Part shown: piece by piece, positions 1 to 44,557 of the stretch
Numbering within the stretch: the first letter of the stretch is position 1
Layout of the letters: each line of letters begins with the position of its first letter
Source: an uncultured Bacteroidia bacterium
GTDB taxonomy: Bacteria > Bacteroidota > Bacteroidia > Bacteroidales > F082
NCBI GenBank assembly: GCA_902801465.1
Contig: CADCIH010000018.1
Location: 1-44,557, forward strand
Direction: 5' to 3'
DNA: 44,557 nt
Notes under the pieces: model-generated
Databases searched by the model: none
Seen by the model: only the letters and a program-made list of their open reading frames with translations
Told to the model about the DNA's origin: nothing
Program-made: the position numbers and the translations under genes

Positions 1-1
1 G

Positions 2-565
2 ACCCCGAAGGGCGAGACGAAGATGATGTCAGCTTTGATCAACAGCGCCGTGTTCCCGGGCATCCAAGGTGGTCCTCTGGAGCATGTCATCGCCTCCAAA
101 GCCGTTGCTTTCGGCGAAGCCCTCAGCGACGAGTACATGGAGTACATCCAGCAGGTGAGAAAGAACGCCGCCTTCATGGCCAGAGCCTTCATGGATAAAG
201 GTTATGATGTCATCAGCGGTGGCACCGACAACCACTCCATGCTCATCGACCTCCGCGGCAAGTTCCCGGAGATCACCGGTAAGATGGTGGAGAACACCCT
301 CGTCCTTGCCGACATCACCGTCAACAAGAACATGGTGCCCTTCGACACCCGTTCGCCTTTCCTGACCTCTGGTCTGCGTGTTGGCACACCCGCCATCACC
401 ACCCGTGGCCTGAAGCAAGACAAGATGGCTGTCATCGTCGACTTGATCGACGACGTCATCAGCGACATCAATCCTGAGACCAAGACTGCTTCGGACGCTA
501 AGATCAACGCCGTCCGCGCCGAGGTCAACAAGATGATGAAGGACTATCCGCTCTTTGCTTGGTAA
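2..565 (+). CDS. glyA: Serine hydroxymethyltransferase, C-terminal part (5' end outside window)
   Basis: This is the C-terminal ~188 residues of the PLP enzyme that interconverts serine and glycine and loads one-carbon units onto tetrahydrofolate in the cytoplasm. The reading frame is open from base 2. It shows the family stretches [29 protein letters not shown] and [15 protein letters not shown], and ends in YPLFAW, close to the end seen in other Bacteroidetes GlyA proteins. The PLP-binding lysine lies upstream of the window. A hairpin terminator follows 16 bp after the stop. The assignment is secure; only the N-terminus is missing. Confidence 0.97.
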
Positions 566-580
566 GCATCAACAACAACG

Positions 581-614
581 AAAAACGCCCGGTTCGATTG
601 AGTCGGGCGTTTTT
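581..614 (+). terminator. Intrinsic terminator after glyA
   Basis: The inverted repeat AAAAACGCCCG / CGGGCGTTTTT (581-591 and 604-614) has a 12-nt loop and a T tract on the plus strand. It sits between the glyA stop and the upp start. The A tract on the other side makes it potentially bidirectional, although no minus-strand gene ends here. Confidence 0.85.
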
Positions 615-634
615 CATGTCAAAACAAAAGATCT

Positions 635-1297
635 ATGAAAATAATCAATTTTTCCGAGAGTAACAGCGTCATCAATCAATATGTGGCCGAGTTGAGGGAT
701 GTCCGCATCCAAGCCGACCGCAATACATTTCGTCATAATCTCGAACGCATCGGTCAGCTGATGGCCTACGAGGTGAGCAAGACCCTCTCCTACTCCGTCA
801 AGGAGATCCAAACCCCTTTGGCCATAGCCAAAGCCAGCACCCACGACGATGAGATCGTGCTGGCCACCGTGTTTCGCGCTGGACTGCCCTTCCATCAAGG
901 TTTTCTTGACGTGTTCGACCATGCCGGCAACGCCTTCGTCTCGGCGTATCGCTACTATATGGACGAGAAACACGAGGAGGTGGGCATCAAGGTGGAATAC
1001 CTCGCAGCACCTGATCTCACCGATAAGACATTAATCATCGCCGACCCGATGCTGGCCACAGGCGGCAGCCTGCAATTGGCTTACGAGGCCCTTTGCTCTA
1101 AAGGAATCCCGCGCCAGTTGCATTTGTGCTGTGTGATTGCCTCACAATCGGGAGTGGATAACATCAAGAAATTGTTCAAGCCCTTGGACAACGTCACCTT
1201 ATGGTGTGCCGCCATCGACCCTGTGCTCAACGAGCACAAGTACATCGTCCCAGGCCTAGGTGACGCCGGCGACCTCGCCTACGGCGATAAGATTTAA
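635..1297 (+). CDS. upp: Uracil phosphoribosyltransferase
   Basis: This cytoplasmic pyrimidine-salvage enzyme converts uracil plus PRPP to UMP. The 220-residue length fits the family. The PRPP-binding loop reads DPMLATGGSL (about residues 137-146), the flexible segment reads RAGLPFHQGF, and the uracil-binding C-terminal motif reads YIVPGLGDAGDLAYG. The usual GDAGDR signature has Leu in place of Arg here, a conservative difference seen in Bacteroidetes-type enzymes. The ATG at 635 directly follows the glyA terminator, so the gene is probably transcribed separately. It converges with elbB, with 10 bp between the ends. Confidence 0.95.
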   Translation: MKIINFSESNSVINQYVAELRDVRIQADRNTFRHNLERIGQLMAYEVSKTLSYSVKEIQTPLAIAKASTHDDEIVLATVFRAGLPFHQGFLDVFDHAGNAFVSAYRYYMDEKHEEVGIKVEYLAAPDLTDKTLIIADPMLATGGSLQLAYEALCSKGIPRQLHLCCVIASQSGVDNIKKLFKPLDNVTLWCAAIDPVLNEHKYIVPGLGDAGDLAYGDKI

Positions 1298-1307
1298 CTT
1301 TTATCTC

Positions 1308-1970
1308 TTATCTCTTCTCAATCCAATCCACCACCGCCTCCACCATGTTGTAGGCACCGTCGTAGACATCCTTCAAGGTGGCGTCAAGCATGAATGCCGG
1401 CGTGGTGAACACCAGGTCTTCATTGTCGGCGCACACGTCGCCGTTCTCGGTTTGGACGTGTTCGGCGCCCCATGCCCTGACATGGTCGGCAACATCCGAG
1501 CCTTCCGCTCCAAGGGTGACGCACACGCCTGGTATCAGTCGGGCCAGCATCACCGGAGCGATGCACATCGCTCCGATGGGTTTCTTGGCTTCATGCATCT
1601 CAAGGATGGCGCGGGTCACATCAGGTTCCACCATCATGTCGACACCTTTGAAGGCGTAGTCGCAGAGGTTTTTGGCTGCGCCGAAACCACCGGGGAAGAA
1701 CAGCGCGTCATAGTCCTCCGCCTTGAACTGGTCGAGGGGAAGTACGTTGCCGCGTGCGATGCGGGCCGCCTCAGTCATAATGTTACGTTTGGCGCCCGTC
1801 ACCTTTTTCCCTGTAAGGTGGTCCACCACTTCCGTCTGCTGACGGTCGGGGGCAAAGCATTGGTATTCACAATGATGTTGGTCTATGGCGAGCAACAGGC
1901 TGACGGCCTCGTTGATCTCGGCACCGTCCTTATGGCCGCAGCCGGCCAAAACTACTGCAAACTTCTTCAT
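1308..1970 (-). CDS. elbB: ElbB-type DJ-1/PfpI superfamily protein (glyoxalase-like)
   Basis: This 220-residue protein of the class I glutamine amidotransferase-like/DJ-1 superfamily matches ElbB (an isoprenoid-biosynthesis-associated protein, reported to have glyoxalase III activity in E. coli). It starts MKKFAVVLAGCGHKDGAE, has the mid-protein FFPGGFGAAKNLCDYA, and carries the nucleophile-elbow cysteine in IGAMCIAP (about residue 137). It is predicted to be cytosolic. It begins 3 bp after the stop of the gingipain-like gene on the same strand, so the two are likely co-transcribed. Functionally this is an odd pairing of a house-keeping-like enzyme with a secreted protease. The family call is firm; the in vivo substrate is unknown. 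Confidence 0.9.
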   Translation of the reverse strand: MKKFAVVLAGCGHKDGAEINEAVSLLLAIDQHHCEYQCFAPDRQQTEVVDHLTGKKVTGAKRNIMTEAARIARGNVLPLDQFKAEDYDALFFPGGFGAAKNLCDYAFKGVDMMVEPDVTRAILEMHEAKKPIGAMCIAPVMLARLIPGVCVTLGAEGSDVADHVRAWGAEHVQTENGDVCADNEDLVFTTPAFMLDATLKDVYDGAYNMVEAVVDWIEKR

Positions 1971-1973
1971 GGT

Positions 1974-4900
1974 TTATTTCTTGATGAAACGTTTCGATAC
2001 GGTCTTTTCGTCGCCGACCATCTGGATGAAATACAAGCCGTTGGGCATACCTTCGAGCGAAATCTCCATCTTGTAGCCAGCTTTGTCGATACTGCGGACC
2101 AGACCGCCGAGGAGGTTGTAAATCTTCACTTCCTTCATTTCAACGGCGCTTTCCACGGTCAGCTTATCGTTGGCGGGGTTCGGGTACAAGTTGAATCCGG
2201 CGTTCATCTCATCCACGCTGGTCACTTCGATGGAAGTTAACACGGGTTCAGAGGTGCAGCTTTCGCCTTCATACACGTATTCAAGCATCAGCTCATAATA
2301 GTAGGTGCCTACTCCCACTTGATCGAAATAGGTGAAGTCCGGATTGCCTTCGGGGACCACGTCGATGAGAGGTTCGTAGTTCTCGCCATCGGAGGAGCGA
2401 TACAGGTGGCAATAGACAGGCATGATGGCAGCCACTGAGGTCCATTTCAGCAGGACGCCGTATTCGTTTTCATTGGTGTAGACGTATTCCGCATCGAAGC
2501 CTTCGGCAGGATCGCAGGGCACGACGACGGCCTCTGTGGTGACGCAAGCGGCCTTACTGGGATCGGACGATTCACCGTTTGCGCAGTTGGAGAACACCGT
2601 ATAGCAGTATTCCGTGTTGGATTCCAGGCCGGTGTCCTGGTAATTCAGTTCGGTGATGTTATCGGCAATCAGATTCCCGTCGCGGAAGAGGCCGTAGCTG
2701 ACAGCGTTGGAGGTGGCCTGCCATGAGAGGTCGACGATGGTGCCCGAGACGCTGGCTGTCAAGCCAGAAGGAGTGTAGCAGGGAGGCAGGTTGAAGTTGG
2801 CCACCAGATGGCGATCGCCGGTCACGGTGAAGGTATATTCAGGAGTGTTGGCGACTGCCACGCCGTCCTCGCTCCAGCTGCGGAAGGAATATTCTCCCAG
2901 AGCGGTGGCTGTGACGGTGCAGGGAGTGCCGTAGTCGAAGGTGCCACCGCCTGTGACGGTGCCGCCTTCTTCCGGGTCAGCCGAAACGGTGATGGTGCCA
3001 GGTTCAGGGTTGATGACGGTGATGTCGGCGACATAGGGTTGACGTTGCGGTTTGGTGACCACGATATGCAGATTGCCTGGTTGGTTGACGGGGGTGATGT
3101 TCACGTTCACAACGCCAGTGGCAGGCACGAGGGCGGCGCCCAGCAGTTGGTTATCCTTGGAGATACCCACGTATGAGCCCTCTTCAGCATACACGGTGAA
3201 GTAGGGAGCACCCATCATGATGGAGTTGGTGTGGCTCACGGTGTTGGGGGTCGGATTCACGCGGTAGGGCATGATGGAGCCGTCGCCCAGCACATGATAG
3301 GCCTGCCAGTAGTAGGTGGGGTTGGAATGGGTCTGGTAGCCACCCGTATGAGCTTTACAAACAGCCAGGTTGCCAAGGAACACAATTGAGGAGACGGTGT
3401 TGTAGGTATCGTCCATCCAGATGCCGTCGTAGCAGCCTGTCGTCGACTCGGTGTTGGAAGGCACCGCGCCGCCGTGGGTATGGGTGGCGCCGAGGGCGAA
3501 GTAGTAGTCCTCATACCAATAGGTGCTGGGGCATGATCCGATGTAGGAATAGGCCGCTTTGTTCTCCGCCCTGATCATTGTCTCGCCGAAGCAAGGCTGT
3601 CCATAGCCGAAGTTGGCTGCCAGGCAGCAGTTACCCATGGCCAGGAAGTATTTGCCGTTGTTGGTCAAAGCGTTGACATTGGAGTTGGAGAAAGAAGGAC
3701 TCTGCCAGCTTGTCTCGTTTCCGTGGGCGGTATAGTTGACGAAGCCGACGCCCGTGCTCAAGTTGTTGTAGCATCCCGAGTATTGGCTTTGGTTGAGGTG
3801 AGCATACACATTGGTGAAGCCGTGGGCGGTATTATAATAATAGGTAGTGGCGTAGTTGATGGTCGGTTGGGCCACCGTGGGGTTCCAGCTTTGGTCCCAT
3901 CCGGCAATCAGCGTCACGTTGTTCAGATAAGTCGGGTCGGGCATGGTGTATTGCTCGTATTGCAGAATCTTGTTGATGATGGCGGTGAGCTGGTTGGTGT
4001 TCTCGGCCGACATGCGGCTGTAGAACATATCCGGGAAGTAGTCGTTATCAACAGAGCCGTAGTACAGGTCTGTCACCTTTTGTGAGTTCGAACCGGTGAT
4101 GTTGGGCACCTGTGCCACGTCGCCCACCAGGATCAGGAAGGTCGGGGTGGCCCCGCTGTTGACGCCGGTGTTATACAGGTTCTGCACATAGCTACGGATG
4201 GCGTTGTAGTTTCCACCAGCCTGGGCGGTGGTGACCACATTCACGTCGAAGCCCTTTTGCACTTTCCAGTCGATCCACGGTTGAAGGGTGCTGACATAGT
4301 CTTCGGGGGCCAGCACAATCATGTGCACCGGGTAGGCCATCAGGTCCGGATGGTCGTCATACACATCGAGGATCTGGCGGCTGTTGAAGAACTGTTTATA
4401 GACGATGTCGAAATAGGGGCTGTAGGTGTTGAGCAGCATGCGTTCCGTCTCAGCTTGGTCGGCGCCTTCGAACTCAACGCTCACTTCGATGTCGTTGAAC
4501 ACGCGGAGGGTGTTGGAGGTGGCATCGTAGCTCAGCGGGTTTACCACCAGGGAGCCCACGCGGACGCCACGCATGGTGCCTTGCACCTCGATGGAGGCGG
4601 CAGGGGCTGCTGACAGGCCACGGGTCTGGTAGGCAGCTTCGTCATAGACGAACTTCACGTCCTCGAGGTTTTGGTCCTTACGTACGGAGGGCTGGTGCGG
4701 CAGGATAGTGTTGATGCCATAATCGGAGAGTTGGTAGTCGGTAGCCGAGAAACTCTTGATGCTCACCGTCGGGGTGGCGCCGAAGGGCACGGCCAGCAGC
4801 TGATGTGCGGCAGGCAGTTCGGGGGTGCCTATCTCGCCGGAGGGATAGCATCCTTCGAGGCTGATCTCGGAGAAGGTCCCTTTCTCTGTAGAAAGCTCCA

Positions 4901-5057
4901 TACTCTCTATTGAGCCGAAGCTGAAAACAGCTTGAAGTGTAGTGTAGTCACTTTTGGTGATGTCGGCTCTGGTCGTTGACCTGAGGCCGATGCGGCCGTT
5001 CTGTGCGAAGCCAATGAGGCAGCAGAAAAGCAAGGTGATAAGCAGGTATTTTTTCAT
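1974..5057 (-). CDS. Secreted C25 cysteine protease, Lys-gingipain (Kgp)-like, with T9SS tail
   Basis: This is a 1027-residue secreted endopeptidase. Visible parts in order: Sec signal peptide (1-19, ending GFAQ); gingipain propeptide-like region (about 30-230); C25 catalytic domain (about 231-600) with the catalytic His in NYTAHGNETSW (H445) and Cys in GNCCLA (C478); IgSF-like domain to about 685; a bacterial repeat domain (about 686-755, GGTVTGGGTFDYGT); one clear fibronectin type III domain (about 760-842) and a second FN3-like domain (about 850-945); and a type A T9SS sorting domain (about 953-1027, NLYPNPANDKL and terminal KRFIKK). The residues that I recall forming the lysine S1 pocket of Kgp (Thr before A-H, then Y-W-x-x-D) are all present as T443, Y513, W514 and D517. 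This suggests P1-Lys specificity, which is an inference. A -7 box TATCTTTG lies at 5081-5088. Confidence 0.92.
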   Translation of the reverse strand: MKKYLLITLLFCCLIGFAQNGRIGLRSTTRADITKSDYTTLQAVFSFGSIESMELSTEKGTFSEISLEGCYPSGEIGTPELPAAHQLLAVPFGATPTVSIKSFSATDYQLSDYGINTILPHQPSVRKDQNLEDVKFVYDEAAYQTRGLSAAPAASIEVQGTMRGVRVGSLVVNPLSYDATSNTLRVFNDIEVSVEFEGADQAETERMLLNTYSPYFDIVYKQFFNSRQILDVYDDHPDLMAYPVHMIVLAPEDYVSTLQPWIDWKVQKGFDVNVVTTAQAGGNYNAIRSYVQNLYNTGVNSGATPTFLILVGDVAQVPNITGSNSQKVTDLYYGSVDNDYFPDMFYSRMSAENTNQLTAIINKILQYEQYTMPDPTYLNNVTLIAGWDQSWNPTVAQPTINYATTYYYNTAHGFTNVYAHLNQSQYSGCYNNLSTGVGFVNYTAHGNETSWQSPSFSNSNVNALTNNGKYFLAMGNCCLAANFGYGQPCFGETMIRAENKAAYSYIGSCPSTYWYEDYYFALGATHTHGGAVPSNTESTTGCYDGIWMDDTYNTVSSIVFLGNLAVCKAHTGGYQTHSNPTYYWQAYHVLGDGSIMPYRVNPTPNTVSHTNSIMMGAPYFTVYAEEGSYVGISKDNQLLGAALVPATGVVNVNITPVNQPGNLHIVVTKPQRQPYVADITVINPEPGTITVSADPEEGGTVTGGGTFDYGTPCTVTATALGEYSFRSWSEDGVAVANTPEYTFTVTGDRHLVANFNLPPCYTPSGLTASVSGTIVDLSWQATSNAVSYGLFRDGNLIADNITELNYQDTGLESNTEYCYTVFSNCANGESSDPSKAACVTTEAVVVPCDPAEGFDAEYVYTNENEYGVLLKWTSVAAIMPVYCHLYRSSDGENYEPLIDVVPEGNPDFTYFDQVGVGTYYYELMLEYVYEGESCTSEPVLTSIEVTSVDEMNAGFNLYPNPANDKLTVESAVEMKEVKIYNLLGGLVRSIDKAGYKMEISLEGMPNGLYFIQMVGDEKTVSKRFIKK

Positions 5058-5080
5058 ATTTCTATAAGGTATAATCGGTA

Positions 5081-5088
5081 CAAAGATA
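5081..5088 (-). promoter_or_regulatory. -7 box of the gingipain-like gene
   Basis: The minus-strand TATCTTTG matches the Bacteroidetes TAnnTTTG element and lies 23 bp upstream of the ATG at 5057. No clear TTTG is visible 19-21 nt further upstream. Confidence 0.55.
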
Positions 5089-5139
5089 GCAATTTACGAC
5101 AATAATTAGTGTTAAAAACAAAAAAAATCGATTTTTTTC

Positions 5140-5168
5140 TTGTATATCCAAAAAAAGTTGTACTTTTG
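5140..5168 (+). promoter_or_regulatory. Promoter of tRNA-Ala
   Basis: TTG (5140-5142) and TACTTTTG (5161-5168) are separated by 18 bp and fit the Bacteroidetes sigma-ABfr promoter. The mature tRNA begins 18 bp after the -7 box. Confidence 0.7.
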
Positions 5169-5186
5169 CAGCGCAAAACAAGCAAG

Positions 5187-5260
<74 letters not shown>

Positions 5261-5270
5261 CAAAATCGAA

Positions 5271-5300
5271 ATAACCCGCTGATTTTCAGCGGGTTATCTT
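5271..5300 (+). terminator. Terminator after tRNA-Ala
   Basis: A perfect 12-bp stem, ATAACCCGCTGA / TCAGCGGGTTAT (5271-5282 and 5286-5297), with a 3-nt loop is followed by a short pyrimidine-rich stretch. It lies 10 bp after the tRNA. Confidence 0.75.
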
Positions 5301-5314
5301 GTTTTCTAAGATAG

Positions 5315-8068
5315 ATGACCATGCGCCCATCTCCATCAAATTACTTCCGCAATGTCGCAACAATCTGCTTGGGTCTCTTCCTGACTGACCCCAAGAGGTC
5401 GTTTTGGGGCAGGGCGTGGCAGCTGGTCTCGAGGTTTACCTGGGAGTTGCCCCAGACTCTTGTGGGCTGGCTCTATACCCTAGTGAGGGCGCTTGTCGGA
5501 CAGGTGGACCGTGTGGACAGATTCGGAGGTATTACTTTTGCGACGAAGGTCAAGGGACAAGGCTGCATGGGGGTGTCGCTCGGCACTTTTGTCAACCTTT
5601 GGGATGGTCACTGGCTACGCGACGGCAAAGACGGGCTGGTACTCAGCAACCAGCTCTGCATGCATGAGTTCGGCCATACCGCCGACAGCCAACGGTTCGG
5701 TCCGTTCTATCTGTTAGTCATAGGATTGCCGAGCCTGATCAGCGCCATGGGCAAAGGCGACCACAGCAAGTTTTGGACGGAGCTTCGAGCCAACAAGCAT
5801 GCCAAGAAATATTTTTCCAAACGCTATGGAATGACGTGGAGCGAGTTTGGCTATCCCACAAAAAAGCTATTGTCTTTAGCTTTGATTCTCTTGGTTTTCG
5901 GCTCCTGCCAAAAAACTCCTTCCGAGACCTGGAACATCATTTATACAAAGCCTGCAAGTATCTGGGAGGAGTGCATTCCCCTTGGCAACGGTCACCTCGG
6001 CATGATGCCCGACGGCGGTGTCGATCAGGAGACTATCGTACTGAACGACATCACTTTATGGTCGGGAGCACCGAACGACGATAGCAACCCTTTGGCCTTA
6101 CAGTCGCTGCCCGAAATCCAGCATTTGCTAATCGAAGGCAGAAACAACGAAGCCCAAGCCTTGATGTACGAGACCTTTGTCTGCGGTGGCGAAGGCTCTG
6201 GGCAAGGGCAAGGCGCTCATGTTCCATACGGCTGTTACCAGACTTTGGGCAACCTTACCATCGAATTCCAACATCCCTCTTCCGATAGCATAACCCATTA
6301 CAAGCGAGAGCTTAGCCTCGACCGAGCCATCACCACGGTAAGTTACGACAAAGGCGACGACCATTACGTTCGCGAGGCTTTCATCTCACGAACCGACGAT
6401 GTGGCGGTGCTTCGGCTGAAAGGGCCAGCGACCTTTTCCATTGGTTTGTCAAGGGAAGAAAACGCCACTGTTTTCACCGAAGACGATGGCCTTGTGATGT
6501 ACGGACAGTTGGACAGTAATGTAGAAGGTGTTGAAGGAATGCGGTATTACGCCAAGGCTCAAGTCATCAAAGACTCTGATACGGAGTCGATGATTTTGTT
6601 TTGTGCCGCCACCGACTACCTTAGCGAAGACCCCGAACAGTATGTCAACGAACATCTGAAAGCCGCTGCCAGCAAAGGCTTTAAGCGGTTGCGTGAAGAC
6701 CATTTGAGGACCTATGGCGAACTCTTCAACCGGGTTGAGCTTCAAATTGGCGAACCCAAGTCTGAGGAGCTCACTTTAGATGAGCACTGGCGTGACTTTC
6801 TCGAGAACGACGACCCATGGCTACCAGTCTGTTACTTTCATTTCGGGCGTTATCTCTTGATCAGCTCCACGCGCGAGGACCTGTTGCCGCCCAACTTGCA
6901 AGGCCTTTGGGCCAACACCATCCAGACCCCTTGGAATGGCGATTATCATTTGAACATCAACGTGGAGATGAACCATTGGCCATGTGAGGTCTGCAACCTT
7001 TCCGAGTTGCATGTCCCTCTGATTCGTTTTACCGAAAGGCTGGTCGAGTCGGGTGGTAAAACCGCCTTGTCGTTTTACGGCGCTCGTGGCTGGGTGGCCC
7101 ATTCGATAAGCAATCTATGGCACTTCACCGCCCCTGGCGAGCATCCCTCGTGGGGTGCCACCAACACAGGTGGGGCTTGGCTGGCATTGCATGCATGGCA
7201 GCATTTTGAGTTCACCAACAACACGACTTTTTTGAAGGAGCATTACCCCATGATGCGGGAAGCGGCTCGGTTTTTCCTCGACGTGATGATTGAGGAGCCC
7301 GAGCACGGCTGGCTGGTGACGGCACCCACTTCCTCTCCCGAGAACGCCTTTTACCTCGACGACAACACAGCTGTCAGCGTGTGTTTAGGCAGCACGATGG
7401 ACGTGCAGATCATCAGCGAGTTGTACGACGCCGTTTGCCAGTCGGCAGCGATTCTCGGTTGCGACGAGGTTTTCTCCGACAGCCTACACGAGGCAAGGTC
7501 GCATTTCCCGCCCATGCAGATCAGCGAAGACGGTTACCTGATGGAGTGGCTTAAAGACTACAAGGAGGTGGAGCCACGTCACCGTCATGTGTCGCATCTC
7601 TTCGGCCTTTATCCTGGTGTCACTCTGGCTTGTGCCAACGATTCCCTATTGTTTGAAGCCTGCCGCCAGACACTGCTCCGCCGCGGCGATGAGGGAACGG
7701 GGTGGTCACGGGCTTGGAAGATCTGTTTCTGGGCACGACTGGGCGATGGCGACCACGCCTATTTTCTTTTGAAGCAGTTGCTGCAGCCTGCCATCTTGGA
7801 CGACGGCATCCATCGTGCTGGCACCTATCCCAACCTGTTTTGCGCCCATCCGCCTTTCCAGATCGATGGCAACTTCGGCGGCACTGCCGGCATCGTCGAG
7901 ATGTTGCTTCAGAGCCATCATGGTCAGGTGGAGTTCCTCCCCGCTTTGCCTTCGGCATGGAAAGAAGGCCATTTCAAAGGCCTTTGCGCCCGTGGCGGTC
8001 AAGAAGTGGAATGCTGGTGGAAGGATGGGAAGGTTACAAAAAAAGCTGTAATTTTGCGCCATGATTAA
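5315..8068 (+). CDS. Chimeric protein: HEFGH-type domain fused in frame to GH95 alpha-L-fucosidase lipoprotein
   Basis: The 917 residues divide sharply. Residues 1-181 resemble a small Bacteroidetes protein family with a metalloprotease-like [17 protein letters not shown] segment (H117-H121) and a tail that normally ends a ~180-residue protein ([16 protein letters not shown]). Residues 183-198 form a lipoprotein signal peptide (KK, hydrophobic run, lipobox VFGSC with C198). Residues about 205-917 are a complete GH95 exo-alpha-1,2-L-fucosidase: early IPLGNGHLG, the [14 protein letters not shown] segment (N547, N549), general acid E676 in TSSPENAF, and D851 in QIDGNFGG. The GH95 part should release fucose from host or plant glycans at the cell surface. 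No ATG exists at the junction, so as read the lipoprotein signal is internal. This could be a real fusion, a deletion of the intergenic region, or an assembly error. Confidence 0.85.
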
Positions 8069-9389
8069 AACCTCCATCACCAATCGCGAGATTTGGCGCA
8101 TCGCCTATCCTATCATGCTGGGAAACCTCGCGCAGACTGTCATCACGTTTACCGACACCGCTTTTCTGGGACATTTGGGCACTATCGAGCTCAGCGCCTC
8201 CATGATGGCCGGACTGTTCTATTATGTGTTCACCACCTTGGCCATGGGCTTCGCCGTGGGCATCCAGATTTTCATAGCGAGGCGTTTCGGCGAAGGCAAC
8301 CTGAAACAGATCGGCGTCATCTTCCAACACGGAGCCCTCTTTGTACTGCTGCTCGGCATCATGCTCTTCAGCATCCTGTTCTTCTTCAGCGAAGGGCTGA
8401 TGCGCAACATCATCGACTCCGACGGCATCTACGCCGCCGCCATGCAATACCTCAAGTACCGTCAATTCGGTATCATCTTTGTGGTATTTAACTTCTTGTT
8501 CCGTTCGTTTTACGTGGGCATCAGCAATACCAAGGTCATCACCTACTCCACCATCCTCATGGCGGTGGTCAACATCTTCTTCGACTGGTGTCTGATCTTC
8601 GGACACTGCGGCCTGCCCGAAATGGGCGTCGGCGGCGCGGCTTTGGCCTCATTATTGGCTGAGATCACAGCTTTTATCTTCTTCTGGATCTACACTTTCG
8701 TCACCATTCCCCACGAGGAATACGGCATGTTCCATTGGCATAAGCTACAGTACGAATTAATGGGCAACATCCTGAAGGTTGCCTTCCCCTGCATGATCCA
8801 GCGTCTTTTCTCGTTCGGCGCCTGGTTTGCCTTCTTCATCCTCATCGAGAAGATGGGCGAGACCGCCATCGGCATCTCGTCGGTGGTCCGCAGCACCTAT
8901 ATGATTCTGATCATCCCAGGGTTTGCCTTTGCCGCCACCGCAAATACCTTGACAAGCCGCATCATCGGCGAGGGCAAGAGCGACGAGGTGATGTCCATGC
9001 TATGGAAGGTAGTGAAGAACGGCGTGCTTTGCTCCGCGGTGCTGGTCGTCGTCACTGGCATCATCCCCGACCTCATCTTGAGGATCTACACCGACGACCT
9101 CAGTTTGGCAGCCGCCGCCGTCCCCTCCGTGTATGTGGTATGCGTGGCCACCGTGCTCGGTGCCATCGGCATGGTCTTTTTCGAAGCCGTCTCCGGAACG
9201 GGCAACACCACCGCCGCCATGGCCTTGGAGTTCGGGGTGCTCATCGCCTACATGTTTTACGTGTTCCTGATGTCAAAGACCCGTACCATCGCCCACGTGT
9301 GGACCGCGGAGTGGTTCTATAACATCGTCATGGGGTTCATCGCTTTCATGTATATATGGAAAGCTGACTGGAAAAAGAAAAAAATCTAA
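8061..9389 (+). CDS. MATE family multidrug/cation exporter
   Basis: This 442-residue polytopic membrane protein has about 12 predicted helices in two repeats. It shows MATE hallmarks: N-terminal [32 protein letters not shown], the mid-protein repeat start [12 protein letters not shown], and a proline/glycine-rich second bundle. It is expected to export drugs or metabolites with Na+ or H+ coupling; the substrate cannot be read from sequence. Its ATG lies 8 bp inside the end of the preceding fucosidase gene. A TAATTTTG -7-like box at 8049-8056 sits just before the start, so it may also have its own near-leaderless promoter. Confidence 0.93.
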
Positions 9390-9399
9390 AATTTTTTTT

Positions 9400-9407
9400 T
9401 ATATTTG
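9400..9407 (+). promoter_or_regulatory. Probable -7 box of the triple-AAA ATPase gene
   Basis: TATATTTG matches TAnnTTTG and lies 23 bp before the ATG at 9431, downstream of a T-rich run that may also end MATE transcription. No TTTG is visible at the usual distance upstream. Confidence 0.45.
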
Positions 9408-9430
9408 CTCCGTAAAAAACCTCATTTGAA

Positions 9431-12313
9431 ATGGAGTGGAAAGATGTACCCATAGACGATCTGCTTGAAAAGATCAAAGACAAGTCCAAAACAGAGCAAA
9501 ACGAAATCCTTAATGACTACATTACCCAAAGGTACGAGTATTTGTTGACGGCACCCCGGAAAGTGCTTCCTTTGTTGCAAAAGTTGTTTTCCATCAAGGA
9601 ATCACTTGCCAAGAAAAGTAATGACGACCAAGAAAACAGGGAGATCTATCTCAACGACGGCGTCTTCCTCCTCCTTTGGATGGCGAAGATCCACCTCAGT
9701 GAAATGAATGACGAGGATGGATGTCTGGAGCTGTTGGACAAAGCGAAAGCACTTATCGTCACCTACACCGGAGAATATGTCAAGAATGAACGCGATGACA
9801 ACTTGAAAACCATTAGGGAACTCACTGATAAACTGAATAAACGTCACCAAGAAATCAAGATGGAGAACGAGACCGTCATGCCCGAACAGTTTGAGGAATA
9901 CCTGAAGCTGTTGAAAAAGAAACAAGTGTTCCAATCGATCATTAATGAAAACGTGGGACACAACCGTCACTACGGTTATCTGCTCACCGGCAACAGAGGC
10001 ACTGGCAAGCGCACGGCAGCCAAAAAACTGTTCGAGGCGTTGAAAGCCATCGATCCCCAGGTAAAGTCATGGATGGAGGTCCCTGCCGCTCAGCTGTTCG
10101 AGCCCAGCAATGGCTTTGCCAGCATCAACGACACCATAAGCGAGAACCGCAACAGCTTGATTTACATCAGCGATGCCGAGGATCTGAGCATGAAGGGGCT
10201 GTTGTCACAGACTGGCATCGAGATATTGGCCACCAAGCTGAAGACTGAACCCACGGTGACGGTGGTGCTTTCGGGCCGGCGTGACGAGCTGACCCAGATC
10301 GTACACTCGTGCCAGGCTGCCAATGAGTTCTTCATCCACCGGTTCCATTTCGACGACTTCAAGCCTGAAGCGTTGACCGACATCGCTGTCAAGTACGCTG
10401 AGGAGCATGGCTACCGCTTCACTGAAGGCGCCTTGCACGATCTGTTGAACTACTTCAGTTACGAGTACAAGATGCGTGGCAGCGAGTTCGGCAACGTCCA
10501 TTTTGTCCATCATGTCTTTGACGACCTCATCCTTCCTGCCCTCATCCAGCGGATGGTGGACGACGATATGGTTGAGAGCGACAAGGAGTCGGCCACCACC
10601 ATCACCAGCGACGACATCCCGAAGGTGCGCCACCGTGACCCGAGAAAGGCCATCGAGCGCCTTGAGTCGCTCGTCGGACTGGAGAACATCAAACAGAGCA
10701 TCATGGCCCACGCCAGTCTGGTCAACCTGAACAAACGTCGCATGGAGCTAGGACTGTTCAACCAGTTGCCCCCGATGCACATGGTGTTCACCGGCAACCC
10801 CGGCACTGGCAAGACCACCGTGGCCGAGCTCATCGGCGAGATCTACTATGGCATGGGCGTGCTGTCGTCGGGACATCTCGTGGAGGTCGACCGTTCCAAG
10901 TTGGTTGGCCAGTATATCGGCGACACCGAGAAGAACACCCTCAACGCCATCAAGAGCGCTGCCGGTGGCGTGCTGTTCATCGACGAGGCCTACAACCTCT
11001 TTACCAACGAACCCGACCGCCGCGACTTCGGACTCCGTGTCATCGAGACACTCCTCACCTATCTCAGCATGGAGAAGACCAACATGATCGTGATCCTTGC
11101 CGGATACACCATCGAGATGGAAAACCTGCTGCAGTCGAACCCAGGCCTGAAATCGAGGTTCTCCTACATCTTCCATTTCAACGACTACACACCGGAACAG
11201 CTGATGAAGATCGGCAGTTTCGTAATGAAGAAAGAGCAGTACGAGATCACCCCCGAGGCTGAAAAGAAGTTGACCCAGTATGTCATCAACGCCTACAGCA
11301 ACAAGGACGAACACTTCGGCAACGGACGTTTCATCACCCGGCTGCTGACCACCAAGATCATCCCCAATGTCAGCGACCGTCTCTACAAGATGGATCCTTC
11401 GACCATCACGCAAAAGGACCTGGTGACCATCACCGAGGCCGACATCCCAGAGGTGGAAGAGCACCGCAAGATGCTGTCGTGGGACTCCGCCATCATCGAC
11501 GACGCCTTGGAGCAGCTGAACGAATTGGCAGGTCTAGAGCACGTGAAGAAGGCTCTCGGAGAGTATGTGGTGATGTTGCGGGCCAACTACGTCAACAAGA
11601 CCCCGATGACTGGAAGCCACATGACTTGGCATTTTTTGGGCAACACCGGCACTGGCAAGAGCACCGTGGCGGAGATCTTATGCCGCATCATGCAAGGTGC
11701 GGGGTTGATTCCGACCAACCACTTCACCATCTTGAACATCGAAGAGTTTGCCAACGCCAACAACCCGACGGCCATCATCGAGAAGTCGATGCTGAAAGCC
11801 ACCGACGGCATGCTGTTCCTCGACCTCGACTCACCCAACTACACGAATTACAATGTCGATTTCCTGCAGTTCTGGATTGAGAACAAGCGCAAGGAGCTGA
11901 ACATGAACGTCGCCGTAGTCATTGCCCGCACCAACGACGACAGCGATGCCGTGGCGCGCAACCTGGTGCAGCATGGTGTGGTGCCATCGAACCACATCTT
12001 GGTGTTCGAGGACTTCAATACCTCTGAATTAATGGGGGTGTTCCTCTACCTTTTGAAGAAGCAATTCAGTCTCGACATCACCGACGAAGCCAAAGAGGTG
12101 ATTGCCAAGTGCATCGACCAGCTGTACAAGAACCGTCAAAGTTTCGCTGTCAACGCCCGCACCATGCAGCTCTTGGCCAGTACGGTGGCACAGGTCGCCC
12201 AGCTACGCATCTTCAAGGAAGAGAGCGCCGAGCGCAATCTGGTCATCAAGGCCGACACCGACCGGTTGGAATGGAGCGACGACTCGTTGCTCTATCGTCG
12301 CATCGGGTTCTAG
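9431..12313 (+). CDS. Triple AAA+ ATPase of the CbxX/CfqX (SpoVK-like) type
   Basis: This 960-residue cytoplasmic protein has a helical N-terminal region (1-165) and three AAA+ modules. Module 1 (about 165-400) keeps Walker A GNRGTGKRT (187-195), but its Walker B position reads IYISDAED. Module 2 (about 405-675) is canonical: GNPGTGKTT (455-463), VLFIDEA (514-520), pore-type GQYIG and the arginine finger in NPGLKSRF. Module 3 (about 685-950) keeps GNTGTGKST (737-745), but its Walker B is MLFLDLD, lacking the catalytic Glu. So only the middle module looks hydrolysis-competent by motif. Relatives act as protein-remodelling or secretion ATPases (CbbX, SpoVK, EccA-like); the client here is unknown. 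It ends in a CTAG shared with the stop of convergent hemW. Confidence 0.88.
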   Translation: MEWKDVPIDDLLEKIKDKSKTEQNEILNDYITQRYEYLLTAPRKVLPLLQKLFSIKESLAKKSNDDQENREIYLNDGVFLLLWMAKIHLSEMNDEDGCLELLDKAKALIVTYTGEYVKNERDDNLKTIRELTDKLNKRHQEIKMENETVMPEQFEEYLKLLKKKQVFQSIINENVGHNRHYGYLLTGNRGTGKRTAAKKLFEALKAIDPQVKSWMEVPAAQLFEPSNGFASINDTISENRNSLIYISDAEDLSMKGLLSQTGIEILATKLKTEPTVTVVLSGRRDELTQIVHSCQAANEFFIHRFHFDDFKPEALTDIAVKYAEEHGYRFTEGALHDLLNYFSYEYKMRGSEFGNVHFVHHVFDDLILPALIQRMVDDDMVESDKESATTITSDDIPKVRHRDPRKAIERLESLVGLENIKQSIMAHASLVNLNKRRMELGLFNQLPPMHMVFTGNPGTGKTTVAELIGEIYYGMGVLSSGHLVEVDRSKLVGQYIGDTEKNTLNAIKSAAGGVLFIDEAYNLFTNEPDRRDFGLRVIETLLTYLSMEKTNMIVILAGYTIEMENLLQSNPGLKSRFSYIFHFNDYTPEQLMKIGSFVMKKEQYEITPEAEKKLTQYVINAYSNKDEHFGNGRFITRLLTTKIIPNVSDRLYKMDPSTITQKDLVTITEADIPEVEEHRKMLSWDSAIIDDALEQLNELAGLEHVKKALGEYVVMLRANYVNKTPMTGSHMTWHFLGNTGTGKSTVAEILCRIMQGAGLIPTNHFTILNIEEFANANNPTAIIEKSMLKATDGMLFLDLDSPNYTNYNVDFLQFWIENKRKELNMNVAVVIARTNDDSDAVARNLVQHGVVPSNHILVFEDFNTSELMGVFLYLLKKQFSLDITDEAKEVIAKCIDQLYKNRQSFAVNARTMQLLASTVAQVAQLRIFKEESAERNLVIKADTDRLEWSDDSLLYRRIGF

Positions 12314-13422
12314 GCCCAAAACAATTCCTCGGCGATGCCGTCGGCGAATAGCATCTGTTCGTCGGTAAGATAAAGGGAATCTCCTGTTCGGGAGAGGCGT
12401 TTTTGCGCTATTAATGGCTCCGCTTGACGCAAGCAGTAGTCGTAGAAGCGTTCGCCCATCTCACGTCGCATGTATTTCAAGTCGATGCCCCACATCGTGC
12501 GTAGGCGGAGCATGACGTATTCATCGTAGATTTGTTCGGGGGACAACGTTTCTAGGGTCAGGTTGGTTTGCTTCGCTTCGCTCGCAATGACGTTGTTGTT
12601 CCATTGTCGTGAGGTGCCATCGTAGGAATGTGCCGAGGGGCCCAAGCCGAGATAGGGAATGCCAAACCAGTAGCTGGTGTTGTGTCGCGACTGCATCTGA
12701 GGCTTACAGAAGTTGGAGATCTCGTAATGGACAAAACCATGCTGTGCCATTTTTTGGCACAGTATCTCGTAGTCGCGCACGGCGTCCTCTTCGTTTACGG
12801 GAGCGGTTTTGCCTTGTTCGATTAGTTTGGTGAGGATGGAATTAGGTTCCAGGGTAAGGGCGTAGGCAGAGAGGTGTGGGACGTCCATCTCCAGAAAGAG
12901 GTCGAGGTTTCGGTTCCACTGGTCGGCATCGGAGGTGGGGAGGCCATAGATCAGGTCGAGGTTGATATTCTCGAAGCCTGCCTTTTTGGCGAGGCCAACG
13001 CACTCACGGGCGTGTGCCGAGTTGTGTTTGCGGCTCAGGTATTGGAGGTCGTTGTCGAAGAAGCTCTGGATGCCGATGCTGAGGCGGTTTATGCCGAGTT
13101 GCCGAAGGCTCTCCAGGTATTCCAGGGAGAGGGTATCGGGGTTTGCTTCGAGGGTGATTTCGGCTTGAGGATCGATGTCGAAAGTGTCGTGGAGCTGGGT
13201 GATGATCGACTTGAGTTCGTCGATCGAAAGGATGGAGGGGGTGCCTCCTCCGAAATAGACGGTATGGACGGGCTCCCCGTGGAGATAGTCTTTACGTTGG
13301 ATGATTTCCTGTTTCAAGGATTCCAGGTAATCTCCCTTGCGTTTGAGCGAGGCCACGGAGTAGAAGCCGCAGTAGGCGCATTTGGATTTACAGAAAGGAA
13401 CGTGTAGGTAGAGTCCGGCCAT
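12310..13422 (-). CDS. hemW: HemW-like radical SAM haem chaperone
   Basis: This 370-residue radical SAM protein was formerly annotated as an oxygen-independent coproporphyrinogen oxidase-like protein. The [4Fe-4S]/SAM cluster motif is HVPFCKSKCAYCGFYS (C11, C15, C18), followed by YFGGGTPS, LEANPDTL, INRLSIGIQSF and the HemW C-terminal WGIDL region. HemW binds haem and delivers it to haemoproteins; it is not itself an oxidase of coproporphyrinogen. Residues 278-286 (VIASEAKQT) lie in a variable loop and are encoded by a dispersed-repeat-like sequence (see 12566-12592). The terminator of the upstream aquaporin gene abuts the start codon, so hemW must use a promoter embedded there or read-through. 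Confidence 0.92.
   Translation of the reverse strand: MAGLYLHVPFCKSKCAYCGFYSVASLKRKGDYLESLKQEIIQRKDYLHGEPVHTVYFGGGTPSILSIDELKSIITQLHDTFDIDPQAEITLEANPDTLSLEYLESLRQLGINRLSIGIQSFFDNDLQYLSRKHNSAHARECVGLAKKAGFENINLDLIYGLPTSDADQWNRNLDLFLEMDVPHLSAYALTLEPNSILTKLIEQGKTAPVNEEDAVRDYEILCQKMAQHGFVHYEISNFCKPQMQSRHNTSYWFGIPYLGLGPSAHSYDGTSRQWNNNVIASEAKQTNLTLETLSPEQIYDEYVMLRLRTMWGIDLKYMRREMGERFYDYCLRQAEPLIAQKRLSRTGDSLYLTDEQMLFADGIAEELFWA
12566..12592 (-). repeat. Dispersed-repeat-like element inside hemW
   Basis: On the minus strand this reads CGTCATTGCGAGCGAAGCGA followed by AGCAAAC. It matches a sequence that I recall as widely scattered in bacterial genomes and often mistranslated as VIASEAKQS or HCEERSDEA. 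Here it is in frame within hemW and encodes residues 278-286. Confidence 0.6.
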
Positions 13423-13426
13423 AACA

Positions 13427-13456
13427 AAAAAAGCCCCGCTTTTCGCGGGGCTTTTT
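13427..13456 (-). terminator. Terminator between aquaporin gene and hemW
   Basis: On the minus strand, AAGCCCCGC / GCGGGGCTT flank a short loop and are followed by seven T residues that run up to the hemW ATG. A T run also exists on the other strand. It should end aquaporin transcription and leaves hemW almost without a leader. Confidence 0.85.
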
Positions 13457-13468
13457 CATTAAACAGTA

Positions 13469-14188
13469 TTATTTCTCTTTCTTGCAGCAGCCGCAGATGC
13501 ACTTGTAGCAGAGGCCGGCGAGGGCAGCACCGACGAGCGGAGCCACGATGAACAGCCACACCTGTCCCATGGCGCTCCAGGTAGGAACGTTGGAGAACAG
13601 GGCCACGCCGAGTGAACGGGCGGGGTTGACAGAAGTGTTGGTGAGCGGGATGCTGATGAGGTGGATGAGCACCAGGGTGAGACCGATGGCCAGACCGCCG
13701 AACTTGCCGTTGGCGTGGCAACCGTCGGTGACGCCGAGGATCACCATCAGGAACACGAAGGTCAGCAGGGCCTCAATCAAGAAGGCACCGCCAGTGGAGA
13801 CTTTCAGATAACCGTCACCAGCAGCAGCGGCGAAGTCAGCGCCATAACCGTTAGCGGCAAACACACCAGTGGTTCCCAGACCAGCTGCATTCCAGATGCA
13901 GAGGAGCAGAGCGCCGGCGATGATACCACCGATGAACTGAGCCAGCCAATAGCAAAGCATCTCTTTCAAGGTCATACGGCCGTTGACAAACACGCCAAAG
14001 CTAACGGCAGGGTTCAGGTGAGCACCTGAGATGTGGCCGATGCCGTAGGCCATGGCAACCACGGTCAGACCGAAAGCGATAGCTACACCAAGGAAACCAA
14101 CGTGGCCAAACAAAGCGGTACCGCAGCCACCGAAAACCAGAACGAATGTGCCGAACAATTCGGCGAAGAATTTGTTGCTCATTTTCAT
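13469..14188 (-). CDS. aqpZ: Aquaporin Z-type water channel
   Basis: This 239-residue inner-membrane channel of the MIP family has six membrane spans and both half-helix motifs, HLNPAVS and SVNPARS. The selectivity-filter residues of AqpZ (a Phe in helix 2, His in LIHLIS, Thr in LTNTS, Arg in NPARS) are all present. This favours a water channel over a glycerol facilitator. The C-terminus is cysteine-rich (CYKCICGCCKKEK). It has its own well-formed promoter and a strong terminator, so it appears monocistronic. An ATG two codons downstream is an alternative start. Confidence 0.94.
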   Translation of the reverse strand: MKMSNKFFAELFGTFVLVFGGCGTALFGHVGFLGVAIAFGLTVVAMAYGIGHISGAHLNPAVSFGVFVNGRMTLKEMLCYWLAQFIGGIIAGALLLCIWNAAGLGTTGVFAANGYGADFAAAAGDGYLKVSTGGAFLIEALLTFVFLMVILGVTDGCHANGKFGGLAIGLTLVLIHLISIPLTNTSVNPARSLGVALFSNVPTWSAMGQVWLFIVAPLVGAALAGLCYKCICGCCKKEK

Positions 14189-14231
14189 AGTAATACGATT
14201 TTAGTTAGTAATTAGTTGACAAATCAAACTG

Positions 14232-14262
14232 CAAACGTACAAAAAAAATCAAACAAATCAAA
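14232..14262 (-). promoter_or_regulatory. Promoter of the aquaporin gene
   Basis: On the minus strand TTTG (14262-14259), a 19-bp spacer and TACGTTTG (14239-14232) match the Bacteroidetes consensus exactly. It lies 44 bp upstream of the ATG. Confidence 0.8.
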
Positions 14263-14321
14263 TTCGACCTCAATTTTTTCCGTTTCACACAAAAGAATTT
14301 GAATTAAGGCCCCTCTATGCG

Positions 14322-15494
14322 TCACGAGTAGGAGTGAACACCACCCAGGAACATATTCACCCCGAAATAGGTAATCAACACGCTCAGGATGGCAAGCATG
14401 CAATAAATGTGGAAAAACAGAGGCTTTTGGAACGACTTCCAAAGCTTTTCGTGAAGCGGTGCGGCATAGATTAATAATGTGATCAATGCCCAGACTTCCT
14501 TGGGGTCCCACGCCCAATAGTTGCCCCACGACACATTGGCCCACACCGCGCCGATGAAGATGCCGATGGCCAACAGGGCCACTGCGGGATAGAGCATCGC
14601 GGTGCTGAGGGATTTCAACTTCTCGAGACGTTCGGTGTTTTTAGGCTTGACGACAGCGATGACACCCACCACCATGATGGCAAGCAACAAGGCGTAGGCC
14701 GTGACGATGGTGGAGATGTGAAGGCTGAAGAAAGGCGAGCGGAGGACTGGCAGCAAGGGGTGGGTGAGCATCCTTATATAAAGGAATACAAGTAGGATGA
14801 CGAGCACCGACAGCCACGACCAGGTGACCGCCTTCGGGGTGTTCTTTTGTTTGAATAGAAGCATTACCAGAGCCACGAACAACAAAGCGTAGCCCATGTA
14901 GGTGACGGTGATGCCCCAGGGGTCACGTGCGACATCGAGGATGGAGTTCCCTTGTTCGTCGTAGTCGCTTTGGTAGAAGCGGTAATGGCGATGTTTCAAG
15001 ATATGGTTCATCGAGATGACGACATCCTTCTGTTGTCCGCCATCGGTGAGTTGGAGGTAGCTAACATAGTCCTTGGGTCTGCTGCTGCCTTCGTAAGTCT
15101 CTATTTCGAAGCGGTCCAGGGTCAGCGTGAAGGGCAGCTCCACGGGGTGGTTTTCAGTGGCGTTGCCTTCGTAGAAGGTCTGGATAGGTTTCCCTGGCTC
15201 AAGCATCATGCGTCCATGTTGACCGGTGAGCATGGTGAGCAATGCCCCCAGTAAAATCAACAGGATTGAGAGATGAAGAACACATACCGAAGGCCTTTTC
15301 CATGATCTTCCTTGGGCCAGCATCACCACCATGCCGATGGCCACCAACGCCCAAAGGGCGACAAACCACCAGGCGCCATAGATATGGCTTAGAGCATATT
15401 CCGAACCGTGCAACATCTCAATCACCGTACCGGTGGCCAAGACAGCCACCAGTACGATTACTAACACTGAAACTAAATGGCGGATGTTCTTCAT
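14322..15494 (-). CDS. ccsA: Cytochrome c synthase, CcsBA-like (ResB/ResC-type, system II)
   Basis: This 390-residue inner-membrane protein attaches haem to CxxCH apocytochromes on the outer face of the membrane. The N-terminal half (two to three helices and a periplasmic domain, about 90-190) is a short ResB/Ccs1-like part. The C-terminal half is CcsA-like, with the tryptophan-rich WGNYWAWDPKEVWAL motif (about 323-337) and flanking His residues H259 (SLHI) and H387 (GGVHSY). It is shorter than the ~800-1000-residue NrfI/CcsBA fusions, but this compact form fits Bacteroidales. It lies 47 bp downstream of the di-haem oxidoreductase gene, its most obvious client. Confidence 0.88.
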   Translation of the reverse strand: MKNIRHLVSVLVIVLVAVLATGTVIEMLHGSEYALSHIYGAWWFVALWALVAIGMVVMLAQGRSWKRPSVCVLHLSILLILLGALLTMLTGQHGRMMLEPGKPIQTFYEGNATENHPVELPFTLTLDRFEIETYEGSSRPKDYVSYLQLTDGGQQKDVVISMNHILKHRHYRFYQSDYDEQGNSILDVARDPWGITVTYMGYALLFVALVMLLFKQKNTPKAVTWSWLSVLVILLVFLYIRMLTHPLLPVLRSPFFSLHISTIVTAYALLLAIMVVGVIAVVKPKNTERLEKLKSLSTAMLYPAVALLAIGIFIGAVWANVSWGNYWAWDPKEVWALITLLIYAAPLHEKLWKSFQKPLFFHIYCMLAILSVLITYFGVNMFLGGVHSYS

Positions 15495-15541
15495 CTCTGC
15501 AAAATTAATATTTTCTCCTTACTGCTTGCTTTTTTCTTCTA

Positions 15542-17155
15542 TCAAATTGCCTCAATGAACTTCACAATGGCGTCGCGGTCTTCTTTGGGAAGCTCACGGA
15601 ACTTCTCCACAGTACGGCGGGCGTCGCTTTCGGCGTTGCCATGCCACATGATGGCCTCGATGACGGTGCGGGCGCGGCAGTCGTGCAGACGGTCGCTGGC
15701 GCCGGTGCAGATGGCGGAGAGTCCCCTACCCCACAGCGGCGTGGTGCGGCACCAGCCCGTGCGGATGTCGTTCTCCATGTGAAGCTTGTGTTGGATGTAG
15801 TCGCTATAAGGCCATATCTTCTGGTTGGGATAACGAGGCAGACGTGAATCGCTGTCGGCGAAGAAGCCGGCAGGATCGGTGAAGTCGTCGTCGCCCGTCT
15901 GCCATGAAGGACGGTGGCAGTAGGCGCATCCGATCTCACGGAACAGCTTGCGGCCGCGTTGCACCTCCTCATTGCCGAGGTCACGGGCGGCGGGAACGGC
16001 CAGGCCGCGGTGCCACACCATGAAGTCGGAGTACTCCTCGGCGCTCATCTCGGGCTCCTTAAGCTCGTCGGGGATGTTGGCCATCATCAGGTAGTTGTAG
16101 ATGTCGGTCTCCACATCACCGGTGAGGTTATACTGTGGGAAGTAGTTGTAGAACTCCGCTTGCACATCGGGGTCTTGGGAGGCCTTGGTGGCGTAGGCTG
16201 CGGTCATGTAATGTCCCATCTTGGTGGGGTGCGTCACGTTGGTGATGTTCCAGATGGCATTGGCGCCCGGAGCGTCCTGAAGGGGACCACGGGTGAGGGC
16301 GTAGGTGTAACGTTTGGGGTGGTTGGTGTTGCCATACAATCCAGTAGGTGCCCAGTCGTTGCCAGCCCACATGGCCGGGTTCAGACCGTTCGGCATGTAG
16401 TTGTCGTCGTATTCCTTTTGATATTGTGCTTTTAAGGAATCATCAGGGATGGCGTCGATGAGGCCGGTGCCATAGATGCCGATGGTGGATTCGAGGCGGC
16501 ACACGAAGTCGCTGTAGGGAATCGGGTTGCCACCCACTTCGAGCGGCACGTAGAAGGCGTCTTCAGGAATATAGACCTCGGGGTAGATCAAGCTGTAGCG
16601 TTCGCCGTCGGGGAACTGGTTGCCCCATTCGTCGGTATAGCCGAGCCAGTTGATCTGGATCTTGTCTTCGTCGAGCGGAGCCTTGAAAGGTGCCACAGCC
16701 TTGGTTTGCGGCATGCCCGTGTAGGAGCTGAGATAGGTGTCGTTATGGTCGGTGAAGACCAGCAAGTAGCCGTTGCCCCATTCGTCGGCACGATAACGGT
16801 TCATGCGTTTGCCGTGGCCGTAGCCGGGGTGGCAGGCGATGCAGCTGCTACGGATGTAGAGTGGTCCGAGTCCGTCGAAAGGCTCGTTGTTCTGCGTGTA
16901 GGTGCGTTCAAAGAAATACTCGCCATATTTGAAAGCGGTGGTCAGGCCAGCTTGTTCCACAGCGGGCGTGGGGTCTTCGTAAGCGGTTTGCGTTGTGTTG
17001 AAAGTAGTGCCCAGTTCGCCGCCGGCATAGGTCTCCTCAAGCACCTGAGGGTCGGTGGGGATGGGTTCCTTGCCGCCGCAGGAAGCCATGGCTAATGCCA
17101 GAAGGCCGCCGGCGAATAAAAAACCGATAGATTTTGATTTGTTCATAATAGACAA
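15542..17155 (-). CDS. Di-haem oxidoreductase lipoprotein (DUF1111/DHOR family)
   Basis: This 537-residue exported lipoprotein has lipobox LAMASC (C26). Two c-type haem sites are visible: CIACH (105-109, followed by PGYGHG) and CAYCH (410-414). The family, often named thiol oxidoreductase or DHOR, is related to di-haem cytochrome c peroxidases. It is repeatedly found beside imelysins, as here, where the imelysin gene ends 9 bp upstream. It is expected to be anchored in the envelope and to need the cytochrome c synthase encoded next. The physiological electron partner and substrate are unknown. An ATG three codons in (M4) is an equally good start. Confidence 0.9.
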   Translation of the reverse strand: MSIMNKSKSIGFLFAGGLLALAMASCGGKEPIPTDPQVLEETYAGGELGTTFNTTQTAYEDPTPAVEQAGLTTAFKYGEYFFERTYTQNNEPFDGLGPLYIRSSCIACHPGYGHGKRMNRYRADEWGNGYLLVFTDHNDTYLSSYTGMPQTKAVAPFKAPLDEDKIQINWLGYTDEWGNQFPDGERYSLIYPEVYIPEDAFYVPLEVGGNPIPYSDFVCRLESTIGIYGTGLIDAIPDDSLKAQYQKEYDDNYMPNGLNPAMWAGNDWAPTGLYGNTNHPKRYTYALTRGPLQDAPGANAIWNITNVTHPTKMGHYMTAAYATKASQDPDVQAEFYNYFPQYNLTGDVETDIYNYLMMANIPDELKEPEMSAEEYSDFMVWHRGLAVPAARDLGNEEVQRGRKLFREIGCAYCHRPSWQTGDDDFTDPAGFFADSDSRLPRYPNQKIWPYSDYIQHKLHMENDIRTGWCRTTPLWGRGLSAICTGASDRLHDCRARTVIEAIMWHGNAESDARRTVEKFRELPKEDRDAIVKFIEAI

Positions 17156-17164
17156 TATTTTTAT

Positions 17165-18325
17165 TTATTTTTTATCAATATTTGACAATTCTTCTTTCAC
17201 TTCAGCCATCACGTCGGAGAGTTCCTGGCAGGCTTCCATGGCGGTGCCGGCGGTAGCGTCGGCGTAGTAAAGCACGAAGGGGGCTTTCATGGCGTTGATC
17301 TTCTCCAGGGCTGTATTGATGGCGTTGACCACGCGGGTGTCGAGTTCGGTGTTGTTGTCGGCCAGGTAGGCATGCAGTGAACGGTCTTCGTCGCGGTTGG
17401 TGACGATGCCACCCATGTAGGCGTTTTGGACACTGATGATGTTGTCGTAGAAATCGACGATGGATTTTTGGCTGTAAGGTGATTCCACATAATGTGGGTC
17501 TTCTCCGGTGTGGGGTTTGCCAATCTTGGAGGTGCCCACTTCGTCGGCGATGTCGATGCAGCCGTCGGCGATGGCTTGGAGGGCGTTGGTGAAGGTGGCG
17601 TAGGTGCTACCTGCCTGACCAGCGAGGATCATGTTGGATCCGTAGGAGTTGCTGCTACCATTGACGGTAGTGTTAAGCTCCAGTTCTTCCATTAATGCAG
17701 CATGTTCGGCCGGAGCGTTTTCGTTCCAGCTCACCTCAAGTTGGAAGCAGCGGTTGCGGAGGTCGCACGACACGGCCACCACGTAGGTCATCATGTCGTC
17801 GTTCACCTCGTTCACATCACGGGGTTGACCGTCACGGAACAGGATGTACTCGATGCCGTGGAAGCCCAGCAGGGCGTTGCCGAGTTGTTCGCCGGCCACG
17901 GTACCATCCTCGTCGCCAGCCAGCATCTCGATCATGTTGGGGCTGGCCATCAGGTTGTTGAAGGCATCTTCATCGAGGGGCCATGAGTCGATGTGCGGGT
18001 CGATGCCGAAGTCGGAGGCGGCGCCATACAGGAAGGCCTCGCTCATCTCCCACCATTTGCGGGCTTCGAGGAAGCTCACGGTAGCTTGGTTGAGGTTGCT
18101 TTGGGTCTTGTTTTCCTTTAGGGCATTCAGGTTGTCCACCAGGTTTTGGGCCTCCTCGGCCAGTTTACCGTAAGTGGGGTACACGGTCTGGTTGAGGTAC
18201 TGCTTGACGATGGCTTCTTTGGTTTCTTTGTTCTTTTCTTCTACGATTTTGTCTTTGCCGCATGAGGTCACACCCATGAGGACGACGGATGCAGCAATCA
18301 GGGCTGCGAATTTCAGGATTTTCAT
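17165..18325 (-). CDS. Imelysin-family lipoprotein (IrpA/M75-like)
   Basis: This 386-residue exported lipoprotein (lipobox VTSC, C22) has the imelysin GxHxxE signature as GFHGIEYILF (G154, H156, E159). The family includes iron-regulated IrpA proteins and the EfeO/EfeM peptidase-like domain. It is helical and probably binds metal or haem rather than acting as a protease. It is the first gene of a three-gene operon with the di-haem oxidoreductase and the cytochrome c synthase. Its upstream region holds a box shared with the porin gene at 34177-35469. Confidence 0.92.
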   Translation of the reverse strand: MKILKFAALIAASVVLMGVTSCGKDKIVEEKNKETKEAIVKQYLNQTVYPTYGKLAEEAQNLVDNLNALKENKTQSNLNQATVSFLEARKWWEMSEAFLYGAASDFGIDPHIDSWPLDEDAFNNLMASPNMIEMLAGDEDGTVAGEQLGNALLGFHGIEYILFRDGQPRDVNEVNDDMMTYVVAVSCDLRNRCFQLEVSWNENAPAEHAALMEELELNTTVNGSSNSYGSNMILAGQAGSTYATFTNALQAIADGCIDIADEVGTSKIGKPHTGEDPHYVESPYSQKSIVDFYDNIISVQNAYMGGIVTNRDEDRSLHAYLADNNTELDTRVVNAINTALEKINAMKAPFVLYYADATAGTAMEACQELSDVMAEVKEELSNIDKK

Positions 18326-18359
18326 AGCGTTGATATTTTAATTGTTTACTGTATTATCC

Positions 18360-18375
18360 ACGCTGCAAAATTCCG
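18360..18375 (-). promoter_or_regulatory. Promoter-like box shared with the porin gene
   Basis: The plus-strand 16-mer ACGCTGCAAAATTCCG occurs here, 35 bp before the imelysin start, and identically at 35490-35505 before the porin gene. On the coding strand it contains GAATTTTG, a one-base departure from TAnnTTTG, followed by CAGCG. Confidence 0.5.
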
Positions 18376-18471
18376 ATATCGTTCCCTTCAAAAAAATCAT
18401 CAAAAATGGCGATTCCCGAGGGTGGGACTCACCAATAATGGGGAATGGCCTTTTCGGGGGCCAACTTGAGG

Positions 18472-20010
18472 TCATCTTTTTTTCACCTTACGGTATTTCT
18501 GATTCCTGTCGTTAGGATTCTCAGGAATGGTCATTTCCAGGACACCCATATCCAAAAGAGGTTGGATATGCCTTTTTCTGTTTGCAGAGTGATTTATTAT
18601 CCCGAGCCGATCCATTATTTCTTTTGCACTCCTTGGGACTGAACAGAAATTCACAATGTCTTTTTGTTTTTTTGATAATGAGATATTTACAGGGATTTCT
18701 TGGACACTTTCTTGGACACTTTCTTGGACACTTTCTTGGACACTTTCTTGGACACTTTCTTGGTTGCCCGCCCTACGAAAAACGACCACAAACTCATGTG
18801 CCGATTCGCGGTTTTCGAAAGAGACCTCCGGCTTCTCTTCCATGGCGCGGATGATACCAGTGCCAGCACCGGTATAGGGTAGCAAATAGTTGGCATTGGT
18901 GAACAGGAATTCGTTTCTGGGCATTGATGTTCCCTTCATAATGTCATCAATGGTCAACCCATTGGGCAACTCTCCAGGACTATGTATCTCCACTCTGTCA
19001 TCAAAGATGAAGATGCGTATTGGCGCTTTCCAATTCAGCGATCGATGTACTAAGGCATTCACTGTGAATTCAACTAGCGCGGCGTATGGAATCTCCAGTT
19101 TGCCCAGCGAGTTGAACTCAGGTTCCACCTGTATGTTTCGCAGATTCCTAGTGAAGAAGTTCATGATGGTGTCGTATTGATGCAGCAAGCACCCCTCCAT
19201 ATCCTCATCTCTCACCTTGTCGCGGAATGTAGTTCCACCAACGGAATTGCCCGCATAGCTGATGCACTTTGTGGTATAGGCGGGAAGCCACCGCTGCGGA
19301 TATTTGCCGAACAGCAGCACTGCGGCCACCGTCATCTTGCCGTCAGGACGGATAAAGCGCAGGTTGTACAGCAAACCTTCCAGATTAAGGCCACCCACAA
19401 CGAGACGCGTCATCTGTTCCAGCGTAAAGTCGCGCAGATTCGACTCGTTTACACCGCTCTTCTCCATCACTACAGCGAAGCGATTCAGCAGGTATTTCTT
19501 CAGCACTTGCTCGTCCATGTCCTTGATGGTAAAATCATTCACGGCAGCCTCGTCGGGCGCGAAAGTGCCACACTGGCTCATCATCTCAGCCAATTCGGCA
19601 TTGTCAAATACGCGACGTTTGTCAGAGCTTTGTTTCACCCACACGATACCTTTGCTATCATGGTATGGTTTATTTAGTCCTTCCTTCACAGTGGCTACAA
19701 CCAAGTTGCCACCTTCCACTGTCACTGTTTCGGTTTCAATCAAGACGGGTGGAAGCACACTATCGGATGCAATGCTTCCTAACAGGTTGGTGGTTTCCTG
19801 TACCTCCTGATACGACAACGGATTCATACGTCCCGTTTTGTCATCGATGCCTATCACAATTTTGCCACCATGCGAATTGCTTTGCGCCACTATCTCGCAA
19901 CTCACATCATACTTGTTGTCGCGGTCCACCCGTTCCTTGAACTGCACTTGGGTCTGCTCAGCCGAGTCGCGAAGTTTGAGAATATCTTCTTTTTTCATTG
20001 TTTTTGCCAT
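18472..20010 (-). CDS. AlbA_2/Schlafen-type ATP-binding protein with wHTH and ESVQ repeat linker
   Basis: This 512-residue protein has an N-terminal AlbA_2 (Schlafen-like) domain (about 15-135, with SNSHGGKIVIGIDD), a central HATPase_c_4-type domain (about 305-415, IPYAALVEFTVNALVHRS and TGAGTGI), five copies of ESVQ (about 418-437), and a C-terminal winged-helix region (about 450-512). Proteins of this build are annotated as RecG-like or putative transcriptional regulators and are common in accessory regions; their target is unknown. The upstream TTG at 20025 overlaps the -7 box (20023-20030) and cannot be the start. ATG 20010, or 19998, is preferred. Confidence 0.82.
   Translation of the reverse strand: MAKTMKKEDILKLRDSAEQTQVQFKERVDRDNKYDVSCEIVAQSNSHGGKIVIGIDDKTGRMNPLSYQEVQETTNLLGSIASDSVLPPVLIETETVTVEGGNLVVATVKEGLNKPYHDSKGIVWVKQSSDKRRVFDNAELAEMMSQCGTFAPDEAAVNDFTIKDMDEQVLKKYLLNRFAVVMEKSGVNESNLRDFTLEQMTRLVVGGLNLEGLLYNLRFIRPDGKMTVAAVLLFGKYPQRWLPAYTTKCISYAGNSVGGTTFRDKVRDEDMEGCLLHQYDTIMNFFTRNLRNIQVEPEFNSLGKLEIPYAALVEFTVNALVHRSLNWKAPIRIFIFDDRVEIHSPGELPNGLTIDDIMKGTSMPRNEFLFTNANYLLPYTGAGTGIIRAMEEKPEVSFENRESAHEFVVVFRRAGNQESVQESVQESVQESVQESVQEIPVNISLSKKQKDIVNFCSVPRSAKEIMDRLGIINHSANRKRHIQPLLDMGVLEMTIPENPNDRNQKYRKVKKR
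18700..18763. repeat. 12-bp tandem repeat, five copies, inside the AlbA_2 gene
   Basis: The plus-strand unit TTGGACACTTTC is repeated exactly five times (18700-18759) and followed by TTGG. It encodes ESVQ on the minus strand. The unit is a multiple of three, so copy-number change alters linker length without a frameshift. Confidence 0.95.
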
Positions 20011-20022
20011 TATTATTGCCTG

Positions 20023-20030
20023 CAAAAATA
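20023..20030 (-). promoter_or_regulatory. -7 box of the AlbA_2 gene
   Basis: Minus-strand TATTTTTG matches TAnnTTTG. It decides the start codon, since the TTG that opens the longest frame lies within it. Confidence 0.55.
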
Positions 20031-20110
20031 ATGATTTATTATAATTCTTGCAACTCTATTGAAGATTTCTGCGCAATTAACCAAAAACATCTATTTCTGT
20101 TAGATAGTTA

Positions 20111-20163
20111 GTTTGAAGCGCCAAATTGGCACTTCAAACATGAGGTCGAAAAATTCGACCTCA
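20111..20163. repeat. Two adjacent long hairpins
   Basis: Hairpin 1 is GTTTGAAG/CTTCAAAC with an inner GCCAA/TTGGC stem (20111-20139). Hairpin 2 is a perfect 10-bp stem TGAGGTCGAA/TTCGACCTCA with a 3-nt loop (20141-20163). They lie just 3' of the gene ending at 20174 and upstream of the AlbA_2 promoter. Neither has a T tract, so a terminator role is possible but unproven. Confidence 0.6.
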
Positions 20164-20173
20164 AGATTTATGC

Positions 20174-20779
20174 TCATAGTTCCATAACCCTAACAGCGGC
20201 CGTCTTTTCACCTTCGCAAATCGTCATGGTATAATCAAAATTGCCTTTTTCTCCTTTGGGAACGACCTCGTCTTTCACCAGCCCAGAGCCCCAATTCAAA
20301 TGGAAATAATAGCAACCGTCCCGATGGTCAAAGCCTTTATTCTTTAAATCTTGATAAAAAGTGCTGTCGGGCATATCCTTAAACTCCAATACAAAAGTGT
20401 CCTGGAAGTCTATCATCCATGCTTCTAGCCTACTTCTGTAAGGCCTGCCCTCCCGGTGCACGTCAAATGGGCCACTATTCAGATTTCGTTCTATTACTTT
20501 GTATTTCGGCATCCTAACCCCAGTGATATTTTCTATCACCCGAGGTCTAACAAAATGATACTTTCGCCAATAGTCTTGATAATAGAAATATGCCATTATA
20601 CCAAGAACAAAAAACACAACCAACATCAATGGCGATAGCACAAACAGTACAATCCTTAACCATTTCGGCAGCAGCTTCCAACGCCCATCAAGGATGAGCA
20701 ACAGCGGAGAAAGCGTAAGCCACGACGCGGCCAGTGCCGTACCTTTAATAATGCAAGAAAATGTTTTGTTCGTCATCAT
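20174..20779 (-). CDS. Hypothetical membrane protein
   Basis: This protein of about 201 residues has no family I recognise. After the start (MMTNKTFSCIIKGTALAASW) there are two hydrophobic segments (about residues 10-30 and 40-65), followed by a soluble C-terminal domain of about 130 residues rich in aromatic and charged residues and ending AAVRVMEL. The longest frame opens at 20911 but would overlap the preceding gene by 95 bp, so ATG 20779 (or 20776) is preferred. It belongs to a run of three small same-strand genes in AT-rich DNA downstream of the Pif1-like helicase. Confidence 0.6.
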   Translation of the reverse strand: MMTNKTFSCIIKGTALAASWLTLSPLLLILDGRWKLLPKWLRIVLFVLSPLMLVVFFVLGIMAYFYYQDYWRKYHFVRPRVIENITGVRMPKYKVIERNLNSGPFDVHREGRPYRSRLEAWMIDFQDTFVLEFKDMPDSTFYQDLKNKGFDHRDGCYYFHLNWGSGLVKDEVVPKGEKGNFDYTMTICEGEKTAAVRVMEL

Positions 20780-20816
20780 AATCAGAAAAATGCTTGAACT
20801 GTAACGTTTCGATTTT

Positions 20817-21443
20817 TTAAGATTGTTCTTGCTTGAATCCAATAATGTTTTTGTTTTCAGTTCGATACGGATAGTCTCTTTCCAAATACGGAACCAACCT
20901 GTTGTAATCACCTATAGCCAAGCCAATTGCCTCATAAGCTTGATCAAACTCTTCCATAAAATCTCCCGCGTTACCAATGGCAGCTTGATAACAACAGCAA
21001 AAACCATCATCCAGCACCACAAAAACGGTGTTTGTATTGTGAACGTTAATTGAATTGGCAGCTCGGCACCACCCGTCTGAACTAACTTTTTCAAAACTCT
21101 CATCACCGAAGTCGTATAGAACATAAAGGTTTTTTACCCATCTATTATAACTGTAGGCTAAATGTATTCTATATCGATTGTTGTTTTTGAATATATAAAG
21201 GACCCCCTCTTTCTTTTCGTATCGATAGCCCTGCCTATCCAGTCGTTTGCATATTCTGCGTTCAAGTCTTTCAATACTTGCATGAACAAGCCACAGAAAA
21301 ACAAAAACAACGACACCAATCCCGCAAAAGGACAAAAATACTATTCCAGCTACAGTTGACAAACTGAATAAAACCATCAGAGATAATAATACTATCCAAT
21401 AAACAACCTTGAATACAGCCGACTCCCTGTCGATCTTTTCCAT
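20817..21443 (-). CDS. Hypothetical membrane-anchored protein
   Basis: This protein of about 208 residues has two N-terminal membrane spans (about 10-60) and a cytoplasmic domain of about 140 residues. The tail pattern (YIFKNNNRYRIHL, then RAANSINVHNTNTVFVVLDDGF and FMEEFDQAYEAI) loosely resembles YbjN/secretion-chaperone-like folds; this is a guess. The run CCCY in that domain is unusual. The start at 21467 would be TTG; ATG 21443 after AAAGAAAT is the better choice. Neighbours on both sides are also small membrane proteins. Confidence 0.6.
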   Translation of the reverse strand: MEKIDRESAVFKVVYWIVLLSLMVLFSLSTVAGIVFLSFCGIGVVVFVFLWLVHASIERLERRICKRLDRQGYRYEKKEGVLYIFKNNNRYRIHLAYSYNRWVKNLYVLYDFGDESFEKVSSDGWCRAANSINVHNTNTVFVVLDDGFCCCYQAAIGNAGDFMEEFDQAYEAIGLAIGDYNRLVPYLERDYPYRTENKNIIGFKQEQS

Positions 21444-21486
21444 ATTTCTTTGATTTTTAATTGTCAAGTTTCATGGCTAAGCAATT

Positions 21487-21681
21487 CTATTGTTCTGGTT
21501 TTTCTCCACTATTTTCAATCTTCTCGCGATATTTCATCCTTCTCCTGATGACAAGGATGATCATTGGCCAGAATACAATGCAGCAAATTATATCCGTCAC
21601 CCAGCTGGCGGCACTTTCGTTGTAATCAACATTGCTGTTAAACTCCCTGATTTCTTCGGGTGTCATGTTCTTTCTTTTCAT
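21487..21681 (-). CDS. Small hypothetical single-span membrane protein
   Basis: This 64-residue protein has a charged N-terminus (MKRKNMTPEEIREFNSNVDY), one hydrophobic segment (about 27-46) and a basic, then acidic, tail. It starts at an ATG and lies 43 bp upstream of the start of the next membrane gene on the same strand. No homolog is recognised. Its size and single span would suit a small membrane effector or accessory factor, but there is no direct evidence. Confidence 0.5.
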   Translation of the reverse strand: MKRKNMTPEEIREFNSNVDYNESAASWVTDIICCIVFWPMIILVIRRRMKYREKIENSGEKPEQ

Positions 21682-21764
21682 AGCTCATTCGTTTTCTTAA
21701 TAATAGATTCAATGTTTGTTGTATTTAAGTGTTACACCCCTTAATGACAATCCATGCCCCAAGG

Positions 21765-23825
21765 TTAACAATCTCCAGAAAAAATTTTTCGTGCTTGTAT
21801 CAAAAACAGCTTGAAAGTCACACACGATTTGTCCGTTTCTTCAAGCATCGCTTTGAAATCTTCATCGGAAACAGACTTGTCTTTATAGGCTTTAATCAGT
21901 GTGTTTTCTTCCTCACCCTCATCTTCACTGACCAATTTGTCCAGTACATCTTTCCGAAGCATCAAATAGATAGGAATGTATTCTGGACAAAGTCTAAGCA
22001 ATTGCTTGTAATTGTCAGTATTTGACTTTCCTAGCTGAGCGTTAAGCTCTGCCTCAAAGAGATGTTGTTTCTTGTCGACGGTGATTTTGTCATCTGATTG
22101 CTCGCCGGCTGTACGAATCTGCTGCGCCACTTCCCATGCTTCCTCGTATCGGTTCAAACTTTGCAAGGCTTTCCCTTTGATGAACATGGCTTCAAGGCAA
22201 GGCCTACGGTCAAGCACCATATCTGCATAACCGATGGCTTCATCCAAATGGTCGCTGTATAGACATACTACTGCGTTAAGGAAATGGCATGTCGTACTAC
22301 AATCCTTCAACAGCGGACCATCCTTTGTCAGCCCTTTCAGGCATCTGTCGTCAAGCATCACATCAAACATCTTCTTGGCCAAGAGCGCAGCACTGCGATA
22401 GTCGCCCGCTTTCAATTTCTCAATGGCAAAATGCAGACACACCTTTGCGGCATTGTCGTAGTCCTTACTGTTTAGGTGTTTGTAAAGCATCCGTCCGAAG
22501 CTTAACTCCTCATCAATCATAGGCACATCGTTGAACGAGTTGGCAAAAGCCTTGATTTCCGCATTTTGCAAAATGTCGTTTTTGAAAATCTTTCTGCTCA
22601 ACGTCAATCCATCCAGCGAGCGCATACGGCTGATGGCCACGTATGCCTGACCTGCAGCAAAAGTGCCACGAGTAAGGTCGAAGTGCATCCGGTCAAATGT
22701 CATGCCTTGGGATTTGTGTATCGTGATGGCCCAAGCCAGTTTCAGCGGGTATTGCGTGAAGGATCCGACGACTTCGGATTTCACGGTTTTGGTCGTTTCA
22801 TCATAAACGCTTTCTTTAGTCTCCCACGTCATCTTTTCCACCTCGATTTCTTCTCCATCCCTCAAGGCGACTTTGATTGTATCGTCCTCCAAAGCCACAA
22901 CTTTGGCAATAGTACCGTTCACAACGCCACGAGGATAGTCGTTGCGGCAGAAAATGACCTGAGCGCCAACCTTAAGCCTCAACGTTATTGGGGCAGGAAC
23001 ATCCTGAGACTTGAACTTGCCCGAAATCTCGCCCTCATAGCAAAACTCCTCCGACTCAATTTCATTCAGTTTCTGATCATTGATGCCGTCTGCTGTGTTC
23101 ACGCGGGCAGTCAGAATGACAGAGTAATCGCCCACTTTATCATCGGAGCTCACATGACGGTTAAGGACATCCATGTCTTTTTCCGTGTTCTCTCCCAAGC
23201 GCATCCTATCCAGAATGTCCAGAAACTCCGAATCTTCTTGGCGATACACCTTTTGGAACTCTATCTTGGGCAGATTCATCCGCTTCATCACGTTTGCCTT
23301 GTAAAAATATGGAGTGCCGTTGCCGTACATATCACACAACATCATATCGTCGGCACTTCCGCGTCTCACCACTGGGGGCAACTGGAAAAGATCGCCGACA
23401 AACACCACTTGCTTACCGCCAAAAGGAAGATGAGTGTGCATCAAAACGCGAAGGAAGCGGTCGATGCCGTCCACCCAATCACAACGCACCATAGAGGCTT
23501 CATCGATAATGATGGTATCGATATGTTCAAGGGTCTTGCGCTTCTCCAAAGAAACTTCCATCTTTGTCTCCGGCCCTATTGCCTCAAAAGGAAGGCCGAA
23601 AAACGAGTGGATGGTTTGTCCCCCGACATTCATGGCGGCAATGCCAGTTGGAGCCAGCACCAAAAAGCTCTTTTTGATTTGCTCCTGAATACCCTTAACG
23701 AAAGTGGTCTTGCCCGTACCGGCCTTCCCAGTGATGAACAAACTGGTGTTGGTGTTTGCCACAAGGTCAAAAGCCTTTTGCTGCTCGAGGTTGGTTGGGT
23801 CAATTGTAAAACCTTCTTTCTCCAT
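21765..23825 (-). CDS. Pif1/RecD-like SF1 helicase with C-terminal TPR-like tail
   Basis: In this 686-residue protein, residues 1-430 are a Pif1-type SF1B helicase: Walker A GKAGTGKTT (33-41), TGIAAMNVGGQTIHSFFG, Walker B IIIDEAS (about 112-118), GDLFQLPPV, and the C-terminal RecA-like AWAITIHKSQGMTFD with AYVAISRM. Residues about 450-640 are alpha-helical with TPR-like spacing (AKVCLHFAIEKLKAGDYRSAALLAKKMF; AIGYADMVLDRRPCLEAMFIKGKAL). It probably unwinds DNA 5'-3'. Such Pif1-TPR proteins are common in Bacteroidetes, so it may be general rather than defence-specific. However, its promoter carries the island's shared operator (23863-23879), which ties it to the island. Confidence 0.9.
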   Translation of the reverse strand: MEKEGFTIDPTNLEQQKAFDLVANTNTSLFITGKAGTGKTTFVKGIQEQIKKSFLVLAPTGIAAMNVGGQTIHSFFGLPFEAIGPETKMEVSLEKRKTLEHIDTIIIDEASMVRCDWVDGIDRFLRVLMHTHLPFGGKQVVFVGDLFQLPPVVRRGSADDMMLCDMYGNGTPYFYKANVMKRMNLPKIEFQKVYRQEDSEFLDILDRMRLGENTEKDMDVLNRHVSSDDKVGDYSVILTARVNTADGINDQKLNEIESEEFCYEGEISGKFKSQDVPAPITLRLKVGAQVIFCRNDYPRGVVNGTIAKVVALEDDTIKVALRDGEEIEVEKMTWETKESVYDETTKTVKSEVVGSFTQYPLKLAWAITIHKSQGMTFDRMHFDLTRGTFAAGQAYVAISRMRSLDGLTLSRKIFKNDILQNAEIKAFANSFNDVPMIDEELSFGRMLYKHLNSKDYDNAAKVCLHFAIEKLKAGDYRSAALLAKKMFDVMLDDRCLKGLTKDGPLLKDCSTTCHFLNAVVCLYSDHLDEAIGYADMVLDRRPCLEAMFIKGKALQSLNRYEEAWEVAQQIRTAGEQSDDKITVDKKQHLFEAELNAQLGKSNTDNYKQLLRLCPEYIPIYLMLRKDVLDKLVSEDEGEEENTLIKAYKDKSVSDEDFKAMLEETDKSCVTFKLFLIQARKIFSGDC

Positions 23826-23844
23826 CGTTTTTCGTTATCGATGG

Positions 23845-23879
23845 CAAAAGTATGAAGGTACTGCGAAATCTATTTTCGC
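23845..23879 (-). promoter_or_regulatory. Operator/promoter C (Pif1-like helicase)
   Basis: On the minus strand, the perfect inverted repeat GCGAAA-ATAGA-TTTCGC (23879-23863) is followed by AG, 8 nt, and the -7 box TACTTTTG (23852-23845). The spacing and 17-mer match three other island promoters. No TTTG -33 element is present; the inverted repeat takes its place. Confidence 0.75.
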
Positions 23880-23949
23880 GGATTTTTTGCAATTACAAAA
23901 ACAGCGGACTATTGCATTAGCCCGCTGTAATAAGTCTTGATTGTGATGG

Positions 23950-24963
23950 CTAATCCACTAATTCAAACAATCGGTTTTCTTTTGTTCCATAGAAAAGACT
24001 ATCTGGAGATTCCTTAACATGCTTTTTTACCGACCTTAACCAATTCTCGTACTTTGTAATATCTTGGCGATTATTGCCTAAAAGCCAAGGAAAAACTATA
24101 GAAACGGTTGGATTGTTCTTTGTCACGTAACCCTTGTCTCCAAACAAATCCAATCCATCTTCAGAATCAACCATAAAACTATTCGCAAGGATATGTCTAC
24201 TATGAAAAGACTCTTTCTTGTAATCATACCCCTTTGCCGTATAGAAAAACCCCAATTTGATTATAAGGCTTTTTCTAATTCGTTTGAAACATTTCTTCAC
24301 CTGCTCATATGCTCTTTTTACATCTTCTTGTCCCTTTATCAAAGAACTAATGATTGTGAGATGAAAATCAACATCTAACTCTTGTGGAAGGATTGCATCC
24401 AATAATGACTCTAAATTATTGGAGATCCCAGGAAATTTCACCGAATTGGTATTGCTATCAACTTCACGATCTAATAGTAAATATGGGTCTATAATTATTA
24501 AAGAATTACATGGCTGTCGCAATTTGTCTTTATACGTCATGTACCTAAGAGTATAACAATGGCGCTTATCTAAGCAAAAACCATCTCCCTTGAATAGGTG
24601 CTCTTTTTTGATAATTGATTCAGAACTAACCGCAATAACGCCATACTTTTCCCCGATTTTTTCGCACACAAATGGCTTTTTATCAAGCAAATAAGTTGCA
24701 CTCAAATCTTCTGGGTCTTCGGAGGAATTCAAAGTTTCAATCTTTTTGTTTATATATTTTTCATCGCATCTGACGTATTCCCCCTGACGAATCATTACCA
24801 TCAGAAACGGATCCTTTTTGATCAATTCTTCTGAAACATCTGTAACAACGAAAGAATTGCTTAATGCGTCTGACACATTGAGCATTGTACGGATTCCTTC
24901 TACAGTTGAATTTGTGTTAATACCATCCCAGAATCCCGATTGAAAAAATATTTTTGACTTCAT
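23950..24963 (-). CDS. Partner-1 of AAA ATPase-1, unknown function
   Basis: This 337-residue protein has no family I can name. Its start overlaps the ATPase-1 stop by 4 nt (ATGA), so the two are translationally coupled. The first 150 residues lack clear features. Then come a hydrophobic strand SLIIIDP (D159), a helix, a second strand FHLTIISS, and FHSRHILANSFMVDSEDGL (H254, R256). The same order and spacing (IILVD, then EHDRSIFTNYKVFASGDSF) is found in partner-2 at 29078-30040. The pattern recalls phospholipase D-like or MIT_C-like folds, but the classical HxKxxxxD motif is absent. Low GC content matches its ATPase. Confidence 0.72.
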   Translation of the reverse strand: MKSKIFFQSGFWDGINTNSTVEGIRTMLNVSDALSNSFVVTDVSEELIKKDPFLMVMIRQGEYVRCDEKYINKKIETLNSSEDPEDLSATYLLDKKPFVCEKIGEKYGVIAVSSESIIKKEHLFKGDGFCLDKRHCYTLRYMTYKDKLRQPCNSLIIIDPYLLLDREVDSNTNSVKFPGISNNLESLLDAILPQELDVDFHLTIISSLIKGQEDVKRAYEQVKKCFKRIRKSLIIKLGFFYTAKGYDYKKESFHSRHILANSFMVDSEDGLDLFGDKGYVTKNNPTVSIVFPWLLGNNRQDITKYENWLRSVKKHVKESPDSLFYGTKENRLFELVD

Positions 24964-26594
24964 GAGAGTATGGGCTTTTTTCTAAACAAATCCAATGCAA
25001 GTGTGTCAGCCTCGTCATAAAAACCTGGCCCAAAAGAATCACTCAACCGACCATCCTCCAATATCTCAATCTTACGGTTGGAGGAAATTCCGTTTTCGTC
25101 TTTCTCCACATAGTTGAGTGAAACATCATTCGGAGATAGTGCATTTTCTTTATCGGCCACCATCACCTGAAGCTTGCGTATCAAATATTCGCTGTGCGTC
25201 TCAATAATGAAGTGGATATTGTATTTTTGGTAGGCTTCCACAAACATTTCAGCCAACATAGATTGGTATTTGGGGTGAAGATGAATTTCTGGTTCTTCAA
25301 CACAAATAGACGATTCCCAGTATTCGAGAACCTCATCAAAATGATCGCAAACCACTTCGAGCTCTGAATGACAATACTTATCCTTGATGATATCTATCTG
25401 AAGCAACACAGACACTATTTGCGTTATTCCATATCCCTCATCAGCCAACAACCGTTTATTGCCATTGCTTTCAATAAAGATCTTTACACCCAACGCCTCG
25501 TCAGAGGCAACCATCTCAATTCGTTCGCCTATTCCAAACCTTTTAAGCCATTTGTTTACAAAAACTCCAGTCTGATGCTTATAATCACTGCTTCTGTCGA
25601 CTACTTCATATAGAATTTGGCTTAGTTTGTCTTTATCCTCCACATTATATACCCTACTAATTTTATTGCTTGATGAATCAACGAATGAAAGGTAACGCAT
25701 AAAAGCTGGCCTAATAATCTCGTTTAAAACACAAGTAAAATAGGTATCCCTCCTTTTTTCGTTTCTTTCTTCCTCACTCAAATCTTCTACGACCGTTTTG
25801 CCGAGCTCTTTTTTATTGTTGATTTGATGCCACATAATAATAGCGTGATGGTCGTATTCTTCAGCCTGTTCTTGACTAATGTTATCTTCATTCAATTGTT
25901 TAAGGCCTTTTTCTTTCCTCTCTTTTATTACATTTATTATGTCGGAATAATATTCATCTGCCGTCTCTTGCTTTTCATGCATAGAATGAACTTTATTTAC
26001 CCAATCCTCGCGTGTTTTAAAAAACAGGTAATTATATACAGATAAAAATCTTCGATAGTTTTCTTCAATTGTTTCTGGCAATTCATCTGGCCATTCAAAC
26101 CGCTCCACTTCAATTTCATCCAAATCTCCACTAACGAAAGAAATCACCGGTTTCCCCTCGAAGAGTATGTCGCCATTACTATTAAGTACTGAAAGCCTTT
26201 TCAGTTTGCCATCGGCCAACACTCCTTTGTTTGCTTTGTATTGCCATTTGCAAATCACGGATTCGTGAAGAAATTCAGACCAAACTTTGTATGAAACTAT
26301 AACCACTTTAGATGTGTCCTGCATGTGAACAACATTCCCAAAACCACCCAATTTAAGATCAACCGAGGAAGTTTTCAGCTTTAGTTCTGGTATAAACCTT
26401 TCTTCGTCGCTTAAGCCAATACGTTCTTTATAAAACTCTTGTCTTGCCATAAGCATCAATGCTTTCACCAGCGAACTTTTTCCCGCACTATTGCACCCCG
26501 TCAGCACAGTAATCGGGGCAAGTTCAAAATCGGCACCTTCTTCGCCAAAGGAACGGAAGTTTTTCAGGCTGAAAATTGGATTCATATTTTTCAT
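24960..26594 (-). CDS. AAA ATPase-1 (ABC/OLD-like, DUF3696-type)
   Basis: This 544-residue ATPase has Walker A GCNSAGKSS (33-41), a long insert with helical segments (about 160-340), the ADEGYGITQIV signature-like region (about 384-393), Walker B CVEEPEIHLHP (431-441), H-loop IIETHSEYL (H467) and a C-terminal DUF3696-like end, FGPGFYDEADTLALDL. Such ATPases pair with an effector gene in several anti-phage systems. Here the effector candidate is the overlapping partner-1. It has no TOPRIM domain, unlike true OLD nucleases. An operator site (26642-26658) lies 48 bp before the start. ATG at M4 is an alternative start. Confidence 0.88.
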   Translation of the reverse strand: MKNMNPIFSLKNFRSFGEEGADFELAPITVLTGCNSAGKSSLVKALMLMARQEFYKERIGLSDEERFIPELKLKTSSVDLKLGGFGNVVHMQDTSKVVIVSYKVWSEFLHESVICKWQYKANKGVLADGKLKRLSVLNSNGDILFEGKPVISFVSGDLDEIEVERFEWPDELPETIEENYRRFLSVYNYLFFKTREDWVNKVHSMHEKQETADEYYSDIINVIKERKEKGLKQLNEDNISQEQAEEYDHHAIIMWHQINNKKELGKTVVEDLSEEERNEKRRDTYFTCVLNEIIRPAFMRYLSFVDSSSNKISRVYNVEDKDKLSQILYEVVDRSSDYKHQTGVFVNKWLKRFGIGERIEMVASDEALGVKIFIESNGNKRLLADEGYGITQIVSVLLQIDIIKDKYCHSELEVVCDHFDEVLEYWESSICVEEPEIHLHPKYQSMLAEMFVEAYQKYNIHFIIETHSEYLIRKLQVMVADKENALSPNDVSLNYVEKDENGISSNRKIEILEDGRLSDSFGPGFYDEADTLALDLFRKKPILS

Positions 26595-26623
26595 CTTGTT
26601 ATTTGTTTTTCTGTTTTCGTTTG

Positions 26624-26658
26624 CAGAACTACAACCCCGCCGCGCAACCTATTTTCGC
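26624..26658 (-). promoter_or_regulatory. Operator/promoter B (AAA ATPase-1)
   Basis: Minus-strand GCGAAAATAGGTTGCGC (26658-26642) is followed by GG, 8 nt and a degenerate -7 box TAGTTCTG (26631-26624). The 17-mer and spacing equal operator A at 31705-31739, and the match to A continues for roughly 50 nt in total, flanks included. Confidence 0.7.
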
Positions 26659-26751
26659 ATATTTTCTTTTCAATTTCATATCATAGTCGTTCATATCCAG
26701 TTTCTCGTCGCTCAGCGAGGCCACAATCTTTTTTATTTCGCCGGTGATCAT
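26629..26751 (-). pseudogene. 40-codon ORF, HsdM-like N-terminal remnant
   Basis: It reads MITGEIKKIVASLSDEKLDM and continues to YAKIGCAAGL then TAG. The first seven residues (MITGEIK) match the usual start of type I HsdM methyltransferases in Bacteroidetes; the rest does not. It may be a remnant left by deletion or recombination, or a small functional ORF. Its last codons overlap operator B. Confidence 0.4.
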
Positions 26752-26785
26752 AGTTGACGGTTTCGAGGTTTATTTTACAGTTTCT

Positions 26786-29014
26786 TTATTCAAGATTTAT
26801 GGCTTCGTTAATCAAAGCTTGACGATAATTGAGCATAGTTTCTCTTGCCTCACCGCCAAGCATAGGAATCAATTCATCAAATGCCTTAATTCTCGGATTG
26901 AGATGTCGGACGACTGAGATTTGTTGAACCATCGGTGGAATAGACAATTGTATAGAGCGTAAATCAGAAATTGTCAAGTGTTTGATGGCATTACCTTTCG
27001 CCATATTCCTTAATTCTGGTTCAACTGATTTTATCAAATAGTAAAAGTATTCGGGATTAAACAAGTTGGTGTCCAAATCAACTTTTGCCATTGTGCGTGA
27101 CATATAGCCTTTTTTCCCATAAAACACTTCTCCTGCATTATCACCATCAAGCAGCACCAATGTGTCTCCTTCATTAACCAAAGTTTCACCTTCAATTTCA
27201 TCCGTAAATTCTTCAGGTTGTGAAATATAGCCACGAAGATAATTTGGCGTCAAAATCGGATAGTTCCCATTTGCTTTTATACTCGCTTGATTTCTTGTGC
27301 GTCTAAAACGTGCAACAGTGCCCAACAAGCAAGTATCAGGACCGCCAAATTGAGGTGTCACAGGTATCGAATCTTCTTCAAACGAGGACAATGTATGAAT
27401 CTGATTACTTAACTGATTAAGCAAATGTTCAACATCATTTTTCAAAACAGACAAAGGCAAGATCTCTGGCTTCTTAATAAAAGGAGCACGAATATCTATG
27501 ACACATTTTTTCCGGACTGAAGAGAAATCAATCCACGATTCTTTATCAAGATGATTCAAGATATTTCGTTTGACATAATCTATTACATCCTTTTCGGTGT
27601 TGGGTACAGAGACAACAATTGTTTTCTTCGAATCAATCTTCTTTTCACCCTTGACAATTATAACGTTGCTGTTTTCATCCCTTTCAGGTTGGTAAATCTT
27701 GAAAACATATTGTGTGAACTCTTCGTTGTTGGCAATATGGCAGAATTCATTTTCTTCAAATTCAGTATATGCATTTACAATCTGATTAGAGAAGTCGTCA
27801 GTCAGCGTAAATCTCCGATTCTTGTTCCCATAAACGAAAGCGTTTGCATTGATAATTTGTACTTTATTCTTCCTTTCACTACTTTTGTCCTTATTCAATA
27901 CACAAAGACAGATTGCGGCTGACGTTTTGGGATACAAAGCACCAGTCGGCAATGAAATAATGCTTTCTATCAAATCATTATCCAACATCCAAGAACGAAC
28001 CGTACTGCAATAAGGATGATCTTCTGAGAAAACCGTTGGCAAACAAGTAAAGACGGCCCTACCTCTTTGATTCATTTTGGCTATAATATGCTGAATAAAA
28101 AGCCATGTTCCATCATTGTTTGAAGGAATTCCGAACGGGTAAATATTACGATCCAATGCAAAAAAGCCTGTTACCATAAAACGCAAAGGCAAATCAGCCA
28201 CGATATAATCGAAATACTCATTCGGAAATGCATCCGCCACCAAAGCATTACCTATCGCAAATCTATTATTAAATTGATTTGTTGTCTTAGAAAGCAAAGC
28301 ATTGAAACTGGACATTTTGGGATCCATGTCTTGGCCTGAAGCAAATAAAGGTGATTTAGAAACAGATTGAGCCATGCGGAGCAAGTTTCCAGTCCCACAG
28401 GTGGGATCATACAATCTCTGGCTTCCTTCCTTTTTATCATCCAACAACAACGTCGCCATCAAACGTGACAACTCTGAACTTGTATATTGATGATTTGATG
28501 ATGACGAAATCAAGTCAATAACAATTCCCTCAAAATCCTCAGCATCTATGCTATCACCTAATTCAAGGTAACAGATACTATCGACGACAAAATAGTATAA
28601 ATCGTCATACATCAACTTGCTGGCATATTCAATGGCGCCAAATTCTTTAAGTTGTCTGGCGGTACGCGTGTCAAAACAATCAATATAATGTTCCAATCCT
28701 GATGCACCTTGCAAGTATCCATGACTAAGCAAATCACCCATTGTACTAGCAGACAAAATATAAAAGTCTATTTCGCCGCCAATCACCTTGCGAACCTTGA
28801 AATCCATGTCATCCCTATCCACCACATCCTTGTATTGGTTGTATAGTTTCATAACCCGATTGCGGTAAGGTTCAAACATACATTCCAAGCGACGCAGAAT
28901 TACAAACAAAAGCAAAGCATTTGCTGAATCTGTTACCGGCATTGTCCCTCTCATTTTATTCGAGATGCCCCAAAGACGAGATTTGACTGATTTTACTATT
29001 TCTGGATTTGACAT
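26786..29014 (-). CDS. HsdM-like pseudo-methyltransferase fused to a single HsdS recognition domain
   Basis: This 742-residue protein has an N-terminal HsdM-like helical domain (about 1-170), a methyltransferase core (about 175-480) and one HsdS-type target-recognition/spacer unit (about 560-735, GDTLVLLDGDNAGEVF, GYMSRTMAK, AIKHLTISDLRSIQLSIPP). SAM motif I is intact (DPTCGTGNLL, 203-212). Catalytic motif IV, which should be NPP[FYW], reads ADLPL (273-277) in FDYIVADLPLRF. N6-adenine methylation is therefore doubtful. No HsdR gene is in the window. The gene sits between the two ATPase/partner pairs on the same strand. It could be a DNA-recognition or sensor subunit. It has its own TAATTTTG -7 box just upstream of the ATG. 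Confidence 0.85.
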   Translation of the reverse strand: MSNPEIVKSVKSRLWGISNKMRGTMPVTDSANALLLFVILRRLECMFEPYRNRVMKLYNQYKDVVDRDDMDFKVRKVIGGEIDFYILSASTMGDLLSHGYLQGASGLEHYIDCFDTRTARQLKEFGAIEYASKLMYDDLYYFVVDSICYLELGDSIDAEDFEGIVIDLISSSSNHQYTSSELSRLMATLLLDDKKEGSQRLYDPTCGTGNLLRMAQSVSKSPLFASGQDMDPKMSSFNALLSKTTNQFNNRFAIGNALVADAFPNEYFDYIVADLPLRFMVTGFFALDRNIYPFGIPSNNDGTWLFIQHIIAKMNQRGRAVFTCLPTVFSEDHPYCSTVRSWMLDNDLIESIISLPTGALYPKTSAAICLCVLNKDKSSERKNKVQIINANAFVYGNKNRRFTLTDDFSNQIVNAYTEFEENEFCHIANNEEFTQYVFKIYQPERDENSNVIIVKGEKKIDSKKTIVVSVPNTEKDVIDYVKRNILNHLDKESWIDFSSVRKKCVIDIRAPFIKKPEILPLSVLKNDVEHLLNQLSNQIHTLSSFEEDSIPVTPQFGGPDTCLLGTVARFRRTRNQASIKANGNYPILTPNYLRGYISQPEEFTDEIEGETLVNEGDTLVLLDGDNAGEVFYGKKGYMSRTMAKVDLDTNLFNPEYFYYLIKSVEPELRNMAKGNAIKHLTISDLRSIQLSIPPMVQQISVVRHLNPRIKAFDELIPMLGGEARETMLNYRQALINEAINLE

Positions 29015-29077
29015 TATATTGAACTTAATTCGATTGGCAAAATTACTATTTCTATTTGCAAGTTTTCTGCATAAGTT

Positions 29078-30040
29078 TTAGAAATTGATGAAATTACTAA
29101 CTTTATCTTTTATGATCAAGTTGGGATTATGAATCTCTTCTTTTATATAACTCACTATTTTCTGCAAATCTGAAACCAAAACCTTAGCATCGTCAGCATT
29201 GCTACTATCCGCACAACTATGAACATGAAGATACCTCCCTTTCGTAATCTTATTACCTTGCGAGTCAAAATAATTAAAAGAGTCACCGCTAGCAAATACT
29301 TTATAATTAGTAAAAATACTTCTATCATGTTCTTTCAACACTTCTTTGTTAACAGTGACAAAAGTCACATTCGGCCTATATCTACCATTAACTTTATTCC
29401 TTATTCCAGTATAAATCGCATCCCAATCAATTACATCTCCATTTTCTTTTGATGTAAAAATTACTATGTTTACCCTTTGATTATTGACTTTCTGACATAA
29501 AACCTTTAAAATGGAGTATAAATTGGAGGAATACAATTCTTGATTTGAAAAAATAAATCGATCTACAAGAATAATATCCGTAGTTGGGGAAGAATAATTC
29601 AGCAAATCATCCCATTTTTTGATTTTTTGAAAAACGTTCTTTGTATACTGATTACTTTCAATAAATAAGGTTGATAGTATATCAACTTCATCTCCTAATG
29701 AAGCAATCAACAGCATTCCCTTATTTGCATAACATTGACTGTTTTGCAAACAATAGACTGACATTAATTTGTTCTGATCTTTTTCAACTTGTTTAAGATC
29801 AAAGGAAACGTCAAACGTTTTATCACCCCATTTAATGTCTTCTTTTAAATTATCCATTGACCTCATCCATAAACTAAAATCATTCATATCATCATCGCAA
29901 AAGCTCTCGACATCTGATTTAGAGAATGAAAAATGTAAAGAAAAATGATCTTTCAGCATCCGAATACAATCCCCATATTTATCCTTTTTTGCAGAACGGA
30001 TAAAAGATAGCAGATTAGGGGCGTCAAAATAAATATCCAT
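29078..30040 (-). CDS. Partner-2 of AAA ATPase-2, unknown function
   Basis: This 320-residue protein begins 2 bp after the ATPase-2 stop. The N-terminal half is unassigned and helical. The C-terminal half has the strand TDIILVD (D160), a helix, RVNIVIFTSKEN, then EHDRSIFTNYKVFASGDSF (H238, R240) and a basic strand KGRYLHVHS. This order and the distance between the Asp strand and the HxR motif (about 95 to 80 residues) mirror partner-1. The HDRxIxTNY pattern resembles PLD-like/MIT_C-like nucleic-acid or lipid-binding folds. It may be the effector of the pair; no catalytic triad can be proved by eye. The DNA is strongly AT-rich. Confidence 0.7.
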   Translation of the reverse strand: MDIYFDAPNLLSFIRSAKKDKYGDCIRMLKDHFSLHFSFSKSDVESFCDDDMNDFSLWMRSMDNLKEDIKWGDKTFDVSFDLKQVEKDQNKLMSVYCLQNSQCYANKGMLLIASLGDEVDILSTLFIESNQYTKNVFQKIKKWDDLLNYSSPTTDIILVDRFIFSNQELYSSNLYSILKVLCQKVNNQRVNIVIFTSKENGDVIDWDAIYTGIRNKVNGRYRPNVTFVTVNKEVLKEHDRSIFTNYKVFASGDSFNYFDSQGNKITKGRYLHVHSCADSSNADDAKVLVSDLQKIVSYIKEEIHNPNLIIKDKVSNFINF

Positions 30041-30042
30041 AG

Positions 30043-31575
30043 CTAAAACAATTCAAATGCCAAACTAGATGCTTCATTATAGAAAGAAGATTTGAATTCA
30101 TTCGAAAATCTTCCATTTTCTCTAAACACCATCTGATACGGTCCTTCTTTCTCGTCAAAGAAAAAGACCTTAAACGGATTGTTTTCTATCATAAATTTCC
30201 CTTGTTTTATGCATTCGGCCACAATGACTTGGCATTTTCTTACCAAATACTCCGAATGGGTTTCAACAACGAATCTGATATTGAACTCATCATACACTTG
30301 ATATAACAAATCCGTCAACTTTGATTGTAATGCAGGGTGCAAGTTCTGTTCTGGCTCTTCAACCAACACTATTGGAGCATCAGTTTTGCCCTGATATTTC
30401 TTTATTATTGAAGCTAAACGAACAAATAGTATTACTAATTGAATAGTACCTCGTCCCATGTCAGCCAAATCAATCCATTTGCCATTAGATTTAAGGACAA
30501 ATTGACAAGCCTCACCTTGAATCGTTGTAACTTTATAGTCATCAACAGCACAAAAATCTTTCAGCCAAGACAATACTATCTTCCCTATCTCCGATTTAGA
30601 TGTAATTCGTTGATTATAAATTTCATAAATACTCTTAGACACATAATCGTTTTCATCCTTCTTATTATAAATCACTCGTTGATTTGCATTATGAGAGTAC
30701 AGATACTCAACACTTATTTTTTGTACAGCATGCTCGAAACGGTTGCATACGTCATTAAAATCTGAGAGATGCTGCTCAAGCCATGCCAAATCTTTCTGGC
30801 CAATTTCTGTTTTTTCCGATTTTTTTCTCTTTGCATAAATCTCAACAAACTCCAATAATCCTTGCAAATAACTATAGACATAGGAGTAGCTGCTACTCGA
30901 CAAACTCTGTTGCAGCCTCGTCTCAATCCCAATACCCTCTGATTCTAAATTTTTTCTTAATTCTTTCAAAGCAGCTTCAATATGAGATTTTTGGGCAATA
31001 CGATCAAGCATCTTATTTCCATTCTCCTCATTAAGTTCCAACTCAGACATTCTGTCAAGATCCACCTCAGTTCTTTTCAATTCCATCTCTAATTCCTCAA
31101 TCCTCTTTTGTATTTCCATTCTTTGCTCAATGTATGAAGAAACTTGAACTTTTCCATTGGCAACATCAAACACAAACTTTAAATCAGTCTTTTGATCCTC
31201 AAGTTTGATATATTTCACATCGGCATACCCCTCCTCTTTTGGTGAATTACTATAAATACAAACCTCAACGAAAAACTCTTCAATAGCAGCATTAAACACT
31301 ATTTCCTTTTCTTTTGCTTTCCAGCATAACGCACGACCAAATGTGTCAATATTTACATCGTGCGCCCCAGGACCATCAAAACGAAACTTTGGAGTTTCAA
31401 ACAAATTGGAATTTGATATTTTTTGGTTTTTAAGGAAATCTAAAAGCAATAACACACCTTTTACGACGGTTGATTTGCCCGCATTATTACCTCCGACGAA
31501 TAAATTGATGCCTCCTAAAGGAAGACTTTTTAGTTCCTTAAACCGACGGAAGTTTCTGAATCCAATTTCATTCAT
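30043..31575 (-). CDS. AAA ATPase-2 (ABC/OLD-like)
   Basis: This protein of about 510 residues starts MNEIGFRNFRRFKELKSLPL. It has Walker A GGNNAGKST (29-36 region), a coiled-coil-rich insert (about 145-215, many E/K/L heptads), Walker B VLVEEPEQNLHP (E406/E407) and H-loop VVETHSEYL (H440). The C-terminal end SSFYNEASSLAFELF parallels the ATPase-1 end. The longest frame starts with a TTG at 31617 that overlaps a TATTTTTG -7 box (31615-31622), so ATG 31575 is the real start. It is likely the sensor or motor of a two-gene system with partner-2. Confidence 0.88.
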   Translation of the reverse strand: MNEIGFRNFRRFKELKSLPLGGINLFVGGNNAGKSTVVKGVLLLLDFLKNQKISNSNLFETPKFRFDGPGAHDVNIDTFGRALCWKAKEKEIVFNAAIEEFFVEVCIYSNSPKEEGYADVKYIKLEDQKTDLKFVFDVANGKVQVSSYIEQRMEIQKRIEELEMELKRTEVDLDRMSELELNEENGNKMLDRIAQKSHIEAALKELRKNLESEGIGIETRLQQSLSSSSYSYVYSYLQGLLEFVEIYAKRKKSEKTEIGQKDLAWLEQHLSDFNDVCNRFEHAVQKISVEYLYSHNANQRVIYNKKDENDYVSKSIYEIYNQRITSKSEIGKIVLSWLKDFCAVDDYKVTTIQGEACQFVLKSNGKWIDLADMGRGTIQLVILFVRLASIIKKYQGKTDAPIVLVEEPEQNLHPALQSKLTDLLYQVYDEFNIRFVVETHSEYLVRKCQVIVAECIKQGKFMIENNPFKVFFFDEKEGPYQMVFRENGRFSNEFKSSFYNEASSLAFELF

Positions 31576-31626
31576 GATATAATCGTTTGTATTGTATTTA
31601 TTCTTTATTGCTTGCAAAAATAGTAA

Positions 31627-31683
31627 TTAAAGCCCTTCCCTAATTTGATTATTTCTATAGCCGACTATTTTTTCCATCTTCAT
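31627..31683 (-). CDS. Possible 18-residue leader peptide
   Basis: The ORF MKMEKIVGYRNNQIREGL lies between operator/promoter A and ATPase-2, wholly in the leader that promoter A would produce. It ends just before the second -7 box (31615-31622). It is short and could be chance. Confidence 0.2.
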   Translation of the reverse strand: MKMEKIVGYRNNQIREGL

Positions 31684-31704
31684 CAGTATTCGTCTTTTCG
31701 TTTG

Positions 31705-31739
31705 CAAAAGTACAACCCTACCGCGCAACCTATTTTCGC
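31705..31739 (-). promoter_or_regulatory. Operator/promoter A (AAA ATPase-2)
   Basis: Minus-strand GCGAAAATAGGTTGCGC (31739-31723) is followed by GG, 8 nt and a perfect -7 box TACTTTTG (31712-31705). The operator overlaps the stop codon of the DUF1016 nuclease gene, whose TAG is part of AAAATAG. Confidence 0.75.
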
Positions 31740-32896
31740 GAATTTTCTTTTTTCAGTTCCAACTCCCTCACCGTGCGCTCCACCACCTGTTCAAGCTGGT
31801 AGGTGGATACGCCAAGCGGCTTGTTGATGTCGCGCAACGACCATTCCACAACGGTCTTGTCGGTCGATTTGCAGATGATCAGCCCTACGGTGGGGTTGTC
31901 GCCCTCGCCACGCAGCAACTCATCAACAGCGGTAACGTAGAAATTCAGCTTGCCGGCAAACTCGGGGATGTACTTCACCACCTTCAGCTCAATGACGACA
32001 TAGCGGTGCTGCGGGATGTGATAGAACAACAAATCGGGGAAGAAGGTCTGTCCGCCAGGCATCTGCAACTCCATCTGTCGCCCCACATACGAAAAGCCCT
32101 TGCCCAACTCCATCAAGAAGCGCGTGACATTCGACACAAGCGCATCCTCCAAGTCTTTCTCCTCGTACTCCTCGCTCATCGAGAGGAACCCAAAATGATA
32201 AGGGTCTTTCAGTATCTCCTTGGCCAACTGGCTCTGCGGAGCCGGAAGCGTATGCTCAAAGTTGGTCACGGCTGCCCCTTGGCTGCCAAAGAGATTGGCC
32301 GCTATCTGGCTCTCAAGTCGGCTGCGACTCCAGCCTTCTTCAGTCACCTTATTGATATAGAAAATGGCCTCGTCGAGGGTTTGGCATTTGGAAAAGATTA
32401 GAATATGACAGCCCCAAGGTATAAGTCCAAATGAATCAGGGAATTGCAATTGGTCAACAACTTGTTGACCTTTTTCGTTTTCGTCCAATTGGCCAGCAAC
32501 TTGCTGGCTTTTTTCAATGTCCTCAAATTGGCCACCAGCTTGGTGACCAATTTGGTCAACGGGTTGTTGACCTTTTATAACCCGTTCATAATAAAACAGA
32601 TACCATCTTTTCATATACTTTACATTGGTATCTGAAAAGCCCGTTTCATCGGGAAAGGCTTGGCGCATGTCGAGGGCAAACTGCTTCACCACACCTGCGC
32701 CCCAGCGTTCTTCAGCGCGAAGTGCCACCAAATCACGACCCACGCTCCAATAAAACTCAAGCATTGCTGTGTTCACTCGAACCGTCGCCTTGACTTGGCT
32801 TTGACGGAAACGCTGCTTAATGTCAGCCATCCATTGCACATAGCCTTCATCGGCGGTCATCATGTCACGGGATACGAATGTCGGTTTGTCGCTCAT
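31730..32896 (-). CDS. DUF1016 (YhcG-type) PDDEXK nuclease
   Basis: This 388-residue protein has an N-terminal DUF1016 helical domain (about 15-108), a repetitive linker (109-150) and a C-terminal PDDEXK nuclease domain (about 155-370). The catalytic pattern is PDLLFYH (D288), then YVVIELKV (E303, K305). This family is frequent beside type I restriction and other defence genes and may be recruited as a DNA-cutting accessory. The linker is encoded by palindromic repeats (32452-32572). Its -7 box TATATTTG lies about 20-30 bp before the ATG, and no island operator is seen there. ATG 32896 gives the family's usual start MSDKPT-like. Confidence 0.92.
   Translation of the reverse strand: MSDKPTFVSRDMMTADEGYVQWMADIKQRFRQSQVKATVRVNTAMLEFYWSVGRDLVALRAEERWGAGVVKQFALDMRQAFPDETGFSDTNVKYMKRWYLFYYERVIKGQQPVDQIGHQAGGQFEDIEKSQQVAGQLDENEKGQQVVDQLQFPDSFGLIPWGCHILIFSKCQTLDEAIFYINKVTEEGWSRSRLESQIAANLFGSQGAAVTNFEHTLPAPQSQLAKEILKDPYHFGFLSMSEEYEEKDLEDALVSNVTRFLMELGKGFSYVGRQMELQMPGGQTFFPDLLFYHIPQHRYVVIELKVVKYIPEFAGKLNFYVTAVDELLRGEGDNPTVGLIICKSTDKTVVEWSLRDINKPLGVSTYQLEQVVERTVRELELKKENSRK
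32452..32572. repeat. Four palindromes in tandem within the DUF1016 nuclease gene
   Basis: The palindromes are 32452-32470 (GGTCAACAACTTGTTGACC), 32491-32509, 32530-32548 and 32554-32572 (GGTCAACGGGTTGTTGACC). The first three recur at 39-bp steps and encode a 13-residue unit (x-QQVxxQLDENEK). The fourth follows after 24 bp. There are no unique spacers, so this is not a CRISPR array. Confidence 0.9.
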
Positions 32897-32938
32897 ATTT
32901 CTATAAAGTTAGTGAAATGCAAATATACAAAAAAAACT

Positions 32939-34000
32939 TTACAGAGATTGGTAGGCTTGAAATTGTTTTGTCACTCGGTCGCGCACCTTCTGCTGGATGT
33001 TGTCGGGTGAGAGAACCAACAGGTCTTTGCCGAAAGAAGATAATTCGCGGATAAGCTCATAATTCTCTATGCAGTCAATGGAGAAGAATGCGCCTTTTTC
33101 AAGTTTTGGGTATTGTTGCCGCAATTCCATTTCTCTTTCCCCTTTGTAATGCCGCTGAGACTCATGTAGGGGTTTTGTGGCCACATAATCCTTGGAAAAA
33201 TCACTAACCCAAAACAAGATGGTCTGCAACGGATTGCCATCGATGAGCGTCACCCCGATGATGTCCTCAAATCGCTCGTTGAGGTCACCATCGTATTCCT
33301 TATGACTACGAGAGGGCAAAGGGACAAACTTATCGATACGGTCGAGTGCAAACGACAGTATTTTGCCATCATTGTCGGCGGCAACGATAAGATACCAACG
33401 GCGATTGTACTCTTTAAGCAGGTAAGGATGCACAACGGTTTTGCGGTCTTCATCAGGCGTGTCAAATCGATGGTAATGCAATTCCACGACCTGTTTCTGC
33501 GCAATACAAGTGAAAAGTTCGCCAAGCAAGTTGGAATTCTCTAATGGATTCTTTGCGAATGACACTATCTGGCGGTCGGTTTTTACTTTGAGACTTTCCC
33601 TCAGCCTTTCCAAGCCCTCAAGATAGTTCAACCCCTCAAATTGCCCGAGAAGCCTGAAAGCCTCTCCAAGTAGATGTTTCTCGTCATCGGTAAGTTTCTG
33701 CGTAAATATGGAAAAAGACGGGTCGGCATACCGATGACAGCTTTTTTTGATAGTCTTGAGGGTTCTCTGGCTGACATCATCAACCTGGTAATGATCTATT
33801 TCAGCCGCGAAAGGGCTTTCCCATTCCAAATAATGAAGGTCAAGTTCGATTGTGCGACGAGTCACTGGCTTTTGCCCCAATTCTATCAGTTCTTCGTTAA
33901 CCAATCGTAATAAATCCTCTGTTGAGTAATTGTGATAACGGTTCGCTAACAACTGGTCCAAAATGTAATAACGGGTAACGGCGTTCTTGTTTGCAGGCAT
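32939..34000 (-). CDS. WYL-domain transcriptional regulator
   Basis: This protein of about 353 residues has an N-terminal winged-helix region (about 5-90, TRYYILDQLLANRYHNYSTEDLL and QKPVTRRTIELDLHYL), a WYL domain (about 155-235, with NRRWYLIVAADNDGKILSFALDRI, W202-Y203-L204) and a C-terminal WCX-like dimerisation part (about 255-353). The build matches BrxR/CapW-type regulators of anti-phage loci, which bind inverted repeats and respond to ligands through the WYL fold. The longest frame begins at 34144, upstream of the -7 box; ATG 34000 (MPANKNAVTR) lies about 22 bp after it and is preferred. Operator D in its own promoter suggests autoregulation. Confidence 0.9.
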   Translation of the reverse strand: MPANKNAVTRYYILDQLLANRYHNYSTEDLLRLVNEELIELGQKPVTRRTIELDLHYLEWESPFAAEIDHYQVDDVSQRTLKTIKKSCHRYADPSFSIFTQKLTDDEKHLLGEAFRLLGQFEGLNYLEGLERLRESLKVKTDRQIVSFAKNPLENSNLLGELFTCIAQKQVVELHYHRFDTPDEDRKTVVHPYLLKEYNRRWYLIVAADNDGKILSFALDRIDKFVPLPSRSHKEYDGDLNERFEDIIGVTLIDGNPLQTILFWVSDFSKDYVATKPLHESQRHYKGEREMELRQQYPKLEKGAFFSIDCIENYELIRELSSFGKDLLVLSPDNIQQKVRDRVTKQFQAYQSL

Positions 34001-34021
34001 ATTATTCTGTGTTTGATCCTG

Positions 34022-34056
34022 CAAAGATAAAACAATCCTGCGAAATCTATTTTCGT
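34022..34056 (-). promoter_or_regulatory. Operator/promoter D (WYL regulator)
   Basis: Minus-strand ACGAAAATAGATTTCGC (34056-34040) is followed by AG, 8 nt and the -7 box TATCTTTG (34029-34022). It differs from operator C in one base of the 17-mer and has identical spacing. Confidence 0.75.
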
Positions 34057-34176
34057 GGATTAACAAGCAAACAAAAAAACATCCTGTAATAAAGTCGTTA
34101 CTGCCCGAAGGCAATCGCTTGTACAGGATGTTTTCCCGCTGCAAAGATACAACTATTTCAGTTCACTGCAACCTTT

Positions 34177-35469
34177 TTATCTGAAAAACCCACTATACGC
34201 CACGCCAACACTGAAACTCGGCTCGTCGTTGTACTGCTCTTTGAGGAAGCGTTTGGCGTACTCGGCCTTGATGACGATCTGGTCAGTGGGATAGTAATTC
34301 AAGCCGAAGGTCATCACGTGACGGTCGGTCCACTGGTAATCGGTGAGGGTCAAAGCGGAGGGGATGTAGCTGTCGTAGTAGTCGTAACGGCCAAAGACGT
34401 AGAGTTTTTGGTCATCAACCGCTTTCATGGGATGGAAGATATCGTAAGCGGCTTCACCGCCGTAGGCGATGGCCTTCTCCCCTACTTGCGAACGCGGATA
34501 AGGCGAGAAACTCTGGTGGTTCTGGTTCTTGTTCCACGAAGAGATGAGGTTGGCCTCGCTGAGGAAGCCGTAGTCGAAGTTGCCTCGAAGCACCAAGCCG
34601 TTGGCCTTGTAGTCGAACTCAGCCGTGCCGATGACCACGGTGCCCTTCACGTCTTTATAAGGGCTGGTCTCGGAGAACTCGTTGGTGACGATATCGTTGT
34701 TGAAGCAGTTGCCGATGTAACCGCTCACGCCGAGATGCAGGTTCTTGACGGAATAGTTGTCGATGCGCAACACCCCTGCCAGATGGTTGGCCACACGGAA
34801 CTCGTAGGCCGAGGCGGAGCCGTTTTTCACCCAGTTGGCGTTGTTGAACATGTTGGAGTTCAAGGCGGGAATCACCATGGCTTCGTAACGCCAGCTGCCG
34901 AGCTTGCCCCAAAGGCTGATGCCCGTCTCATGCCAGGTGCAAGGCAGGATGTTGAACTCGCCCTCGGGACGGTAGCAGGTGAAGAACTCCGTAGGCATAT
35001 GGGCTTTGTTGGTCTGTCCGACAGGCACCACAAGGTGTCCCATGCGGATGTTGAAGCCTTTGCCAAACGACTTCTGGATCCAGAACTGCTCGAGGGCGAC
35101 TTCGCCGCCACGTTCGATCTCATGCTCGAACTCGCCGGTCTCCTCGGCTTCAATCTCCACGGCGACTTCGCTGCCGCCATGTTCAAACTCAATCTCGCTA
35201 CCCATGCTCCAGCCTTTGCCGAAGTCATAGCCTAGGTTGATGACCACATGAGGCAGGTCGAGACGGCCATGGCTCTTGGCGTCTTTATATGACTCCGCAT
35301 GGGAGTAACGGTACATGTTGTCGCTATAGAAATTCCGGGTATAGACCGCCTCGCCGTAGCCGCCGATGGTCAGACGATGTTGTTTCGTAATGGTGTCTTG
35401 GGCCTGCAAGGGATTCAGCAACAGGGCCAGTCCCAGCAAAAAGCCACTTGTTATCAATTTTGTTTTCAT
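34177..35469 (-). CDS. Outer-membrane porin (phosphate-selective O/P-like)
   Basis: This 430-residue beta-barrel protein has a Sec signal peptide (1-24, LLLNPLQAQ). Alternating amphipathic strands run throughout, with typical turns and a C-terminal aromatic strand ending FSVGVAYSGFFR. A glutamate-rich loop lies at about 100-125. It is expected to be a diffusion channel in the outer membrane; the substrate is not evident. The family name is by overall resemblance to porin_O_P proteins. It shares a 16-bp promoter box with the imelysin operon (35490-35505), hinting at common control. It is not part of the island by composition. Confidence 0.82.
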   Translation of the reverse strand: MKTKLITSGFLLGLALLLNPLQAQDTITKQHRLTIGGYGEAVYTRNFYSDNMYRYSHAESYKDAKSHGRLDLPHVVINLGYDFGKGWSMGSEIEFEHGGSEVAVEIEAEETGEFEHEIERGGEVALEQFWIQKSFGKGFNIRMGHLVVPVGQTNKAHMPTEFFTCYRPEGEFNILPCTWHETGISLWGKLGSWRYEAMVIPALNSNMFNNANWVKNGSASAYEFRVANHLAGVLRIDNYSVKNLHLGVSGYIGNCFNNDIVTNEFSETSPYKDVKGTVVIGTAEFDYKANGLVLRGNFDYGFLSEANLISSWNKNQNHQSFSPYPRSQVGEKAIAYGGEAAYDIFHPMKAVDDQKLYVFGRYDYYDSYIPSALTLTDYQWTDRHVMTFGLNYYPTDQIVIKAEYAKRFLKEQYNDEPSFSVGVAYSGFFR

Positions 35470-35489
35470 CTTGTCTCTTCAATTAATTT

Positions 35490-35505
35490 ACGCTGCAAAA
35501 TTCCG
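35490..35505 (-). promoter_or_regulatory. Promoter-like box shared with the imelysin operon
   Basis: This is the second copy of ACGCTGCAAAATTCCG, 21 bp before the porin ATG. The coding strand contains GAATTTTG then CAGCG. Confidence 0.5.
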
Positions 35506-35650
35506 TTTTCTATCCTTATTGAATCATCACCAATCATGATGGTTTTTGCCACGACAAATAGCCATAAATAATGATAAGAGGCAGGCCTTTTACACCCTAC
35601 TTTTGTGCTCAAAAGAAAACCTATGCAAACAAGTAAAAACGGTTTTTTAT

Positions 35651-35658
35651 TATCTTTG
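35651..35658 (+). promoter_or_regulatory. -7 box of the RIC/hemerythrin operon
   Basis: TATCTTTG lies 28 bp before ATG 35686. It places the transcription start after the longer-frame ATG at 35605 and so decides the start. Confidence 0.6.
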
Positions 35659-35685
35659 CCTCATCGAACAACGAACCCTCCCGTC

Positions 35686-36387
35686 ATGTCAAAAAAGAAA
35701 GTTCATTTGTTTAAAGAGACAAAGCTCGCCGAATTGATTGCTGGCGACAGAAAGCTCTTGCAGTTGTTGCCCCGTTTTGGCATTGGACTGGGCTTTGGCG
35801 ACCGCAGCATTGAAGAGGTATGCCGCATGAACAACGTCAGCGCCGACCTCTTCCTCATCCTTTGCGAGATTTATGTCGACAGTGGCTTCAAGCCTGATCC
35901 AGATGAGCTGAAACGCATCGACATGAGCGGACTCCTGCCCTATCTCAGGGCTTCGCACCAGTATTACCTCGACGAGCGATTCCCTCATCTTGAGGAACAC
36001 TTGCAGCGCATCATCGAGGCCTGCGGACCCAAATACGGCCCCATGCTCAGCCATTTCTATGAAGAATACAAGAAAGAAGTGATGCGGCATATCAAGTTCT
36101 ACGAAGAAGAAGTGGTATTTCCATATATAGAGGCGTTGCTTAAAGGACAACACACGGATTCCTATAGGATTGACGAGTTCGAGCATAACCACACCAACAT
36201 TCAGGATGTCCTCGACGACATGATGAACATCCTTTTGAAATATCTTCCGGGCGATATCCTTCCCAAGGAGCGTATTGAAATCTCTTTGGATATCATGGAG
36301 TTGAGCGACGACCTCAACCGCCACTCGGTCATCGAGGACCACATCCTCATCCCTTACGTTGAATCGCTCGAAAACGCACTGCCATGA
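35686..36387 (+). CDS. RIC (ScdA/YtfE)-like hemerythrin di-iron protein
   Basis: This 233-residue protein has an N-terminal ScdA_N-like region (about 20-60, PRFGIGLGFGDRSIEEVC) that lacks the paired cysteines usual in ScdA. A hemerythrin HHE four-helix domain follows (about 80-230). Candidate iron ligands are H91, H105, H135 with E140 (MRHIKFYEEEVVFP), H169, and H213 with E217 (HSVIEDHILIP). RIC proteins help repair iron-sulfur clusters after nitric oxide or oxidative damage. The next gene, a LuxR-type regulator, overlaps it by 4 nt. The earlier in-frame start at 35605 lies upstream of the promoter. Confidence 0.88.
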   Translation: MSKKKVHLFKETKLAELIAGDRKLLQLLPRFGIGLGFGDRSIEEVCRMNNVSADLFLILCEIYVDSGFKPDPDELKRIDMSGLLPYLRASHQYYLDERFPHLEEHLQRIIEACGPKYGPMLSHFYEEYKKEVMRHIKFYEEEVVFPYIEALLKGQHTDSYRIDEFEHNHTNIQDVLDDMMNILLKYLPGDILPKERIEISLDIMELSDDLNRHSVIEDHILIPYVESLENALP

Positions 36388-36968
36388 GAAACCGTGTCAT
36401 CATCTGCGAAGCCTCCGAGATCATCGCCAACGGGCTGGCCGAAGTCATCGACAGCATGGCCCAGTTCGACGTGGTCGCTCGCATTGAGAGTCCCGAGCAT
36501 CTCAACGAAAAAATCACCGCCTCTGATGCCAATCTTGCAATCATCAACCCTTTGTTGCTTGGCTATCAAAACAAGGAGTTCATCAACCAACTTGGGAAAG
36601 AGTTCCCGAACCTGGCCATCATCGCTTTGGAGACTTCATATCTCGACCACTCCATCCTCTCGCCTTACAGTGGGGTGATTGAAATCACCGACACCCGTTC
36701 GAAGATCATCAGCAAGATGAACGAATTCTCACAAAGCGAGGCCACGAAAAAAGACGACGTGGAGCTCTCGAAACGTGAGGTCGATGTCTTGGTGGCCGTC
36801 GCCAAAGGCATGATGAACAAGGAGATCGCCGATCTGATGAACATCTCAATCCACACTGTCATCTCGCACCGCAAGAACATCACCCGAAAGACCGGCATCA
36901 AATCCGTTTCGGGTCTTACCGTCTATGCTTTGCTGAACAACCTGATCGACGAGAGTGATTTGCTTTAA
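36384..36968 (+). CDS. LuxR-family regulator with degenerate receiver domain
   Basis: In this 194-residue protein, residues 127-185 form a clear LuxR/GerE HTH (LSKREVDVLVAVAKGMMNKEIADLMNISIHTVISHRKNI). The N-terminal 115 residues have the receiver-domain pattern, but the phospho-acceptor Asp position is Asn (N55 in ANLAIINP), and the conserved Lys after strand 5 is also lost. It is likely a phosphorylation-independent pseudo-receiver regulator. It is translationally coupled (ATGA) to the hemerythrin gene, so it may control or respond to the same nitrosative or oxygen signal. It ends convergently with the phosphatase gene, overlapping by 4 bp. Confidence 0.88.
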   Translation: MRNRVIICEASEIIANGLAEVIDSMAQFDVVARIESPEHLNEKITASDANLAIINPLLLGYQNKEFINQLGKEFPNLAIIALETSYLDHSILSPYSGVIEITDTRSKIISKMNEFSQSEATKKDDVELSKREVDVLVAVAKGMMNKEIADLMNISIHTVISHRKNITRKTGIKSVSGLTVYALLNNLIDESDLL

Positions 36969-38242
36969 AGCAAGGAAAATGACAAGTAAGACAGTCTATC
37001 CGTTAACTCATCGAAGGGATAAAGCCCGTCGTTATTGGCGTTCAGGCCTTTGAGACGGATGGGGTAAATCATAGGCGGATTGTCCAAATCCAGCAGCGTC
37101 ATATTGCGCAGCTGTTCGGTGCTTTGGTAAACAAGGTTGAGTGCCACGTAGGGCTTTCCTTTGGCATCCACCCATTTTTCAATAACCAGTTTGCAACCAA
37201 TGGGGGTCTTTTTCTCGATGGTCCCGGGCAAGCTGTATTCTTCCGCCTCCAACGAGGCCAGCACGCTGCCAATATTGGAGTCGTGGCCGCAGAGAAAGGT
37301 GAACTTCCTTGAGTCGTTTTGCAGTTCCTCAAGCATCGTCCGTAGTAACGGCCGAGCTACCTGACGGGCCACCACTGGGGCCGTGAACAGCACATCGCCG
37401 TACCAGTCCTTAATGGCCGAGATGCTTTCCCAATCTTTCCATGTCAGCACATGGCCAAAAGCAGCCTTCACGGCATCGGGTTCCTCGCAATATTGCAGAA
37501 CCAGTGCATCGGCGGCCTGGCAAGCGAGGCGCATGGAGCCGCCCATGCCCGGCTCGCGGTATTTGACGAGATACACATGGGCATCGTCGGTGCGGAAATG
37601 GCAGGTGTCGCCTTCAAGGCAGGCCTTGCTTTGGTTCATGTCGAGCACCCGCTCCAGCACCTTGTAGTTTTCAGCCATCTTCTCCCCTATTCCAAGCATT
37701 CCTTTCTCTCCGCCCATCGCTATAATCTGCTGTTGGGCAAGGATTTTGAAGGCCTCGTTGTCGTCGGTAATCTGCGGGGCGAACACCGAATCCATCTTGC
37801 CCAATGGGCAATGGTGCTCAATGCGGACATTGGCCACCGGTAGCATCCCCGAGGAGAAATACTGAGCCGTGGCGATGGTGCGCTGCAGGGAGTTGGCATA
37901 GAAGCGCATGGTACCCTCGGCGGGGATTTCGTTTTCCTGCATCAGTCCCTCGCTGACGAGCCATTTGCGGAAGTATTGACCCATCATGGTCTCCAGAGCG
38001 CCGCCACGTAGCGATAGCTCGCTGGGAGCCGACGACCATTGGTACCATTCATGGGGCGTGATGCGCTGCAGGGTCGAACGTCTCCCCGAAAGCGGTGAGC
38101 GTATGTTGTGGCGGCTCAGCACCACGACTTGTTTCAGCGTGTAACGTTCCTTGAAATCGTTAGGTCGGTCGACTTGTGCGGAGCCTGAAAGTGTCACGCC
38201 CAACAGAAGAAAAAGAAGAAGTATCTTAGATGCTTTGAACAT
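36965..38242 (-). CDS. Histidine acid phosphatase family protein (secreted)
   Basis: This 425-residue protein has a signal peptide (about 1-22, LSGSAQ). The catalytic motif is VVLSRHNIRSPL, where the family RHGxRxP has Asn instead of Gly, as in many Bacteroidetes members. The second-half HD motif is FLCGHDSNIGS. It is probably periplasmic and hydrolyses phosphomonoesters (phytase or glucose-1-phosphatase-like). A -7 box TACCTTTG lies 22-29 bp upstream of the ATG (about 38264-38271). It faces the riboswitch operon divergently. Confidence 0.88.
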   Translation of the reverse strand: MFKASKILLLFLLLGVTLSGSAQVDRPNDFKERYTLKQVVVLSRHNIRSPLSGRRSTLQRITPHEWYQWSSAPSELSLRGGALETMMGQYFRKWLVSEGLMQENEIPAEGTMRFYANSLQRTIATAQYFSSGMLPVANVRIEHHCPLGKMDSVFAPQITDDNEAFKILAQQQIIAMGGEKGMLGIGEKMAENYKVLERVLDMNQSKACLEGDTCHFRTDDAHVYLVKYREPGMGGSMRLACQAADALVLQYCEEPDAVKAAFGHVLTWKDWESISAIKDWYGDVLFTAPVVARQVARPLLRTMLEELQNDSRKFTFLCGHDSNIGSVLASLEAEEYSLPGTIEKKTPIGCKLVIEKWVDAKGKPYVALNLVYQSTEQLRNMTLLDLDNPPMIYPIRLKGLNANNDGLYPFDELTDRLSYLSFSLL

Positions 38243-38313
38243 ATACTATTGATTTCCCGCAAAGGTATGATTTTTTAGCGAACTCCCATATCCTTATGAA
38301 TCATTCCTTTTTG

Positions 38314-38321
38314 TATCTTTG
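38314..38321 (+). promoter_or_regulatory. -7 box of the riboswitch operon
   Basis: TATCTTTG lies about 10 bp before the first riboswitch helix. Confidence 0.6.
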
Positions 38322-38329
38322 CCGCCGGA

Positions 38330-38486
38330 TTCGGGTTCTTCAGATGAAGATTAATAGGGAATCCTGTGAAAATCAGGAGCTATGCCCGTAGCTGTAAGTT
38401 CAGCAATGGTCCGCTGCATCATGTCACTGATATTCGTTATCGGGAAGACGCCGCGGATTTGAACAAGCCAGAAGACCTGCCCGACT
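38330..38486 (+). ncRNA. Cobalamin (B12) riboswitch
   Basis: Hallmarks occur in order: P1 5' strand TCGGGTTCT (38331-38339); the core TAGGGAATCCTGTGAAAATC AGG; GCTATGCCCGTAGCTGTAAG, matching the Bacteroidetes CCCGCNNCTGTAA block; GTCACTGATATTCGTTATCG with GGAAGAC, matching CCACTG...GGGAAGG; and the final AGCCAGAAGACCTGCCCGA, closing P1. The 38-nt gap to the CoA-transferase ATG holds no obvious terminator, so control of translation start is more likely. The GTG-started longer frame at 38366 runs through the riboswitch and is not a real start. Confidence 0.92.
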
Positions 38487-38524
38487 CCATGTATAACAAC
38501 TTTCGGGAACAAGAGTTTGTAAAC

Positions 38525-39838
38525 ATGAAGAAACAGTATCAAGCAGTTACGGCTGAGGAAGCCGTCAAAGTCATCAAGTCGGGCGACCATGTGCACATCA
38601 GCTCGGTCTCCAATGTGCCCCAATGTTTAGTGAAAGCCCTGTGCGACCGTGGCCGTGCGGGTGAACTGAAAAACGTCTACATCCACCACCTTCACACCGA
38701 AGGTGCCGCTCCTTACGTCAACCCTGAGTTCGAGGGCATCTTCCAGCACAACGCCTTCTTCGTGGGCGCCAACGTGCGCGAGAGCGTGCAGAAAGGCCTG
38801 GCGGATTACATCCCCGTCTTCCTCGGGGAGACCTCGAAGCTCTATCGTGAGCGTTACATCAAATGCAACGTGGCGATGATCCAGGTCTGTCCTCCTGACA
38901 AATTCGGATACGTGTCGTTAGGTTCGTCTGTAGATGCCACCCTGGCCGCCATGGAGAACGCCGAGTTCGTCATCGCCGTGGTCAACAAGCACGTGCCTCG
39001 CACCTTCGGCGACGCGCTGGTCCATATCAGCAGGATTAATATCTTTGTCGAAGACGACGCTCCCCTGCTCACGGTAGACATGCCTGAGCCCAACGAGGTG
39101 GAGAAGACCATCGGGCGCTATTGTGCCGAGCTCATTGAAGACGGCGCTTGCCTCCAGATGGGCATCGGCAGCATACCGAACGCCATCTTATCCTGTCTGC
39201 ATAACCATAAGGACATCGGCATCCACACCGAGATGTTCTCCGACGGCATCCTGCCTTTGGTGAAAAAAGGTATCATCACTGGCAACAAGAAGAAGCTCGA
39301 CAAAGGCAAGATTGTCTCGACCTTTGTGATGGGCTCGCAAAAGATTTATAATTTCATTGACGGCAACCACGAGGTGCTGCTGAAGGATGTGGAATACACC
39401 AACGACCCCTTCATCATCGCACAGCAGCCCAAGATGACCTCCATCAACTCAGGCATCCAGATTGACCTGTCGGGCCAGGTATGCGCCGACTCGTTGGGGG
39501 AACGCATCTATTCAGGCGTGGGAGGCCAGATTGACTATGTGTACGGCGCATCCCGTTCCAAAGGAGGAAAGGCCATCATCGCCATGCCCTCCACCACGCG
39601 TAAAGGCATCAACAAGATCGTGCCCACCTTGGATTTGGGCTCGGGCGCTGTCACCACCCGCAACCACATCCACTGGTTCATCACCGAATATGGTGCCGTG
39701 AACCTCTATGGGCGCTCGCTTCAGGAGAGGGCCAAGCTCATTATCTCAGTAGCCCACCCTCAGTTCCAGGAGATGCTCGACGAGGCTGCCTTCAAGCGGT
39801 TCGGGTCGCACTTCCACTACCTTTGGAGCCAGGTGTGA
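38525..39838 (+). CDS. Acetyl-CoA hydrolase/CoA-transferase family protein (succinate/propionate or 4-hydroxybutyrate type)
   Basis: This 437-residue cytoplasmic enzyme of the family I/Cat1-like CoA-transferases starts MKKQYQAVTAEEAVKVIKSG. Motifs include GSSVDATLAAMENA, LQMGIGSIPNAIL, HTEMFSDGILPLV, the catalytic-glutamate region (within TEMFSDG) and GGQIDYVYGASRSKGGKAIIAM. Members move CoA between acyl groups. Control by a B12 riboswitch suggests the succinate-propionate pathway, where methylmalonyl-CoA mutase needs B12, so a propionyl-CoA:succinate CoA-transferase role is plausible. 4-hydroxybutyrate or acetate specificity cannot be excluded. The start is set by the riboswitch end. MarC follows after 39 bp. 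Confidence 0.88.
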   Translation: MKKQYQAVTAEEAVKVIKSGDHVHISSVSNVPQCLVKALCDRGRAGELKNVYIHHLHTEGAAPYVNPEFEGIFQHNAFFVGANVRESVQKGLADYIPVFLGETSKLYRERYIKCNVAMIQVCPPDKFGYVSLGSSVDATLAAMENAEFVIAVVNKHVPRTFGDALVHISRINIFVEDDAPLLTVDMPEPNEVEKTIGRYCAELIEDGACLQMGIGSIPNAILSCLHNHKDIGIHTEMFSDGILPLVKKGIITGNKKKLDKGKIVSTFVMGSQKIYNFIDGNHEVLLKDVEYTNDPFIIAQQPKMTSINSGIQIDLSGQVCADSLGERIYSGVGGQIDYVYGASRSKGGKAIIAMPSTTRKGINKIVPTLDLGSGAVTTRNHIHWFITEYGAVNLYGRSLQERAKLIISVAHPQFQEMLDEAAFKRFGSHFHYLWSQV

Positions 39839-39872
39839 CGGAAAACGGAAAACGGAAAACGGAAAACGGAAA
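39839..39872 (+). repeat. Heptamer tandem repeat between CoA-transferase and marC
   Basis: CGGAAAA is repeated four times plus a partial copy, starting directly after the CoA-transferase stop and ending 5 bp before the marC ATG. It therefore fills the marC ribosome-binding region. The heptamer is not a multiple of three but lies outside coding DNA. Confidence 0.93.
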
Positions 39873-39877
39873 GTTTT

Positions 39878-40480
39878 ATGTTTGGGAATATTAACTTTGT
39901 AGAGATTTTTAGCTCTTTCATTGTGATGGCGGCCATCATCGATATCTTTGGGTCGATTCCCATCTTTGTGAGCATGAAAGAGCAGAACAAGGTAATCAAG
40001 GCAGGCCAAGCCTGTCTGACAGCATTAGCCTTGTTTTTGGCTTTCTTCTTCGCTGGCGACGCTTTGTTGAAGCTCTTCGGCATCGACACTGCCTCATTCG
40101 CCGTGGCCGGCTCGTTTGTCCTGTTCATCCTCGCCGTGGAGATGATTCTCGGTCGCGAGATCATCAAAAACGACGGAGGCAAAAGCGGTGCCAGCATCGT
40201 GCCCATCGCCTTCCCGCTGATTGCCGGTCCCGGTGCGCTGACAGCCTTGCTGTCGTTGCGTGCCGACTATGCCGTAATCAACATCCTCATCGGGCTACTG
40301 ATCAACATCCTGTTGGATTACATCGTCATCAGCCAACTCGATCGTATCCAAAAACTTCTGGGTGAAAACCTGATCTTTATACTCCGAAAATTCTTTGGAG
40401 TTATTCTTTTGGCAATTGCAGTCAATATGTTTGTTAACAATATTTCAGTCATTATTTCACAAGTACCCCATATCCATTAA
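39878..40480 (+). CDS. MarC family integral membrane protein
   Basis: This 200-residue UPF0056/MarC protein has six membrane segments. Features are the N-terminal IDIFGSIPIFVSM, the ILAVEMILG helix and the conserved IVPIAFPLIAGPGALTALLSL. Despite the name, the function of the family is unsettled; transport of small molecules is assumed. Its position in the cobalamin-riboswitch operon suggests expression when B12 is low, but the chemical link is unknown. The next gene begins 3 bp after its stop. Confidence 0.9.
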   Translation: MFGNINFVEIFSSFIVMAAIIDIFGSIPIFVSMKEQNKVIKAGQACLTALALFLAFFFAGDALLKLFGIDTASFAVAGSFVLFILAVEMILGREIIKNDGGKSGASIVPIAFPLIAGPGALTALLSLRADYAVINILIGLLINILLDYIVISQLDRIQKLLGENLIFILRKFFGVILLAIAVNMFVNNISVIISQVPHIH

Positions 40481-40483
40481 TTC

Positions 40484-43400
40484 ATGAAAAAGTTTTTATT
40501 AATAGCTTTGTCGCTTCTGGTAGCGACTTTCGCCAACGCCCAACTGTCGGGCACCTACACCATCAACAGCAACGCCTCACAAAACCCCGATTACACCACA
40601 TTCAGTGCGGCGGCCTCTGCCTTATCGGCAGGCGTGAACGGCCAGGTCGTCTTCGAGGTGGCCCCAGGAACCTACGAGGAATACGTCAACTTGGGCAGCA
40701 TCAACGGTGCATCTGAGACCAATCGCATCATCTTCAGAGGCATGGGCGGCACCAACCTCGACGTCACCCTCACCAGCAATGCCGGCTACACCGACAACAG
40801 TACCGTGAAACTCACCTCCACCAGCTATGTGACCTTCGAGAACATGACCCTCACCACCACCTCAGCCAACAAAGCCAAAGTGGTGACCCTGACCAACGGA
40901 ACCACCGGGCTGCATTTCAACAATGTGCGTTTTGTGGGTCGCGTCTCCACTGGCAACAACGACGGCGATGCCAACATCGTCTACATGGCCTCGGGCGACT
41001 GGGCCGATGCCGATAACGAGTTCACCGGCTGTGAGTTTGTGAATGGATTCATCGCCCTGTACTACCAAGGACATAACATCTATCAGTACAACGACGGTCT
41101 TCTGGTCGAGAACTGCACCTTCACCAACCAAAGCAGCAAGTCCATCTACATCACCTTCACCGACCACGTGACGGTGCGGGGCAACCTCATTAATAGCGAC
41201 TACGACGAGAAGAGCGACTACAACGCCATCGACGTGTATCGCTGCCGTTACGGCTGCCTCTTCGAGAACAACGTGATGAACGTGACACGCACCAGCAACT
41301 ACACCAACGTGTTCAGGATGCGTCCCGTGGTCGGCTCCGAGGCCGAGCCCGTCATCATCCGCAACAACATCATCAACCTGCAATGCAGCGCCAACAGCAG
41401 CTATTGCTGCGACTTCGACTACGACGACAGCAACTACATCTATTTCGCCAACAACACCCTGCGATGCACCGGTACAGGTAGCGTGGGCAGCATCTTCGTC
41501 GAAGACGACTGGTCCAACCTCTACATGTACAACAACCTCATCGTCAACGAGACTCCAGGCTATGTGTTCCGTTTCCAGAACAACTCGACCGACCGTTTCT
41601 GCGACTACAACCGCATCGCTTTCACAGGGAGCAACTTCGCCAGGATGGGCAGCAACGACTATCCCACGATGGCCGACTGGACCACAGCCACCGGCTTCGA
41701 CGCCCATTCGGCGCTCTGCACACCGCAGTTCGTGGGCGGTAACGACCTGCACATCACCGATGCCACTGGTCTGACGGTGGCCAACCCGCTCTCATACGTA
41801 CCCACCGACATCGACGGTGACACCCGCAGCAACACCCCTTGCGCCGGCGCCGACGAATACGCCTCGGGAGTCAACTTGCCCCCAGTGGTCGCCAACCCCG
41901 TCGCCAACATCGTCTTTGAGACCTATCCCGCCAGCCAAACCGTCGACTTGACCAACACCTTCAACGATCCTGACGACCCCAACGAGAACATCGTCATCAC
42001 CGTGGTCTCCAACAGCAACACCGCCCTCGTGAGCACATCACTGAACAACAGGACGCTGACGGTGACACGCCTTGCAAGCACTGGAGGCAATGCCCTCATC
42101 ACCCTTCAAGCCGAGAGCAACGGACAGTCGGTGCAGACCTCGTTCACCGTGGAATGCGTCGCCGAGGACCTGCCGCCCGTCGTGGCCAACCAATTGGCTC
42201 CAATCAACTTCACCGACTATCCGCAGACCCTGAACTTCGACCTCAGCAATACTTTCGACGATCCCGACAACAACAATCAGTTTATCGAAATCGCTGTACA
42301 GACCTGCCCATCAGAGATCACGGCAACCATCCAAAACAAAGTGCTCTCCGTAACCAGAAACACCTCCAACGCATTCACCAATAAGACTTTGGTCATCCGT
42401 GCCACGAGCAACGGCAAGCATGTCGACATGAACGTCAGCGTGTCGGGTGTTGAGGTCGTCATCACCATCAACGCCGCCACCTTCGAGGATGTGGCACTGG
42501 GGCCAAACGGCTATTGGCAAGGCGAGGAAGGCGAGAATGAGATGTTCAGCGGCGGCTGGCTCTTCACCAACTATTACTCGAGCTATTTCTGGGGTGGTTT
42601 CACCGCTTCGAACCACACCGACCTGAACCAAAGCGGTTTGAACGCCCAATACACCTCAGCCGCAGGAACGGGTTATGATGGTTCGACACAGTATGCGGTG
42701 GCTTACACCTACGGTTCGCAGACCGATGTCTACGCCTCCGATGGAAGCGCCCAGACCATCACTGGATGCTATGTCACCAATAACCTCTGGGCTTACCAAA
42801 ACATGCTCTACGGTGATGCCACCGCCACAGCTTTTGGAGGTCCCTCCGGCAACGACCCCGACTGGTTCAAGCTCACCGCCACGGGCAAGAACGCCAATGG
42901 TCAGACCGTGGGCACGACGGAGTTTTATCTGGCCGATTACCGGTTCAGCAACAACAACGAGGATTATGTCTTGAACACCTGGGAGTGGTTCGACCTCAGC
43001 GTTTTGGGCGAGGTGGCCACCATCAGTTTCAGCCTCTCTTCATCGAAAAACGACAGTTATGGCATGGTCACCCCGGCTTATTTCTGCATGGACGACTTCA
43101 ATGGTGTCGCTCCCGAGGCCCCAGACCTCCCGCCTTATATCGCCAATCCCGTGGAGGACATCGTCATGAACGTATTCCCGATGACTGTTGAGGTCAACCT
43201 CGAAGGCGTTGCCACCGACCCTGACGACGACGATGACCAGATCACCTATGCTTTGGTCTCCAACTCCAACACCACCGACTTGTCGGCTCAAGTCAACGGC
43301 AAGGTCCTGAAGTTGGAAAGAGTCGAGAACACCCAAGCCGAGGCCGACCTCGTAATGAGAGCTACCAGTGACGGTCAGACCGTCGATTTCAACGTCCACG

Positions 43401-43669
43401 TGGTTTTGAATGAATACGTCGGAGTGGAAGAGAAACAGATGAGTGTCAACGTCTATCCCAATCCTTGCGAGGGGATGCTCCACTTATCCTTAGGCAACGC
43501 TGAATCTTTTGAATATAGCATTTATGACTTGACCGGACAAATCGTTGTCAATGGTCGTTCCCAAGGTCATGAAACGGTTGTCGACATGAGTCGTTTCCCC
43601 GCGGGAGTCTATTTCATCTCGGTCATTCAGGAAGGAAACCGATTCTATAACAAACTGATTTTAAACTAA
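40484..43669 (+). CDS. Large T9SS-secreted surface protein with beta-helix, cadherin-like repeats and DUF4465 domain
   Basis: In this 1061-residue protein the order is: signal peptide (1-19, FANAQ); a right-handed beta-helix-like region (about 50-420, with many NN-x-[FIV] turns); three related DPDD-type cadherin-like repeats starting PPVVANPV, PPVVANQL and PPYIANPV (about 466-560, 563-655, 883-972); between repeats 2 and 3 a DUF4465-like domain (about 665-875, TFEDVALGPNGYWQGEEG, GGFTASNHTD, WFDLSVLGEV); and a T9SS type A tail (about 988-1061, VYPNPCEGMLHL). It is expected on the cell surface. It lies 3 bp after marC in the B12-riboswitch operon. I recall, without being able to check, that DUF4465-type domains occur in B12-binding surface proteins (BtuH). 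Confidence 0.85.
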   Translation: MKKFLLIALSLLVATFANAQLSGTYTINSNASQNPDYTTFSAAASALSAGVNGQVVFEVAPGTYEEYVNLGSINGASETNRIIFRGMGGTNLDVTLTSNAGYTDNSTVKLTSTSYVTFENMTLTTTSANKAKVVTLTNGTTGLHFNNVRFVGRVSTGNNDGDANIVYMASGDWADADNEFTGCEFVNGFIALYYQGHNIYQYNDGLLVENCTFTNQSSKSIYITFTDHVTVRGNLINSDYDEKSDYNAIDVYRCRYGCLFENNVMNVTRTSNYTNVFRMRPVVGSEAEPVIIRNNIINLQCSANSSYCCDFDYDDSNYIYFANNTLRCTGTGSVGSIFVEDDWSNLYMYNNLIVNETPGYVFRFQNNSTDRFCDYNRIAFTGSNFARMGSNDYPTMADWTTATGFDAHSALCTPQFVGGNDLHITDATGLTVANPLSYVPTDIDGDTRSNTPCAGADEYASGVNLPPVVANPVANIVFETYPASQTVDLTNTFNDPDDPNENIVITVVSNSNTALVSTSLNNRTLTVTRLASTGGNALITLQAESNGQSVQTSFTVECVAEDLPPVVANQLAPINFTDYPQTLNFDLSNTFDDPDNNNQFIEIAVQTCPSEITATIQNKVLSVTRNTSNAFTNKTLVIRATSNGKHVDMNVSVSGVEVVITINAATFEDVALGPNGYWQGEEGENEMFSGGWLFTNYYSSYFWGGFTASNHTDLNQSGLNAQYTSAAGTGYDGSTQYAVAYTYGSQTDVYASDGSAQTITGCYVTNNLWAYQNMLYGDATATAFGGPSGNDPDWFKLTATGKNANGQTVGTTEFYLADYRFSNNNEDYVLNTWEWFDLSVLGEVATISFSLSSSKNDSYGMVTPAYFCMDDFNGVAPEAPDLPPYIANPVEDIVMNVFPMTVEVNLEGVATDPDDDDDQITYALVSNSNTTDLSAQVNGKVLKLERVENTQAEADLVMRATSDGQTVDFNVHVVLNEYVGVEEKQMSVNVYPNPCEGMLHLSLGNAESFEYSIYDLTGQIVVNGRSQGHETVVDMSRFPAGVYFISVIQEGNRFYNKLILN

Positions 43670-43704
43670 TTATAAAATCGAATTAAAAAAAACTGAAAAA
43701 ACCG

Positions 43705-43734
43705 TTGTCAAAATAAAAAAAGGTTGTACTTTTG
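43705..43734 (+). promoter_or_regulatory. Promoter of tRNA-Lys
   Basis: TTG (43705-43707), 19 bp, then TACTTTTG (43727-43734), 14 bp before the tRNA. Confidence 0.7.
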
Positions 43735-43748
43735 CAGTCGCAAACGAT

Positions 43749-43821
43749 GCTTCCGTAGCTCAGTTGGTAGAGCACCTGACTCTTAATCAGGGTGTCCAGG
43801 GTTCGACCCCCTGCGGGAGTA
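43749..43821 (+). tRNA. tRNA-Lys (anticodon CTT)
   Basis: The acceptor GCTTCCG pairs with CGGGAGT (two G-T pairs), with discriminator A. The D arm is GCTC/GAGC. The anticodon stem CCTGA/TCAGG encloses loop CTCTTAA, giving CTT. The T arm is CAGGG-TTCGACC-CCCTG. CCA is not encoded. Confidence 0.94.
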
Positions 43822-43827
43822 CTTCAC

Positions 43828-43875
43828 AAACCCTTGTAATAAGTTGATAATCAACAAGTTGCAAGGGTTTTTCTT
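43828..43875 (+). terminator. Terminator after tRNA-Lys
   Basis: AAACCCTTG and CAAGGGTTT flank a 25-nt loop that itself contains the short stem AACTTGTTGATTA-like (TTGATAATCAA), followed by T-rich sequence. Confidence 0.65.
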
Positions 43876-44345
43876 TTGGGTTTACTGTAACATAGCTGAA
43901 ACTTTTCTTTCATTTTACTGCTCATTTTTGCAGTTTTTTGCATTTTTCTCCTAAACAAAATGCCCTCAGCGTATAATTACGGTTGGTGGATCACGTCCTT
44001 TTCTTCAAGGTATAGCTCGTCCTTGTGCTCTGACATTGATGTGCCATTGAAATAATCGAAAAACCACAGATGATAACACCAGCTTGCTTAGCGATGTAAG
44101 GATATTTCCATACATAGTTAACCATCTACCCCGCCCCCCCCTCTAAAAAAACTTTTTTCTTATCTCCTCACACTGGAATATGCTAGTGAGCATATGTGTG
44201 TCCTGGCATTATTCTATCTGGATATGCCAGATGTCGTACTATATAATTTCGATATAATACTATATCTATATATCTGTGTATCAGTATATTAGCGTCATTT
44301 GTTCGGAATAAAATTTTACTTTTGCACCGTGAAAAACAAGCAAAA
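43876..44345. other. Intergenic region of about 470 bp without a supported gene
   Basis: This stretch is AT-rich with no convincing ORF. It includes a run CGCCCCCCCCC followed by TCT and A7/T6 runs near 44130-44160, a string of TATA-type repeats (44235-44290), and a promoter-like TACTTTTG at 44317-44324 with TTTG at 44298-44301. Such a long, unusual leader before a small gene could mark the edge of a mobile or accessory region. Confidence 0.5.
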
Positions 44346-44557
44346 ATGACAATGGAAATACTAACAAAAGACGATCTCAACGCACTTAAAGCCGAAATTG
44401 TTGAAGTAGTCAGGCAAACCATCCGACAAGAGCTAGGTACCCCTTCGAAAACGGATAGCTTTCTACGCATTCCGCAACCCAAGCCTGCGCCCGAATTGCG
44501 GATTCCCGATCAACTGTTCCGATACTGGTTCGGCGTCATTCCCGTGTGTTTCTTGAA
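44346..44557 (+). CDS. Small protein of unknown function, cut by the window end
   Basis: The frame is open from ATG 44346 (or ATG 44352) to the end. It starts MEILTKDDLNALKAEIVEVV after the second ATG. The amphipathic N-terminal helix resembles the first part of HTH/excisionase-like proteins common on Bacteroidetes mobile elements. The following residues (FLRIPQPKPAPELRIPDQLF) do not continue that family clearly. A -7 box lies 22 bp upstream. The function cannot be called from 70 residues. Confidence 0.45.
   Translation, partial: MTMEILTKDDLNALKAEIVEVVRQTIRQELGTPSKTDSFLRIPQPKPAPELRIPDQLFRYWFGVIPVCFL

What the first reader, a model, noticed from the sequence alone, without database searches (positions are those of the whole stretch)
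23845..34056. One inverted-repeat operator with fixed spacing in four promoters of the island, next to a WYL regulator
Minus-strand 17-mers GCGAAAATAGATTTCGC (C), ACGAAAATAGATTTCGC (D) and GCGAAAATAGGTTGCGC (A and B) sit at 23863-23879, 34040-34056, 31723-31739 and 26642-26658. In every case the 17-mer is followed by two purines, exactly 8 nt, then a -7 box. C is a perfect inverted repeat (GCGAAA-N5-TTTCGC). It occupies the place of the missing -33 element. The genes served are the helicase, ATPase-1, ATPase-2 and the WYL gene itself. BrxR and CapW are precedents for WYL proteins controlling defence loci through inverted repeats. A regulon made of several separate transcription units inside one island would be unusual.
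Basis: partly seen in the sequence, partly recalled or inferred. Interest (0 to 1): 0.85.

Follow-up and report, generated by a model that had tools for sequence, protein, structure and literature searches.

The report
Shared switch for swappable phage defences
In gut and rumen Bacteroidales, one regulator gene sits in an island of different phage-defence genes whose promoters share its probable DNA target at one exact spot, so it probably switches them on together.

Summary
In detail: four dyads at the stated places, each at constant distance from a -7 box, and no other mismatch-free copy in the 2.46-Mb genome. They belong to a wider pattern. In Bacteroidales WYL loci, perfect dyads centred exactly 18.5 nt upstream of TAnnTTTG number 51 of 902 boxes and 80 of 1157 in a second set, against 0 of 638 in control DNA. 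Dyad letters differ by WYL clade and track the WYL tree and putative recognition helix; the position does not move. Cargo is swappable: retron-like reverse transcriptase, RM-like units, ATPase pairs, helicases. A helicase copy without a WYL orthologue lacks the operator. Site B carries a copy of the yhcG tail, so the operator segment is also a cassette joint. The geometry resembles the WYL activators DriD, SiwR and PafBC more than the repressors BrxR and CapW (passages). Best reading: a WYL activator regulon. Binding, direction of control and signal are inferred, not shown.

The parts
34040..34056 (-). operator D (ACGAAAATAGATTTCGC), promoter of the WYL-yhcG pair; dyad centre 18.5 nt upstream of the -7 box
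34022..34029 (-). -7 box TATCTTTG of the WYL promoter
   Evidence: read
32939..34000 (-). WYL regulator, 353 aa; WYL domain and a WCX match just under cut-off; N-terminal region with putative recognition helix
   Evidence: Pfam WYL 1.6e-12, WCX 1.1e-4 (on the longer TTG-start frame); translation; homologues
31730..32896 (-). yhcG / DUF1016 PDDEXK nuclease gene, second gene of the WYL unit
   Evidence: Pfam YhcG_C 1.7e-53, DUF1016_N 2.1e-31; PADLOC PDC-S02
31723..31739 (-). operator A (GCGAAAATAGGTTGCGC), overlaps the yhcG stop codon
31705..31712 (-). -7 box TACTTTTG of promoter A
   Evidence: read
30043..31575 (-). ATPase-2 (AAA_15/AAA_21), first gene of unit A, from the likely ATG
29078..30040 (-). 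unknown 320-aa protein of unit A
   Evidence: no Pfam or PADLOC match at 0.001; clustered with one protein each of L075 and L081
26786..29014 (-). HsdM-HsdS fusion (N6_Mtase + Methylase_S), unit A
26642..26658 (-). operator B (GCGAAAATAGGTTGCGC), promoter of ATPase-1
26624..26631 (-). -7 box TAGTTCTG of promoter B (one letter off consensus)
   Evidence: read
26576..26670 (-). segment that begins with a copy of the yhcG tail and matches the yhcG-ATPase junctions of G096 and G108; probable scar of cassette insertion
   Evidence: D2
24960..26594 (-). ATPase-1 (AAA_15, DUF3696)
23950..24963 (-). unknown 337-aa protein, partner of ATPase-1
   Evidence: no Pfam or PADLOC match at 0.001; same pair in L068, L086, L091
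23863..23879 (-). operator C (GCGAAAATAGATTTCGC), promoter of the helicase
23845..23852 (-). -7 box TACTTTTG of promoter C
   Evidence: read
21765..23825 (-). Pif1-like helicase, 686 aa
   Evidence: Pfam PIF1 3.5e-35

Best explanation
The island is a regulon of its own WYL protein. The protein, probably a homodimer, reads a 15-17-bp dyad centred about 30 bp upstream of the start of transcription, where the -33 element of a Bacteroidales promoter would lie, at a fixed distance from the -7 box. It most likely acts as an activator in the manner of DriD/SiwR/PafBC: bound there, with a ligand in the WYL domain (probably nucleic acid made during infection or DNA damage), it holds RNA polymerase at a promoter without a -33 element and turns on the whole island, that is WYL-yhcG, the RM-like unit, the ATPase pair and the helicase. 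The operator-promoter at the end of yhcG is also a constant joint at which defence cassettes are exchanged, so new cargo comes under the switch. Shown by sequence: operator, spacing, clade-specific pairing with WYL, cargo exchange. Inferred: binding, activation rather than repression, the signal, the start of transcription.
For: (1) Genome pairing: of 173 family genomes, 16 of the 17 with a WYL of at least 77% identity hold CGAAAATAG[A/G]TT[T/G]CG, against 2 of the other 156 (Fisher 1.7e-19, not corrected for kinship). The 17th, G060, has the operator with one change; of the two exceptions, G099 keeps a WYL remnant. (2) Fixed geometry found without using the motif: perfect 5-bp-arm dyads at offset 18.5 from TAnnTTTG: 51 of 902 boxes, at most 7 at any other offset (not de-duplicated); second set 80 of 1157 distinct boxes, mean elsewhere 2.8, maximum 7; control DNA 0 of 638, though other offsets there reach 8. 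(3) Specificity follows the protein: operator labels ('none' counted as one) need 22 changes on a tree of 110 WYL proteins against 59.1 shuffled, 0 of 200 as low; residue 53, in the putative recognition helix, is Leu in 27 of 28 CGAAA-class and Lys in 40 of 43 CGAAC-class rows. (4) One gene family, different local WYL: the RT has the CGAAA-type operator in G063/G068/G080/G103/G126 and the TGCAA type in G105/G107/G067. (5) WYL orthologue absent, operator absent: the G117 helicase, 79% identical; 21 Pif1 paralogues examined also have none upstream. (6) TGCAA class: 14 sites away from the WYL gene are at 18.5, while all 7 at the WYL gene's own promoter are at 22.5-24.5, so 18.5 has a meaning of its own. 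(7) No TTG 22-27 nt upstream in 46 operator promoters, against 34 of 153 comparison boxes. (8) PDB search with the WYL profile: two 'transcriptional regulator-like' chains (7p5x, 9fnd; recalled as PafBC complexes, the call does not name them so) 7e-7 and PafBC 6sj9 6e-6, ahead of WYL proteins 7qfz 0.001 and 7tb5 0.003, CapW 0.013 and 0.22, and BrxR 0.03.
Against: No binding, expression or start-site data. A repressor that must block sigma at -33 could also be kept at one place. In the CGAAA class the WYL gene's own promoter also sits at 18.5, which would mean positive feedback. The -33 element is weak in Bacteroidales: 119 of 153 comparison boxes, which are not proven promoters, also lack TTG in that range, and the dyad's own letters fill most of that range, so the 0 of 46 is partly by construction. 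Of 80 named loci 26 show no site; 11 of these are contigs by length, whose boxes were dropped, so 15 are true misses by the strict rule. In the WYL-less island L087 one near-complete site with its box remains (8075), and in L096 the yhcG-tail site has lost its box although the WYL is intact. One search found no site for several ATPase and RT relatives. The PDB ranking rests on the shared WYL/WCX part, and no chain named DriD was among the matches. Clades of related loci make all counts non-independent. Some TGCAA sites precede small ORFs of unknown role.
Confidence: 0.66

Rival explanations
1. The WYL protein is a repressor of the BrxR/CapW kind: it covers the -33 region of all island promoters and keeps them silent until a ligand releases it.
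For: The two defence-linked WYL regulators with tested function in the papers I opened, BrxR and CapW, are repressors, and BrxR has two R-boxes in one island (passages); a third, sll7009, is cited as a negative regulator of a CRISPR system (passage). Self-regulation at site D is ordinary for a repressor.
Against: BrxR and CapW sites lie downstream of or over the -10, not upstream at one exact spot. The offset is the same to the nucleotide in classes with different dyads, which simple blocking does not need. The TGCAA class separates its other sites (18.5) from its own promoter (22.5-24.5).
Confidence: 0.27
2. The dyad is the upstream element of an alternative sigma factor, not the site of the WYL protein.
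For: It sits where an upstream promoter element would, at fixed distance, and these promoters show no TTG in the -33 range.
Against: The -7 box is the housekeeping TAnnTTTG; the element is a dyad; its sequence changes with the local WYL clade; no dyad at that offset in 638 boxes of control DNA, and no other mismatch-free copy in the genome.
Confidence: 0.03
3. The repeats are only recombination joints: a promoter segment copied along with cassettes, without a regulator.
For: Site B carries a copy of the yhcG tail and matches the yhcG-cargo junctions of G096 and G108; the segment is near-constant while the cargo changes; L087 keeps one near-complete site although its WYL is only a remnant.
Against: In the 41-nt family sites A, B and D are 66-78% identical to C, with the likeness concentrated in dyad and box (D1); both arms change together between clades; two of three sites in L087 have lost their box.
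Confidence: 0.04

Closest known systems
DriD (Caulobacter WYL activator; PMC12340889, a preprint, passages only)
   Same: wHTH-WYL-WCX homodimer; site overlaps the -35 region, at the same distance from the -10 in its promoters, with poor -35 elements; drives several promoters
   Different: DNA-damage regulon rather than a defence island; another phylum and sigma factor; its contact with DNA is asymmetric, not tested here
SiwR (Mycobacterium smegmatis; PMC10693628, passages only) and PafBC (PMC11804915, PMC5656591, passages only)
   Same: WYL activators; SiwR binds a 19-bp imperfect palindrome between -35 and -10; the PafBC-linked motif tTGTCRgtg-8 nt-TannnT has a fixed gap to the -10, and PafBC works by sigma adaptation; PafBC is among the best profile matches in the PDB
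   Different: DNA-damage or stress genes, not swappable defence cassettes; PafBC is a heterodimer with a -26 motif, here the centre is about -30
BrxR (PMC9122601, passages only)
   Same: WYL regulator in a defence island; inverted repeats; two boxes in one island
   Different: repressor; box downstream of the -10; longer repeats (11-bp arms, 5-bp spacer)
CapW (PMC9122588, passages only)
   Same: homodimeric WYL regulator of a defence operon; palindromes of 19-24 bp
   Different: repressor; palindrome over the -10; one operon
RptR (PMC12255303, abstract and outline only)
   Same: dedicated regulator of a defence island with RM genes; palindromic site conserved across genomes
   Different: described as a small regulator, not as a WYL protein; repressor of one promoter with three direct repeats

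Membership tests
WYL-domain transcription regulators (wHTH-WYL-WCX) | WYL domain above Pfam cut-off | tested here: met
   PF13280 47.7 bits, cut-off 21.8
WYL-domain transcription regulators (wHTH-WYL-WCX) | WCX extension | tested here: inconclusive
   PF25583 22.9 bits, just under cut-off 23.9
WYL-domain transcription regulators (wHTH-WYL-WCX) | N-terminal winged helix-turn-helix | tested here: inconclusive
WYL activators of the DriD/SiwR/PafBC kind | binding site in the -35/-26 region at fixed distance from the -10/-7 box | tested here: met
   (for the sequence element; binding itself not tested)
WYL activators of the DriD/SiwR/PafBC kind | poor or missing -35/-33 element | tested here: inconclusive
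   0 of 46 with TTG at 22-27 against 34 of 153 comparison boxes; weak, since the -33 is poorly conserved and the dyad fills the range
WYL activators of the DriD/SiwR/PafBC kind | regulator needed for transcription; WYL domain binds ssDNA | not testable with these tools
   needs experiment
BrxR/CapW repressors | palindrome over or downstream of the -10 | tested here: not met
   the 15-mer ends 11 nt upstream of the -7 box at all four window sites
BrxR/CapW repressors | repression of the defence operon | not testable with these tools
   needs experiment
retron (RT cargo in relatives, not in the window) | reverse transcriptase of a defence/retron clade | tested here: met
   RVT_1 1.6e-22; PADLOC RT models, best RT-Protease_XI 1.1e-108, retron RT_Ec107-like 2.3e-57
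retron (RT cargo in relatives, not in the window) | structured msr-msd RNA with inverted repeats a1/a2 upstream of the RT | tested here: inconclusive
   14-pair closing repeat and long hairpins predicted in the 320-nt leader, but 0 compensatory pairs in 5 near-identical sequences and no retron match in Rfam

The most novel reading that the evidence does not exclude
Bacteroidales have a promoter class of their own for phage defence. A family of WYL activators with distinct operator codes replaces the -33 element at one exact position, and the operator-promoter doubles as the joint where defence cassettes are swapped. Whatever lands there (retron, RM system, ATPase pair, helicase) is wired at once to one infection- or damage-sensing switch.
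Probability: 0.5. Interest if true: 0.87.

Novelty: new variant of a known kind. Interest (0 to 1): 0.78.

Why it matters
How co-localised defence systems are controlled together is largely open. Here the regulator, its probable operators and the exact promoter geometry can be read from sequence across an order of gut and rumen bacteria. That makes regulons predictable from raw contigs, gives protein-operator pairs with matched changes, and turns activator-versus-repressor into a simple reporter test. It also suggests how new defence genes become regulated at once: insertion behind a constant operator-promoter. Several cargo families had no Pfam match or no PADLOC match in the calls made (6, 7, 29, 31) and are candidate defence genes by association.

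Tried and rejected
Structure prediction of the WYL protein: switched off for all sessions, so no fold comparison. Viral contigs: 2 pattern matches, neither encoding a relative. Rfam on the five RT loci: 2 matches, both below gathering. P0001 alone against the PDB: best E 0.12; the A2 profile did better. Considered and rejected: a general Bacteroidales promoter element (0 of 638 control boxes); a sigma-factor element; pure recombination repeats. Set aside as chance or not counted: L005, L006; the eight genomes with other letters at the two free positions (G034, G035, G038, G059, G079, G147, G153, G155), dropped before the 18-genome count; G158 was counted as an exception. In one search L077 and L089:6064 among 59 rows look like chance; two dyads of no class stay in the 51; three dyads of no class (L226:7519, L229:16668, L260:2708) stay in the 80. 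In one search five of 125 proteins under 280 aa were left out of the helix table, 30 of 125 loci had no class, and some loci are one contig fetched by two tools; the tree used 110 distinct proteins. In one search the pattern also hit L171:12575, an imperfect dyad at 27.5, not counted, and found nothing in L169; the own-promoter dyads of L167 and L171 were assigned to the WYL gene by its coordinates, the other five by the script. I saw no paper on a WYL operator code in Bacteroidales in the listings of searches, which cover open-licence PMC papers only.
Full report
OBSERVATION. The four 17-mers are at the stated places (4 matches at up to 3 mismatches, 0.12 expected). Each is followed by two purines, 8 nt and a -7 box; box B, TAGTTCTG, is one letter off consensus. 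The genome of 2,457,948 bases holds no other match without mismatch and two at 2 mismatches, with one in the reversed control. A repeat search that knew nothing of the motif returns the four places as one 41-nt family.

ANATOMY. All these genes lie on the minus strand. D drives the WYL gene (32939-34000) and yhcG/DUF1016 behind it. A overlaps the yhcG stop codon and drives ATPase-2, a 320-aa unknown and an HsdM-HsdS fusion. B drives ATPase-1 (DUF3696) and a 337-aa unknown. C drives a Pif1-like helicase. The grouping into transcription units is inferred from order and gaps.

ACROSS GENOMES. Of 173 genomes of the family, 26 hold CGAAAATAGNTTNCG. Of these, 18 have A/G and T/G at the two free positions; the other eight were set aside as likely chance. 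Of 17 genomes with a WYL of at least 77% identity, 16 hold the motif; of the other 156, two do (G099, with a WYL remnant, and G158). Fisher 1.7e-19, uncorrected for kinship. In 35 stretches (the window and 34 fetched, some without a WYL) intact sites have the -7 box 11 nt after the 15-mer, within one letter of TAnnTTTG, with one to four sites per WYL island. Exceptions: L087:9809, L087:10871 and L093:10222 in islands with a WYL remnant, and L096:11169 beside an intact WYL, have no box at that distance; L087:8075 keeps its box.

GEOMETRY WITHOUT THE MOTIF. For every TAnnTTTG box I asked at which distance a dyad with five paired outer bases is centred. In the WYL loci 51 of 902 boxes have one at 18.5 nt, and no other offset has more than 7 (not de-duplicated; letters shuffled: 2 at 18.5). 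In a second set, 80 named loci from one capped genome-contig scan, with 173 boxes already seen dropped, it is 80 of 1157; other offsets average 2.8 and reach 7. In 574,408 bases of control DNA it is 0 of 638, while other offsets there reach 8. 54 of the 80 named loci have at least one such site and 23 at least two. Of the 26 without, 11 have the contig length of a locus, so their boxes had been dropped; 15 are true misses by this strict rule.

THE CODE FOLLOWS THE PROTEIN. Dyad arms fall into classes: CGAAA, CGCAA, CGAAC, TGCAA, TTCAG/TTCAA. On a tree of 110 WYL proteins the labels, 'none' included, need 22 changes; shuffled labels need 59.1 on average and none of 200 shuffles is as low. In the putative recognition helix, residue 53 is Leu in 27 of 28 CGAAA-class rows and Lys in 40 of 43 CGAAC-class rows. 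Kinship explains part of this. The window's own genome has a second WYL on contig 8, with a TTCAA dyad at 18.5.

CARGO TEST. One gene family carries the operator of its local WYL. The reverse transcriptase has the CGAAA-type operator in five genomes and the TGCAA type in three. In G067 the RT and the WYL are on different contigs, both within 6 kb of a contig end. Of 16 RT relatives nine have a site in the stretch searched (one, G041, with 4 of 5 arm pairs). Three more (G116, G125, G051) have sites further upstream before another ORF. Four (G114, G165, G012, G142) have none found. The helicase has an operator in 7 of 7 WYL-linked copies examined there; the copy in G117, 79% identical and without a WYL orthologue, has none, nor have 21 paralogues of about 40% identity, apart from one hit inside a gene. 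For the ATPase 6 of 14 show a site by that rule. The window's own site B misses it by one box letter, G050 has its site beyond the flank, G095 further upstream before a 174-aa ORF, and five show none.

SWAPPABLE CARGO AND THE JOINT. Behind yhcG lie, in different genomes: ATPase-2 with RM genes; an 829-aa protein with a GHKL-ATPase match just under cut-off and its partner; an RT with a 320-nt structured leader; the ATPase-1 pair; HsdM/HsdS; a DrmD-like SNF2 helicase (directly behind, without its own operator); and others. In most the segment from yhcG's last codons through the operator to the box is near-constant. In the window, site B begins with a copy of the yhcG tail and aligns with the G096 and G108 yhcG-ATPase junctions over 95 and 99 nt. 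So ATPase-1 probably once lay directly behind yhcG, and the RM-like cassette entered between them by recombination in that segment.

MECHANISM. WYL repressors BrxR and CapW bind downstream of or over the -10 (passages). WYL activators bind further upstream: DriD over the -35 region at one distance from the -10, with poor -35 elements (passages), SiwR on a palindrome between -35 and -10 (passages), PafBC at -26 by sigma adaptation, with a linked motif 8 nt from the -10 (passages). The housekeeping promoter of the phylum is TAnnTTTG at -7 with TTTG near -33 (passages). The dyad here spans the -33 position. 0 of 46 operator promoters have TTG there against 34 of 153 comparison boxes, partly because the dyad's own letters fill the range. 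In the TGCAA class 14 sites away from the WYL gene are at 18.5, while the seven at the WYL gene's own promoter are at 22.5-24.5, about half a helical turn away. A repressor would not need that split; an activator of cargo with different self-control would show it. In the PDB the WYL profile matches PafBC and two chains I recall as PafBC best, BrxR and CapW less. I therefore hold activation more likely than repression, about 0.66 to 0.27. The signal is unknown; nucleic acid is a guess from DriD, SiwR and PafBC.

LIMITS.

Recounting changed the RT tally (three, not two, with sites further upstream; four, not five, with none), split the 26 loci without a site, added the L087:8075 and L096 exceptions, and set the -33 test to inconclusive.

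Noticed in passing
L083, L084, L085, L090, L097: about 320 nt between operator promoter and RT gene (e.g. L084:9444-9765 minus): Retron-like leader with a 14-pair closing inverted repeat and long hairpins, mean column identity 96% in five genomes; 0 compensatory changes, no retron match in Rfam.
   Followed up: partly
window 32450-32576: Four copies of a 25-nt repeat (spacings 39, 39, 24) within yhcG, itself near-palindromic (TTGGTCAACAACTTGTTGACC), in the part between the two YhcG domains (D3).
   Followed up: no
L087 9809 and 10871; L093 10222: Islands where the WYL gene match is reduced to its last 57-62 codons and these sites have no -7 box at the usual distance; L087:8075 still has one.
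   Followed up: partly
L164-L168, L170, L171: In the TGCAA class the WYL gene's own promoter has its dyad at 22.5-24.5 instead of 18.5; in L167 one dyad serves two divergent promoters.
   Followed up: partly
G000 contig 8, L074 (WYL at contig 46252-47250): A second WYL in the same genome with its own dyad class (TTCAA) at the same offset, beside relatives of the DrmD-like SNF2 protein and its partner that lie behind yhcG in G132.
   Followed up: partly
window 20174-21467: Two small genes behind the helicase, neither with a PADLOC match; 20174-20911 has no Pfam match, the other was not tested in Pfam. Relatives follow the helicase or the RT cassettes in other islands.
   Followed up: no
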